44,137 bases of DNA, from assembly GCA_003249935.1 (NCBI GenBank), contig QKHT01000151.1, forward strand, positions 1 to 44,137, written 5' to 3'. The notes beneath the pieces were generated by a model. It was not told where the DNA came from. It did not search any database and was given only the letters and a program-made list of their open reading frames with translations. Position 1 is the stretch's first letter, and every line of letters begins with the position of its first letter. Source of the DNA: Bacteroidota bacterium (lineage in GTDB: Bacteria; Bacteroidota; Bacteroidia; Bacteroidales; UBA5342). The position numbers were made by a program, and so were the translations under genes. Below are positions 1 to 44,137 of the stretch, piece by piece.

Positions 1-27
1 AACAGATCGCCGGATTTTGATGTTCGA
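1..27 (+). repeat. Weak partial third copy of the dispersed intergenic repeat
   Basis: GATCG, then GGATTTT and GATGTTCGA, follow in the same order as in the copy at 39560-39617. After GATGTTCGA the sequences diverge. The copy may be truncated or a chance likeness, because the left part runs into the window edge. Confidence 0.35.
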
Positions 28-438
28 TATCCATCAAAATATAATCGACTGATAACCTGCATCTTATAAAATATCACACCATAATGCAATGTCCCTGAAA
101 TCGATGCACCACAAAAGTTTATCGAATTGTGTTAGATTCAAAATCTACAAAATTCAGTATACTTTGAAACAAGCAGCAAACATAGAGCTTTATTTTGTAA
201 AATATAGGATCACGCAAAACATTTTATGGCAAAGTAATAATACCCCAATGGTTATTTTTAAAAAGTTTTGTTGGGCTCAAATGAGATATAGAATACAAAA
301 GAGGCTCTCAATGCCATTAAATACAACAATTTAGATTAAAGTCTTTATAATTCCTTGAATTTCTATTACTTAAATTTTAGAATAGAACCTTCATAACAAC
401 ATATACAGCACCATTTTACTCTAAAATTCAGTATTAGT

Positions 439-446
439 AAACTTTG
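439..446 (+). promoter_or_regulatory. Possible -7 element for the cbb3 operon
   Basis: AAACTTTG differs by one base from the Bacteroidota -7 consensus TAnnTTTG and lies 28 nt before the ccoS start. No clear TTTG sits at -33, and no FNR-type TTGAT-N4-ATCAA site was seen. Weak call. Confidence 0.3.
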
Positions 447-474
447 CAATAAATTATGTGTTATATTTAGGTTT

Positions 475-663
475 ATGAATATATTGTTTTTGTTGATAGG
501 CGTGAGTTTGTTTGCAGCCCTTATCTTTTTAGGTCTGTTTATATGGGCGGTAAAGTCGGGGCAATACGACGATACTTATACACCATCGGTGCGCGTATTA
601 TTCGACGAAGAAGAAGAAGAGGTTGAAGGGAATAAAGAATCGGAAAAAGCAGATATTAAGTAA
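475..663 (+). CDS. ccoS: cbb3-type cytochrome oxidase assembly protein CcoS
   Basis: A 62-residue single-span membrane protein: an N-terminal hydrophobic helix (about residues 3-26), then WAVKSGQYDD and a short acidic tail rich in Glu. Small size, the helix followed by a K-S-G-Q-Y/F-D-D motif and the position at the head of a cbb3 operon are typical of CcoS. In characterised bacteria CcoS is needed for haem/copper cofactor insertion into cbb3 oxidase at the cytoplasmic membrane, probably together with the CcoI copper ATPase, which here is the last gene of the same operon. It is separated from ccoNO by 18 nt, so co-transcription is expected. No Shine-Dalgarno is visible, as is usual in Bacteroidota. 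Confidence 0.9.
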   Translation: MNILFLLIGVSLFAALIFLGLFIWAVKSGQYDDTYTPSVRVLFDEEEEEVEGNKESEKADIK

Positions 664-681
664 GTTATTCAAAATTAGAAT

Positions 682-2850
682 ATGGAGGTTCAGAAGTTTA
701 ATTACGACAATGCCATTGTTCGCAATTTTATTATTGCCACTTTGGTTTGGGGTGCCGTAGCACTACTTGTGGGGTTATTAGCCGCTTTACAGTTGGCCTT
801 TCCGGCATTTAATCTTGGTTTGGAATACACCACTTTCGGAAGAGTTCGACCGGTACATACCAATGCAGTGATTTTTGCTTTTATTGGTAACGCCATGTTT
901 GCCGGCATATACTATTCGTTGCAAAGGGTGCTTAAAGCCCGATTGTTTAACGATGTACTAAGTAAAATTCACTTTTGGGGATGGCAGTTTATTATTGTTT
1001 GTGCCGCTGTTACATTGCTCGCAGGGTTTACCACCGGCAAAGAATATGCCGAACTCGAATGGCCTATTGATATAATGATTGCACTCATTTGGGTCATTTT
1101 TGGAACAAACATGATAGGGACTATTGTTAAACGCCGCGAGAAGCACATTTATGCCGCAGTTTGGTGGTACCTCGCAACATTTATTGGTGTAGCCATTCTG
1201 CACATCGTTAACTCCATAGAAATTCCGGCAGGTTGGCTTAAAAGCTACCCCGTTTATGCCGGCGCACAAGATGCGGTAGTACAGTGGTGGTATGGGCACA
1301 ATGCAGTGGCATTCTTTTTAACCACACCCTGGCTCGGCCTCATGTATTACTATTTGCCTAAAGCTTCCGGACGACCAATCTATTCCTATCAGCTTTCAAT
1401 TATACACTTCTGGACGCTCATTTTCCTATATATGTGGGCCGGACCACACCACTTATTGTATCAGGCGTTACCCGATTGGGTTCAGGCCTTAGGTGTTACG
1501 TTTTCCATCATGCTTATAGCACCATCGTGGGGTGGTATGATTAATGGCTTACTAACTTTGCGCGGTGCATGGGATAAGGTAAGAGACCGTGCCGATTTAA
1601 AGTTTATTGTAGTTGCTCTTACTGCTTATGGTATGGGTACTTTCGAGGGCCCAATGATGTCGCTGAAAAGCGTAAATGCCATCAGCCATTTTACCGACTG
1701 GACCATTGCCCACACGCATATTTCGGGAATGGGATGGAATGGGGGTCTGATATTCGGTATTTTTTACTTTTTGGTACCCCGCCTGTTTAAAACAAAACTA
1801 TTCTCCGAGAAATTATCGAACGTTCATTTTTGGATAGCCACATTAGGCATTCTGATGTTTGCCATTCCACTCTATTGGGCTGCCATTACACAATGGCTTA
1901 TGTTACGGGAATTTACAACCGACGGGTTATTGGCCTATCCAAACTTTCTCGAAACCACTACGCAAATTATTCCAATGTATATCTTTCGTATTGTGGGCGG
2001 ATTACTGTACTTTTCAGGTGCTATTTTATTCATTTATAACATTGCCAAAACCATTGCAAAGGGTAGCCTTATTGAGAATGAACCAGCGGAGGCTCCCGCA
2101 TTAATAAATTCCGAAGTCCGAAACCCGGGATACGAAACCATTCACCGCTGGTTGGAACGGAAAGGGGTTCGCTTTGCAATTTTGGTATTTGTAGCTCTGG
2201 CTGTTGGTGGTGCCGTAGAAATAATTCCAATGCTTAAGGTTCAGTCCAACATTCCCAAAATTGCCTCGGTTACTCCGTATACGCCATTAGAATTAGCCGG
2301 ACGCGATATTTATATCAGCAACGGGTGTTACAATTGTCACTCGCAACAGATTCGCCCGTTGCGATGGGAAACCGAGCGGTATGGCGAATACTCCAAAATT
2401 GGCGAATTTGTATACGACCATCCGTTTCAATGGGGCTCGCGACGTACCGGCCCCGATTTGGCCCGTGCAGGTTACATCGGTTCATCGACCTACAAAACAG
2501 CAATATGGCACTACAACCACTTTATGAACCCGGCCGAAATGAATCCGCAAACAATTATGCCATCCTATGCATGGCTATCTGAAAAAGATGTGGATTTAAC
2601 AGCCATTCCCACTAAAATCCGCGTAATGCAAACATTGGGTGTTCCTTATGCGGCGGGGTTCGACCAAAAAGCAGTGGCCGATTATATGGTTCAGGCACAA
2701 AAAATTAGCGACGAACTAAAGGCAGCTGGTGTAAATATTGCGCCAACCAAAGAAATGGTGGCCATTATTGCCTACCTGCACAAATTGGGTCGCGATATTT
2801 CGCCCGAAGGCATCAAAAATCTCAAAATACAAAATACAAAAACTGAATAG
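682..2850 (+). CDS. ccoNO: Fused cbb3 cytochrome c oxidase subunits I and II (CcoN-CcoO)
   Basis: A 722-residue terminal oxidase subunit of high-affinity respiration. Residues 1 to about 480 are the CcoN part: twelve-helix haem-copper oxidase core with conserved His motifs, for example WWYGHNAV, GPHHLLY and IAHTHISGMGWNG, which carry haem and CuB ligands. After a linker a new membrane anchor begins (FAILVFVALAVGG), followed by the CcoO monohaem cytochrome c domain with the CYNCH site at residues 549-553 and the characteristic SQQIRPLRWETERYGEYS segment. CcoN and CcoO are separate genes in proteobacteria; the single-chain form is common in Bacteroidota. It reduces O2 to water and pumps protons, receiving electrons from CcoP. 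The downstream CcoQ-like gene starts 2 nt after the stop. Confidence 0.96.
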   Translation: MEVQKFNYDNAIVRNFIIATLVWGAVALLVGLLAALQLAFPAFNLGLEYTTFGRVRPVHTNAVIFAFIGNAMFAGIYYSLQRVLKARLFNDVLSKIHFWGWQFIIVCAAVTLLAGFTTGKEYAELEWPIDIMIALIWVIFGTNMIGTIVKRREKHIYAAVWWYLATFIGVAILHIVNSIEIPAGWLKSYPVYAGAQDAVVQWWYGHNAVAFFLTTPWLGLMYYYLPKASGRPIYSYQLSIIHFWTLIFLYMWAGPHHLLYQALPDWVQALGVTFSIMLIAPSWGGMINGLLTLRGAWDKVRDRADLKFIVVALTAYGMGTFEGPMMSLKSVNAISHFTDWTIAHTHISGMGWNGGLIFGIFYFLVPRLFKTKLFSEKLSNVHFWIATLGILMFAIPLYWAAITQWLMLREFTTDGLLAYPNFLETTTQIIPMYIFRIVGGLLYFSGAILFIYNIAKTIAKGSLIENEPAEAPALINSEVRNPGYETIHRWLERKGVRFAILVFVALAVGGAVEIIPMLKVQSNIPKIASVTPYTPLELAGRDIYISNGCYNCHSQQIRPLRWETERYGEYSKIGEFVYDHPFQWGSRRTGPDLARAGYIGSSTYKTAIWHYNHFMNPAEMNPQTIMPSYAWLSEKDVDLTAIPTKIRVMQTLGVPYAAGFDQKAVADYMVQAQKISDELKAAGVNIAPTKEMVAIIAYLHKLGRDISPEGIKNLKIQNTKTE

Positions 2851-2852
2851 CT

Positions 2853-3056
2853 ATGGGATTTGTAGGCGAATTAATGAGTGGCAAAAATGGCATTGAATGG
2901 TACTATATTATTGGACTTATATTGTTTATTGTGCTCTTTGCAGTAGTACTTTACCGCACCATTCATATGTCGAAAAGCGAATTGTGGAAAATAAAAACTT
3001 CGATATTCGAGGCCAACGAATTGGAAGATGGAAACAACAATAACAGTAATAATTGA
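2853..3056 (+). CDS. ccoQ: CcoQ-like small membrane subunit of cbb3 oxidase
   Basis: A 67-residue peptide with one hydrophobic segment (about 18-36, YYIIGLILFIVLFAVVLY), a basic region, and an acidic, Asn-rich tail. Its position between ccoNO and ccoP and its single helix match CcoQ/FixQ, a non-catalytic subunit that stabilises the complex. Sequence conservation in this family is low, so the assignment rests on context, length and topology. It starts 2 nt after the ccoNO stop and ends 17 nt before ccoP. Confidence 0.7.
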   Translation: MGFVGELMSGKNGIEWYYIIGLILFIVLFAVVLYRTIHMSKSELWKIKTSIFEANELEDGNNNNSNN

Positions 3057-3073
3057 ACAAAACAGCATAAAAT

Positions 3074-3667
3074 ATGAGCACCGAAATAACAAATAACGAA
3101 AACCAAACACAGCGGGAATTGCTCGAAAAAGAGATTGCATCGCATGATTACGATGGCATAAAAGAGCTGAATAACCCTGCACCAAATTGGATATGGTTAC
3201 TCTTTTTGGGAACCATCGGTTTTGCACTGATATATTTGGTTATATACTTTGGTTATCCGGGCAATAAAATGAGTCAGAGCGACGAATATGAAAAATCTGT
3301 AACAGCCTATAACGCGCAAAAAGATGCATTAAAACAAGCCGACGGCGGTTCAACCATGAATGAAACCGAGATGATTGCCATGGGCGAAAAATTGTTTAAA
3401 GAAAAAGGATGCATTGCCTGCCATGGCGTAAACGGCGAAGGGAATAATATTGGACCTAATCTTACCGACAAATTTTGGATTAACGGCTGTTCGCAAGAAC
3501 AAGTGGTACATATTATTACCGAAGGTAAGCCCGAAAAAGGGATGACACCCTTTAAAAGCATGATGAGCCAAGATCAAATTGCCAGTACCGCAACTTATAT
3601 TCGTAAATCGCTGGTTGGATCGAACCCAACCAATGCAAAAGCAGCTCAGGGCGAAGCTTGCGAATAA
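3074..3667 (+). CDS. ccoP: cbb3 oxidase cytochrome c subunit III, monohaem CcoP
   Basis: A 197-residue protein with a cytoplasmic N-terminal stretch (residues 1-37), one membrane helix (about 38-57, NWIWLLFLGTIGFALIYLVI) and a periplasmic cytochrome c domain. There is a single haem c site CIACH (Cys113-His117), and a Met in GMTPFKSMM is a likely axial ligand. The N-terminal EIASHDYDGIKELNNPAPNW segment is a CcoP hallmark. Proteobacterial CcoP has two haem c domains (about 300 residues); this one has only one, as often seen in Bacteroidota. It passes electrons from periplasmic or membrane donors to CcoO. Confidence 0.94.
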   Translation: MSTEITNNENQTQRELLEKEIASHDYDGIKELNNPAPNWIWLLFLGTIGFALIYLVIYFGYPGNKMSQSDEYEKSVTAYNAQKDALKQADGGSTMNETEMIAMGEKLFKEKGCIACHGVNGEGNNIGPNLTDKFWINGCSQEQVVHIITEGKPEKGMTPFKSMMSQDQIASTATYIRKSLVGSNPTNAKAAQGEACE

Positions 3668-3675
3668 AAATAAAA

Positions 3676-3683
3676 TAACTTTG
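3676..3683 (+). promoter_or_regulatory. Possible internal promoter before ccoG
   Basis: TAACTTTG matches the -7 consensus TAnnTTTG and lies 36 nt before the ccoG start, in the longest gap inside the cbb3 operon (52 nt). No well-spaced TTTG is seen upstream, so this may be chance. Confidence 0.3.
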
Positions 3684-3719
3684 TAATAAGGGGTTTCATT
3701 TAGAGCATAAAGTACTTTA

Positions 3720-5072
3720 ATGGGAAATAACGAAGAATCGACGTTTCGCGACAGGCCAATAAATATCGACAAAACAGGTAAACGCCAATGGATTTATGCC
3801 AGACAACCTAAGGGTAGTTGGTATACACGAAGGCGTTTTTTTGCACTTTTTCTATTGTCGGTACTGGCTTTTGCACCGTTTATTTCGGTCGATGGCCATC
3901 CTTTTATGCTTCTCGACATTGCCAATCGCCGGTTTTATATTCTTGGATTATCAATTTATGCCCAGGATACCTACATCATGGCATTGGTAATGGCTTCCGT
4001 AGTGGTGTTTGTTGTTCTTTTTACCGTAGTTTTCGGCCGCCTTTGGTGTGGTTGGGCCTGTCCGCAAACCGTTTTCCTCGAAATGGTTTATCGACGTATT
4101 GAGTATTTATTTGAAGGGAATTACCGAAGTGGAAAAAAACCGGCAAGTACGCTTCGAACCATTGCGAAACACATGACATACTTTGTGGTTACAGTAATAA
4201 TCGCCAATCTCATGCTCAACTGGTTTATCGGTCCCAAAGCACTTTTTCGTATTATGGCTGAACCGGTATCGGAACATTTGGTCGGCTTTCTTTTCCTTAT
4301 TGCTATTTCGGGGGCCTACTACTTTATATACGCCTTTTTTCGCGAACAAATTTGTACGATGGTATGTCCGTATGGCCGTTTGCAAAGTGTGCTTACCGAT
4401 AGCAAAACGATTATGGTAACCTACGATTATAAGCGGGGTGAACCACGTGGTTCAAAACAAAGCGGCCAATGTATTAATTGTAACCGGTGCGTGTCGGTTT
4501 GCCCAACGGGAATTGATATAAAAAACGGCACACAACTGGAATGTACCAATTGCACCGCCTGCATCGACGAATGTAACGATGTAATGAAAAAATTAAAACG
4601 CCCCCCAAATCTAATTCGCTACACCTCTGTATCGGGCATCGAAACAGGAAAAAACAGCATTAAAAGTGCCAGAACCTATGCATATTCGGCCGTACTCCTT
4701 GTGCTTTTAGCCATACTGTCGGTGGTTCTTATCGAACGTACACCAATTGATACCACGGTATTACGTGTACCGGGAACAATGTTTCAAATGGCCACCGCCG
4801 ACACAGTATCGAACATGTACCGAACCAAAATCATTAACAAAACACATGTCGGCCATCATTTGCAGATCAGGATCCCCGATGCCCCATTTGCAAATGTGGA
4901 ACTCATTTCGGGAAAAGAATACATCGCCGGAAACGAGATGATTGAAACAATTATTGTGATAAAAATTAACAAGGCCGATATTAAGAAAAAAAGCACCAAT
5001 TTCGAGATCGGATTCTTCGACGGAAACCAATTGCTCAGGAAATCCAAAATAAACTTCTTAGCACCACATTAA
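3720..5072 (+). CDS. ccoG: Cytochrome c oxidase accessory protein CcoG (RdxA/FixG)
   Basis: A 450-residue membrane iron-sulfur protein. Several N-terminal membrane helices carry CGWACPQ (from about residue 110) and CTMVCPYGR. A soluble 2[4Fe-4S] ferredoxin-like region follows with CINCNRCVSVCP and a second set, CTNCTACIDEC, then another helix (YAYSAVLLVLLAILSVVLI) and a C-terminal immunoglobulin-like periplasmic domain. In proteobacteria CcoG acts as a cupric reductase that supplies Cu+ for CuB assembly in cbb3 oxidase. Placement between the structural genes and fixH/ccoI agrees. The start is at the first Met of the open frame; an early TYRDR-like basic/acidic leader precedes the first helix. 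Confidence 0.93.
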   Translation: MGNNEESTFRDRPINIDKTGKRQWIYARQPKGSWYTRRRFFALFLLSVLAFAPFISVDGHPFMLLDIANRRFYILGLSIYAQDTYIMALVMASVVVFVVLFTVVFGRLWCGWACPQTVFLEMVYRRIEYLFEGNYRSGKKPASTLRTIAKHMTYFVVTVIIANLMLNWFIGPKALFRIMAEPVSEHLVGFLFLIAISGAYYFIYAFFREQICTMVCPYGRLQSVLTDSKTIMVTYDYKRGEPRGSKQSGQCINCNRCVSVCPTGIDIKNGTQLECTNCTACIDECNDVMKKLKRPPNLIRYTSVSGIETGKNSIKSARTYAYSAVLLVLLAILSVVLIERTPIDTTVLRVPGTMFQMATADTVSNMYRTKIINKTHVGHHLQIRIPDAPFANVELISGKEYIAGNEMIETIIVIKINKADIKKKSTNFEIGFFDGNQLLRKSKINFLAPH

Positions 5073-5084
5073 AACAGATTAATT

Positions 5085-5525
5085 ATGAAATTAAACTGGG
5101 GAAAATCTATCGTACTCTTTTTTATTGTTTTTATTACATTGTGTATCTGCTTTATAATATTTTCACTGCAACAGAATAACGACCTTGTTTCGGGCGACTA
5201 CTACCAACAGGGTGCCGATTATACAAAACAAATGCAACTGAAACAACGATCTCAGATTTATGCCGACAGTATTAAGGTTTTTGGGGGAACCGATGGTTGC
5301 AAAATTGTGCTCAAACCTTCAATTACGTCTGTTGCCAATAATTTAAAAGTCAGTTTTTACCGCTCCGACGATAAAAAACGCGATTTTGCACGAACCATCG
5401 GCCAACCGGTGGATACACTCTTATTTCCACCTTCCGATTTTGTAAAAGGGCACTACTCGGTTAGCATATCATGGGTTGTTCAGAACAATCAATTTGGCAT
5501 TGAAAAGGATTTAACCATAAAATAG
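5085..5525 (+). CDS. ccoH: FixH/CcoH family cbb3 assembly protein
   Basis: A 146-residue protein with one N-terminal membrane helix (about 8-29, SIVLFFIVFITLCICFIIFS) and a periplasmic domain starting VSGDYYQQGADYTKQM, the typical FixH motif (D-Y-Y near the helix). FixH/CcoH is a small subunit or assembly factor required for stable cbb3 oxidase. It lies 12 nt after ccoG and 7 nt before the SafE-like gene, so translational coupling is plausible. Confidence 0.87.
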   Translation: MKLNWGKSIVLFFIVFITLCICFIIFSLQQNNDLVSGDYYQQGADYTKQMQLKQRSQIYADSIKVFGGTDGCKIVLKPSITSVANNLKVSFYRSDDKKRDFARTIGQPVDTLLFPPSDFVKGHYSVSISWVVQNNQFGIEKDLTIK

Positions 5526-5532
5526 TATTACG

Positions 5533-6285
5533 ATGGAGTTTATTTTAGCCGCATTGCTGCTTGGATTAGCCGGAAGTTTTCATTGTGCCGGCATGTGCGG
5601 ACCAATTGCGCTCAGTCTTCCGCTAAACGGGCCAAACTGGTGGAGTAAAATATCGGGCGGTCTGCTTTACAATGTTGGCCGTACGGCAACTTATGGTATC
5701 TTGGGCGCATTCTTCGGGTGGATTGGTCAGGGATTGCACCTTTTGGGTTTTCAGCAATGGGTATCGATTGGTGCCGGCTCGGTGATGATACTTTCCGTAA
5801 TTCTGCCCGCATTATTCAGTAAAATTTCGTCGGGCGGCAAGGAGCTTCCATTCGCAAAACCGGTACGCCATGCAATTCAACGGCTCTTTGCTCAAAAATC
5901 TAACTTCGGCCTACTTTTCGTAGGGATGCTCAATGGTTTATTACCTTGTGGATTGGTTTATCTGGCCATTGCCGGTGCCATTGGCACGGCAGGTGTGATG
6001 AGTGGTGCATTATTTATGATCGTTTTTGGGCTGGGAACAATCCCCATGATGCTGACTATTTCTGTCATTGGCAGCCTTATTTCGCTATCGATTCGAAGAG
6101 TTATGAATCGCATGATTCCATATCTAATAGTTGTTGTAGGGCTATTGTTTATACTTCGCGGCCTTTGCCTCGGCATTCCTTACCTGAGCCCGCCAGCCGA
6201 AAAGATGAAGCCTGCGGTTCATTCAAAAAACATAGCACCCAATAGCATAAAACATTCGTGCTGTCACGGTTCAACCGAAAATTAA
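5533..6285 (+). CDS. SafE/DsbD_2-type membrane protein of the cbb3 operon
   Basis: A 250-residue six-helix membrane protein of the family usually annotated sulfite exporter TauE/SafE or DsbD_2/UreH-like. The signature HCAGMCGPIAL is near the N-terminus (about residues 17-27) and a matching NGLLPCGLVYLA repeat appears about halfway, giving the two-repeat architecture of the LysE/DsbD-like superfamily. The conserved Cys/Met-rich motifs and the fixed position in Bacteroidota cbb3 operons suggest a role in copper or thiol handling for oxidase assembly, not sulfite export; that is inference. The C-terminus ends with a Cys/His cluster (HSCCHGS) that could bind metal. A GGTTCAACC 9-mer lies at its 3' end. 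Confidence 0.85.
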   Translation: MEFILAALLLGLAGSFHCAGMCGPIALSLPLNGPNWWSKISGGLLYNVGRTATYGILGAFFGWIGQGLHLLGFQQWVSIGAGSVMILSVILPALFSKISSGGKELPFAKPVRHAIQRLFAQKSNFGLLFVGMLNGLLPCGLVYLAIAGAIGTAGVMSGALFMIVFGLGTIPMMLTISVIGSLISLSIRRVMNRMIPYLIVVVGLLFILRGLCLGIPYLSPPAEKMKPAVHSKNIAPNSIKHSCCHGSTEN

Positions 6286-6341
6286 CCGGTAAAAAATGGT
6301 GAATTGAACCGTTCGCGCCTCATTCTGAAACAATATTACAA

Positions 6342-8726
6342 ATGAGTAATCAACTTCCCTGTGTACATTGCGGATCCGATTGTGGAAATTTTCCGGTAAA
6401 ATGGAACAATCAAAATTTTTGTTGCAATGGCTGCGTGCAAGTTTACAAACTTTTGCACGAAAACAGAATGGGACAGTATTATACGCTACGAGCTGCGCCG
6501 GGTTTGCGCATAGACGATGAACAATACGGCACAAAATATGCATGGCTCGACAAACCCGAGGTTCAGGCCAAATTATACGAATTTTTCGAAAATAATATTG
6601 CAAAAGTCACCTTGCATATTCCTTCAATACATTGTGTATCATGTATCTGGCTACTCGAACACCTCAACAAACTAAACCCGGGCATCAAATATTCTTCCGT
6701 AAATTTTATTAACAAAACCCTTACGGCAAGCTTTGATACGACTGAAATAACTTTACGCCAACTTATCGAATTACTGGTATCAATCCATTATATCCCCGAA
6801 ATAAACCTGCAATCGATCGAACCTGAAAAACAGGACAAAACAGATAAACACCTGATGTACCGTATAGGGGTTGCGGGCTTTGCTTTTGGCAATGTAATGC
6901 TTTACAGCTTGCCCGAATACTTTAATGGAGCCCCACTTAATGAGGCTCTTGGCGTATTTCTCTACTATCTTGGCTTCATTCTCACTATTCCTGTGGTATT
7001 TTATAGTGGTAGCGACTACATTCTTTCGGGGTGGAAAAATATCAGAAAAGGCCTTGTAAACATCGATCTTCCCATAGCTATTGGTATTATCACCCTGTTT
7101 TTGGTTACATCATTCGATGTGTTTACGGGTAGGGGGCCCGGTTATTCCGATTCTTTAGCGGGATTTATGTTCTTTCTATTGCTTGGGCGTTGGTACCAAA
7201 ATAAAACGTATCAGGCTCTTTCGTTCGACCGCGATTACAAATCATATTTCCCAGTAGCAGTTACAAAATTGAGTAATAATGATACTGAAACAAGTATTTT
7301 GCTCGATGAGGTTGTTCCGGGCAACCGATTGCTTATTCGCAACAAAGAACTCATTCCAGCCGATGCACAACTTATTTCGGGCCATGCCCTGATTGATTAT
7401 AGCTTTGTTACAGGCGAATCTAATCCTGTTGCAAAAGCTGTTGGCGAACCGCTTTATGCCGGTGGAATACAAACCGGCGGTGCCATTGTAATTGAAATAT
7501 TAACCGAAGTGAAACAAAGTCATCTTACCGAACTTTGGAATCAAAACAACCAGGGCATATCGAACAAGAGCAAACTCATTTCGGCTATCGACCATATTGC
7601 TGTTTATTTTACTATCGCGATCATCGCTATCGCCCTTGTTTCTCTTGCGGGTTGGTGGGTGGCAACTAATTTTGGCAATGCAATTCTGGTACTCACTTCG
7701 GTACTCATAGTGGCTTGCCCGTGCGCCTTATCAATGTCTTTACCATTTACTTACGGTTCGGCCATGCGGGTACTTGGCCAACATGGTGTTTACCTTAAAA
7801 ACACAGGCACACTCGAAAAAATAAAAAATATCGACACCATTGTATTCGATAAAACAGGTACATTAACCAAACCAAACGAACAAGCTATAACTTTTTCGGG
7901 TGAACCACTTTCTGAAACCGAGATTCAATATATCGTATCTCTGGTTCGTCAATCGGTTCACCCACTCAGTTTTGCCATAGCCAAAAAGTTCGCCGAAATA
8001 CCGGCTCTACCCGTAGAAGGTTTTGTAGAAATGGCCGGACGTGGTATTTTTGGGAAAACAGGTGGATTTGATGTCATGGTGGGCTCAGCCTCATTTATAG
8101 GGGCAGAAATTTCCGCCACAACAAAAACATCACAAGTTTTTGTATCATTCAACGGCTCTGTAAGAGGCTCATTCGATATACAAAACAAATACCGCGATGG
8201 GTTTAATGAGGTTATTTCTCAACTTTCTTCCCATTACAACCTTTATGTTCTTTCTGGCGATAACAACAATGAGATGAACACATTAGCATCACATTTCAAT
8301 TCTGGCAATCTTATCTTCAATCAAACACCACGGCAAAAGCAACAATTTATTGCATCGTTGCAGAAAAACGGACACAAAGTTCTGATGGTGGGTGATGGGC
8401 TGAATGATGCCGGAGCATTTTTGCAGAGCGACGCATCGATGTCTCTGGCCGATGATGTGTATCATTTTACGCCAGCTTGCGATGCGATTGTGGAGGCCGG
8501 CAGATTCAATAATTTCTTTAATGTCATCCGCTTTATCAAATCGGCCGGAAAAATACTCTACTTCAGCTTTGCAATATCTCTCATTTACAATATAGTCGGA
8601 TTGACAGTAGCAATTTCCGGTCATCTTTCGCCAGTTATTGCAGCCATTCTAATGCCATTAAGTTCTATTACAGTAGTAGCATTTGCTACCCTTGCAACCA
8701 GACTTAGCGGTAGGAAAATGCTATAA
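6342..8726 (+). CDS. ccoI: Copper-translocating P1B-type ATPase CcoI (FixI)
   Basis: A 794-residue P-type ATPase. Order: a Cys-rich N-terminus (CVHCGSDCGN, then CCNGC) typical of FixI-type pumps; a heavy-metal-associated domain with CVSC (about residues 98-101); membrane helices; the A-domain loop (VTGES); the CPCALS ion-binding motif (about 458-463); the phosphorylation motif DKTGTLT (Asp503); and the GDGLNDA hinge (about 684-690). CcoI delivers Cu+ across the inner membrane for cbb3 oxidase maturation. It is last in the operon, 56 nt after the SafE-like gene. Its stop codon overlaps the 3' end of the convergent histidine kinase gene by 6 bp, and I see no terminator hairpin between them. Confidence 0.94.
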   Translation: MSNQLPCVHCGSDCGNFPVKWNNQNFCCNGCVQVYKLLHENRMGQYYTLRAAPGLRIDDEQYGTKYAWLDKPEVQAKLYEFFENNIAKVTLHIPSIHCVSCIWLLEHLNKLNPGIKYSSVNFINKTLTASFDTTEITLRQLIELLVSIHYIPEINLQSIEPEKQDKTDKHLMYRIGVAGFAFGNVMLYSLPEYFNGAPLNEALGVFLYYLGFILTIPVVFYSGSDYILSGWKNIRKGLVNIDLPIAIGIITLFLVTSFDVFTGRGPGYSDSLAGFMFFLLLGRWYQNKTYQALSFDRDYKSYFPVAVTKLSNNDTETSILLDEVVPGNRLLIRNKELIPADAQLISGHALIDYSFVTGESNPVAKAVGEPLYAGGIQTGGAIVIEILTEVKQSHLTELWNQNNQGISNKSKLISAIDHIAVYFTIAIIAIALVSLAGWWVATNFGNAILVLTSVLIVACPCALSMSLPFTYGSAMRVLGQHGVYLKNTGTLEKIKNIDTIVFDKTGTLTKPNEQAITFSGEPLSETEIQYIVSLVRQSVHPLSFAIAKKFAEIPALPVEGFVEMAGRGIFGKTGGFDVMVGSASFIGAEISATTKTSQVFVSFNGSVRGSFDIQNKYRDGFNEVISQLSSHYNLYVLSGDNNNEMNTLASHFNSGNLIFNQTPRQKQQFIASLQKNGHKVLMVGDGLNDAGAFLQSDASMSLADDVYHFTPACDAIVEAGRFNNFFNVIRFIKSAGKILYFSFAISLIYNIVGLTVAISGHLSPVIAAILMPLSSITVVAFATLATRLSGRKML

Positions 8727-10193
8727 TTTTTTAGTTTCACGGGGAATTGAAAAGTAAACAGTGCTACCACAACCGGCTTCACTTTCAACCCATATGCGCC
8801 CATTTTGCCGTTCAACAAACTCTTTGCAAAGAATTAACCCAAGCCCGGTACCTTTTTCGTTGTTCGTGCCAGGTGTACTGGTCGTCTTTTCTAATTTGAA
8901 TAAAGATTCTGCTTGCATGGATGTCATTCCGATGCCGCTATCCTGTATAGATATAATGTATTCTGAACCATTTTCTGTTATATCGAACTTTATCTCGCTA
9001 TTCTCGTTCGAAAATTTTATAGCGTTGGATGTAATATTGCGTAAAACAAATGAAATATGATTTTTATCGGTAAATACAACAATGCCTCGGGGTATGTAAT
9101 TTTCGAGCATAATACTTTTGGCATTTGCAAACTGTGCCATCGCCACATTATTTTCTTCTATTAAATCCCTAATATCCAGCAACGATTTGTGTGTTGGCAT
9201 TCTATTGAGCTCAAGCATAGCCCATTGCAGCAGATTTTCGAGTAAATTATATGTTTTTTGAGCGGTGGCACTCAAACCGAGTAAAATATCATTTCGCTCA
9301 GACTCAGAAAAACTATTTGTGGTAACCAACAAATCTATAAAACCAAGGATACTGTTAAACGGACTTTTTAAATCGTGCGCAATAATCGAAAAGAACTTGT
9401 CCCTTTTTAGATTTGTATCCTGAAGATGGATATTTAATTCCATAAGCTGAGCATTTTTTCGCTCAAGCTCTTTTCGCTTATTTTCAATTGTTAAGATATA
9501 ATTATTTGAGTTCCGATAGTGTAGCGTTAAGGCAAGCAACCCCAAAACCAACACACACAAATGAACAAGTAAAAGTGCCTTTAACGATTTTGATGCGCTA
9601 TGATCGAAGATCGCTGCATGTTGACTTACACTGATACCACCTCTGATTTGCCCGATTTTATATCCTTGTTTTGCATGACAATTTAAGCAACTTTTAACCA
9701 CAAACAGCGGTGCCATGTATCTATAAAGGTTTATCGAAGCGCCTTTAATGCGCGAAAACTTACTTTTCGCACCATGTTCGAAGTCCAATAATGCGCTTGC
9801 CTCCCACGAATCAGCCATATTTTCGGGCCGTATGGGATTAAGACTTGTAATATGAAACTGTAAATCATTCTCGTTAGTGTGCATTTCGGCAATTTGTCTG
9901 GTCATATATGCCGGATTAATTTTGGTAAGTAATATGCCCGAGGTGGTCTGCAAATCACGCAAGGAATCTTCTAAATAAATATTCGGTTGTGTAATTTTTG
10001 TAACCGGCACGTAAACACCCTTGTGACTCGAATTCCACATTCTCGCCATTACGATCTCTTTAAAATGACTTTGTGCCGAAAAAAGTGCCAGATTATCGAA
10101 ATTTGCCTTATTAATCTGTAATTGCCAAACAAAAGAGACAAGAACCAAACCAAACCACGAAAACCCGAAAATTACAAATTGCCGCTTACTCAT
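8721..10193 (-). CDS. Sensor histidine kinase with periplasmic CxxCH (Tll0287/DUF3365-like) domain
   Basis: A 490-residue membrane kinase. Topology: helix 1 (about residues 5-24), a periplasmic domain of about 180 residues, helix 2 (about 204-226), a coiled linker and a cytoplasmic kinase core. The periplasmic domain resembles the DUF3365/Tll0287-like fold and contains SCLNCHAKQG, a c-type haem attachment motif (Cys169, Cys172, His173), just before the second helix. The kinase has the H-box HDLKSPFNS (phosphoacceptor His273), an N-box (NITSNAIKFS), DSGIGM and GTGLGL, so it should be catalytically competent. Convergent neighbour of the cbb3 operon; no response regulator is adjacent. I infer a redox, oxygen or NO sensor using covalent haem. 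The target is unknown. Confidence 0.88.
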   Translation of the reverse strand: MSKRQFVIFGFSWFGLVLVSFVWQLQINKANFDNLALFSAQSHFKEIVMARMWNSSHKGVYVPVTKITQPNIYLEDSLRDLQTTSGILLTKINPAYMTRQIAEMHTNENDLQFHITSLNPIRPENMADSWEASALLDFEHGAKSKFSRIKGASINLYRYMAPLFVVKSCLNCHAKQGYKIGQIRGGISVSQHAAIFDHSASKSLKALLLVHLCVLVLGLLALTLHYRNSNNYILTIENKRKELERKNAQLMELNIHLQDTNLKRDKFFSIIAHDLKSPFNSILGFIDLLVTTNSFSESERNDILLGLSATAQKTYNLLENLLQWAMLELNRMPTHKSLLDIRDLIEENNVAMAQFANAKSIMLENYIPRGIVVFTDKNHISFVLRNITSNAIKFSNENSEIKFDITENGSEYIISIQDSGIGMTSMQAESLFKLEKTTSTPGTNNEKGTGLGLILCKEFVERQNGRIWVESEAGCGSTVYFSIPRETKKL

Positions 10194-10290
10194 TTCCCAA
10201 ATAATTAATCTTCCCTTGTATCAATAATTCGTTAAACTTTTATAATGTCTTGTTTTTTAGAACATTACACATAAGTATGAATTAATAAAG

Positions 10291-10347
10291 TTACTGTATA
10301 TGTGTCTGTTAAGTTTTGTCGAACATCCAAAATCTAACGCTCTATTG
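10291..10347 (-). repeat. Dispersed intergenic repeat, copy B
   Basis: Read on the minus strand it starts CAATAG, continues CGTTAGATTTT, GATGTTCGACAAAACTTAAC and ends ACAGTAA. Over the last 47 positions it matches the copy at 39560-39617 at 44. It lies about 100 nt upstream of the histidine kinase start, in sense orientation. No matching target-site duplication or coding content is seen. Confidence 0.8.
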
Positions 10348-10582
10348 CTATTTGTAAAATTAGTAATATTATCCATCCGAAAGATGGGCAATGGAATATA
10401 ATCATAAAATTCATTCAAAACTACATTTGGTAATACACACCATTATCAGGGGGCAAAAGGTTCAGCCAAAACCAAATAGCAATTACAAACTCACTTTATT
10501 AAAGCAAGTTTAACTAATAATCAAAATATAAGGCATTCAATTCCAATTCATTCACAATTAAAACTGGCATTAGCTGCAAAAT

Positions 10583-10622
10583 AAAAAGAAGCAATAAAAC
10601 GCATGTTCTATTGCTTCTTTTT
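10583..10622 (-). terminator. Rho-independent terminator of the L,D-transpeptidase operon
   Basis: Perfect 14-bp inverted repeat AAAAAGAAGCAATA / TATTGCTTCTTTTT with a 12-nt loop. The A/T runs make it usable on either strand. It lies 36 nt after the stop of the 10659-11534 gene and is its natural terminator. Confidence 0.85.
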
Positions 10623-10658
10623 AAAAACTCTTTGCTCCTTTACCTCAGCTTAAATCTA

Positions 10659-11534
10659 CTATTTAAGTAATAAATTTACCGATACCCTATATGGTATCGC
10701 CTTATAAATTATTTCACCATCTCTTTTAGGAACATAAAGCGTAAGTTTTGGTGTAAATGGAAGTGCCTCAAATTTCTTAACACAATTCAGTATTTGCGTA
10801 ATATTTTCCTTGTTTTCTTTTTTATCAAATGCTTCAATCAATTCCTTTTCCTTCTCAGAGGCAGGTAATTCCGATTGTTTTAATTCTATTTCGAACCCAA
10901 GTTTACCAACCATAGTCACATATACAGGGTCTACTTTTGATGTATCCGGCATTACAAATTCTTCTGCTTCATCCTCATTTTTGGGAGCTATTTTCTCAAC
11001 CAATTTCTCCTTGGTTATCGTTGCTTCGTAATTGCTGAAAATAATCGGATTGCTCAAATAAGAATATAATGTTGAAAATGGCAGAGAATTAAAAAATTTG
11101 GACATTTTATACTCAGAGAATTTTACACGGTGAACCTCTACGCCTTTAATATTAAGCGTTAAAACCTGCTCCCGCATGTCGATATTAAGATAGGCAGAAT
11201 CGCCCCTTGCACTGGTTAACTGCGACAAAAGATACGCTTCCTTCAACTTAATATCACGCATCTCTTTACTTACACCCTCTTCAGGCTCCTCAATCAGAAC
11301 CTTAGCTTCTTCACTTTCGGGTTCAATTTTAACCTTCGATGATTTTTTCTTTTTTGGCTGAACCACAGGTTTTTCGACCTTGGTCTTTAGTTCTTCTTGC
11401 CACATTTTGCTCACTTGTACCGGAGCCTCGGCACTTAGAAAAACGAGTGTACCTATTATAATTAAAGAAAGAACCACAATAATTATAGTCATACTTTTCA
11501 ACCAAACCGGCGTTTTGCTATTTTTGTTGCCCAT
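10659..11534 (-). CDS. Membrane-anchored periplasmic protein of unknown function, L,D-transpeptidase cassette
   Basis: Not recognised as a named family. 291 residues: short cytoplasmic N-terminus, one membrane helix (about 14-34, MTIIIVVLSLIIIGTLVFLS), a Lys/Pro/Glu-rich linker (about 52-90) of the kind that spans periplasm, then a folded domain. One stretch (LNIDMREQVLTLNIKGVEV) resembles the opening beta-hairpin of YkuD L,D-transpeptidase domains, but there is no His...(H/N)GC catalytic motif anywhere, so any such domain is inactive or the likeness is chance. Last gene of the cassette, 8 nt after the transpeptidase at 11543-12277 and followed by a terminator. It may be a partner or scaffold for the two transpeptidases; that is inference from position only. 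Confidence 0.75.
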   Translation of the reverse strand: MGNKNSKTPVWLKSMTIIIVVLSLIIIGTLVFLSAEAPVQVSKMWQEELKTKVEKPVVQPKKKKSSKVKIEPESEEAKVLIEEPEEGVSKEMRDIKLKEAYLLSQLTSARGDSAYLNIDMREQVLTLNIKGVEVHRVKFSEYKMSKFFNSLPFSTLYSYLSNPIIFSNYEATITKEKLVEKIAPKNEDEAEEFVMPDTSKVDPVYVTMVGKLGFEIELKQSELPASEKEKELIEAFDKKENKENITQILNCVKKFEALPFTPKLTLYVPKRDGEIIYKAIPYRVSVNLLLK

Positions 11535-11542
11535 AGTCGTAA

Positions 11543-12277
11543 TTAATAAATAAATACTTTTGAACCCACTACTAAATTCATGAACACAGCCTCCAGGTCA
11601 TCATCATTTAACCTCACACAACCGTGAGTTACCGCTAAACCTAAAAACCTTTTGTACAATGTACCATGAACCATATAGCCATCGCCCAATTCAAGTTTAT
11701 AATCGCCCAAAACATTCTCTTCGTACCTCAACGGTGAATTTGGAGGTGGTATTGGTTGCCCGTCTTCCACAAAAGCCCAATCCGGCTTTTTCCACACGGG
11801 TGCTTTGCTTTTTGCTTTTACTGTTCTGATTCCCTTTGGGGTTTTAAATACCCATGATTTATCACTGTTGGAAGATTTTAACAACACATTTGAACCCGTA
11901 GAACAAAAACCCTCACGTACTTTATTCCCATCGGCATACAATTTAAAATGATTTTCAATTGTATTAATAACCATATAAGGCTGAACAGGCTTGAATTTTT
12001 GCAACTGATCGTCTAATGCACCAACCGATAATTCGGCCTTTTTATATGCTTTTACAGTTTTTTCGTCCGTATCCTTGTACTTAATCGTTTTTTGACTCTC
12101 CATTCCCAACCACATTTCCTGAGCCGAATCAACGCCGCCCTTCACGAAAAAATATACGCCCGAAACACATAAAGCGATAATGGATACACACACAATATAT
12201 CCCAAAATATTGGCCCTGCGTTTTTCTGACGTTTCCATTGGTTGTTCCGATATTATGTCGTTCAACTCTTCCATCAA
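11543..12277 (-). CDS. Membrane-anchored L,D-transpeptidase (YkuD domain)
   Basis: A 244-residue protein: cytoplasmic N-terminus, one helix (about 25-46, ILGYIVCVSIIALCVSGVYFF), a short stalk and a C-terminal YkuD catalytic domain. The active-site motifs are present: a His in MVHGT and the nucleophile motif THGCVRLNDDDLE close to the C-terminus. Members cross-link peptidoglycan stem peptides (3-3 bonds) or attach proteins to peptidoglycan through a Cys acyl-enzyme. It follows the gene for a second transpeptidase by 18 nt. The insert with WKKPDWAFVEDGQPIPPPNSP before the catalytic motifs is common in ErfK/YbiS-type enzymes, the group that includes the enzymes joining Lpp to peptidoglycan in E. 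coli. Confidence 0.9.
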   Translation of the reverse strand: MMEELNDIISEQPMETSEKRRANILGYIVCVSIIALCVSGVYFFVKGGVDSAQEMWLGMESQKTIKYKDTDEKTVKAYKKAELSVGALDDQLQKFKPVQPYMVINTIENHFKLYADGNKVREGFCSTGSNVLLKSSNSDKSWVFKTPKGIRTVKAKSKAPVWKKPDWAFVEDGQPIPPPNSPLRYEENVLGDYKLELGDGYMVHGTLYKRFLGLAVTHGCVRLNDDDLEAVFMNLVVGSKVFIY

Positions 12278-12295
12278 CGTTTCTTTATTATTGTT

Positions 12296-13429
12296 TTAAA
12301 TTGATTCCTTTTGTAATACCTCTTCCAATGGTTTGGTCGAACCAACAATCACCACCAGGGTTCCAACCTCAACATCAATCATCCCGAAGAGTTTATCCAT
12401 GTCGCTGTTATGAAGGGCCACACAACCATTTGTCCAGTTTACACCCTGACCTCCTCCGCCGTGAATCTCAATCATGCTTCCAATACTGGCACCCTTCGAT
12501 ATTAGGCCTTTACGTTTTGCCTCTGCAAACCGTCTTTTGTCCTCATCGTTCGGATAATTTATCATTAACGCCTTGTAATAGGTCGTTTGTCTTGGCATCA
12601 GTTTTTGAGTTACCTTGTAAGTACCTTCGGGCGTAGCCTTATCACCACCGTATTGTTTTTCGCCAATCCAGTTTTGACCCAGCTCTGCCTGAAATACTGC
12701 CTTACTTTCGCCATTTCGATAAACCGTAAGTTGCTGACCAAACTTGTCGACCACAATTACCGAAGTATTGTTTCTGCGCGAGTACTGAATCGCTTCCTGA
12801 ACTCTTCGTTGCCATAATGGATAAGCACCAAAATAATTTTTTACCAGCATTTCGGAGTAATCTATTGCTCTAAAAATAAGCACACTGGCTTTTTGAAGTT
12901 TTTCTTTGCTATCCAGCATCGATTTTTGTCCGAAAGCCAATTTGCTTTCCGACAATAAAAATTTTCCTTTGTTATAATTTTCCCGAACCGATTTAGGCAG
13001 TGGGATTAGTTTTATCAGTGAGTCGAATGCATCGATGCGATCATCCACACGTTTATATGTTTTTTCGAGATATTCATTCACCGATACACTCGCATTTTTG
13101 GATGCAGCGATTGACTTTTGAGCGTAATTGATAGAACTTTCCAACGAGGCTTTAACGCCATCATAATCGCGACTTACGATCCATTTCAGGTTCTCAATAC
13201 GCATTTTGCGCATAGCTGCCGCATAATTCGATTCTGCCCGGTTAAATAAATCAGGGGCATATTCGCCGGCTTTTGCCCGCTTGGCTTCACTGATAGACTT
13301 TTGGGCTAATGCCAATTCTTTCTCCGGCGGATTTTCCGTTAATAGAATCAATACACCAAATACAACCCCGGTTAACAGTGTAAGTACACTGAATATAAAA
13401 ATTGCTCTGTAAAATGTTTTCTTTCGCAT
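12296..13429 (-). CDS. L,D-transpeptidase with N-terminal helical (DUF4398-like) domain
   Basis: A 377-residue protein taken from the ATG at 13429 (MRKKTFYRAIFIF...), because that start puts a basic N-terminus directly before the membrane helix (about 5-29), and a terminator hairpin (13446-13475) lies just upstream. An in-frame ATG at 13492 exists but would translate through the hairpin. Next is an all-helical periplasmic domain (about 30-200) and then a YkuD domain with His in IEIHGGGG and the nucleophile motif NWTNGCVALHNSDM; NGC replaces the commoner HGC. The helical domain aligns without gaps to the lipoprotein encoded upstream (both have Y-x-P-x-x-F, then AM-x-K, then KW), so the two share a module. 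Function: peptidoglycan cross-linking or protein attachment. Confidence 0.85.
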   Translation of the reverse strand: MRKKTFYRAIFIFSVLTLLTGVVFGVLILLTENPPEKELALAQKSISEAKRAKAGEYAPDLFNRAESNYAAAMRKMRIENLKWIVSRDYDGVKASLESSINYAQKSIAASKNASVSVNEYLEKTYKRVDDRIDAFDSLIKLIPLPKSVRENYNKGKFLLSESKLAFGQKSMLDSKEKLQKASVLIFRAIDYSEMLVKNYFGAYPLWQRRVQEAIQYSRRNNTSVIVVDKFGQQLTVYRNGESKAVFQAELGQNWIGEKQYGGDKATPEGTYKVTQKLMPRQTTYYKALMINYPNDEDKRRFAEAKRKGLISKGASIGSMIEIHGGGGQGVNWTNGCVALHNSDMDKLFGMIDVEVGTLVVIVGSTKPLEEVLQKESI

Positions 13430-13445
13430 CGAACGCAAATTTACT

Positions 13446-13475
13446 AAAAAAGGGGCAGTCTGAAATAGACGCCCC
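13446..13475 (-). terminator. Intra-operon terminator between lipoprotein gene and L,D-transpeptidase gene
   Basis: On the minus strand GGGGC-GTCT, a 5-nt loop, AGAC, a bulged T, GCCCC and then TTTTTT. It is a canonical intrinsic terminator 37 nt after the lipoprotein stop. Partial read-through would make lipoprotein mRNA exceed transpeptidase mRNA. A TAAATTTG element (13436-13443) right behind it could restart transcription very close to the 13429 start. Confidence 0.75.
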
Positions 13476-13512
13476 CATTTTAATGTTGTCATGGCTATTG
13501 CCAGGAAAAGTC

Positions 13513-14103
13513 TTATTTCTTACCTGCTTTTTTAGCGATAACTTCTTCGAGTTCAGTTTTGATAGCTGTTGCTTTTTCTTTAGCAGCTTTAACTTTGTCG
13601 ATAGTAGCTAAGAGTTCGCCACCGTTGAACATACCTTCAGCTTCAGTAACTGATGCTTCGATAACGCCCATTTCGTTGTTGATAGCTTCGATAGCAGCTT
13701 TGCCTTCTTTACCTTTAGGGGCTTTAGCAACAAGTGCTTTGTTTTCTTCAACAAGCGTTTTTACTTCAGCAAGTGTAGCAGTGATTTCAGCTTTCAAAGC
13801 TTCTTTGCGAGCAGCAGTGTTAGTAATTAACTGATCAGCAGCAGCTTTAACAGCGATAAGTTGGTTTTTTGGTTCTTCGAATTTTTTGAACCATTTTGCT
13901 TTTTGAGCTTCAACTTTAGCCATAGCCGAGTTTAAAGAATCTTTTACTGCACCAAATTCAGCTGGTAAGTAAAGATCTGCCTGAACAGCTTTTGATGAAT
14001 CAACTGCGGCGAAAGCTGCGTCGATTTCAGCCTGTGGAACTTTGTCGCAAGAAGCGAATACGAATGCCAATGCACTAGCGAAAATTAATAATTTACCTTT
14101 CAT
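13513..14103 (-). CDS. Small helical lipoprotein with C-terminal Lys-Lys, candidate peptidoglycan tether
   Basis: A 196-residue lipoprotein: lipobox FASC with Cys19, then an Ala/Lys/Glu-rich, heptad-like alpha-helical sequence to the end, finishing EEVIAKKAGKK. No Cys other than the lipid Cys. Codon choice is narrow (GCT/GCA/GCG Ala, AAA Lys), suggesting strong expression; its own promoter and terminator flank it. The segment YLPAEF...AMAK...KW matches the helical domain of the transpeptidase encoded next, resembling DUF4398-type domains. E. coli Braun lipoprotein is likewise a small helical lipoprotein whose C-terminal Lys is joined to peptidoglycan by YkuD enzymes; the same logic is possible here but unproven. 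The family is otherwise unknown to me. Confidence 0.85.
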   Translation of the reverse strand: MKGKLLIFASALAFVFASCDKVPQAEIDAAFAAVDSSKAVQADLYLPAEFGAVKDSLNSAMAKVEAQKAKWFKKFEEPKNQLIAVKAAADQLITNTAARKEALKAEITATLAEVKTLVEENKALVAKAPKGKEGKAAIEAINNEMGVIEASVTEAEGMFNGGELLATIDKVKAAKEKATAIKTELEEVIAKKAGKK

Positions 14104-14167
14104 CTTTGAAAAAAATTAAATTGTTTTACATTCAGTTTTTAAAAATCTCTATCTTTCAAATTCGCTG

Positions 14168-14175
14168 CAAATTTA
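14168..14175 (-). promoter_or_regulatory. Promoter of the lipoprotein/L,D-transpeptidase operon
   Basis: On the minus strand TAAATTTG, matching TAnnTTTG, with CTTG (14197-14200) 21 nt upstream as a possible -33 element. It predicts an mRNA leader of roughly 55-60 nt before the lipoprotein start. Confidence 0.6.
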
Positions 14176-14276
14176 CAGCGTTTTTTTTCTAATTTACAAG
14201 ATTAAGACGTACTTTTTTTTTAAAGTCACACAAAAAAATATTTTTTCTATTCTTTTTTTTCTACAACGCTTAAAGC

Positions 14277-14284
14277 TATATTTG
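14277..14284 (+). promoter_or_regulatory. Promoter of the sigma factor gene
   Basis: TATATTTG matches TAnnTTTG; the upstream -33 zone is a T-run and not TTTG. The leader would be about 60 nt. It is divergent from the lipoprotein promoter about 100 bp away. Confidence 0.5.
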
Positions 14285-14349
14285 CACAGTACTAAAATAT
14301 TAGGCCAACAAACATGTAACTGCCTTGTAACAAGGCACATTATTTTTTT

Positions 14350-14913
14350 GTGATAAGTAAAAAAAATAGCACCTATTCTGATAATGATATTGTCAGAATG
14401 ATAACAGTGGAGGGGAAGACAGAGTACTTCGATATAATATACCAAAGATATTTCCAAAAAGTAATGGATAAGTGCCATAGTTTGCTTCGAGACAAATCTA
14501 TGGCCAAGGAATTTGCGAATGAAATTTTTGGTAAGGTGTTCGAAAAGCTTTCAGGATTTAAGGGGACCGCCTCTTTTTCGTCGTGGCTCTATTCGATAAC
14601 TTATAACTATTGTATCGAATACCTGCGACTGAAAAAGAAACTCCACTATCCGGAATGGAATCGTGAAAATGAACTACCCGAGATAGTGGACGATCCGGAA
14701 GAGAGTCTTGCAGAAATTGATTACGACAAATTGATGGTGGTTATGGATATGATTCACCCCGAAGAGAAGGCATTATTATTAATGAAATACCAGGATAATT
14801 TGTCGATAACCGATATTCAGGCAGCATTAAAGGTAAGTGAAAGTGCTGCAAAAATGCGTTTAAAACGCGCAAAGGCTCGGGTGGTGTATCTCTATTTTAA
14901 ACATTTTGGATAA
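14350..14913 (+). CDS. RNA polymerase sigma factor, sigma-70/ECF family
   Basis: A 187-residue sigma factor. Region 2 is seen at about residues 25-95 (YQRYFQKVMDKCHSLL... ASFSSWLYSITYNYCIEYLR), then an acidic linker, then region 4 (about 135-182, HPEEKALLLMKYQDNLSITDIQAALKVSESAAKMRLKRAKARV) with the helix-turn-helix for -35 recognition. Group 4 (ECF) size and architecture. The frame opens with GTG at 14350; an ATG at 14398 (MITVEGKTEYF) is an alternative start that still keeps region 2 whole. No anti-sigma factor gene is adjacent; the next gene is a PepSY-like protein 50 nt downstream. Target genes are unknown. Confidence 0.88.
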   Translation: MISKKNSTYSDNDIVRMITVEGKTEYFDIIYQRYFQKVMDKCHSLLRDKSMAKEFANEIFGKVFEKLSGFKGTASFSSWLYSITYNYCIEYLRLKKKLHYPEWNRENELPEIVDDPEESLAEIDYDKLMVVMDMIHPEEKALLLMKYQDNLSITDIQAALKVSESAAKMRLKRAKARVVYLYFKHFG

Positions 14914-14963
14914 TTTTTGTATAATAATAAATAGTGACTTGATCCTATTTTTACGTCATAATC

Positions 14964-15383
14964 ATGAAGTTAGGTAATGTGAATAAATTTTTAGAATCGA
15001 TATTTAAGCGTAGCTCGTTCTGTCCGCCAATGGTGGTCGAGGAACGGCTCAATGCTTTGTTTCCAGAGGCAGTGAATATCGAATGGAGTAATTCGTCCGG
15101 GAATTACGAAGCCATATTTTTTAATGATGGCATAGAAACAATAGCCTGGTTTAGCGAAAACGGATCACTTCTAAAAACCAGAACCAACATGCCGGCAGAT
15201 GAACTTCCTCAAAAAGTGCTTGAAACCGTGTCGGAACTGGGAGAGCTGATGAATGCCGTTCATATTATTATTGACAATCAGGAACAATACGAAATAATAG
15301 TTCGAACCACCGCCATCGACAGGTTTGTGGTGGTATGTAATTCTAAAGGAGAAATTCTTCGAAAGGACAGTACGTTTAACTAA
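14964..15383 (+). CDS. PepSY-like protein without signal peptide
   Basis: A 139-residue protein that I recognise as resembling the PepSY-like (beta-lactamase-inhibitor-protein-like) domains of Bacteroidota: a pattern LNALFPEAVNIEWSNSSGNYEA followed by FFNDGIETIAWFSENGSLL, then a second half-repeat (IIIDNQEQYEIIVRT... VVCNSKGEILR). The family is usually secreted, but no signal peptide or lipobox is present here; the N-terminus is MKLGNVNKFLESIFKRSS. It follows the sigma factor gene by 50 nt and is probably co-transcribed, which raises the possibility of a cytoplasmic regulator or sensor for the sigma factor. Function is not known. Confidence 0.7.
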   Translation: MKLGNVNKFLESIFKRSSFCPPMVVEERLNALFPEAVNIEWSNSSGNYEAIFFNDGIETIAWFSENGSLLKTRTNMPADELPQKVLETVSELGELMNAVHIIIDNQEQYEIIVRTTAIDRFVVVCNSKGEILRKDSTFN

Positions 15384-15436
15384 ATACTTTGGAGACTGTA
15401 TTGCTCAAATGAGCCGGAAAACCGACCGAATTATCG

Positions 15437-15454
15437 CCCTGACAGGGGTTTTTT
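15437..15454 (+). terminator. Short terminator after the sigma/PepSY genes
   Basis: CCCT-GAC-AGGG followed by G and TTTTTT. The stem is only 4 bp plus possible flanking pairs, but it lies about 55 nt after the stop and before the rex promoter. Confidence 0.5.
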
Positions 15455-15507
15455 AATTCATTTAGAAAAATTGGAATAAAGAAATTTTTCTCTATATTAA
15501 AAAAATG

Positions 15508-15515
15508 TACATTTG
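15508..15515 (+). promoter_or_regulatory. Promoter of rex
   Basis: TACATTTG, a TAnnTTTG match, 18 nt before the rex start, with a T-rich -33 region. The leader would be about 12 nt. Confidence 0.55.
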
Positions 15516-15533
15516 CATCTATAAGCAAATTGA

Positions 15534-16217
15534 ATGAATAAAACTGAAAAACTCATAAATAACAAAGTTCCGGAACCTACAATAAGAAGACTGCCTTTTT
15601 ACCTGGCTTATCTTAAATTAGTTGCCGGAAAGGGGCAGGATCATATTTCATCTACTCAGGTTGCTCGTGATATTGGCGTGGATTCGTCGCAGGTTGCAAA
15701 GGATTTGTCGTATTTACACATTACCGGTAAAACACGAGTGGGATATGAAGTTAAACCGCTGATTGATGTTTTGGAGCGATTTCTTGGGTTCAGCATTATA
15801 CATGAAGCTTTTTTATTTGGGGCGGGCAATTTAGGGGCAGCCCTTTTGCACGATAACGGGCTCCGGCAGTTTGGCTTATTTATCACACATGCTTTTGATG
15901 TGTCGCCCGAGCTTGTAGGTTCAACCATAAATGGGATTCCGATTTTACATATCGATGAATTTCCGGCCAAGCGTGCCGAAAAAAATGTTGAAATAGGGAT
16001 ACTGACGGTACCGGTTGACAAAGCCCAGTTGGTTTCTGAAAAAATTATTGCAGGCGGAATGAAAGCGATTTGGAACTTCACGCCGGTTAAAATAAAAGTT
16101 CAAGAACAGGCTATTGTTCAAAACACATCGTTATACGCGCATCTGGCTGTAATGTTTAATAAACTGTGTTCCGAAAATCATTGCATCGACGATTCGCAAA
16201 ACACGCCACTTATCTAA
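15534..16217 (+). CDS. rex: Redox-sensing transcriptional repressor Rex
   Basis: A 227-residue DNA-binding repressor that responds to the NADH/NAD+ ratio. N-terminal winged helix (about residues 15-80, with ISSTQVARDIGVDSSQVAKD and LSYLHITGKTRVGYEV), then a Rossmann domain with FLFGAGNLGAALL (about 92-104) for NADH. A domain-swap helix follows at the C-terminus. Rex typically represses fermentation and respiratory genes until NADH rises, so the cbb3 operon and glycolytic genes in this window are candidate targets, although I did not find a convincing Rex palindrome before them. It stands alone with its own promoter. Confidence 0.93.
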   Translation: MNKTEKLINNKVPEPTIRRLPFYLAYLKLVAGKGQDHISSTQVARDIGVDSSQVAKDLSYLHITGKTRVGYEVKPLIDVLERFLGFSIIHEAFLFGAGNLGAALLHDNGLRQFGLFITHAFDVSPELVGSTINGIPILHIDEFPAKRAEKNVEIGILTVPVDKAQLVSEKIIAGGMKAIWNFTPVKIKVQEQAIVQNTSLYAHLAVMFNKLCSENHCIDDSQNTPLI

Positions 16218-16313
16218 ATAAAAAATTACTCAAAAATAAAGTGCGTATCAGATTTATTGGTAGTTTTACACTCAATAATCATTATATATTTACGTATTTA
16301 TTACCAATTTATT

Positions 16314-17453
16314 ATGAAAACACTTCGAAAACTGATTCTTCTATCGATTACTACTACAATATTAAGTAGTTGTGTTCCAAAAACATCTGTTCAAAACAAA
16401 GCCGGCATAGATCCAAAATCGTTTCAAAAAGAGTTAGACGGGAAAAAAACCAATCTTTACGTGCTCACCAACAAAAACGGTATTGAAATTACAGCAACCA
16501 ATTATGGTGGTCTTATTGTATCGATTGAAACGCCTGACAAAAGCGGAAAATTTTCGGATATTGCCCTTGGTTTTAATAAGTTGGATGATTATATGACCAG
16601 TTCGCCCTATTTTGGTGCGGCCATAGGGCGCTACGGCAACCGAATTAAAGCCGGAAAATTTTTGCTCGACAGCGTTGAATATAGCCTGCCGATAAACAAC
16701 GGACCAAACTCGCTGCATGGTGGTTTAAAGGGTTTTGACAAGGTGGTTTGGGATGCGACACAGATTGATGATCAGACACTTGAATTAAAATACAGTGCAA
16801 AAGATATGGAAGAAGGGTACCCTGGAAATTTGAATATAAAAATGGTGTATAACCTGAATGATAACAATGAATTGAAAATTACCTACGAAGCCACAACAGA
16901 CAAACCAACTGTAATTAACCTAACACAGCATTCGTACTTTAATTTGGCCGGAGAAGGCAGCGGGACGATTCTCGATCATATAATGATGATCAATGCCGAC
17001 CATATTACACCTGTTGATTCCACATTAATACCAACCGGTATATTGATGCCCGTTGCAGGAACACCAATGGATTTTCGGACACCAATGGCTATTGGCTCTC
17101 GCATTGACAGCATATGCGAACAATTAAAATTTGGACTTGGGTACGATCATAATTATGTATTGAACCAGAGTAAGCCGGGTGAGATGGTCCTTGCAGCACG
17201 TGTAGTTGAACCGACAACCGGCCGTACACTTGAAGTAGAAACCGACCAGCCCGGGATACAATTTTATTGTGGAAATTTTTTAAAGGGTGATCTTACCGGT
17301 AAAAGTGGTAGGCCTTATAATTTTCGCAATGGTTTTTGCCTCGAAACACAACACTTTCCTGATTCGCCAAATCAACCAAACTTTCCGTCGACGGTACTCA
17401 GGCCAGGTGAAACATATCACCACACCTGCATTTATCGTTTTGGTGTAGAGTAA
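16314..17453 (+). CDS. galM: Lipoprotein aldose 1-epimerase (galactose mutarotase)
   Basis: A 379-residue mutarotase interconverting alpha and beta anomers of galactose or glucose. Start at 16314 gives a clean lipoprotein signal (MKTLRKLILLSITTTILSSC, Cys20); an upstream in-frame Met at 16257 would bury it. Family motifs are present: NYGGLIVSIETPD, GAAIGRYGNRIKAGKF, NNGPNSLHGG, NLTQHSYFNLAG with the catalytic His, and CLETQHFPDSPNQPNFP with the catalytic Glu. The lipid anchor places it in the envelope, as in several Bacteroidota polysaccharide-use systems. It shares a bidirectional terminator with the convergent aldolase gene. Confidence 0.92.
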   Translation: MKTLRKLILLSITTTILSSCVPKTSVQNKAGIDPKSFQKELDGKKTNLYVLTNKNGIEITATNYGGLIVSIETPDKSGKFSDIALGFNKLDDYMTSSPYFGAAIGRYGNRIKAGKFLLDSVEYSLPINNGPNSLHGGLKGFDKVVWDATQIDDQTLELKYSAKDMEEGYPGNLNIKMVYNLNDNNELKITYEATTDKPTVINLTQHSYFNLAGEGSGTILDHIMMINADHITPVDSTLIPTGILMPVAGTPMDFRTPMAIGSRIDSICEQLKFGLGYDHNYVLNQSKPGEMVLAARVVEPTTGRTLEVETDQPGIQFYCGNFLKGDLTGKSGRPYNFRNGFCLETQHFPDSPNQPNFPSTVLRPGETYHHTCIYRFGVE

Positions 17454-17476
17454 TTGGTTCAGCCAAAATAATGAAC

Positions 17477-17509
17477 AAAAAAGGAACACTTTGGTAGTGT
17501 TCCTTTTTT
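17477..17509. terminator. Bidirectional terminator between galM and fbaA
   Basis: AAAAAAGGAACACT - TTGGT - AGTGTTCCTTTTTT, a 14-bp perfect stem including the A/T runs. It serves galM (plus, ends 17453) and the class II aldolase (minus, ends 17530). Confidence 0.9.
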
Positions 17510-17529
17510 TTGTTAAGCGTTTACCTGAA

Positions 17530-18603
17530 TTAGTATCTGTTGATACAATTGAGGTCGTTAAATGCTACTTCGAGTCGCGAAATTACACTCACCTCGCCTT
17601 CGCGCAGCCATTTACGTGGATCGTAATATTTTTTGTTTGGTTTTTCTTCGCCCTCCGGATTGCCAATCTGACTTTGAAGATAATCGTGATATTTTGCCTC
17701 AAACTCGCGAATGCCATTCCAAAATGCCCATTGGGTATCGGTATCGATATTCATTTTTACAACGCCATATGAAATTGCAGAACGAATTTCTTCGAGGGTT
17801 GAACCGCTTCCGCCATGAAATACAAAATTAACCGGTTTCTTATCGTCGGTGCCAAGTTTAGCCTGTATGAACACTTGCGAATTGTGAAGAATTTCGGGAC
17901 GAAGCACTACATTACCCGGTTTGTAAACACCATGTACATTACCAAAAGAGGCTGCAATAGTAAAGTTAGGCGACACTTTGCTTAACTCGCTGTATGCAAA
18001 CCAAACATCTTCGGGTTGAGTATAGAGCAATGCATTATCGACATTAGAATTATCCACACCATCTTCTTCTCCACCGGTAATACCAAGCTCTATTTCGAGC
18101 GTCATACCGATTTTGCTCATACGGGCAAGATAAGCTTTGCAGATTTCTATATTTTCGGCAAGAGGTTCTTCTGATAAATCGAGCATGTGTGAGCTGAAAA
18201 GTGGTTTTCCTGTTTCGGCAAAATGTTTTTCGCCTGCATCTAATAACCCATCGATCCAAGGCAGCAGTTTTTTAGCAGCATGGTCGGTATGCAAAATTAC
18301 CGGAATGCCATAGGATTCGGCCAAAAGGTGCGCATGTTTTGCACCTGAAATTGCGCCAAGAACAGCCGCTTTGCTACTATCTGCGCCTTTGCCGGCATAA
18401 GCCGCCGCACCGCCATTAGAAAACTGAATGATTACCGGTGAATTTACTTTTTTACCCGCTTCCATTACGGCATTTACAGAGTTGGTTCCAACTACATTAA
18501 CAGCAGGAATAGCAAACCCTTCGGATTTGGCTATTGAGAATAACAGTTGTAAATCGCTACCGGTAACAATACCCGGCTTAATTTTTTCTTTTAAATTACC
18601 CAT
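17530..18603 (-). CDS. fbaA: Class II fructose-bisphosphate aldolase, FbaA type
   Basis: A 357-residue zinc aldolase splitting fructose 1,6-bisphosphate into DHAP and glyceraldehyde 3-phosphate. It is close to E. coli FbaA throughout: PVIIQFSNGGAAAYAGKG, VILHTDHAAKKLLPWIDG (Zn ligand His), EIELGITGGEEDGVDNS, FGNVHGVYKPGNVVL, FHGGSGS, KMNIDTDTQWAFW and the C-terminal NKKYYDPRKWLREGE. Start chosen at 18603 (MGNLKEKIKPGIV), as in FbaA; an in-frame ATG at 18654 overlaps the predicted promoter (18652-18659). A second aldolase of a different subclass is divergently encoded 321 bp away. Confidence 0.95.
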   Translation of the reverse strand: MGNLKEKIKPGIVTGSDLQLLFSIAKSEGFAIPAVNVVGTNSVNAVMEAGKKVNSPVIIQFSNGGAAAYAGKGADSSKAAVLGAISGAKHAHLLAESYGIPVILHTDHAAKKLLPWIDGLLDAGEKHFAETGKPLFSSHMLDLSEEPLAENIEICKAYLARMSKIGMTLEIELGITGGEEDGVDNSNVDNALLYTQPEDVWFAYSELSKVSPNFTIAASFGNVHGVYKPGNVVLRPEILHNSQVFIQAKLGTDDKKPVNFVFHGGSGSTLEEIRSAISYGVVKMNIDTDTQWAFWNGIREFEAKYHDYLQSQIGNPEGEEKPNKKYYDPRKWLREGEVSVISRLEVAFNDLNCINRY

Positions 18604-18651
18604 GATGTAAGTATGTATTTTATAAAAGTGATGAATTTTTGAAGCAAAACA

Positions 18652-18659
18652 CAAAGGTA
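18652..18659 (-). promoter_or_regulatory. Promoter -7 element of fbaA
   Basis: Minus strand TACCTTTG, matching TAnnTTTG, 48 nt before the ATG at 18603. It decides the start, since the upstream ATG (18654) would fall inside it. Confidence 0.6.
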
Positions 18660-18799
18660 CAACTTATTGTTTGGCACGCCCGATATTTTTAATGATTGTT
18701 AAGACTTATGTTAAGTCGGTAATAATCATTAAGAAAAACGCCATAGAGCCAGCTTATTTAAATTGATTTTATACAGTAAATTGGTTTGATTCACAATGG

Positions 18800-18831
18800 T
18801 TTGCAAACTATTTGATGAATTACTATTTTTG
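18800..18831 (+). promoter_or_regulatory. Promoter of the second aldolase gene
   Basis: TTTG (18800-18803), 20 nt, TATTTTTG (18824-18831). Both elements of the Bacteroidota vegetative promoter are present at near-ideal spacing. The leader would be about 85 nt. Confidence 0.7.
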
Positions 18832-18924
18832 CGCCGCAATAATGATATTTATCAGAAAACCGATTTCTAAAACCGGTTCGATCATAACAGGGATAATAAT
18901 ATCAATTCTAAAAATAAGACAAAT

Positions 18925-19920
18925 ATGGCAGTTAGTTACAAAGAATTAGGTCTTGTAAGTACTACGGACCTATTCAAAAAAGCGGTTGAAGGCGGATATG
19001 CAATTCCGGCTTACAACTTCAATAACTTAGAGCAAATGCAAGCAATTTTACAGGCATGTGTTGAAACAAAATCGCCTGTAATTCTTCAGGTTTCATCGGG
19101 TGCACGCAAATATGCCAACAGCACATTATTGCGCAATATGGCTCGTGGTGCAGTGGAGTATGTAAAAGAATTGGGTTGCGAAATTCCAATTGTGCTACAC
19201 TTGGATCATGGTGATACATTTGAGCTCTGCAAAGATTGTATTGACAATGGTTTTTCGTCGGTAATGATTGATGGTTCGCACCACTCTTACGAAGAAAACG
19301 TGGCGTTGACAAAAAAAGTTGTGGAGTATGCGCATGCCCATGGCGTAGCCGTAGAAGGTGAGCTTGGTGTGTTGGCTGGTGTTGAAGACGATGTAGTTGC
19401 CGAGCACCACACTTATACACGCCCCGAAGAGGTTGAAGATTTTGTAAAACGTACAGGCGTAGATTCTTTGGCTATTTCTATTGGTACATCTCATGGTGCT
19501 ACTAAATTTAAGCCGGAACAATGTACACGTAATGCCGATGGTGTTTTGGTGCCGCCAACAATACGATTCGACATTCTCGAAGAAATTGAAAAACGTATTC
19601 CTGGCTTCCCGATTGTACTGCATGGTTCTTCATCGGTGCCACAAGAAGAGGTGGCAACCATTAACAAATATGGCGGGAAAATGAAGGATGCTATTGGCAT
19701 ACCGGAAGAGTGGTTGCGCAGAGCAGCAAAATCGGCTGTTTGCAAAATTAACATTGACTCTGATGGTCGATTGGCAATGACGGCTGCAATTCGTAAGGTA
19801 TTTGTTGAAAATCCGGGAGAATTTGATCCCAGAAAATATCTTGGACCAGCACGCGATGCATTAAAACAACTTTACATGCACAAAAACATCAATGTGTTAG
19901 GATCTGCTCAAAAAGCATAA
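18925..19920 (+). CDS. fba: Class II fructose-bisphosphate aldolase, second type
   Basis: A 331-residue zinc aldolase of the subclass typical of Bacteroides (about 333 residues). Motifs: AIPAYNFNNLEQMQAI, PIVLHLDHGDTFELCK (Zn site His), MIDGSHHSYEENV, VEGELGVLAGVEDDV, SIGTSHGATKF, VLHGSSSVPQEEV, KINIDSDGRLAMTAAIRK and EFDPRKYLGPARDA. It differs clearly from the FbaA-type enzyme next door, so this is not a recent duplication. Same glycolytic/gluconeogenic reaction; the two may serve different directions or conditions, or one may use another sugar phosphate (tagatose or sedoheptulose bisphosphate). Confidence 0.94.
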   Translation: MAVSYKELGLVSTTDLFKKAVEGGYAIPAYNFNNLEQMQAILQACVETKSPVILQVSSGARKYANSTLLRNMARGAVEYVKELGCEIPIVLHLDHGDTFELCKDCIDNGFSSVMIDGSHHSYEENVALTKKVVEYAHAHGVAVEGELGVLAGVEDDVVAEHHTYTRPEEVEDFVKRTGVDSLAISIGTSHGATKFKPEQCTRNADGVLVPPTIRFDILEEIEKRIPGFPIVLHGSSSVPQEEVATINKYGGKMKDAIGIPEEWLRRAAKSAVCKINIDSDGRLAMTAAIRKVFVENPGEFDPRKYLGPARDALKQLYMHKNINVLGSAQKA

Positions 19921-19939
19921 CAACATAAACTAATAACAT

Positions 19940-19968
19940 AAAAAGGCTGCCAACCGGCAGCCTTTTTT
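19940..19968. terminator. Bidirectional terminator between fba and tamL
   Basis: AAAAAGGCTGCC - AACC - GGCAGCCTTTTTT. GC-rich stem with A/T runs on both sides, 19 nt after fba and 20 nt before the tamL stop. Confidence 0.9.
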
Positions 19969-19988
19969 GTGTTATATCCGAACGTAAA

Positions 19989-22310
19989 TCAAAAGGGGTA
20001 TCCGATTCCAAGGTTCAAAACCATATCGCTCTTAATGTCGGGTGAACCGATCCAACGGTGACCATCGCTCAAAACCGGATTGTAGGCTTTAATACCCAAA
20101 TCGAGTCGGGCCACAAAAAAGTTAAAGTCAAACCGTAAACCCGGTCCATACCCTAAGGCAATTTGTTTATAGAACTTGTTATACAGAAATTCGCCACCCG
20201 GCTGGTCTTCGTTTTTATTAAGCACCCACACATTACCCGCATCGGCAAACAAAGCCCCTTCCATAACCCAAAACAATTTGAAACGATACTCAATATTTCC
20301 TTCAATTTTAATATCACCCGATTGATTCATGTAATTCATCTTGTTATTATAAAATACACCAGGGCCTAAGGTTCGTACCTGCCATGCCCTTACGCCACTT
20401 GTACCTCCACTGAAATAACGTTTTTCGAACGGCAACACACTTTGATTACCGTATGGGATTCCAATGCCGGCAAAAAACCTGTAGACCAATGTATTGCGCA
20501 AGGTAAGCTGCTGTTTGTAAATGGTGGTAAAATCGAATTTGGCATACTGCGAGAATTTTACGCCCAAAAATTTGTACGAATCATTTTCTTTTGGAAGACC
20601 AAGCAACGAACTCATGGCCGAAAGTACATTTCCACCCGTTTCGGCCGAAAGTCGCACAAAATTGGAAGATGATTGGTTGCCTGATTCCTGATTATTATAT
20701 GAGTAAACAAATTTTACGTTATGTATAACGTGGTCTTCGTAACTGTATTTAAGGAATGTTGTATCGATATAATTTTTAAAGATATCGGTAATATTATCGA
20801 TTTTTACATAGTTAAAATCGAGTACATCGAAACCAAACGTTTTGTACTTACCCTTTCGCCAGTTGTATCGTACGCCAACGTTTGAAATGATACGCGTATA
20901 GTCGGGTCGTTTTTGAAAATTATAGGCCAGTTCGAAATTAGTAGTAGCCTTTATGTTGCGGAAAAATCTGTTTTGGGTGAACACGGGAAACATAAACTTT
21001 GGAACAAGGAGCGAGGTTTGCACACCCACTTCGTTGCTGTTATAGAATTTACGATCGGATAAAGCCACCTGCGATTCACGCGCCCAGCGGATTTGACTGT
21101 TCCATGTTTCTGCACCTTTAAATACGTTGCGATGCTGATAGGTAAGGTTAATTCCGGCTCCCAGATTTCCACCATTCTGCGATGTACCTTCGAGATCGAT
21201 ACTCATCGATTTGTATTTATTGGGTGTAATTTGAATATAGCAATCGAGTGTAGGCAGCGAATCGGCCCCCATTTCGTTAATCAGAAACCGAATATTAACG
21301 TACTGAATCGCAGCAATGGATGAAAGCTGAATATGCGTACGCTCGGCATCGCGATAGTCGTAAAGATTATCCGGAAAGATGTAATTATTACGATTTAACG
21401 ATTGGGGTGTAAAATTTGGTTCGCCGTAGTACAAATATTTAACCCGTTGATATTCTACAGTATCGAGGTGTCCAAAGTATTCGTCCGGATTTTGAATCGC
21501 TGTTTGCGGGTCGTAATTAGGCAATACAAATACGTTTCGAATATAATACTGTTTATGCAGGCTGGTATTAATAGAACCATCGGGCATTACCACCGTATAA
21601 TCACTGACTTTAATAGTATCGGTAACCCGTCGCTGATTTTGACTGCTATCCGCAACATAATAAATATAGTCTTTCGAAAATTCGTAATAACCGTTTTGCT
21701 TCAGCAGTTTAACAATGCGATCGCGCTCTTTATCTAACTGGGTCATGTCGAACCGTTTACCAGATTTCACCAAACTATTTGCCGTATCGGCCATAATAAG
21801 GCTTTCGACAAATGGATCTTTAATATCGTAGTACGAGTTTTCGATAAGGTAGGGTTTGTCGGGGTGAATATTAATAACCACTTCTGCACGCTTTCGTTTT
21901 TCATTAAAGATAGTAGAATCAGATACTGAAGCATTTACAAAACCTTTGTTGATCATAAATGTGCGGACTTCGTTACGCGACAATTCTATTTGATATGCAT
22001 CGTAAATTACGGGTGGTTCGCCAATTTTTCGAAGCCAGTTACTCACTTTACCTCTAAAACCCTTATGCTCATTTTTTCCCGACAAGCTGTACAGCCATAG
22101 GTGAAAACGAAAAAGTCCAAGAATTTTGTCGTTGGGTTTCTGTTTCACATAGGTATTGGCTTCGGACTTCGGGATTTCGGAGGTATTTGTTTCTATTTCA
22201 ATTTTATCGAGTAGATATTCGCCATCTTTTACCTGTCGTGTAAGATTACAACCTACAAGCAGTAATAAAATGACAACAAATGTGATATATTTTTGAACCA
22301 GTTGAATCAT
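19989..22310 (-). CDS. tamL: TamL-type lipoprotein of the Omp85/BamA superfamily
   Basis: A 773-residue outer-membrane protein. Start at 22310 gives a lipoprotein signal (MIQLVQKYITFVVILLLLVGC, Cys21); the Met 18 nt upstream lies at the predicted transcription start. After the Cys comes NLTRQVKDGEYLLDKIEIE, a pattern typical of Bacteroidota TamL. The N-terminal half has POTRA-like repeats (for example KPYLIENSYYDIKDPFV and TIQYVNIRFLIN-type strands). The C-terminal half is the Omp85 beta-barrel with FEKRYFSGGTSGVRAWQVRTLGPG (the conserved lid-loop/RGF-like region) and a terminal LNLGIGYPF. TamL is the lipidated TamA counterpart and works with the inner-membrane protein TamB, not encoded here, in outer-membrane assembly or lipid transport. 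Confidence 0.9.
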   Translation of the reverse strand: MIQLVQKYITFVVILLLLVGCNLTRQVKDGEYLLDKIEIETNTSEIPKSEANTYVKQKPNDKILGLFRFHLWLYSLSGKNEHKGFRGKVSNWLRKIGEPPVIYDAYQIELSRNEVRTFMINKGFVNASVSDSTIFNEKRKRAEVVINIHPDKPYLIENSYYDIKDPFVESLIMADTANSLVKSGKRFDMTQLDKERDRIVKLLKQNGYYEFSKDYIYYVADSSQNQRRVTDTIKVSDYTVVMPDGSINTSLHKQYYIRNVFVLPNYDPQTAIQNPDEYFGHLDTVEYQRVKYLYYGEPNFTPQSLNRNNYIFPDNLYDYRDAERTHIQLSSIAAIQYVNIRFLINEMGADSLPTLDCYIQITPNKYKSMSIDLEGTSQNGGNLGAGINLTYQHRNVFKGAETWNSQIRWARESQVALSDRKFYNSNEVGVQTSLLVPKFMFPVFTQNRFFRNIKATTNFELAYNFQKRPDYTRIISNVGVRYNWRKGKYKTFGFDVLDFNYVKIDNITDIFKNYIDTTFLKYSYEDHVIHNVKFVYSYNNQESGNQSSSNFVRLSAETGGNVLSAMSSLLGLPKENDSYKFLGVKFSQYAKFDFTTIYKQQLTLRNTLVYRFFAGIGIPYGNQSVLPFEKRYFSGGTSGVRAWQVRTLGPGVFYNNKMNYMNQSGDIKIEGNIEYRFKLFWVMEGALFADAGNVWVLNKNEDQPGGEFLYNKFYKQIALGYGPGLRFDFNFFVARLDLGIKAYNPVLSDGHRWIGSPDIKSDMVLNLGIGYPF

Positions 22311-22329
22311 ACAATCGCTATATTGCATG

Positions 22330-22337
22330 CAAATTTA
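22330..22337 (-). promoter_or_regulatory. Promoter -7 element of tamL
   Basis: Minus strand TAAATTTG, 19 nt before the chosen ATG at 22310. The predicted transcription start is near 22323, which argues against the ATG at 22328. Confidence 0.55.
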
Positions 22338-22522
22338 AAAGGTTTTTGACACAATACGGCATTAACTAAATTATTTTGTTGCGATTTGATTTGTACCGTA
22401 CGTACCGGAGACATGATTTATTTATTATACTACCCATTGTGGTTCAACCATAAAAAAACAACACAACAATTATTGCGGACAATGATACTATTTATGTCCT
22501 GATTAATTTATTTACTTTGGAT

Positions 22523-22536
22523 TTACAAATTTGTAA
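22523..22536. promoter_or_regulatory. Perfect 14-bp palindrome upstream of the sulfatase operon
   Basis: TTACAAATTTGTAA, fully self-complementary, 31 nt before the start of the 22568-24232 gene. It could be an operator for a dimeric regulator, or a chance AT-rich palindrome. No other copy was noticed. Confidence 0.35.
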
Positions 22537-22567
22537 GATTTACTTACAACAGGCAATACAAAACACG

Positions 22568-24232
22568 ATGAAAAATCACTTCTTTCGTACTTTCGGAATT
22601 ATTGTTGCAGCAGCTGCAGCATCTTTTTATATCGAAGGATATAGCCAACCATTGGCCGATATGCATGTTGCAAGGTTCAACGATAACAAAACCCCCTACC
22701 CCGTGTACGCTGGAATTTTTGCAACCATACCCCGGTGGAATAACAATGAACTGCGCAATCTCGGGCAAAATTTCGATGCCCTTTATGGCAGTTATGGCGA
22801 TATAGACAGCCTAAAAGCAAACATTGTAAAACAGGAAAATCCAACCTTTCAGTTTATACGTTACATCGGAAACTGGTCGGTAAGCGATCGGCACGGTTCG
22901 GCAATACGCGACATAGAACTTAATCATTCTGATGACATTATGTACTATCGCATGGCTAATTTGGCAACAACCCTCGACAATACGGACACAACGTTTATAA
23001 TCGACGATAAATTGGGAATCATTTCGGCCTCAACTGCTGCCGACAGTGCTCTGGCCAGCTATCGGCAAGGCAATACCTGGAAAACGGTGGTTTGCATCAA
23101 AATCGACAACGAAATGATGCGCCTCAACAGTGCCTCAGGCAATACACTAACGGTAACCCGGGGGTTCAGACAGACCAAACCGGAAAAACACAAAACGGGT
23201 TCGGCCATTATATGTCCTGTTTACAGCAATGGCCTGAATAGTGGCCGGTTAGGTTACCGACACGCCGAAGCAGGCCTTTGGCGATGGCAGATCATACTCA
23301 ATAGTATTATCGACGAATACAAACGTACAGGAGGAGGCATTTGGATTGACATTATCGTGGGAAATCTGAGCGTTACAGCGATGAACGGACAGGCTGTACC
23401 AACAGACAGAGTATGGAATGTACAACAAAACCGGCCCTACCTGCCCGACGAACGAACCAAATATGCCGGTATTGGGGTAAAAATGATGCAGGATTCGTTC
23501 AAGGCAAAATTTGGACACTATCCTGTAATTTGGGGCAACAATATGATGTTTCCCACCTCGCTCACCGACCAGCGCATCGGACTGTTATTGCAAACGCCCG
23601 AAAAACCCCGCCCCCTTGATGGATTTGCCCAGGAAAATGCATTTGGAAGCTACGGTACAGGTGGCAATTCGGGCAAAGAATATTACGAAGTAAAATACAA
23701 CGAATGGCTGAAAAACATACAATCCATTATGTTTATGGGCGAACAAAAACTCTCGGCCCGGCCACTATCGCTCGATGGCGGCATCGATAATGCCAAATTG
23801 GCTCTCGAACCAACAACATTTCGCCATCGTGTGCAGTTATTTGCCTACACATCGTATTTAATGGCTGTAAAGGTCGAACCCGACGACCGTATTTTTACCG
23901 CTATTGGTTTTACGCCAATCGTAGGTTCATCCAATACCAATTGCACTCTTTTGGTTGAACCCTTTTTGCAATGGGAAATAGGCAGGCCAACCGAAACACG
24001 GCTATCGGGCAATGTATTGGGGTACAAATTACCCGGCAGTAAAATATTTATGCGGCGATTCGAAAATGGCGTTGTATTCGTAAATCCTTCGGATAGCACA
24101 ACCGAAAGCATCTCCCTTAATCAACTCAATATCAAACAAACATTATATCATCCGGACCAAAATAATTCAATAATAAAAACCATTGTATTGCCACCCAAAA
24201 ACGGCATGATACTTACATACAATCCACAATAA
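22568..24232 (+). CDS. Secreted glycosidase-like protein of unknown specificity
   Basis: A 554-residue protein from the ATG at 22568, with a signal peptide (MKNHFFRTFGIIVAAAAASF...) ending near EGYSQP. Motifs have the flavour of hypothetical glycoside hydrolase TIM barrels: GVYAGIF-like opening (PYPVYAGIFATIPRW), WRWQIILNSIIDEYK, GGGIWIDIIVGN, FKAKFGHYPVIWGNN, PRPLDGFAQENAFG and a C-terminal beta-sandwich-like region with MRRFENGVVFVNPS. Acidic residues in WIDI and FAQENAF are possible catalytic positions. I do not recognise a CAZy family. It is the first gene of an operon with two sulfatases (3 nt to the next start), so it probably acts on a sulfated glycan. Confidence 0.75.
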   Translation: MKNHFFRTFGIIVAAAAASFYIEGYSQPLADMHVARFNDNKTPYPVYAGIFATIPRWNNNELRNLGQNFDALYGSYGDIDSLKANIVKQENPTFQFIRYIGNWSVSDRHGSAIRDIELNHSDDIMYYRMANLATTLDNTDTTFIIDDKLGIISASTAADSALASYRQGNTWKTVVCIKIDNEMMRLNSASGNTLTVTRGFRQTKPEKHKTGSAIICPVYSNGLNSGRLGYRHAEAGLWRWQIILNSIIDEYKRTGGGIWIDIIVGNLSVTAMNGQAVPTDRVWNVQQNRPYLPDERTKYAGIGVKMMQDSFKAKFGHYPVIWGNNMMFPTSLTDQRIGLLLQTPEKPRPLDGFAQENAFGSYGTGGNSGKEYYEVKYNEWLKNIQSIMFMGEQKLSARPLSLDGGIDNAKLALEPTTFRHRVQLFAYTSYLMAVKVEPDDRIFTAIGFTPIVGSSNTNCTLLVEPFLQWEIGRPTETRLSGNVLGYKLPGSKIFMRRFENGVVFVNPSDSTTESISLNQLNIKQTLYHPDQNNSIIKTIVLPPKNGMILTYNPQ

Positions 24233-24235
24233 AAT

Positions 24236-25840
24236 ATGAAACCACTACTGTATACAGGGACTCTTTTGCTACAAGCCACATTTGCTTCATCGGGCATTTC
24301 GGCTGAACCAAAGCCACAGCGACCGAACATAATTATTATACTGGCCGATGATATGGGTTACAGCGATGTAGGTTGCTATGGCAGCGAAATACCCACACCC
24401 CATATTGACAACCTTGCCAAAAACGGCATTCGCTTCAGCCGGTTTTATAATACCGCCCGATGTTGTCCCACACGTGCCTCTTTGCTAACAGGGTTATATC
24501 AGCACCAAACCGGCATCGGCCTTATGACTACTGAAGCGGGTAACGATTTCGACTTTGGTGTTGAAGGTTACAAAGGTTATCTTAACAAAAAATGTGTAAC
24601 CATAGCCGAAGTGCTTAAAGATGCAGGCTACCACACTTATATGACCGGTAAGTGGCATCTGGGTTCCGACACATTGTACAAACGACCTTTGGAGCGCGGT
24701 TTCGAAAAATATTTTGGCAGTTATCAGGGAGCGTTCAGCTATTTCGACCCCAAAGGCACGCGTTGCCTTATTGACCAAACCGATACGGTTCGTGCACCCC
24801 GGGGGTTTTACAGCACCGATGCGTTTGCCGATTCCGCGATACAGTACATAAAGCGGCAAAAAGATCATAACCCCTTCTTCCTCTATCTGGCATTTAATGC
24901 GCCACACTGGCCCTTACAAGCCAAAGAAGCCGACATTGCCAAGTTTGCAGGCAAATACACAAAAGGTTGGGATGAATTGCGAAAGGCCCGATTTGCCCGT
25001 CAGGTAAAATCGGGACTGTTGAAAAAAGAGTGGGGCTTGTCGCCGCGCGACAATAGAGTAAGACCATGGGACTCTGTTTCGGCCGAACAAAAAATACTGA
25101 GCGACTACCGCATGGCGGTGTATGCCGCGCAGATATACTGCATTGACTACAACGTTGGTAAATTAGTGGCTTCGCTAAAGGCTCAAAATAAACTCGACAA
25201 TACCCTCATTATGTTTATGAGCGACAACGGTGCCTGCCCCGAGCCTTACAAAGAGTTTGGCGGTGGAGCCCAAGAAGACATAAATAATCCCGACATAGCA
25301 GGAGCCGTATCGTATGGCATTGGCTGGGCGAACCTTTCGAATACACCATGGCGTATGTTTAAAGTCAATGCCGAAGAGGGTGGTATCTCCACGCCATTTA
25401 TTGCCCAGTGGCCGGCACACATTAAAGCACAAAAAGGAAAAATAACCCATACACCGGGCCATATTATCGACATTATGCCAACTATTCTCGACGTTACCGG
25501 TGCAAAGTATCCCACCACAAAAGACGGTATTGCGGTTCAACCCTACGAAGGACAAAGCTTATTGCAGGCTTTCGAAACCGGCGAACGTACCCCATGGGAC
25601 TATCAATTTTGGGAACACAGCAACAACTGTGCGGTTCAACACGAAAACTGGAAGGCCATTTCGCGTGTCGGTTCGGACGTTTGGGAGTTGTACAATTTAA
25701 AAACCGATCGCACCGAATTGCACAACATTGCATCACTTTACCCCGATATTGTGGCCGACCTTTCGACACATTGGGCCGAATGGGCTAAACGCTGCAAAGT
25801 GCTTCCAAAAGGTGTGCGGACAAAAAATAGTTATAACTGA
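24236..25840 (+). CDS. Secreted arylsulfatase-type S1 sulfatase
   Basis: A 534-residue S1 sulfatase with an N-terminal signal peptide. The metal-binding start LADDMGYSDVGCYG has the Asp pair at residues 38-39; the formylglycine site is CCPTRASLLTG (Cys76, C-x-P-x-R), needing oxidation by a maturation enzyme that is not in this window. Other motifs are TGKWHLG (TGKWHxG), FNAPHWPLQA and MSDNGACPEP. It hydrolyses sulfate esters of glycans; the exact target cannot be read. It starts 3 nt after the glycosidase-like gene and is followed 20 nt later by another sulfatase, so this is a small polysaccharide-desulfation operon without SusC/SusD in view. Confidence 0.93.
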   Translation: MKPLLYTGTLLLQATFASSGISAEPKPQRPNIIIILADDMGYSDVGCYGSEIPTPHIDNLAKNGIRFSRFYNTARCCPTRASLLTGLYQHQTGIGLMTTEAGNDFDFGVEGYKGYLNKKCVTIAEVLKDAGYHTYMTGKWHLGSDTLYKRPLERGFEKYFGSYQGAFSYFDPKGTRCLIDQTDTVRAPRGFYSTDAFADSAIQYIKRQKDHNPFFLYLAFNAPHWPLQAKEADIAKFAGKYTKGWDELRKARFARQVKSGLLKKEWGLSPRDNRVRPWDSVSAEQKILSDYRMAVYAAQIYCIDYNVGKLVASLKAQNKLDNTLIMFMSDNGACPEPYKEFGGGAQEDINNPDIAGAVSYGIGWANLSNTPWRMFKVNAEEGGISTPFIAQWPAHIKAQKGKITHTPGHIIDIMPTILDVTGAKYPTTKDGIAVQPYEGQSLLQAFETGERTPWDYQFWEHSNNCAVQHENWKAISRVGSDVWELYNLKTDRTELHNIASLYPDIVADLSTHWAEWAKRCKVLPKGVRTKNSYN

Positions 25841-25860
25841 AACAATCAACAAACAAAATA

Positions 25861-27315
25861 ATGACAAAAACAGAGTTTATACTGGCAGGACTGCTTCCTG
25901 TATTGACCTTATCGGCAAAAGAGGCTCACAAGCCAAATGTTTTGATGATATGTGTGGACGACATGAATGGCTTCGGCACAAAAAAAGAGTATCCTCTTTG
26001 CAAAACACCATACATCGATAAACTTAAAAGTCAAGGTATTATATTTTCCAATGCGGTCGCCAATTCACCCGTTTGCAACCCTTCGCGATCCTCGTTTTTC
26101 AGTGGATTATTAGCATCTACAACAGGAGCCTACCTTAATGGCAGCGATGGTTGGAACAGAGCCGATATTTTAAAACAGATCAGGTGTATACCCGAATGTT
26201 TTAAAGATAACGGGTACACCACATTTGGCGTAGGAAAAGTTTTTCATAACCCGATGGACGAAAATCGCGAAAAACAAATGTGGGATAATTTCCCCTATTA
26301 TCAAGGCGGATTTGGCCCTTTTCCCGAAGAAGCGTACTGGTTAGGAGGTTCGCAGTTTTCGTCGATTAAACCATGGACCGGTCCCGATACCGACTTCCCC
26401 GATGTAAAAAATGCCAATTCGGCTATTGAGTTTTTAAACAAAGAGCACGACAAACCATTCTATCTCTATTTTGGACTTTGGCGACCACACACACCATATA
26501 CCGCTCCCAAACGATTTTTCGATCAATATAACGAAGCCGATTTTGATTTCCCAAATAGCTATAAACCAAACGACTTAGACGATGTGGGTTTCTTGGGGCG
26601 GATGTTGGTCGATTCGCTGAAAAACTATCGAAACAAACCTATTGCTTTCGAACAACTGTATAAAAAATTCCTTTATGCGTATTGTGCCAACTATAGTTTT
26701 GCCGATTGGAACCTTGGGCGGGTCATTGAGGCGCTCGACAAAAGTAAATATGCCAAAAATACCATCGTAATTTTATATTCGGATAATGGTTACCACGCAG
26801 GGGCAAAACTCCGGTGGGAAAAAGCTACCCTTTGGGAAGCAGCCGACAATGTGCCATTTATTGTTCGAACACCCAAAACCAAACAGGCCGAATCGAAAGC
26901 TACGGTTAGTTTGGTTGATATTTATCCAACGCTAATTGAATATTGCGGTTTGAAAAAGCCACAACAACAATTTGACGGACACAGTTTTGCCAGATTAATT
27001 AAAAACCCGAATGCAAAATGGCAATATCCCGGATTTTCGATGTATGGGGTTGAATACGCTTCAATAAGAACTGAACAATATCGTTACATTCGCTATCCTG
27101 ATGGTGTAGAGGAACTTTACGACCACACCAAAGACCCTTTCGAATTTACCAACATTGCAGCCGATCCGGCGATGCAAAACGTTAAGGATGAGCTTAAAAA
27201 ATATATCCCAAAAAAATGGGCACCATCAACCGGAGGTCGTTTAGAAGTACCACGCAGTATGAAAGATGTAATGCGCCCGGAAACTCCTTGGGATAAAGTA
27301 AAACCGACATCGTAG
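25861..27315 (+). CDS. Secreted iduronate-2-sulfatase-like S1 sulfatase
   Basis: A 484-residue S1 sulfatase of a different subgroup from its neighbour. A short signal peptide (FILAGLLPVLTLSA) leads to NVLMICVDDMNGFG with the Asp pair (33-34); the formylglycine site is CNPSRSSFFSG (Cys72). Further motifs: GVGKVFHN, YFGLWRPHTPY, LYSDNGYHAG and LRWEKATLWEAADNVPF, the last typical of iduronate-2-sulfatase-like and related enzymes (K-x-x-L-W-E). Specificity is inferred only from those motifs. It is the last gene of the operon; I see no hairpin immediately after its stop. Confidence 0.92.
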   Translation: MTKTEFILAGLLPVLTLSAKEAHKPNVLMICVDDMNGFGTKKEYPLCKTPYIDKLKSQGIIFSNAVANSPVCNPSRSSFFSGLLASTTGAYLNGSDGWNRADILKQIRCIPECFKDNGYTTFGVGKVFHNPMDENREKQMWDNFPYYQGGFGPFPEEAYWLGGSQFSSIKPWTGPDTDFPDVKNANSAIEFLNKEHDKPFYLYFGLWRPHTPYTAPKRFFDQYNEADFDFPNSYKPNDLDDVGFLGRMLVDSLKNYRNKPIAFEQLYKKFLYAYCANYSFADWNLGRVIEALDKSKYAKNTIVILYSDNGYHAGAKLRWEKATLWEAADNVPFIVRTPKTKQAESKATVSLVDIYPTLIEYCGLKKPQQQFDGHSFARLIKNPNAKWQYPGFSMYGVEYASIRTEQYRYIRYPDGVEELYDHTKDPFEFTNIAADPAMQNVKDELKKYIPKKWAPSTGGRLEVPRSMKDVMRPETPWDKVKPTS

Positions 27316-27516
27316 AATGATTTTTTAAATAAAAAAGTGCGCTGCAAAATCACTCTATTGTAACATTACACATGACCATTGTCGCAAAATTCTAAAATTC
27401 AACAGCAGTAGAAATCAGGATTTTTCAATAATCATAAACTTTAAATTTCGGAGTAGGGTTAATAATGCCACAAAAAACCGCGATAGCGTTTAATTCCGGG
27501 ATAGCATTAAACAAAA

Positions 27517-27551
27517 AAAATGGCGCTTCGTTATCTCCGAAGCGCCATTTT
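27517..27551 (-). terminator. Terminator of the ribosomal protein/tsf operon
   Basis: AAAATGGCGCTTCG - 7-nt loop - CGAAGCGCCATTTT with an A8 run on the plus strand, that is a T-run on the minus strand. It lies 26 nt after the tsf stop. It may also stop plus-strand read-through from the sulfatase operon, which ends about 200 nt to the left. Confidence 0.9.
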
Positions 27552-27576
27552 GTATAGCGTTAAATTATAAGCCCAA

Positions 27577-28398
27577 TTAGTCGTTCAATGTATAACGACG
27601 GAAAGCTGTTACAGTTAGCGATTTATCAACGCTTTTAAGGTAATCGGCCACCGAAATTTTAGAGTCCTTAATAAAGGCTTGTTCAAGCAAAGTACTCTCC
27701 TGATAGAATTTGTTCAAGCGACCCTGAGCAATTTTATCAAGCATATTTTCCGGTTTACCCTCTTCGCGGGCTTTATCGCGACCGATTTCGAGTTCTTTGT
27801 CGATAACCGACTGTGGAACCGAACCACGGTCTACCGATACCGGAGCCATTGCTGCAACCTGCATTGCAACATCTTTGGCTACCTGTAAATCAATTCCGGC
27901 AACATTAAAAGCTACGGAAGTAGCGAGTTTATTTCCCGGGTGAATGTAAGCAACCACTGTTTCGCCTTCGATACCAGCATAAAAATCGAGTTCTATTTTT
28001 TCGCCTGTAGTACCAATTTGCTCAACCACAGCTTCGCCAATGGTCCTATCGCCGAGTGGAAGTGCTTTTAAGGCTTCGAGATCGGCTGGTTTGTTAGCTA
28101 AAGCGATATCAAGAATACTACGGGTTAAGGCCACAAATTTTTCGTTTTTTGCAACAAAGTCAGTTTCACAACGCAGTGAAACCATCGCCACAAAGTTACC
28201 TTCGGCAGCAGCAAGCACGCAACCATCCTTAGCTTCGCGATCGGCACGTTTACTGGCTACCAACTGGCCTTTTTTACGGATAATATCTACAGCAGCATCA
28301 AAGTCGCCATTGGCTTCTGTAAGTGCTTTTTTACAATCCATCATACCTGCACCGGTCATTTGGCGCAGTTTGTTTACATCTGATGCGGTTATTGCCAT
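27577..28398 (-). CDS. tsf: Translation elongation factor Ts
   Basis: A 273-residue nucleotide exchange factor for EF-Tu. N-terminal UBA-like domain with VNKLRQMTGAGMMDCKKALTEANGDFDAAVDIIRKKG, then RADREAKDG, the core with FVALTRSILDIA and CETDFVAKNE, and the second dimerisation subdomain with YIHPGNKLATSVAF and DVAMQVAAMAPVSVDR. Length is typical. Last gene of the rplM-rpsI-rpsB-tsf operon, 31 nt after rpsB, with a strong terminator behind it. Confidence 0.97.
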   Translation of the reverse strand: MAITASDVNKLRQMTGAGMMDCKKALTEANGDFDAAVDIIRKKGQLVASKRADREAKDGCVLAAAEGNFVAMVSLRCETDFVAKNEKFVALTRSILDIALANKPADLEALKALPLGDRTIGEAVVEQIGTTGEKIELDFYAGIEGETVVAYIHPGNKLATSVAFNVAGIDLQVAKDVAMQVAAMAPVSVDRGSVPQSVIDKELEIGRDKAREEGKPENMLDKIAQGRLNKFYQESTLLEQAFIKDSKISVADYLKSVDKSLTVTAFRRYTLND

Positions 28399-28429
28399 GA
28401 TGTTTATATTTTTATTCAGTTAATTATGC

Positions 28430-29296
28430 TTATTCTTCAACAACTTCTTCGTCGTCTTCAATAATATCGTCGTCTTCGATATCCTCATCCTCATCCTCTA
28501 TTTCATCGTCTTCAACCTCTTCGACTACGTCTTCCTTACGAGCCGAGGCTTTTTTACGTGGTGCAGCTTTCTTTTCTTTACGCTCTGTCGTTTCAACATC
28601 GCGTTCTGCTTTGCGTTCGTTTAAGCCTTCGGCTATCGCGTCGCACATTACACCAACAATAAGTTCGATTGATTTGGATGCATCATCGTTTGCGGGAATT
28701 ACAAAATCCACATCTTCGGGACTTGAATTGGTATCAACCATGCCAAATACAGGGATACCGAGACGAACAGCTTCACGAACTGCAATATGTTCTTTTAAAA
28801 CGTCTACAACAAAAAGTGCAGCGGGTAAACGGGTCATATCTGCAATAGAACCGAGTACTTTGTCAAGTTTTGCACGTTGACGGCTAACCTGAAGACGTTC
28901 TCTTTTCGACAGAGAATCGAATGTGCCATCGGTAATCATTTTATCGATTGACGACATCTTTTTTACTGCCTTGCGGATGGTAGGAAAATTGGTGAGCGTA
29001 CCACCTGCCCAACGTTCGGTTATATAAGGCATACTAACGCCCGACACTTTCTCGGCGATAATTTCCTTAGCTTGTTTTTTTGTGGCAACAAACAAAATTT
29101 TGCGACCCGATTTTGCTATTTGTTTCAATGCTGCGGCTGCATCATCGATTTTAGCAACTGTTTTATGAAGGTCGATAATATGAATCCCATTGCGTTCCAT
29201 AAAGATATATGGGGCCATTGCAGGATTCCATTTGCGTTTTAAGTGGCCGAAATGTACTCCGGCATCGAGTAATTGATCGAAATTTGTACGTGACAT
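28430..29296 (-). CDS. rpsB: 30S ribosomal protein S2 with basic/acidic C-terminal extension
   Basis: A 288-residue S2. The core is canonical: [24 protein letters not shown] at the start, [49 protein letters not shown] and [35 protein letters not shown]. After about residue 230 comes an added tail: a Lys/Arg/Ala stretch ([17 protein letters not shown]) and about 30 almost purely acidic residues ending EEVVEE. The tail is low-complexity and about 55-60 residues long. The gene follows rpsI after a 108-nt gap that folds into a structured leader (29326-29370), suggesting its own level of control. Confidence 0.96.
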
Positions 29297-29325
29297 CTTA
29301 ATTTTTTTTTTTAACGTTTACATTC

Positions 29326-29370
29326 TGTAATATCAACCGTAAAGTAGTCTCTACCAGAGAGTCATTACAG
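29326..29370 (-). promoter_or_regulatory. Structured RNA leader upstream of rpsB
   Basis: Nested inverted repeats in the rpsI-rpsB gap: CTGTAAT (29326-29332) with ATTACAG (29364-29370), enclosing TCTCT-ACC-AGAGA (29348-29360). Transcribed on the minus strand this gives a closing stem with an internal hairpin 30 nt before the rpsB start. S2 is known to repress its own operon in E. coli; whether this is an S2 binding site here is inference. Confidence 0.55.
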
Positions 29371-29404
29371 TTTAGATACTAAACAAAACCAAAATAGCGT
29401 AGCA

Positions 29405-29791
29405 TTAACGTTTAGAGAATTGGAACTGCTTACGTGCTTTTGGTTGACCAGGCTTCTTACGCTCAACTTCGCGCGAGTCGCGGGTCATAAATCCTTGTGC
29501 TTTCAATGCCGGTTTGTTATCAGCGTCGAGTTTTACAAGCGCTCTGGCAATTGCCAAACGAAGTGCTTCGGCCTGACCTTTAACACCACCACCAAATAAG
29601 TTTACTTTTACATCGAAATTGCCCAATACACCAATGGTGTTTAAAGGTTGTTTTACAATGTATTGAAGTGTGGTTGTTGGAAAATAATTCTCCAACGCTC
29701 TGTCGTTAATTGTAATAACTCCCGTTCCTGGTTTCAGGTAAATACGGGCTACGGCAGCTTTTCTTCTACCTACTGCATTAATGATTTCCAT
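29405..29791 (-). CDS. rpsI: 30S ribosomal protein S9
   Basis: A 128-residue S9, normal length. Motifs: NAVGRRKAAVARIYLKPGTG, INDRALENYF, DVKVNLFGGGVKGQAEALRL AIARAL (the GGG-x-x-GQ-x-x-A region) and the C-terminal LTRDSREVERKKPGQPKARKQFQFSKR-type end, here MTRDSREVERKKPG and QFSKR, whose last residues contact P-site tRNA. It starts 5 nt after the rplM stop, the usual L13-S9 pair. Confidence 0.97.
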   Translation of the reverse strand: MEIINAVGRRKAAVARIYLKPGTGVITINDRALENYFPTTTLQYIVKQPLNTIGVLGNFDVKVNLFGGGVKGQAEALRLAIARALVKLDADNKPALKAQGFMTRDSREVERKKPGQPKARKQFQFSKR

Positions 29792-29796
29792 GGTAG

Positions 29797-30252
29797 TTAC
29801 TTAATTGAATTTAAATCAATAACTTTTGGTTGTTGAGCCTCTTGTCCGTGCTCAGCACCAGCATACACTCGCAAATTACGCAAAAGCGCATGACCCAAAC
29901 TATTTTTTGGTAACATACCTTTTACTGCCTTTTCAATTAGTCGACCGGGACTTTTTGCAAAAATAGTTGCAGGCGTTTCCATTCTTTGTCCACCGGGATA
30001 ACCTGTGTGACGAAGATGTTCGCGGCCTGTCCATTTGTTACCGGTCAAACGAATTTTACTTGCGTTAATTACAATTACGTTGTCGCCACAATCTACATGG
30101 GGAGTGTAATTTGCTTTATACTTCCCTCTAAGTGTTTTGGCAACTACTGAAGCCAAACGGCCCAATACTGCATCGGTTGCATCTATAACAACCCATTCTT
30201 TGTTTACCGTAGTTTTGTTTGCAGATACGGTTCTAAAACTCAAAGTGTCCAC
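29797..30252 (-). CDS. rplM: 50S ribosomal protein L13
   Basis: A 151-residue L13. I choose the GTG start at 30252 because it yields VDTLSFRTVSANKTTVNKEW, matching the usual Bacteroidota N-terminus MDTLS(Y/F)KT; an ATG at 30300 would add 16 residues (MSISDELFLTIKKKKL) that are not part of the family and overlap the structured leader. Core motifs: VVIDATDAVLGRLAS, LRGKYKANYTPHVDCGDNVIVINA and GHALLRNLRVYAGAEHGQEAQ. First gene of the rplM-rpsI-rpsB-tsf operon with a consensus promoter and a leader of about 110 nt. Confidence 0.94.
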   Translation of the reverse strand: MDTLSFRTVSANKTTVNKEWVVIDATDAVLGRLASVVAKTLRGKYKANYTPHVDCGDNVIVINASKIRLTGNKWTGREHLRHTGYPGGQRMETPATIFAKSPGRLIEKAVKGMLPKNSLGHALLRNLRVYAGAEHGQEAQQPKVIDLNSIK

Positions 30253-30285
30253 TAGTTTCTTTTTTTTAATTGTTAAAAATAATTC

Positions 30286-30368
30286 GTCCGAGATACTCAC
30301 CTCTACCTCAACACGAACATACCTGCCTCAAAATGAGGCATTTGCATTCCTGTGGATAATAATCGGAC
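30286..30368 (-). promoter_or_regulatory. Structured RNA leader upstream of rplM (candidate L13 autoregulatory leader)
   Basis: Between the promoter and the GTG start a long-range stem GTCCGA (30286-30291) / TCGGAC (30363-30368) closes over a perfect hairpin TGCCTCA-AAA-TGAGGCA (30324-30340). The closing stem begins at the predicted 5' end of the mRNA. L13 autoregulates its operon in E. coli, and I recall comparative-genomics leader motifs before L13 in Bacteroidia. The structure is seen; the ligand is inference. Confidence 0.65.
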
Positions 30369-30370
30369 TG

Positions 30371-30401
30371 CAAAAGTACGATAATTTTTGAATTTAGCAA
30401 A
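30371..30401 (-). promoter_or_regulatory. Consensus promoter of the rplM operon
   Basis: On the minus strand TTTG (30401-30398), exactly 19 nt, then TACTTTTG (30378-30371). A perfect match to the Bacteroidota vegetative promoter, as expected for a ribosomal protein operon. Confidence 0.85.
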
Positions 30402-30473
30402 AGGTTTTCTCCTTTTTATTCTATTAGTTTTCAGGCACTAATGGTGCAAAACAACCTAAAATATTCCCTGTCG

Positions 30474-31355
30474 TTATTCTATTTTCTTCGCAATCTCTGA
30501 ATCTATCGGTTCGAGGTATAATACATTGTGAATATAATCTACCGTAACTACAAAATCTTTTAAAAACCCAAGTCCGATTGAGTTAGATAATACCTTCGAA
30601 AAATAAAATTTTCCTGCTTTAATCAGCATGTCATTTTCTACGGTTAAATCGGTAAAATCGCGCGAATAAACCTCTGTGGCATGGTATCCGTCGTATGTAA
30701 TAACGGCTTTATCCATGCCATCGGCATAACCGCCCCAAATTCGTGTGGGAATAAATGAACGATTGATGTGAAATCCAAGTGAGGAATGGGTATCGAGAAT
30801 AAGCTCCTGCTCTCCAAAATTTTTATCATGGATAATTACGTTGCACGCCCGATTTGCAAAACTGGTTCGAAATCGGGTTTTAGGGGTATTTGCCGGAATA
30901 TCCAAATCGCTCAGATTTTTGGTGATGCGAATTTTTTTTGCTTTGAAATCAAATTGCCATATCCCCTTACTAAACCCATTAGGCCCTAAGGTGCCCATTA
31001 TCGTTTCAGGCAGCATTTCTCCTGCCTTTTCATCCAACGATTTGTTTAAAGAAAACTTTGCACCTGCAATTGAATAGTTGCCGATTTGAATATTAATTTT
31101 TGGATATTTGGTCTCCTTATTAATATTCATGGCATCCAACCTTTCGGGATAATCGGTTCGCAAAAAGCTTCTGCCTGCTGTTTCAACGAGTAAATATTCG
31201 GTTCGTGTACCATTTATTTTGGCCTGAACCGCAATATTGCCCGTTTGGGTAATAATCATCGGTACTTCTGTGTAGGTATTACTTTTGGCTTGCTGAGCAT
31301 GTGCAATACTTCCTGCAACCAATAATATTAAACATGTATAAAACTTCCTTTTCAT
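30474..31355 (-). CDS. Secreted protein, degenerate retropepsin-like fold
   Basis: A 293-residue secreted protein with signal peptide MKRKFYTCLILLVAGSIAHAQ. The pattern of VPMIITQTGNIAVQAKINGT, RTEYLLVETAGRSFL, NIQIGNYSIAGAKF, TIMGTLGPNGF and QFDFKAKKIRI is that of Bacteroidota retropepsin-like aspartyl protease domains (short strand, D-T-G loop, then G-x-x-G-x-x-x-L). However, the first catalytic triplet reads VETA (residues 57-60), and a second lobe has LILDTHSSLGF (Asp188) instead of DTGS. Loss of the first Asp and both Gly suggests no protease activity, so it may be a binding protein. Alone, with its own possible promoter. Family call is moderate. Confidence 0.65.
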   Translation of the reverse strand: MKRKFYTCLILLVAGSIAHAQQAKSNTYTEVPMIITQTGNIAVQAKINGTRTEYLLVETAGRSFLRTDYPERLDAMNINKETKYPKINIQIGNYSIAGAKFSLNKSLDEKAGEMLPETIMGTLGPNGFSKGIWQFDFKAKKIRITKNLSDLDIPANTPKTRFRTSFANRACNVIIHDKNFGEQELILDTHSSLGFHINRSFIPTRIWGGYADGMDKAVITYDGYHATEVYSRDFTDLTVENDMLIKAGKFYFSKVLSNSIGLGFLKDFVVTVDYIHNVLYLEPIDSEIAKKIE

Positions 31356-31372
31356 AATATCGTGTATTTTTT

Positions 31373-31439
31373 GGTTGAACCGAATAAAATTAACAGTTAG
31401 AGCGGCACAAACATCAGTACATTTTTTTGTGGTTCAACC
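31373..31439. repeat. Inverted pair of GGTTCAACC 9-mers
   Basis: GGTTGAACC (31373-31381) and GGTTCAACC (31431-31439) face each other across 49 nt in the 5' leader of the 30474-31355 gene. They could pair as a 9-bp stem. Each is also a member of the window-wide over-represented 9-mer. Confidence 0.5.
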
Positions 31440-31454
31440 CTAAAGGTGATCGTA

Positions 31455-31462
31455 CAAAAATA
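31455..31462 (-). promoter_or_regulatory. Possible promoter of the retropepsin-like gene
   Basis: Minus strand TATTTTTG, a TAnnTTTG match, about 100 nt before the start codon; no TTTG at -33. The resulting leader would contain the inverted 9-mer pair. Confidence 0.4.
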
Positions 31463-31511
31463 GCCATTTTTTACGATAACACTATAAATGATAAACTTTT
31501 AAGCAAAAAAA

Positions 31512-31538
31512 AACCGCCCCGGAAAATCCGGAACGGTT
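31512..31538 (-). terminator. Terminator of hppA
   Basis: AACCG / CGGTT outer stem and CCGGA / TCCGG inner stem around an AAA loop, preceded on the plus strand by A9, that is followed by a T-run on the minus strand. It lies 27 nt after the hppA stop. Confidence 0.85.
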
Positions 31539-31565
31539 CTATAGATTTTTTATGACTTTATGTTA

Positions 31566-33782
31566 TTAAAACAAGCTCCATGCAACGGTTAAGCCAGCCA
31601 TAACAATAGATACCATACTCATTAACTTAATAAGAATATTGAGTGACGGACCCGAAGTATCTTTGAACGGATCGCCAACCGTATCGCCGGTTACAGTCGC
31701 CTTGTGATTGTCTGAACCTTTACCTCCAAGATGTCCTTCCTCGATGTATTTTTTTGCATTATCCCATGCACCACCGGCGTTGGCCATAAATACAGCCAAT
31801 ACAAAACCGGTACTGAGGCCACCAATCAGCAAGCCCAATACACCGCCAACACCTAACAAAATACCGGTAGCAATCGGGGTTACAATAGCAAGAATAGAAG
31901 GGAATAACATTTCGCGCTGAGCTCCTTTAGTAGAAATAGCCACACAGCGTGCATAATCGGGCTCGCCGGTACCTTCCATAATACCAACAATTTCGCGGAA
32001 CTGACGACGTACCTCTTCAACCATGCTTTGTGCCGCACGACCTACAGCGTTCATTGTAAGACCACAGAAAACAAATGCCATCATTGAGCCGATAAAAATA
32101 CCCACCAAAACAATAGGATTCATAAGCGTTACATTGTAATATTCCATAAAATCGGTAAAAGATGAGGCTTTTATCTGCTCTATATTCATCATTTCCTGAC
32201 CAACTTTAGCCAAACCATCGGCCGAATGGTGAGCAATACGTTCGAGAGCGATTTTAATTTCTTCGATATACGAAGCCAAAAGTGCAAGTGCGGTAAGTGC
32301 TGCAGATCCAATGGCGAAACCTTTACCTGTTGCGGCAGTGGTGTTACCCAATGCATCGAGCGCATCGGTACGTTTGCGAACTTCTGGGTCAAGTCCACTC
32401 ATTTCGGCATTACCACCGGCATTATCGGCAATTGGGCCATAGGCATCGGTAGCCAGCGTAATACCCAAAGTCGAAAGCATACCCACCGCAGCAATACCAA
32501 TACCATACAATCCCAGTGTAAGATTTGGGGTAAAAGTCATGGTAACCAGATCGAACTGCGATGACATAAACGCTAAAATAATTGCAAATGCGATGGTTAC
32601 CACCGGAATAGCCGTAGAAATCATACCTAAACCTAAACCGGAAATAATAACAGTAGCCGGACCGGTTGCCGAAGCTTCTGCCACTTTTTGTGTGGGGCGA
32701 TAACTTTGTGAAGTATAATATTCAGTGGCTTGTCCGATAATAATACCGGCAATAAGACCTATTACCACCGAGAACGAAATACCCATCCAGTTTTCGAGAC
32801 CCAAGGTGTAAAGGATTACAAAAGTAAATACTGCAATCAGTGCCGAGCTTACATTAACACCCAAACCAAGCGCAGAAAGCAACTGTTTCATCTTTGCACC
32901 TTCCTTGGTTTTTACCAAAAAGATACCGATAATAGAGAGAGCCACACCCACAGCGGCAATAATCATAGGAGCCAAAACGGCTTTAAACTGCATTTCGGCG
33001 TTTAGCATAAATGCCGATGCTCCAAGTGCAGCTGTGGCAAGTATAGAACCGGCATACGATTCGTAAAGGTCGGCACCCATACCGGCCACATCGCCCACAT
33101 TGTCGCCCACATTATCGGCAATTGTGGCAGGGTTGCGCGGATCATCTTCAGGAATACCAGCCTCTACCTTACCCACCAGGTCGGCACCCACATCGGCAGC
33201 TTTTGTATAAATACCACCGCCAACACGTGCAAATAACGCTTGTGTTGATGCACCCATACCAAAAGTAAGCATGGTGGTTGTTATGTAAATTAATTTGTTG
33301 CTCTCGCCTACATTGGCAAATTTATCGAGTATGAGATACCATACCGAAATATCGAGCAAAGCCAAACCAACCACGGTTAAGCCCATTACAGCTCCCGAAC
33401 GGAATGCAACCTGCAAACCTTTATTCAACGATTTTGATGCAGCATGTGCAGTACGTGCCGAAGCATATGTAGCAGTTTTCATTCCAAAAAAACCTGCAAG
33501 GCCAGAAAAGAAACCACCGGTTAAAAACGCAAACGGAACCCAAACATTCTGTAAACTAAAATAGGCCATTACCGAAAAAATAATTGCCAGCACCACAAAC
33601 ACAATACCAACTACCTTGTATTGTTGACGAAGATAAGCCATTGCACCTGTACGCACATGCAATGCAATTTTTTTCATCAAATCGGTGCCCTCGTCCTCAC
33701 GCATCATTGCTTTAAAGAAGTACCACGCAAAGCCCAACGCCAAAATGGCGGCTCCCGGTACTAACCAAAATAAATTACTCAT
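31566..33782 (-). CDS. hppA: Membrane-bound ion-pumping pyrophosphatase (HppA), K+-dependent type
   Basis: A 738-residue, about 16-helix pump that couples hydrolysis of pyrophosphate to export of H+ or Na+. Catalytic motifs: [23 protein letters not shown] (about residues 194-216), [36 protein letters not shown] and the C-terminal [19 protein letters not shown]-like loop ([19 protein letters not shown]). At the K+-dependence position the sequence is [10 protein letters not shown] (about 478-487) with Ala, where K+-independent enzymes have Lys; K+-dependent members in Bacteroidota are mostly Na+ pumps. So a Na+-pumping role is likely but inferred. Monocistronic: promoter at 33839-33846, terminator at 31512-31538. 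Confidence 0.95.
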
Positions 33783-33838
33783 AATTGAAAATATATACGT
33801 TAAATAATTAAAAATTGACTCTCCTTAAATTTTGTGGG

Positions 33839-33846
33839 CAAAGATA
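33839..33846 (-). promoter_or_regulatory. Promoter -7 element of hppA
   Basis: Minus strand TATCTTTG, 56 nt before the start; the region 19 nt upstream reads TTTC and not TTTG. The same TATCTTTG is used before uvrA and the tRNA genes. Confidence 0.6.
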
Positions 33847-33924
33847 AAAAATGGTGAATAATATGAAAGTAAAAACATCAATTTTGTGTCAATTAGTGCA
33901 ATTTATATCCATTCCTGATAATGA

Positions 33925-33955
33925 TTTGTAATGTAAAAGTAAAACTGTATATTTG
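33925..33955 (+). promoter_or_regulatory. Consensus promoter of the TlpA-like lipoprotein gene
   Basis: TTTG (33925-33928), 19 nt, TATATTTG (33948-33955), 21 nt before the ATG. A perfect Bacteroidota vegetative promoter. Confidence 0.8.
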
Positions 33956-33976
33956 TTTTCAGAAGATTAAAATATC

Positions 33977-35137
33977 ATGAAAACAGTATTTAAAACCATT
34001 GCAGCAGCCCTGCTAATTTTACTTGTTTCATCGTGTAACAACAAGCCCGAAATCAGCATTAAAGGCGAAATTAAGGAGGCTGCGGGGAAACAGATTATTG
34101 TAGAAAAAATTTCGCCGGATGGGTTGAAAACGGTTGACTCGGTAACCGTATCCGGCAAGGGAAAATTTACAATAAAATTACCAAAAGAGAGCTTTCCGCA
34201 GTTTTATTCATTACGAATTAAGGATGTGGGGGTATTTGTAGTTACCGACGATAGTACAAACACAATAATTGTTAAGGGTAGCCTAAAAAACATGCCCGAA
34301 AATCTCGTTTTTCAGGGTTCGGCCGAAACAGAAAAAATCAGAGACATCGATGTAGCATGCCGAAAACACCGTGATGCTTATGCCTATGCAAAAAAAACCA
34401 TAGAACATATTTCCGATGCCACCGTAAAGCAAGCTCTTATCGACGAGTATGTAAGCAACCTCAAAGGGTTCAAGGATTCCATCGGCTTAACCATTCTTCG
34501 CAAACCCTGGTCTATGAGTGGCTATTACCTGTTATACCAGCGACTCAACAACGAATCATTATTCTTTTCGCCATTTAACAACGATGACTACCGCTTTTTT
34601 GCGGCTGCAGCCACCAGTTTTAATACGTACAGAAAAAACGATCCGCGCACCGAAGCTCTCTATTTTTATGTAACCGATGCATTAAAAGAACGCAAGTCGC
34701 AGGCACTGCAAAATTATATTGCCAAAATTCCGGCATCCGACCCCGACATTTCCCTGCCCGATGTTTCAGGTCGAACCATCACCCTTTCGGATTTGAAAGG
34801 GAAAGTTGTGGTACTTAACTTTTGGCATTCGGGTACAAAGGCATGCCGCCTGTGGAATGCCGACATGAAGCCGATATACACAAAATACAAAAACAAAGGA
34901 CTTGAAGTGTATCAGGTTTCGCTCGAAAAAAGCCATATTTTGTGGGAAGACGCGGTGGATGCCGATGGCCTTTCGTGGATAAGCGTAAACGACGAAAAAA
35001 GCAACGAGAGTAAACTCATTGGTCTTTTTAACGTTAAACAGGTGCCGCTTACTTACCTTTTAAACAAAAAAGGCGAAATAATTGGCCGGTACGACAACAT
35101 GGTGCAATTGGAACAAGCCATTGCCAAAGCGTTGTAA
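33977..35137 (+). CDS. TlpA-like lipoprotein (DUF4369 plus thioredoxin fold) lacking the nucleophilic Cys
   Basis: A 386-residue lipoprotein (MKTVFKTIAAALLILLVSSC, Cys20). N-terminal DUF4369-type beta domain (about 27-120, ISIKGEIKEAAGKQIIVEK, VDSVTVSGKGKFTIKL), a helical middle, and a C-terminal AhpC/TlpA thioredoxin domain beginning LPDVSGRTITLSDLKGKVVVLNFW. The active site, normally W-x-x-W-C-x-x-C, reads WHSGTKAC (residues 283-290): Thr287 stands where the reactive Cys should be, and only Cys290 remains. The cis-Pro (QVPLTYLL) is kept. Classical disulfide exchange is therefore unlikely; it may bind thiol substrates or have a non-redox role. queG follows after 33 nt and is probably co-transcribed. 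Confidence 0.88.
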   Translation: MKTVFKTIAAALLILLVSSCNNKPEISIKGEIKEAAGKQIIVEKISPDGLKTVDSVTVSGKGKFTIKLPKESFPQFYSLRIKDVGVFVVTDDSTNTIIVKGSLKNMPENLVFQGSAETEKIRDIDVACRKHRDAYAYAKKTIEHISDATVKQALIDEYVSNLKGFKDSIGLTILRKPWSMSGYYLLYQRLNNESLFFSPFNNDDYRFFAAAATSFNTYRKNDPRTEALYFYVTDALKERKSQALQNYIAKIPASDPDISLPDVSGRTITLSDLKGKVVVLNFWHSGTKACRLWNADMKPIYTKYKNKGLEVYQVSLEKSHILWEDAVDADGLSWISVNDEKSNESKLIGLFNVKQVPLTYLLNKKGEIIGRYDNMVQLEQAIAKAL

Positions 35138-35170
35138 TGGCTGCCTAAAAAGTATTTATGAACCATTTAA

Positions 35171-36109
35171 ATGGCAATTGAACAAGAGATTATTTCGACG
35201 ATAACCGATTTGGCCAAAAGACTGAACCTTGCGGACTGGGGTATTGCACCGGCCGACGAAATGGTGAACGAAGCCGACCGATTGGCCCTTTGGATTTCGA
35301 ACGGATACCATGCCGACATGCAATGGATCGCCGAAAATACGGCACTCAGGCAAAATCCGAAATTATTAGTCCCCGGCACGCAATCTATTCTTGTATTTAC
35401 CATCAACTATGCCCAGCAACCGGTTCAACCACCACATTTGCCACGCATTGCCCGATATGCCTATGGGCGCGACTACCACAAAGTACTCCGAAACAAATTA
35501 AAAAAAATAGGTTCTGTGTTGAACCAAAGATTTGGCATTTCGGGCCGATGCTTTGTAGATTCGGCACCGGTTTTTGAGCGCGAATTGGCCGTAAAGGCAG
35601 GACTTGGATTTATTGGTAAAAATTGCTTGTTGATTCACCGTAATGCCGGTTCGTGGTTTTTATTGGGTTCCATTTTTATCGATATTCCGTTGCCGCCGGC
35701 GCAAAAACTACAGCCCCACTCGTGCGGCGGATGTACCCGCTGCATTGATGCATGTCCCACAGGAGCACTCGCAGCACCCTATACGCTCGATGCGCGCAAA
35801 TGCATTTCGTACCTAACCATCGAAAAACGGGGCGATCTTGAGCCACCTGAGGCTAAAATGTTGGGTAACCACCTTTTTGGTTGTGATATTTGTCAGGAGG
35901 TATGCCCGTGGAACCGATTTGCAATACCGACAAAAGAACCCGACTTTCGCCCAAGGCCCTGGATCATGAATCTGGATGCAAGGCAGTGGCAGGATGTTTC
36001 GGACGAAGATTTTAATCGCCACATGGCCGGTTCAGCCATAATGCGCCCCAAAGCCGAAGGCATCCGCAGAAATGCCGAAGCAGTGCTCGAAAATGAAAAA
36101 AGGAAGTAA
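35171..36109 (+). CDS. queG: Epoxyqueuosine reductase QueG
   Basis: A 312-residue cytoplasmic cobalamin- and iron-sulfur-dependent enzyme that makes the last step of queuosine in tRNA (epoxyqueuosine to queuosine). The N-terminal cobalamin-binding domain has GIAPADEMVNEADRL and WISNGYHADMQWIAEN; SAPVFERELAVKAGLGFIGKN follows. Two [4Fe-4S] clusters are shown by CGGCTRCIDACPTGA (from Cys185) and CDICQEVCPWN (from about Cys238). Slightly shorter at the C-terminus than HEAT-repeat-containing E. coli QueG, as is common in Bacteroidota. The nearby tRNA genes are Lys and not queuosine tRNAs, so the adjacency has no evident meaning. Confidence 0.94.
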   Translation: MAIEQEIISTITDLAKRLNLADWGIAPADEMVNEADRLALWISNGYHADMQWIAENTALRQNPKLLVPGTQSILVFTINYAQQPVQPPHLPRIARYAYGRDYHKVLRNKLKKIGSVLNQRFGISGRCFVDSAPVFERELAVKAGLGFIGKNCLLIHRNAGSWFLLGSIFIDIPLPPAQKLQPHSCGGCTRCIDACPTGALAAPYTLDARKCISYLTIEKRGDLEPPEAKMLGNHLFGCDICQEVCPWNRFAIPTKEPDFRPRPWIMNLDARQWQDVSDEDFNRHMAGSAIMRPKAEGIRRNAEAVLENEKRK

Positions 36110-36121
36110 ACAGGTACAAAC

Positions 36122-36149
36122 AAAAAAAGCCAACGTTTCCGACGGCTTT
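36122..36149 (-). terminator. Terminator of the tRNA-Lys pair
   Basis: AAAGCC (36126-36131) and GGCTTT (36144-36149) with an A7 run on the plus strand, giving a hairpin plus T-run on the minus strand directly behind the CCA end of the first tRNA. It may also end queG transcripts, whose stop is 13 nt away. Confidence 0.65.
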
Positions 36150-36224
36150 GGTGATCCAGCTGGGATTCGAACCCAGGACCCCATCCTTAAAAGGGATGTG
36201 CTCTACCAGCTGAGCTACTGAATC
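36149..36224 (-). tRNA. tRNA-Lys (anticodon UUU)
   Basis: 76 nt with an encoded CCA end. On the minus strand the acceptor arm GATTCAG pairs with CTGGATC (one G-T), the D arm is GCTCAGCTGGTAGAGC, the anticodon stem CATCC/GGATG encloses CTTTTAA (anticodon TTT), and the T arm is CTGGG-TTCGAAT-CCCAG. Discriminator A, then CCA. Second of two identical copies in transcription order. Confidence 0.95.
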
Positions 36225-36254
36225 TTAAAAATAAGATGATTGACAAAATAATGT

Positions 36255-36330
36255 TGGTGATCCAGCTGGGATTCGAACCCAGGACCCCATCCTTAAAAGG
36301 GATGTGCTCTACCAGCTGAGCTACTGAATC
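36255..36330 (-). tRNA. tRNA-Lys (anticodon UUU), identical second copy
   Basis: Same 76-nt sequence as the gene at 36149-36224, 30 nt upstream of it in transcription order. The flanks differ, so the duplicated unit is the tRNA itself. Both probably come from the promoter at 36355-36385. Confidence 0.95.
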
Positions 36331-36354
36331 GTGTGCTTTTCGTTAAAAGCGGTG

Positions 36355-36385
36355 CAAAGATAGTGCTTTTTGCCATACATCCAAA
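36355..36385 (-). promoter_or_regulatory. Consensus promoter of the tRNA-Lys pair
   Basis: Minus strand TTTG (36385-36382), 19 nt, TATCTTTG (36362-36355), 24 nt before the mature 5' end of the first tRNA. Confidence 0.8.
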
Positions 36386-36506
36386 CGCTTGAACCACTTT
36401 TTGAGCCTTTTTTATCCCTTAAAATTAAAACCAACAAATTAATCATCTGTTTTTGTGCGACTTAATTACTCCAAAATAAATGGCAATGTTCAACCGGGAA
36501 TTATGA

Positions 36507-39308
36507 TTAGTGATATAACTTAGGGGCCAAATACCGTGCGGTATGCGACGTTTCGCATGCCGCCACCTGTTCGGGGGTGCCACACACCACGAGATTACCG
36601 CCGGCATCGCCACCCTCGGGCCCCAGATCTATTACCCAATCGGCCACTTTCATTACCTCGGGATTGTGTTCAATAACCAAAACAGTATGCCCGCGTCGTA
36701 TCAATGCAGCAAAAGCATCGAGAAGTTTGCGAACGTCGTGAAAATGGAGTCCCGTGGTTGGTTCATCAAAAATAAACAGTGTGGGGTCGGCTTTTTCCTT
36801 ACTCAGGTAAAAAGCCAGCTTAACGCGCTGACTCTCACCGCCGGAGAGTGTATTGCTGGACTGCCCCAGTTTTACATATCCCAAACCCACTTCTTGCAGT
36901 GGCATCAGCTTTTTTACAATCTTTTTTTCGGCAGTACCTTTGGTTTCATTAAAAAAAAGCAGTGCTTCGTCCACAGTAAGATCGAGTACATCGGCCACAC
37001 TTTTGCCCTTATACTGAACCTCAAGAATTTCGGGACGAAACCGTTTGCCATTACACGCTTCGCACAAGAGATGCAAATCGGCCATAAACTGCATTTCTAC
37101 TGTAATGTATCCATCACCCTCGCAGGCTTCGCATCGGCCACCCTCTACATTAAACGAAAAATGGCTGGGTCTGAACCCGTTTATTTTTGAGGCTTGTTGG
37201 TTGGCAAACAAGTCGCGAATTTCGTCGAAAGCCTTGATGTAAGTTACAGGATTGCTTCGCGACGACTTTCCAATAGGGTTTTGATCCACAAAATCGACAT
37301 CGGTCAAAAGCTTTATATCGCCGGTAATTTTGCCATGCGCACCAGCTTTATCGCCCACCGAACCAAGTTGCCTTTTTAATGCCGGGTAGAGAATGGTTTT
37401 AACGAGTGTCGACTTGCCCGAACCCGATACGCCGGTAACGACCGTCATTACCCCAAGCGGGAATTTTACATCTATCCCTTTCAGGTTGTTTTCGCGAGCA
37501 CCAACCACTTCGATAAAGTTGTTCCAACGCCGGCGTGCCGATGGTAATTTTATGGTTTCGGTTCCGGCCAAAAAACGCGTGGTAAGCGTATCGGCATGCG
37601 TCATCTCTTCGGGAGTGCCTGCAAAGACCACTTCGCCGCCCAGCATTCCGGCCATGGGTCCCATATCGATAATATAATCGGCGGCGCGCATAATCTCTTC
37701 ATCGTGTTCAACCACAATGACTGTATTGCCTAAGTTGCGCAGCTCCTTAAGTACTTTTATTAGCAACATGGTATCGCGCGGATGAAGACCGATAGAGGGT
37801 TCATCCAAAATATACATTGAGCCCACAAGGCTGCTCCCGAGCGATGTGGCTAAATTAATTCGCTGACTCTCGCCGCCCGACAAAGTATTGGATAAACGAT
37901 TAAGCGTGAGATAGCTAAGGCCAACATCCATAAGAAAACGGAGACGATTGTTAATTTCGGTAAGCAGTCGGCGTGCAATGTGTTCGTCGCGATCGGTGAG
38001 TTGTATGGTATTAAAGAATGTAGCCAAATTGTCGATGGGCAAATTAACCAGTTGCGATACCGATTTGCCACCCACTTTGATGTAAGAGGCTTCCTTTTTG
38101 AGCCGTGTGCCTTTGCATTCGGGACAAGTGGTTTTGCCCCTGTATCGTGCCAGCATTACACGGTATTGTATTTTATATTGCTGTGTTTCTACAAATTGAA
38201 AAAATGATTCGATACCTTCGAAGTATTGATTACCTGTCCACAGCAGTTGCCGTTGTTCGTCGGTGAGTTTGTAATATGGTGTATGAATCGGAAAGTTGAA
38301 CTTAGCCGCATTCATTATGAGCTGATCGCGATATTCGCCCATTTTATCGCCGCGCCAGCATTGTACGGCCTCTTCGTAAACCGACAGTTCATGATTCGGG
38401 ATCACCAAATCGGGGTCAATGCCAATCACTTTACCATACCCCTCGCATTTGGGACAAGCCCCCACCGGATTATTGAAGCTGAACATGTTTTCGGTTGGTT
38501 CTTCGAAAACGATGCCATCGAGTTCGAATTTGCGCGAAAACGGCCTGTTTATTTCACCATTTTCGGTATATACCCGCACCGAACATTGTTGTTTTCCTTC
38601 GAAAAAGGCCGATTCGAGCGAGTCGCGCAAACGGCTTATATCGTCGGGGTTGCTGCTCACACTCAACCTGTCGATAAGCAAATTACATTGCTCGCAACAG
38701 TGCAACAAGGTATCGTCAGATAGTAAATCGTCGATATCGTGGAGTTGATTACCCTTATCTATACGGCTGAACCCCTGTTGTTTGAGCACTTTAAGCTGTT
38801 CGACAAATGTACGTCCCTGCGGAATAAGCAAGGGCGAAAGGATAAGAAACCGTGTACCTTGTGGAAAAGAGGACAAATATTCGACTACATCGTTTTCGGT
38901 ATGTTTTTTAACCTCGTTGCCCGAAACAGGCGATATAGTTCGTCCAATACGGGCATACAACAGTTTGATAAAATCGTATATTTCGGTAGATGTGCCTACG
39001 GTTGAGCGTGGATTACGGGTGTTTACCTTTTGTTCGATTGCCACTGCCGGTGGAATACCTTTGATATAATCGACTTCAGGCTTGTCCATGCGTCCCAAAA
39101 ACTGTCGGGCATACGACGACAAACTCTCTACATACCGCCGCTGACCTTCGGCATACAGTGTATCGAATGCCAACGAGGACTTTCCGGAGCCCGACAAACC
39201 GGTGATAACCAATAATTTACCACGTGGAATGGCTACGTCTACATTTTTTAGATTATGGACCCTGGCTCCCTTTATAAGTATATGTTGTTTTGAATTATTG
39301 TTTGTCAT
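36507..39308 (-). CDS. uvrA: UvrABC excinuclease subunit A
   Basis: A 933-residue DNA damage recognition ATPase of nucleotide excision repair. Two ABC modules: Walker A GLSGSGKSSLAFDTLYAEGQRRYVESLS near the N-terminus and GVSGSGKSTLVK in the second half; signatures LSGGESQRINLA and LSGGESQRVKLA; Walker B LYILDEPSIGLH-type and FIFDEPTTGLH. Zinc-binding pairs CPKCEGYGK / CPECKGTR and CEACEGDGY / CEACNGKRF. Start at 39308 (MTNNNSKQHILIKGARVHNL) fits the family; the in-frame ATG at 39335 overlaps the predicted -7 element. No uvrB nearby. Confidence 0.97.
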   Translation of the reverse strand: MTNNNSKQHILIKGARVHNLKNVDVAIPRGKLLVITGLSGSGKSSLAFDTLYAEGQRRYVESLSSYARQFLGRMDKPEVDYIKGIPPAVAIEQKVNTRNPRSTVGTSTEIYDFIKLLYARIGRTISPVSGNEVKKHTENDVVEYLSSFPQGTRFLILSPLLIPQGRTFVEQLKVLKQQGFSRIDKGNQLHDIDDLLSDDTLLHCCEQCNLLIDRLSVSSNPDDISRLRDSLESAFFEGKQQCSVRVYTENGEINRPFSRKFELDGIVFEEPTENMFSFNNPVGACPKCEGYGKVIGIDPDLVIPNHELSVYEEAVQCWRGDKMGEYRDQLIMNAAKFNFPIHTPYYKLTDEQRQLLWTGNQYFEGIESFFQFVETQQYKIQYRVMLARYRGKTTCPECKGTRLKKEASYIKVGGKSVSQLVNLPIDNLATFFNTIQLTDRDEHIARRLLTEINNRLRFLMDVGLSYLTLNRLSNTLSGGESQRINLATSLGSSLVGSMYILDEPSIGLHPRDTMLLIKVLKELRNLGNTVIVVEHDEEIMRAADYIIDMGPMAGMLGGEVVFAGTPEEMTHADTLTTRFLAGTETIKLPSARRRWNNFIEVVGARENNLKGIDVKFPLGVMTVVTGVSGSGKSTLVKTILYPALKRQLGSVGDKAGAHGKITGDIKLLTDVDFVDQNPIGKSSRSNPVTYIKAFDEIRDLFANQQASKINGFRPSHFSFNVEGGRCEACEGDGYITVEMQFMADLHLLCEACNGKRFRPEILEVQYKGKSVADVLDLTVDEALLFFNETKGTAEKKIVKKLMPLQEVGLGYVKLGQSSNTLSGGESQRVKLAFYLSKEKADPTLFIFDEPTTGLHFHDVRKLLDAFAALIRRGHTVLVIEHNPEVMKVADWVIDLGPEGGDAGGNLVVCGTPEQVAACETSHTARYLAPKLYH

Positions 39309-39332
39309 TCTGTATTTTGTTATACGCAATGG

Positions 39333-39340
39333 CAAAGATA
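39333..39340 (-). promoter_or_regulatory. Promoter -7 element of uvrA
   Basis: Minus strand TATCTTTG, 24 nt before the ATG at 39308; no clear -33 TTTG. It excludes the ATG at 39335 as start. Confidence 0.55.
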
Positions 39341-39493
39341 ATTATTCGAAAGCATTAATTGGAACATAACCACGATTAATGAAATGAGCGAAGATGAAAG
39401 CCCTTAATTAATTTTGCAAATATGATTTGTGACGTTTAGCGAATGGTATGCCAAAACCAATGCTGAAGAGGGTAACTAAAAATATGTAAAAAA

Positions 39494-39517
39494 ATGGCCG
39501 GGACTAATCCCGGCCAT
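39494..39517 (-). terminator. Terminator after the sulfatase pair
   Basis: ATGGCCGGGA - CTAA - TCCCGGCCAT, perfect 10-bp GC-rich stem preceded on the plus strand by A7 (T-run on the minus strand). It lies 215 nt after the sulfatase stop at 39732, so the 3' untranslated region would include the dispersed repeat. Confidence 0.85.
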
Positions 39518-39559
39518 ACATTTATGATAATAATTTTTGGTTGAACGCCGTTGTTTATA

Positions 39560-39617
39560 CAATAGGATCGTTAGATTTTAGATGTTCGACAAAACTTAAC
39601 CGACACATAAACAGTAA
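39560..39617 (+). repeat. Dispersed intergenic repeat, copy A
   Basis: CAATAG, GATCG, TTAGATTTTA, GATGTTCGACAAAACTTAAC, CGACACATAA, ACAGTAA. Matches the reverse complement of 10291-10347 at 44 of 47 positions from TTAG onwards. The central GATGTTCGACAAAACTTAAC is identical in both. It sits in the 3' region of the sulfatase operon, antisense to it. Confidence 0.8.
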
Positions 39618-39731
39618 TCCATAATGTGCTTATGATCTGTATTAAAAATAAGCTTAACGAACCATTATTATCATAACTAATACCTATCCATTGTGTAGTT
39701 TTCGAATAATTGGCAACGATATGTACCGAAA

Positions 39732-41402
39732 TTAATTATTATTTGCCGGTGCCGGATGTGCAAATACACGTTTGGCTTCACTTTCCCAAATGGCTTTCAT
39801 TTCGTTTACTTTTTCGGGCATTTGGGCTGCCAGATTGTTGAGTTCGGTACGATCCTGTGCAATGTTGTACAGTTCGTAATTGTCGCCTTTGAGCGATACC
39901 AATTTCCAGTCGCCAATGCGTATGGCCCGTGCATCGTAATGCTCAAAAAAGAGGCTGCTGTGTCCTTCCCTTTTACCGGTTTTGAGTATGGGCACAATAC
40001 TAATACCCTCTAACGGAATAATATTGTGATCGTGGAATGTTTTGGGATAAGTGGCTTTGGCCAAATCCACACAAGTGGCCATTAAATCCATTACATGGCA
40101 TGGATTGCTGTTAATGGTGCCGCTTTGTTTCTTTATACCTTTGGGCCACGATGCAATAAACGGAGTGCAAATGCCGCCTTCGAACGACTCTTTTTTCCAC
40201 AATTTAAAGGGCGTATTGGCCACATTCGCCCAGTTGGGTCCAATGCCTGTGTATGTCAGTTCGCTGCCGGGCATAACAGATTTATCGTGTTTGGTGTACA
40301 CAACTTCCTGTCCGTTACGGGTTTCAGAATTACGGTCGAACCCACCGCTGTTGGGCTCTTCGGGACTGGCGCCATTGTCCGACATAAACATAATAACCGT
40401 ATTATCCAATTGGCCGTTTGCTTTCAGTGTTTTTACAATTTGGCCTATACCCTGGTCAATTCTGTCGACCATGGCTGCATGTACCGCCATGCGACGTGCA
40501 TCGTAAGCCTTGTCGGGGTTATTCGCCCATGTAAAGTCCACGTTTCTGTTTTCGGGGCTCAATTTGGTTGTTTTTGCGTCGAAAAGCCCCAGCTTAATCA
40601 TCTTTTCGTATCTGGCTTCGCGTATGGCATCCCAACCTGCGTTGTAGGTGTCCTTATATTTTGCAATATCCTCAGGCAAAGCATGCAATGGCCAGTGTGG
40701 CGCGGTAAAGGCTACATACAGAAAAAACGGTTTGGCCTTTGCCGAAAACTGATTGATGTAAGCACAAGTGGTATCGGTAATGCCAATAGTATGATAGTAG
40801 TTTTTTGGTACTTCTTTTACCGGTTTTTCGCCATTAACCAAGCTAAACGGGTCGAAATAGTTAACCACGCCCCAAATGTTGCCATAGTATTTGTCGAACC
40901 CGCGATGTGTAGGATACGACGAAATTGCGCCAAAATCGGAAGTAAAGTAGTCTTGGTGGTTCAGCCATTTAAGTTGTTCTTTGGCATTTTTTTGCTGAAC
41001 CGTATTCGATACATGCCACTTGCCCACCATGCCGGTATTGTAGCCGGCTGTTTTAAGCACTTCGGCAATGGTTACTGTTTGGTTGGTAAGCTGACCTCGG
41101 TAGCCGGGCATTTTGTCGTCGCCCGTCATGCGGCCAATGCCGGCCTCGTGCTGATACAAACCGGTGAGCAACGATGCACGCGTAGGGCAACAACGCGATG
41201 TATTATAAAATTGGGTGAACCGTATGCCTTTCTGAGCCAGTTTGTCGAGATTTGGTGTGTTTATTTCGCCACCGTAACAACCGGGATCCGAAAATCCCAT
41301 ATCGTCGACTAATACAATAATTATGTTCGGGCGTTTGTCTGCACCGGCATAAGCACCCATGGCCAATGTAAGTCCCAATGAAATTGAAAGTGTCGTTTTC
41401 AT
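39732..41402 (-). CDS. Secreted arylsulfatase-type S1 sulfatase
   Basis: A 556-residue S1 sulfatase with signal peptide MKTTLSISLGLTLAMGAYAG. Asp pair in VLVDDMGFSDPGCYGGE (33-34), formylglycine site CCPTRASLLTG (Cys71), MVGKWHVS, YVAFTAPHWPLHA and MSDNGASPEEP. Same broad subgroup as the sulfatases at 24236 and 41402. Its ATG overlaps the stop codon of the upstream sulfatase gene by one base (TAATG), so the two are translationally coupled. A long open frame lies antisense inside it but is a shadow. The substrate cannot be read from sequence. Confidence 0.93.
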   Translation of the reverse strand: MKTTLSISLGLTLAMGAYAGADKRPNIIIVLVDDMGFSDPGCYGGEINTPNLDKLAQKGIRFTQFYNTSRCCPTRASLLTGLYQHEAGIGRMTGDDKMPGYRGQLTNQTVTIAEVLKTAGYNTGMVGKWHVSNTVQQKNAKEQLKWLNHQDYFTSDFGAISSYPTHRGFDKYYGNIWGVVNYFDPFSLVNGEKPVKEVPKNYYHTIGITDTTCAYINQFSAKAKPFFLYVAFTAPHWPLHALPEDIAKYKDTYNAGWDAIREARYEKMIKLGLFDAKTTKLSPENRNVDFTWANNPDKAYDARRMAVHAAMVDRIDQGIGQIVKTLKANGQLDNTVIMFMSDNGASPEEPNSGGFDRNSETRNGQEVVYTKHDKSVMPGSELTYTGIGPNWANVANTPFKLWKKESFEGGICTPFIASWPKGIKKQSGTINSNPCHVMDLMATCVDLAKATYPKTFHDHNIIPLEGISIVPILKTGKREGHSSLFFEHYDARAIRIGDWKLVSLKGDNYELYNIAQDRTELNNLAAQMPEKVNEMKAIWESEAKRVFAHPAPANNN

Positions 41403-43051
41403 TATTCTTCTGTTATTTGTTTTTGTTTCTTTTTGCCTTTTTTTGCTGCGGAATCGGCTTTGGCATTACCGTAAATGTCGCCCCATGGGCTTGGTAATAC
41501 GGAGGCTCTTTTTGCCCAGTTTTCCCATTCGGCAGCCATCTGTTTTACTATTTTTGGCTGAACCGAAGCCAGATTGTTCAGTTCGGTGGGGTCGGCATTC
41601 AGGTCGTACAGTTCCCAATTATAGCGTGTTGCGGCACTAAAGGTGAGCTTTGGGTTCGCCCGAGATACCAATTTTATATTTTTAATACGGATACCACGGT
41701 TGGCTTCATGCTCCCAACAGAGTGTGTCGCGGTTCAGCCCAAAACCTTTAAATGCCGGGATTAATGATACACCCGCCATGGGTATAATGTTCCGGCCTTT
41801 AAATGTTTGCGGATAAGCCGCTCCGGCTGCGGCCAAACATGTGGGCATAATGTCGATAATGTGGCCGGGTTCGTTTCTGAACTCTCCTTTGGCTGTAAAA
41901 CCTTTGGGCCAATGGGCTATAAACGAGGTGTGTATGCCACCTTCGTGGGTGTAGTGTTTGTACTCGCGGTAGGGGGTGCATTCGAGGTTGGCCCAGCTTT
42001 GTGCACAACGTACAAACGAGCCGGGACTACCTATTTTCCCTTTCCCCGAATTGTTGCCAAGGCCTGTGGCGGGACCTTCGGCACAACCGCCGTTATCCGA
42101 CAGAAACATAATGAGGGTATTGTCTAGTTGCCCGGTAGCTTTGAGATGTGCCACCACCTTGCCCACACCCTGGTCGAGCATATCAACACAGGCGGCATAC
42201 GTGGCCATTATCGAATCCTGCGTGGTTTTTTCGGCATCGCTCAGGCTCTCCCAACTTGTAATACGACTGTCGGCCGGCGACAGTTTAACGTCTTTGCCAA
42301 ACAAGCCTAACGCTTTTTGTTTGGCAAACCGCGTTTCACGCATGGCAGCCCAGCCCTGCTTGTATTTACCAAGATATTTTGCAATAACCGAATCGGGTGC
42401 CTGCAATGGCCAGTGTGGCGCATTAAATGCCAGATACAAAAAGAATGGTTGCTTTGCCTCTTGAGCCTGTTGGATAAATTTTACGCCATATTCGGCATAT
42501 TTAGATGTGGAGTACCAGGAGTTGTCGAGGTCGGTCATGGTTTTGCCATTAAACTCGGGGCCTTTGCCCTTGGTATCGCCGCCAAAATAAAACCCCTGAC
42601 CATCAATACTTATATCAAACCCGCGACCGTTGGGTTTCATTGCGGGTGTTTTGGCACCAACATGCCACTTACCGCTGTGTGCGGTAAAATAACCTGCCGG
42701 CTTCAATGCTTCGGCAATGGTTACACATTGCCGGTTCAGATAACCCTCGTAGGCAGGAGTACCCATGTTTTCGTTGCCGCCGGCCATGTGTCCCATACCG
42801 GCCTGATGAGGTTGTAACCCCGTAAGTAACGATGCCCGCGTGGGACAACAGCGCGCGGCATTATAAAACTGGGTGAACCGCAAGCCATTGGCCGCCAACC
42901 TGTCGAGGTTGGGTGTGTGAATTTCACTGCCAAAACAACCAAGATCCGAAAACCCCATATCGTCGGCCAAAATAACGATGATGTTGGGCTTTTGTTGTGC
43001 CTGCAACAATAGCCCACCTGAAAGACCCATCAAAACGAATGATTTAAACAT
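41402..43051 (-). CDS. Secreted arylsulfatase-type S1 sulfatase
   Basis: A 549-residue S1 sulfatase; signal peptide MFKSFVLMGLSGGLLLQAQ. Asp pair in ILADDMGFSDLGCFGSE (30-31), formylglycine site CCPTRASLLTG (Cys68), HSGKWHVGA, YLAFNAPHWPLQA and LSDNGGCAEG. It ends with an unusual basic tail (AKKGKKKQKQITEE). First gene of a two-gene operon, coupled to the next sulfatase by TAATG. Upstream, a hairpin (43080-43115) lies in the putative 5' leader. No SusC/SusD, sulfatase-maturating enzyme or dedicated regulator is adjacent in this window. Confidence 0.93.
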   Translation of the reverse strand: MFKSFVLMGLSGGLLLQAQQKPNIIVILADDMGFSDLGCFGSEIHTPNLDRLAANGLRFTQFYNAARCCPTRASLLTGLQPHQAGMGHMAGGNENMGTPAYEGYLNRQCVTIAEALKPAGYFTAHSGKWHVGAKTPAMKPNGRGFDISIDGQGFYFGGDTKGKGPEFNGKTMTDLDNSWYSTSKYAEYGVKFIQQAQEAKQPFFLYLAFNAPHWPLQAPDSVIAKYLGKYKQGWAAMRETRFAKQKALGLFGKDVKLSPADSRITSWESLSDAEKTTQDSIMATYAACVDMLDQGVGKVVAHLKATGQLDNTLIMFLSDNGGCAEGPATGLGNNSGKGKIGSPGSFVRCAQSWANLECTPYREYKHYTHEGGIHTSFIAHWPKGFTAKGEFRNEPGHIIDIMPTCLAAAGAAYPQTFKGRNIIPMAGVSLIPAFKGFGLNRDTLCWEHEANRGIRIKNIKLVSRANPKLTFSAATRYNWELYDLNADPTELNNLASVQPKIVKQMAAEWENWAKRASVLPSPWGDIYGNAKADSAAKKGKKKQKQITEE

Positions 43052-43079
43052 CTTTTTATCTGTTGTAATTTGTAATGCG

Positions 43080-43115
43080 AATTAGAATTTTACTGTGGTA
43101 AAACTAATTCTAATT
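43080..43115 (-). promoter_or_regulatory. Hairpin in the 5' leader region of the sulfatase pair
   Basis: AATTAGAAT / ATTCTAATT outer arms and TTTAC / GTAAA inner arms around TGTG, with a 4-nt bulge. On the plus strand it is followed by T7, terminator-like, but no plus-strand gene ends there; on the minus strand it would be in the leader 29 nt before the sulfatase start. Confidence 0.45.
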
Positions 43116-43478
43116 TTTTTGGTCCGGTATTACAAATCGGTCTTTGTATAGCAATTATGTTCACACAATAGGAAAAATGTAAGCGTGTATTGTAATAATT
43201 ATTAAGATTGAATCAGAACGTGCTTTGTAATCACCAGACAGATTGTGTTTTAAAAATTAAAGAAAATTAGAAGAAAAATGATATTCGAGTTTTGCCAAAT
43301 TTTCGTTGTAAGATTTCGTATAATCGTAGAATAAAACAGTTAGCAAGTGTTATTATGCGATATATTAGCCACATAAGATGAATAGTGAAACGAAATATAA
43401 TTATAGAAAGATTAGAATTGAATTATAAATAATGGCAAATAAATGTTATACAACATAAATTTTTATCATTACAAATGT

Positions 43479-43509
43479 TTTGACGTGAAATGCAATCTTA
43501 ATATATTTG
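43479..43509 (+). promoter_or_regulatory. Consensus promoter of the outer-membrane barrel gene
   Basis: TTTG (43479-43482), 19 nt, TATATTTG (43502-43509). The leader before the ATG would be about 85 nt. Confidence 0.8.
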
Positions 43510-43603
43510 ACATATTAAAAGGGGAAACTGAAAACCCAAAACAGAGTAAGAAGTGGAAGCCGAAAAACTTAAGAGTAGGCAATGAATTATTTAGATTACA
43601 AAT

Positions 43604-44095
43604 ATGAAAAAAAGTTTTTTGTTAATGGTCATGATGGTCGTTGTAAGTGTTTTTACAGCAAAAGCACAGTTAACTTATGGCGTTGGTGCTGCAGTAGGAA
43701 CAAAAATGGGTGTTGCCGATGATGGTAGCGACAAAATGGGTTTTGGCTTACATGCCCGGGCCGATTATGCACTTGAAAAGTTCGACTTATCGGGCGGTTT
43801 AACTTACTATTTCCCAAGTGTTCCATCCGGAATGGATTTAACTGCATTCCAGCTTAATTTTGATGGACATTATGGTTTTCTGAAACAAGAAGCAATGACA
43901 GTTTATGGTTTGGCCGGGTTAAATTATTCTTACCTAAAAGCTTCAGTTGATTTTATGGGCGCAACAATTAGTTCCGACGACAGTAAAATTGGTTTTGATT
44001 TAGGTGCCGGTGTTAAATTTAATAAGTTTTTTGTTGAAGCTAAATATGATAGTGGCTTCGAACAAATGGCACTTACCGCAGGCATTATGTTTTGA
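43604..44095 (+). CDS. Small outer-membrane beta-barrel protein
   Basis: A 163-residue protein with signal peptide MKKSFLLMVMMVVVSVFTAKAQ followed by alternating amphipathic strands: LTYGVGAAVGTKMGV, MGFGLHARADYAL, FDLSGGLTYYF, AFQLNFDGHYGFL, MTVYGLAGLNYSYLKASVDF, IGFDLGAGVKFNKFFVEAKYD and a C-terminal MALTAGIMF ending in Phe, the usual barrel-assembly signal. About eight strands, OmpX/OmpA-barrel or outer-membrane protein beta-barrel (PF13505-like) size. Simple codon use and a consensus promoter suggest good expression. Specific function is unknown. It is followed by the window edge. Confidence 0.85.
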   Translation: MKKSFLLMVMMVVVSVFTAKAQLTYGVGAAVGTKMGVADDGSDKMGFGLHARADYALEKFDLSGGLTYYFPSVPSGMDLTAFQLNFDGHYGFLKQEAMTVYGLAGLNYSYLKASVDFMGATISSDDSKIGFDLGAGVKFNKFFVEAKYDSGFEQMALTAGIMF

Positions 44096-44137
44096 TAAAG
44101 TGCTCATTATTTAAGGTTTGTATTATATAAAGCCGTT

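Follow-up and report, generated by a model that had tools for sequence, protein, structure and literature searches.

The window, a 44,137-nucleotide stretch of DNA, carries on its minus strand four genes that the first-pass annotation had described as encoding a helical lipoprotein, two YkuD proteins and a membrane-anchored protein, and we found all four open reading frames (ORFs) where it had placed them. As first called these are LPP (13513-14103), LDT1 (12296-13492), LDT2 (11543-12277) and P4 (10659-11534). LPP encodes a helical lipoprotein of 196 amino acids with lipid Cys19, a loop lysine (Lys132) and a basic C-terminal tail, and has 83 distinct homologues in our set. A terminator-like hairpin with a T-run (13440..13512, minus strand) lies directly 3' of LPP and overlaps an in-frame upstream extension of LDT1. 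Met22 of the LDT1 ORF, at position 13429, is conserved in all 26 order-level sequences, the window's own among them, and translation probably begins there, which places the gene at 12296..13429 within an ORF that reaches 13492. LDT1 has a membrane anchor, a helical domain homologous to LPP and a YkuD domain on the DpaA side, and is a predicted hydrolase, or eraser. The LDT2 ORF opens with TTG-ATG and thus probably starts at 12274 (11543..12274); from its motif and tree position the product, a membrane-anchored YkuD protein on the LdtA-E side, is a predicted transpeptidase, or writer. Both YkuD proteins have intact motifs, as had been claimed, and exceed the Pfam cut-off of 23.4 bits (67.4 and 63.7 bits). 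P4 (10659..11534) encodes a membrane-anchored protein that probably has a YkuD fold. Divergent from the cassette, on the plus strand, lies an ECF sigma factor gene (14350..14913), which also neighbours the cassette in 24 of 80 other loci; its product is a possible regulator, outside the core.

We found the order LPP-YkuD-YkuD again within Bacteroidota and also in records under the titles Acidobacteria, Zixibacteria, Gemmatimonadota and Caldithrix; locus L079 of Roseivirga seohaensis, a cultured carrier, contains the whole set of four. LPP is immediately 5' of LDT1 on the same strand in 25/25 order-level loci, 42/43 Bacteroidota loci and 15/18 loci from other phyla, and LDT2 is next in line in 25/25, 43/43 and 13/18, respectively. 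Since this gene order is conserved, the cluster is beyond chance, and the earlier observation that a substrate-like lipoprotein is encoded with YkuD genes extends across phyla. We also conducted a reverse test on 395 genomes of the phylum, with the window's own genome set aside and a strong LPP match defined as E below 1e-40. Eight genomes had a strong match and all eight encoded LDT1; LPP, LDT1 and LDT2 were adjacent in all seven of these genomes whose loci were examined. Occurrence is patchy: within the order 26 of 247 genomes carry the system, matches among the three genomes searched at family level came from the window's own genome alone, and in one locus (L075) LDT1, LDT2 and P4 were present and LPP was not found. 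Our searches of open-licence PMC papers, by listings and by excerpts, brought up no description of the cassette.

The translation of LPP contains a single Cys, Cys19, which follows VFAS, and ends in AKKAGKK, as the first-pass annotation had it. The Cys19 column is Cys in 78 of 83 homologues and gapped in the remaining five, cut sequences among these. In the AlphaFold2 model the mature protein is all helix (mean pLDDT 91.7), the longest helix spanning residues 76-127, which bears out the description of a small, nearly all-helical lipoprotein. The last residue is Lys in 40 of the 83 distinct sequences, Arg in 23, Phe in 8 and one of I, Y, N, L, P, T or C in 12; Arg, Phe, Tyr and Ile ends each occur in several loci, and 7 of 83 lack any Lys in the last four residues. 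Lysine makes up 34% of the last eight residues versus 11% of the body. The loop lysine, K132, is conserved in 83 of 83 and lies, in the predicted structure, at the same end of LPP as the basic tail. Thus, among the homologues, the linkage to YkuD genes is conserved and the C-terminal Lys is not, and the proposal that this Lys is joined to diaminopimelate by the strict Braun mechanism is contradicted as a family rule by the 43 other ends, an outcome that the first-pass annotation had itself named as refuting.

The Pfam Lpp family (PF04728) gave no match in the window at E up to 1 and does not appear among the listed hits of 40 LPP sequences (E up to 0.01). A Foldseek search with the LPP model found nothing at E up to 0.001, and neither LPP nor P4 gave a usable match in PDB sequence searches. 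In Pfam and NCBIfam, LPP also had weak coiled-coil matches, SRP54 and MakE among them, which were judged to be composition matches. PF14346 (DUF4398) was matched, below its cut-off, by 10 of 40 LPP homologues (E up to 0.01) and not by the window LPP. The LPP model aligned with Borrelia BB0323 over 148 residues (Z 11.6, rmsd 6.0), a resemblance that is no more than suggestive; a Z below 13 between helical models may mean a common arrangement only.

At 0.82, the codon adaptation of LPP exceeded that of every other gene among the 30 taken from the window (z 5.7 versus background) and that of all 26 ribosomal-region reference genes (0.587-0.776); LDT1, LDT2 and P4 were at background level. In 68 of 83 loci no other cassette gene was as strongly codon-biased as LPP, and in 26 of 85 its z did not exceed 2. 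As an index, codon adaptation separates poorly here, the ribosomal reference range overlapping that of other window genes (0.578-0.735). The hairpin 3' of LPP folds at -26.1 kcal/mol (z -4.49), a value equalled in 0 of 200 shuffles. A terminator-like site follows LPP in 65 of 90 loci versus 7.3 expected, in an uneven test that used plain base shuffles, retained repeated loci and set the mostly intergenic sequence after LPP against the mostly coding sequence after LDT1. A simple scan of the window found no excess over shuffles of promoter-like (11 versus 10.8) or terminator-like sites (3 versus 3.3); that scan missed the LPP hairpin, which folding reveals. The high codon adaptation and the recurrent hairpin suggest that LPP is an abundant structural protein.

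The helical domain of LPP is homologous to the N-terminal domain of LDT1 (160 columns, hhalign probability 98.6). LDT1 matches PF14346 (E 0.0015, 19.4 bits, cut-off 27.9) and the LipL71 family (29 bits, 600 required) weakly, in both cases below the cut-off. A lipobox-like Cys was found by pattern in 4 of 90 LDT1 sequences (e.g. L107 and L119), so a predicted inner-membrane placement is not general. The catalytic domain carries the motifs TNGCVAL and IEIHG. E. coli DpaA is a hydrolase that detaches Lpp, and a tree of YkuD domains split LDT1 and DpaA from LDT2 and LdtA-E (UFBoot 100). The residue two after the catalytic Cys, a published discriminator of YkuD types (excerpts of PMC8263019), is Ala in 81, Gly in 2 and Ser in 1 of 84 LDT1 sequences. 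The L1 Lys (Lys83 of DpaA) is present in all 78 LDT1 sequences readable by pattern, of 84; L2 is short, with YYKA; and the NCBIfam model LdtF_DpaA_YafK recognises every one of the 26 order-level sequences (E up to 0.001). Against the DpaA equivalog NF040599 the window LDT1 scores 30.3 bits, far below the cut-off of 365, and, as we read the alignment, it keeps none of the four cleft residues specific to DpaA (Gln86, Arg108, Lys130 and Tyr131) given in excerpts of PMC10653827, Lys83 and Tyr109 alone being retained. The carboxypeptidases Csd6, Pgp2 and Bd1075 match LDT1, as DpaA does. The Trp seen two before the catalytic His in Pgp2 is found in 0 of 84 LDT1 sequences, 77 of which have Glu there; this column was read from Pgp2 and equated by us with Csd6 Trp158 (excerpts of PMC10653827). 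LDT1 is probably a DpaA-side hydrolase, and its reading as one of "two L,D-transpeptidases" was rejected, since the tree places it with DpaA and the Arg two after the Cys is missing in 84 of 84.

LDT2 carries THGCVRL and MVHG, and the pattern HG...[ST]HGC with Arg two after the Cys is present in 76 of 76 readable sequences; in 5 of 81 distinct sequences the motif was not found, for example at a contig end. Because LdtE, which makes 3-3 cross-links, clusters with LdtA-C, the place of LDT2 in the tree does not separate an attacher from a cross-linker. By sequence, LDT2 alone of the two YkuD proteins is of the transpeptidase type.

P4 gave no match to Pfam YkuD. The case for a YkuD fold comes from the fold search, hhalign with LDT2 being weak (20%). 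In Foldseek, 48 of the 50 listed rows are titled L,D-transpeptidase or YkuD, many rows repeating one protein; the best match had E 0.02 (prob 0.97), none reached E up to 0.001, and one further row, 1zat, is the E. faecium enzyme. A VIA-align comparison gave Z 8.8 (rmsd 3.7, 99 aligned), close to what unrelated models give. The P4 alignment has no column of conserved His or Cys; of 61 distinct sequences, 8 have any Cys in the last 45 residues and 1 has a GC pair among the last 60. These models and alignments make P4 a probable pseudoenzyme, a dead YkuD. Its membrane anchor had been noted correctly, while the Lys/Pro-rich linker is not a family feature, the region being mostly gap columns in the homologues.

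We consider it fairly probable that the cluster is a self-contained module that tethers the outer membrane to peptidoglycan, with LPP as substrate, LDT2 as writer, LDT1 as eraser and P4 as helper. LPP would be an abundant outer-membrane lipoprotein forming a helical rod of ~80 A, with the lipid at one end and the basic tail and K132 at the other. LDT2 would sit in the inner membrane and link a lysine of this far tip to residue three of the stem peptides of peptidoglycan. LDT1, with a rod domain like that of LPP and a DpaA-side YkuD domain fused in place of the LPP tail, would cut this bond again, and P4 may help or regulate LDT2. Of the independent, co-encoded tether first proposed, the gene linkage stands; attachment at the C-terminal Lys is not supported for the family, and the pair of transpeptidases is probably wrong. 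The first-pass annotation did not have the LPP-LDT1 homology, the probable dead-YkuD fold of P4, the expression signals or the occurrence outside Bacteroidota.

The cassette resembles the E. coli system of Lpp, LdtA/B/C and DpaA in its helical lipoprotein with a basic C-terminus, in having one LdtA-E-side YkuD protein (Arg two after the Cys) and one DpaA-side YkuD protein (Ala in LDT1), and in signs of high lipoprotein expression. Unlike Lpp, LPP is a 196-residue, multi-helix rod with no Pfam Lpp match and no fixed last Lys; the cassette enzymes are mostly membrane-anchored, and there is a probable dead YkuD protein in addition. The cassette genes lie together, whereas in E. coli K-12 ldtA, ldtB, ldtC and dpaA are apart from lpp, which adjoins ldtE on the opposite strand. 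LDT1 shares with DpaA/YafK, Csd6, Pgp2 and Bd1075 the tree side, the Ala two after the Cys, the L1 Lys and the short L2 with YYKA, but differs in its fusion to a lipoprotein-like helical domain, its usual anchor and its other cleft residues. PF14346 and the N-terminal domains of spirochaete LipL71 and BB0323 show a weak likeness to LDT1 and LPP, with sequence matches below cut-off. L,D-transpeptidase attachment can use proteins unlike Lpp, as excerpts of PMC12729407 and PMC12274547 describe for Coxiella LimB27 (at internal Lys21), Legionella Lpg1810 (with a Lys-Thr end) and Dickeya OutB; these excerpts do not describe the three as co-encoded with a writer and an eraser. Methylacidiphilum has an abundant lipoprotein with a C-terminal Lys, described in PMC10260701, where transpeptidase is not mentioned.

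LPP might instead serve LDT1 as a partner or activator in the outer membrane, with their homologous helical domains pairing across the periplasm to place or switch on the YkuD domain. Lpo lipoproteins act so for PBPs. The homology itself favours this, as does BB0323, whose distantly similar N-terminal domain is a protein-interaction region (abstract of PMC5462797). However, the codon adaptation of LPP against enzymes at background, together with the hairpin, implies an excess of LPP that fits a structural substrate over a one-to-one partner, and the column of LDT1 aligned with the invariant K132 is not near-invariant, although the window LDT1 has Lys there. We regard such a partnership as unlikely.

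The enzymes might also act on peptidoglycan only, LDT2 making 3-3 cross-links and LDT1 trimming stem peptides as an L,D-carboxypeptidase, with LPP as a non-covalent spacer or peptidoglycan-binding lipoprotein. The place of LdtE in the tree, the match of DpaA and all three carboxypeptidases to LDT1 and the unconserved terminal Lys of LPP agree with this; the lack of the Pgp2-type Trp in LDT1, mostly with Glu there, does not, and the pairing of a lipoprotein gene with these enzymes across phyla would be left unexplained, so that we hold it quite improbable. A strict copy of the Braun system, with the C-terminal Lys alone joined, is very improbable: the window LPP does end in Lys-Lys, the homologues have Lys more often than any other residue at the end and the tail is enriched in it, but Arg, Phe, Tyr and Ile ends recur among the homologues.

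Returning to the reversible tether, a wider reading is possible but more doubtful than the module itself: an ancient, Lpp-independent covalent tether in Bacteroidota, Acidobacteriota, Zixibacteria, Gemmatimonadota and Calditrichota, with substrate, writer, eraser and pseudoenzyme regulator encoded side by side, in which the eraser would combine a copy of the substrate's rod domain with a DpaA-like catalytic domain and attachment would be via internal K132, not the C-terminus. The cassette supplies a likely partner lipoprotein and writer for DpaA-like enzymes, making the question of their partners directly testable. The cassette would further imply that covalent and reversible tethering of the outer membrane arose more than once.

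The four minus-strand genes that the first-pass annotation had described were all confirmed, in the order LPP (the helical lipoprotein, 13513-14103), LDT1 (YkuD protein, 12296-13429), LDT2 (YkuD protein, 11543-12274) and P4 (membrane-anchored protein, 10659-11534). Pfam placed YkuD in both window LDTs, found a DUF4398 stretch in LDT1 that was weak and under the family cut-off, and gave nothing credible for window LPP and P4. Three more YkuD matches above the Pfam cut-off lie elsewhere in the window's genome (G000 C239:432, C162:1626, C30:30965).

We found full-length LDT1 (E < 1e-60) in 26 of 247 genomes of the order, the window's own included, and an LDT1 match of any strength in 34 of 247. 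At the 25 other order-level loci LPP always lay directly before LDT1 and LDT2 directly after it (25/25 each), with P4 following LDT2 in 24. A wider set comprised the best 80 of 558 relatives from a contig scan with the LDT1 alignment; L061-L121 were taken, and L122-L140, which matched in the YkuD domain only, were excluded. At L106, L109, L111, L115, L117 and L118 the best tblastn segment was the catalytic part only, and the profile scored these as LDT1 (234-250 bits). Among these best 80 of 558, the 43 Bacteroidota loci (3 being repeats of order-level loci, judged on LDT1 sequence) had LPP adjacent in 42, LDT2 in 43 and P4 in 38. The remaining 18 loci came from other phyla: their record titles give Acidobacteria and related names, Zixibacteria, Gemmatimonadota and Caldithrix, and two are unplaced. 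LPP passed the distance test in 15 of these and LDT2 in 13, and P4 was present in 2. Misses occurred at contig ends (L113, L118, L120), at L110, where LDT2 is 2.1 kb off, and by overlap at L104, L109, L115 and L116, which we took for over-long ORF starts. Since the loci had been collected through LDT1, a reverse search was run with LPP as the query. It matched 25 of 395 phylum genomes, 9 of them strongly (E < 1e-40), the window's own among the nine; each of the 8 remaining strong matches is in a genome that also has LDT1, and LPP, LDT1 and LDT2 were adjacent in 7/7 of these that were fetched. The distribution of the cassette is patchy, and the control genome, Bacteroides ihuae, had no YkuD match.

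The two YkuD proteins were compared with LdtA-E and DpaA of E. coli, taken from the annotated K-12 genome. In a maximum-likelihood tree built from 35 YkuD domains, LDT1 plus DpaA separated from LDT2 plus LdtA-E (UFBoot 100), with UFBoot 79 for LDT1 alone and 93 for LDT2 alone. According to excerpts of PMC8263019, transpeptidases carry Arg at the second position after the catalytic Cys, DpaA lacks it, and DpaA-like proteins mostly have Ala or Asn there. LDT2 has Arg in 76/76 readable of 81 distinct sequences; LDT1 has Ala in 81, Gly in 2 and Ser in 1 (n=84). Against the DpaA residues in excerpts of PMC10653827, whose numbering fits when counted back from Cys143, window LDT1 has Lys83, Tyr109 and the same short YYKA loop but does not keep Gln86, Arg108, Lys130 or Tyr131. 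The carboxypeptidase Pgp2 has Trp two before His, whereas LDT1 has it in 0/84. On these comparisons LDT1 is by its sequence a predicted hydrolase-side YkuD protein, neither a standard carboxypeptidase nor a proven amidase. Of the "two L,D-transpeptidases" proposed initially, LDT2 stands as transpeptidase-type and LDT1 probably does not.

P4 is probably a catalytically dead YkuD protein, on modest fold scores and a weak sequence link. With its AlphaFold2 model (pLDDT 86.8), 48 of the 50 listed Foldseek rows were titled L,D-transpeptidase or YkuD, many from one protein, with a best E of 0.02 and none at E up to 0.001; the top VIA-align gave Z 8.8 (rmsd 3.7, 99 aligned). No conserved Cys or His column was found in P4 homologues.

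The first-pass annotation had the terminal Lys of LPP joined as in Braun's lipoprotein. Among 83 distinct LPPs the last residue was K in 40, R in 23, F in 8, I in 3, Y in 3, N in 2, and L, P, T and C in one each. The last Lys lay at most 4 residues from the end in 76/83, and Lys makes up 34% of the last eight residues versus 11% of the body. In Dickeya a single C-terminal Lys is required and suffices by itself, and a terminal Lys occurs in more than 20% of the periplasmic proteins and lipoproteins of E. coli in any case (excerpts of PMC12274547); other LDT substrates rely on a Lys-Thr end or on a Lys within the chain (excerpts of PMC12729407). Because the end residues vary, attachment in the strict Braun manner does not hold across the family; because other substrates use other Lys, tethering could by analogy still proceed without a fixed terminal one. 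At L106, L109, L111, L115 and L117, which are Acidobacteria, Terriglobia and one record without placement, the LPP homologue has K-C-K, K-C or G-C-K as its last residues, and no such extreme C-terminal Cys was found among the Bacteroidota tails listed. Lys occupies the K132 position of the APKGKEG loop in 83/83 LPPs; the aligned position lies outside the conserved columns of LDT1, and window LDT1 has Lys there. The constancy of K132 may be structural.

The LPP model (pLDDT 91.7) has helices at 24-39, 42-45, 47-68, 76-127, 132-160 and 164-194. Residues 100-188 overlay a designed antiparallel three-helix bundle (Z 11.4, rmsd 1.7, 88 aligned), which would bring the C-terminus and the 127-132 loop together at one end. 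The 52-residue helix would span about 78 Å at 1.5 Å per residue; in E. coli the outer membrane to peptidoglycan distance is about 85 Å (excerpts of PMC12729407). We infer the end-to-end geometry from this model. Profile comparison aligned the N-terminal helical domain of LDT1 with LPP over 160 columns (probability 98.6, pair E 1.2e-15), so LDT1 resembles an LPP-type rod in which a catalytic domain takes the place of the LPP tail. A hydrophobic stretch near the start was found in 82/90 intact LDT1. A lipobox-like Cys was found by pattern in 4/90, including L107 and L119, where the enzyme may be a lipoprotein.

Against 26 ribosomal-region genes of the same genome, codon adaptation of LPP was 0.82, top of the 30 window genes taken and higher than any reference gene (leave-one-out 0.587-0.776), on a weak index whose reference genes overlap other window genes (0.578-0.735). 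Versus background codon choice LPP reached z 5.7 (0/5000 simulations), and LDT1 (z -0.9), LDT2 (z 0.8) and P4 (z -0.3) were at background level. Bias is raised in other window genes too, namely 18925 (z 3.7) and 31566-33782, of ribosomal type (0.731, z 7.5). With repeats kept, LPP had the strongest bias of the cassette in 68/83 loci and a z not above 2 in 26/85; median z was 3.57 for LPP versus 0.35, 0.10 and 0.08 for the other genes. Terminator-like hairpins occurred 3' of LPP in 65/90 loci (7.3 expected from base shuffles), of LDT1 in 11/91 (1.7 expected) and of LDT2 in 11/85 (2.7 expected), an uneven comparison in that the region 3' of LDT1 is mostly coding; the window hairpin after LPP folds at -26.1 kcal/mol (z -4.49). 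Codon bias and the hairpin together predict that the lipoprotein is made in large amounts and the enzymes in small ones, as would suit a substrate.

Next to LPP, at 14350-15383, lie a gene for a divergent ECF sigma factor and one that is PepSY-like; the cassette also adjoins a gene (8721-10193) for a histidine kinase whose sensor domain is Tll0287-like. Among the 80 other loci whose sequence reaches at least 1.2 kb beyond LPP on its upstream side, 24, every one from Bacteroidota, have the sigma factor beside LPP, and it may control the cassette.

No description of the cassette was found in the open-licence literature searched, as listed and excerpted. A reversible covalent tether module, for which we infer the bond, the lysine used and the membranes, is the best fit to the cassette, and we lean towards it with moderate confidence.
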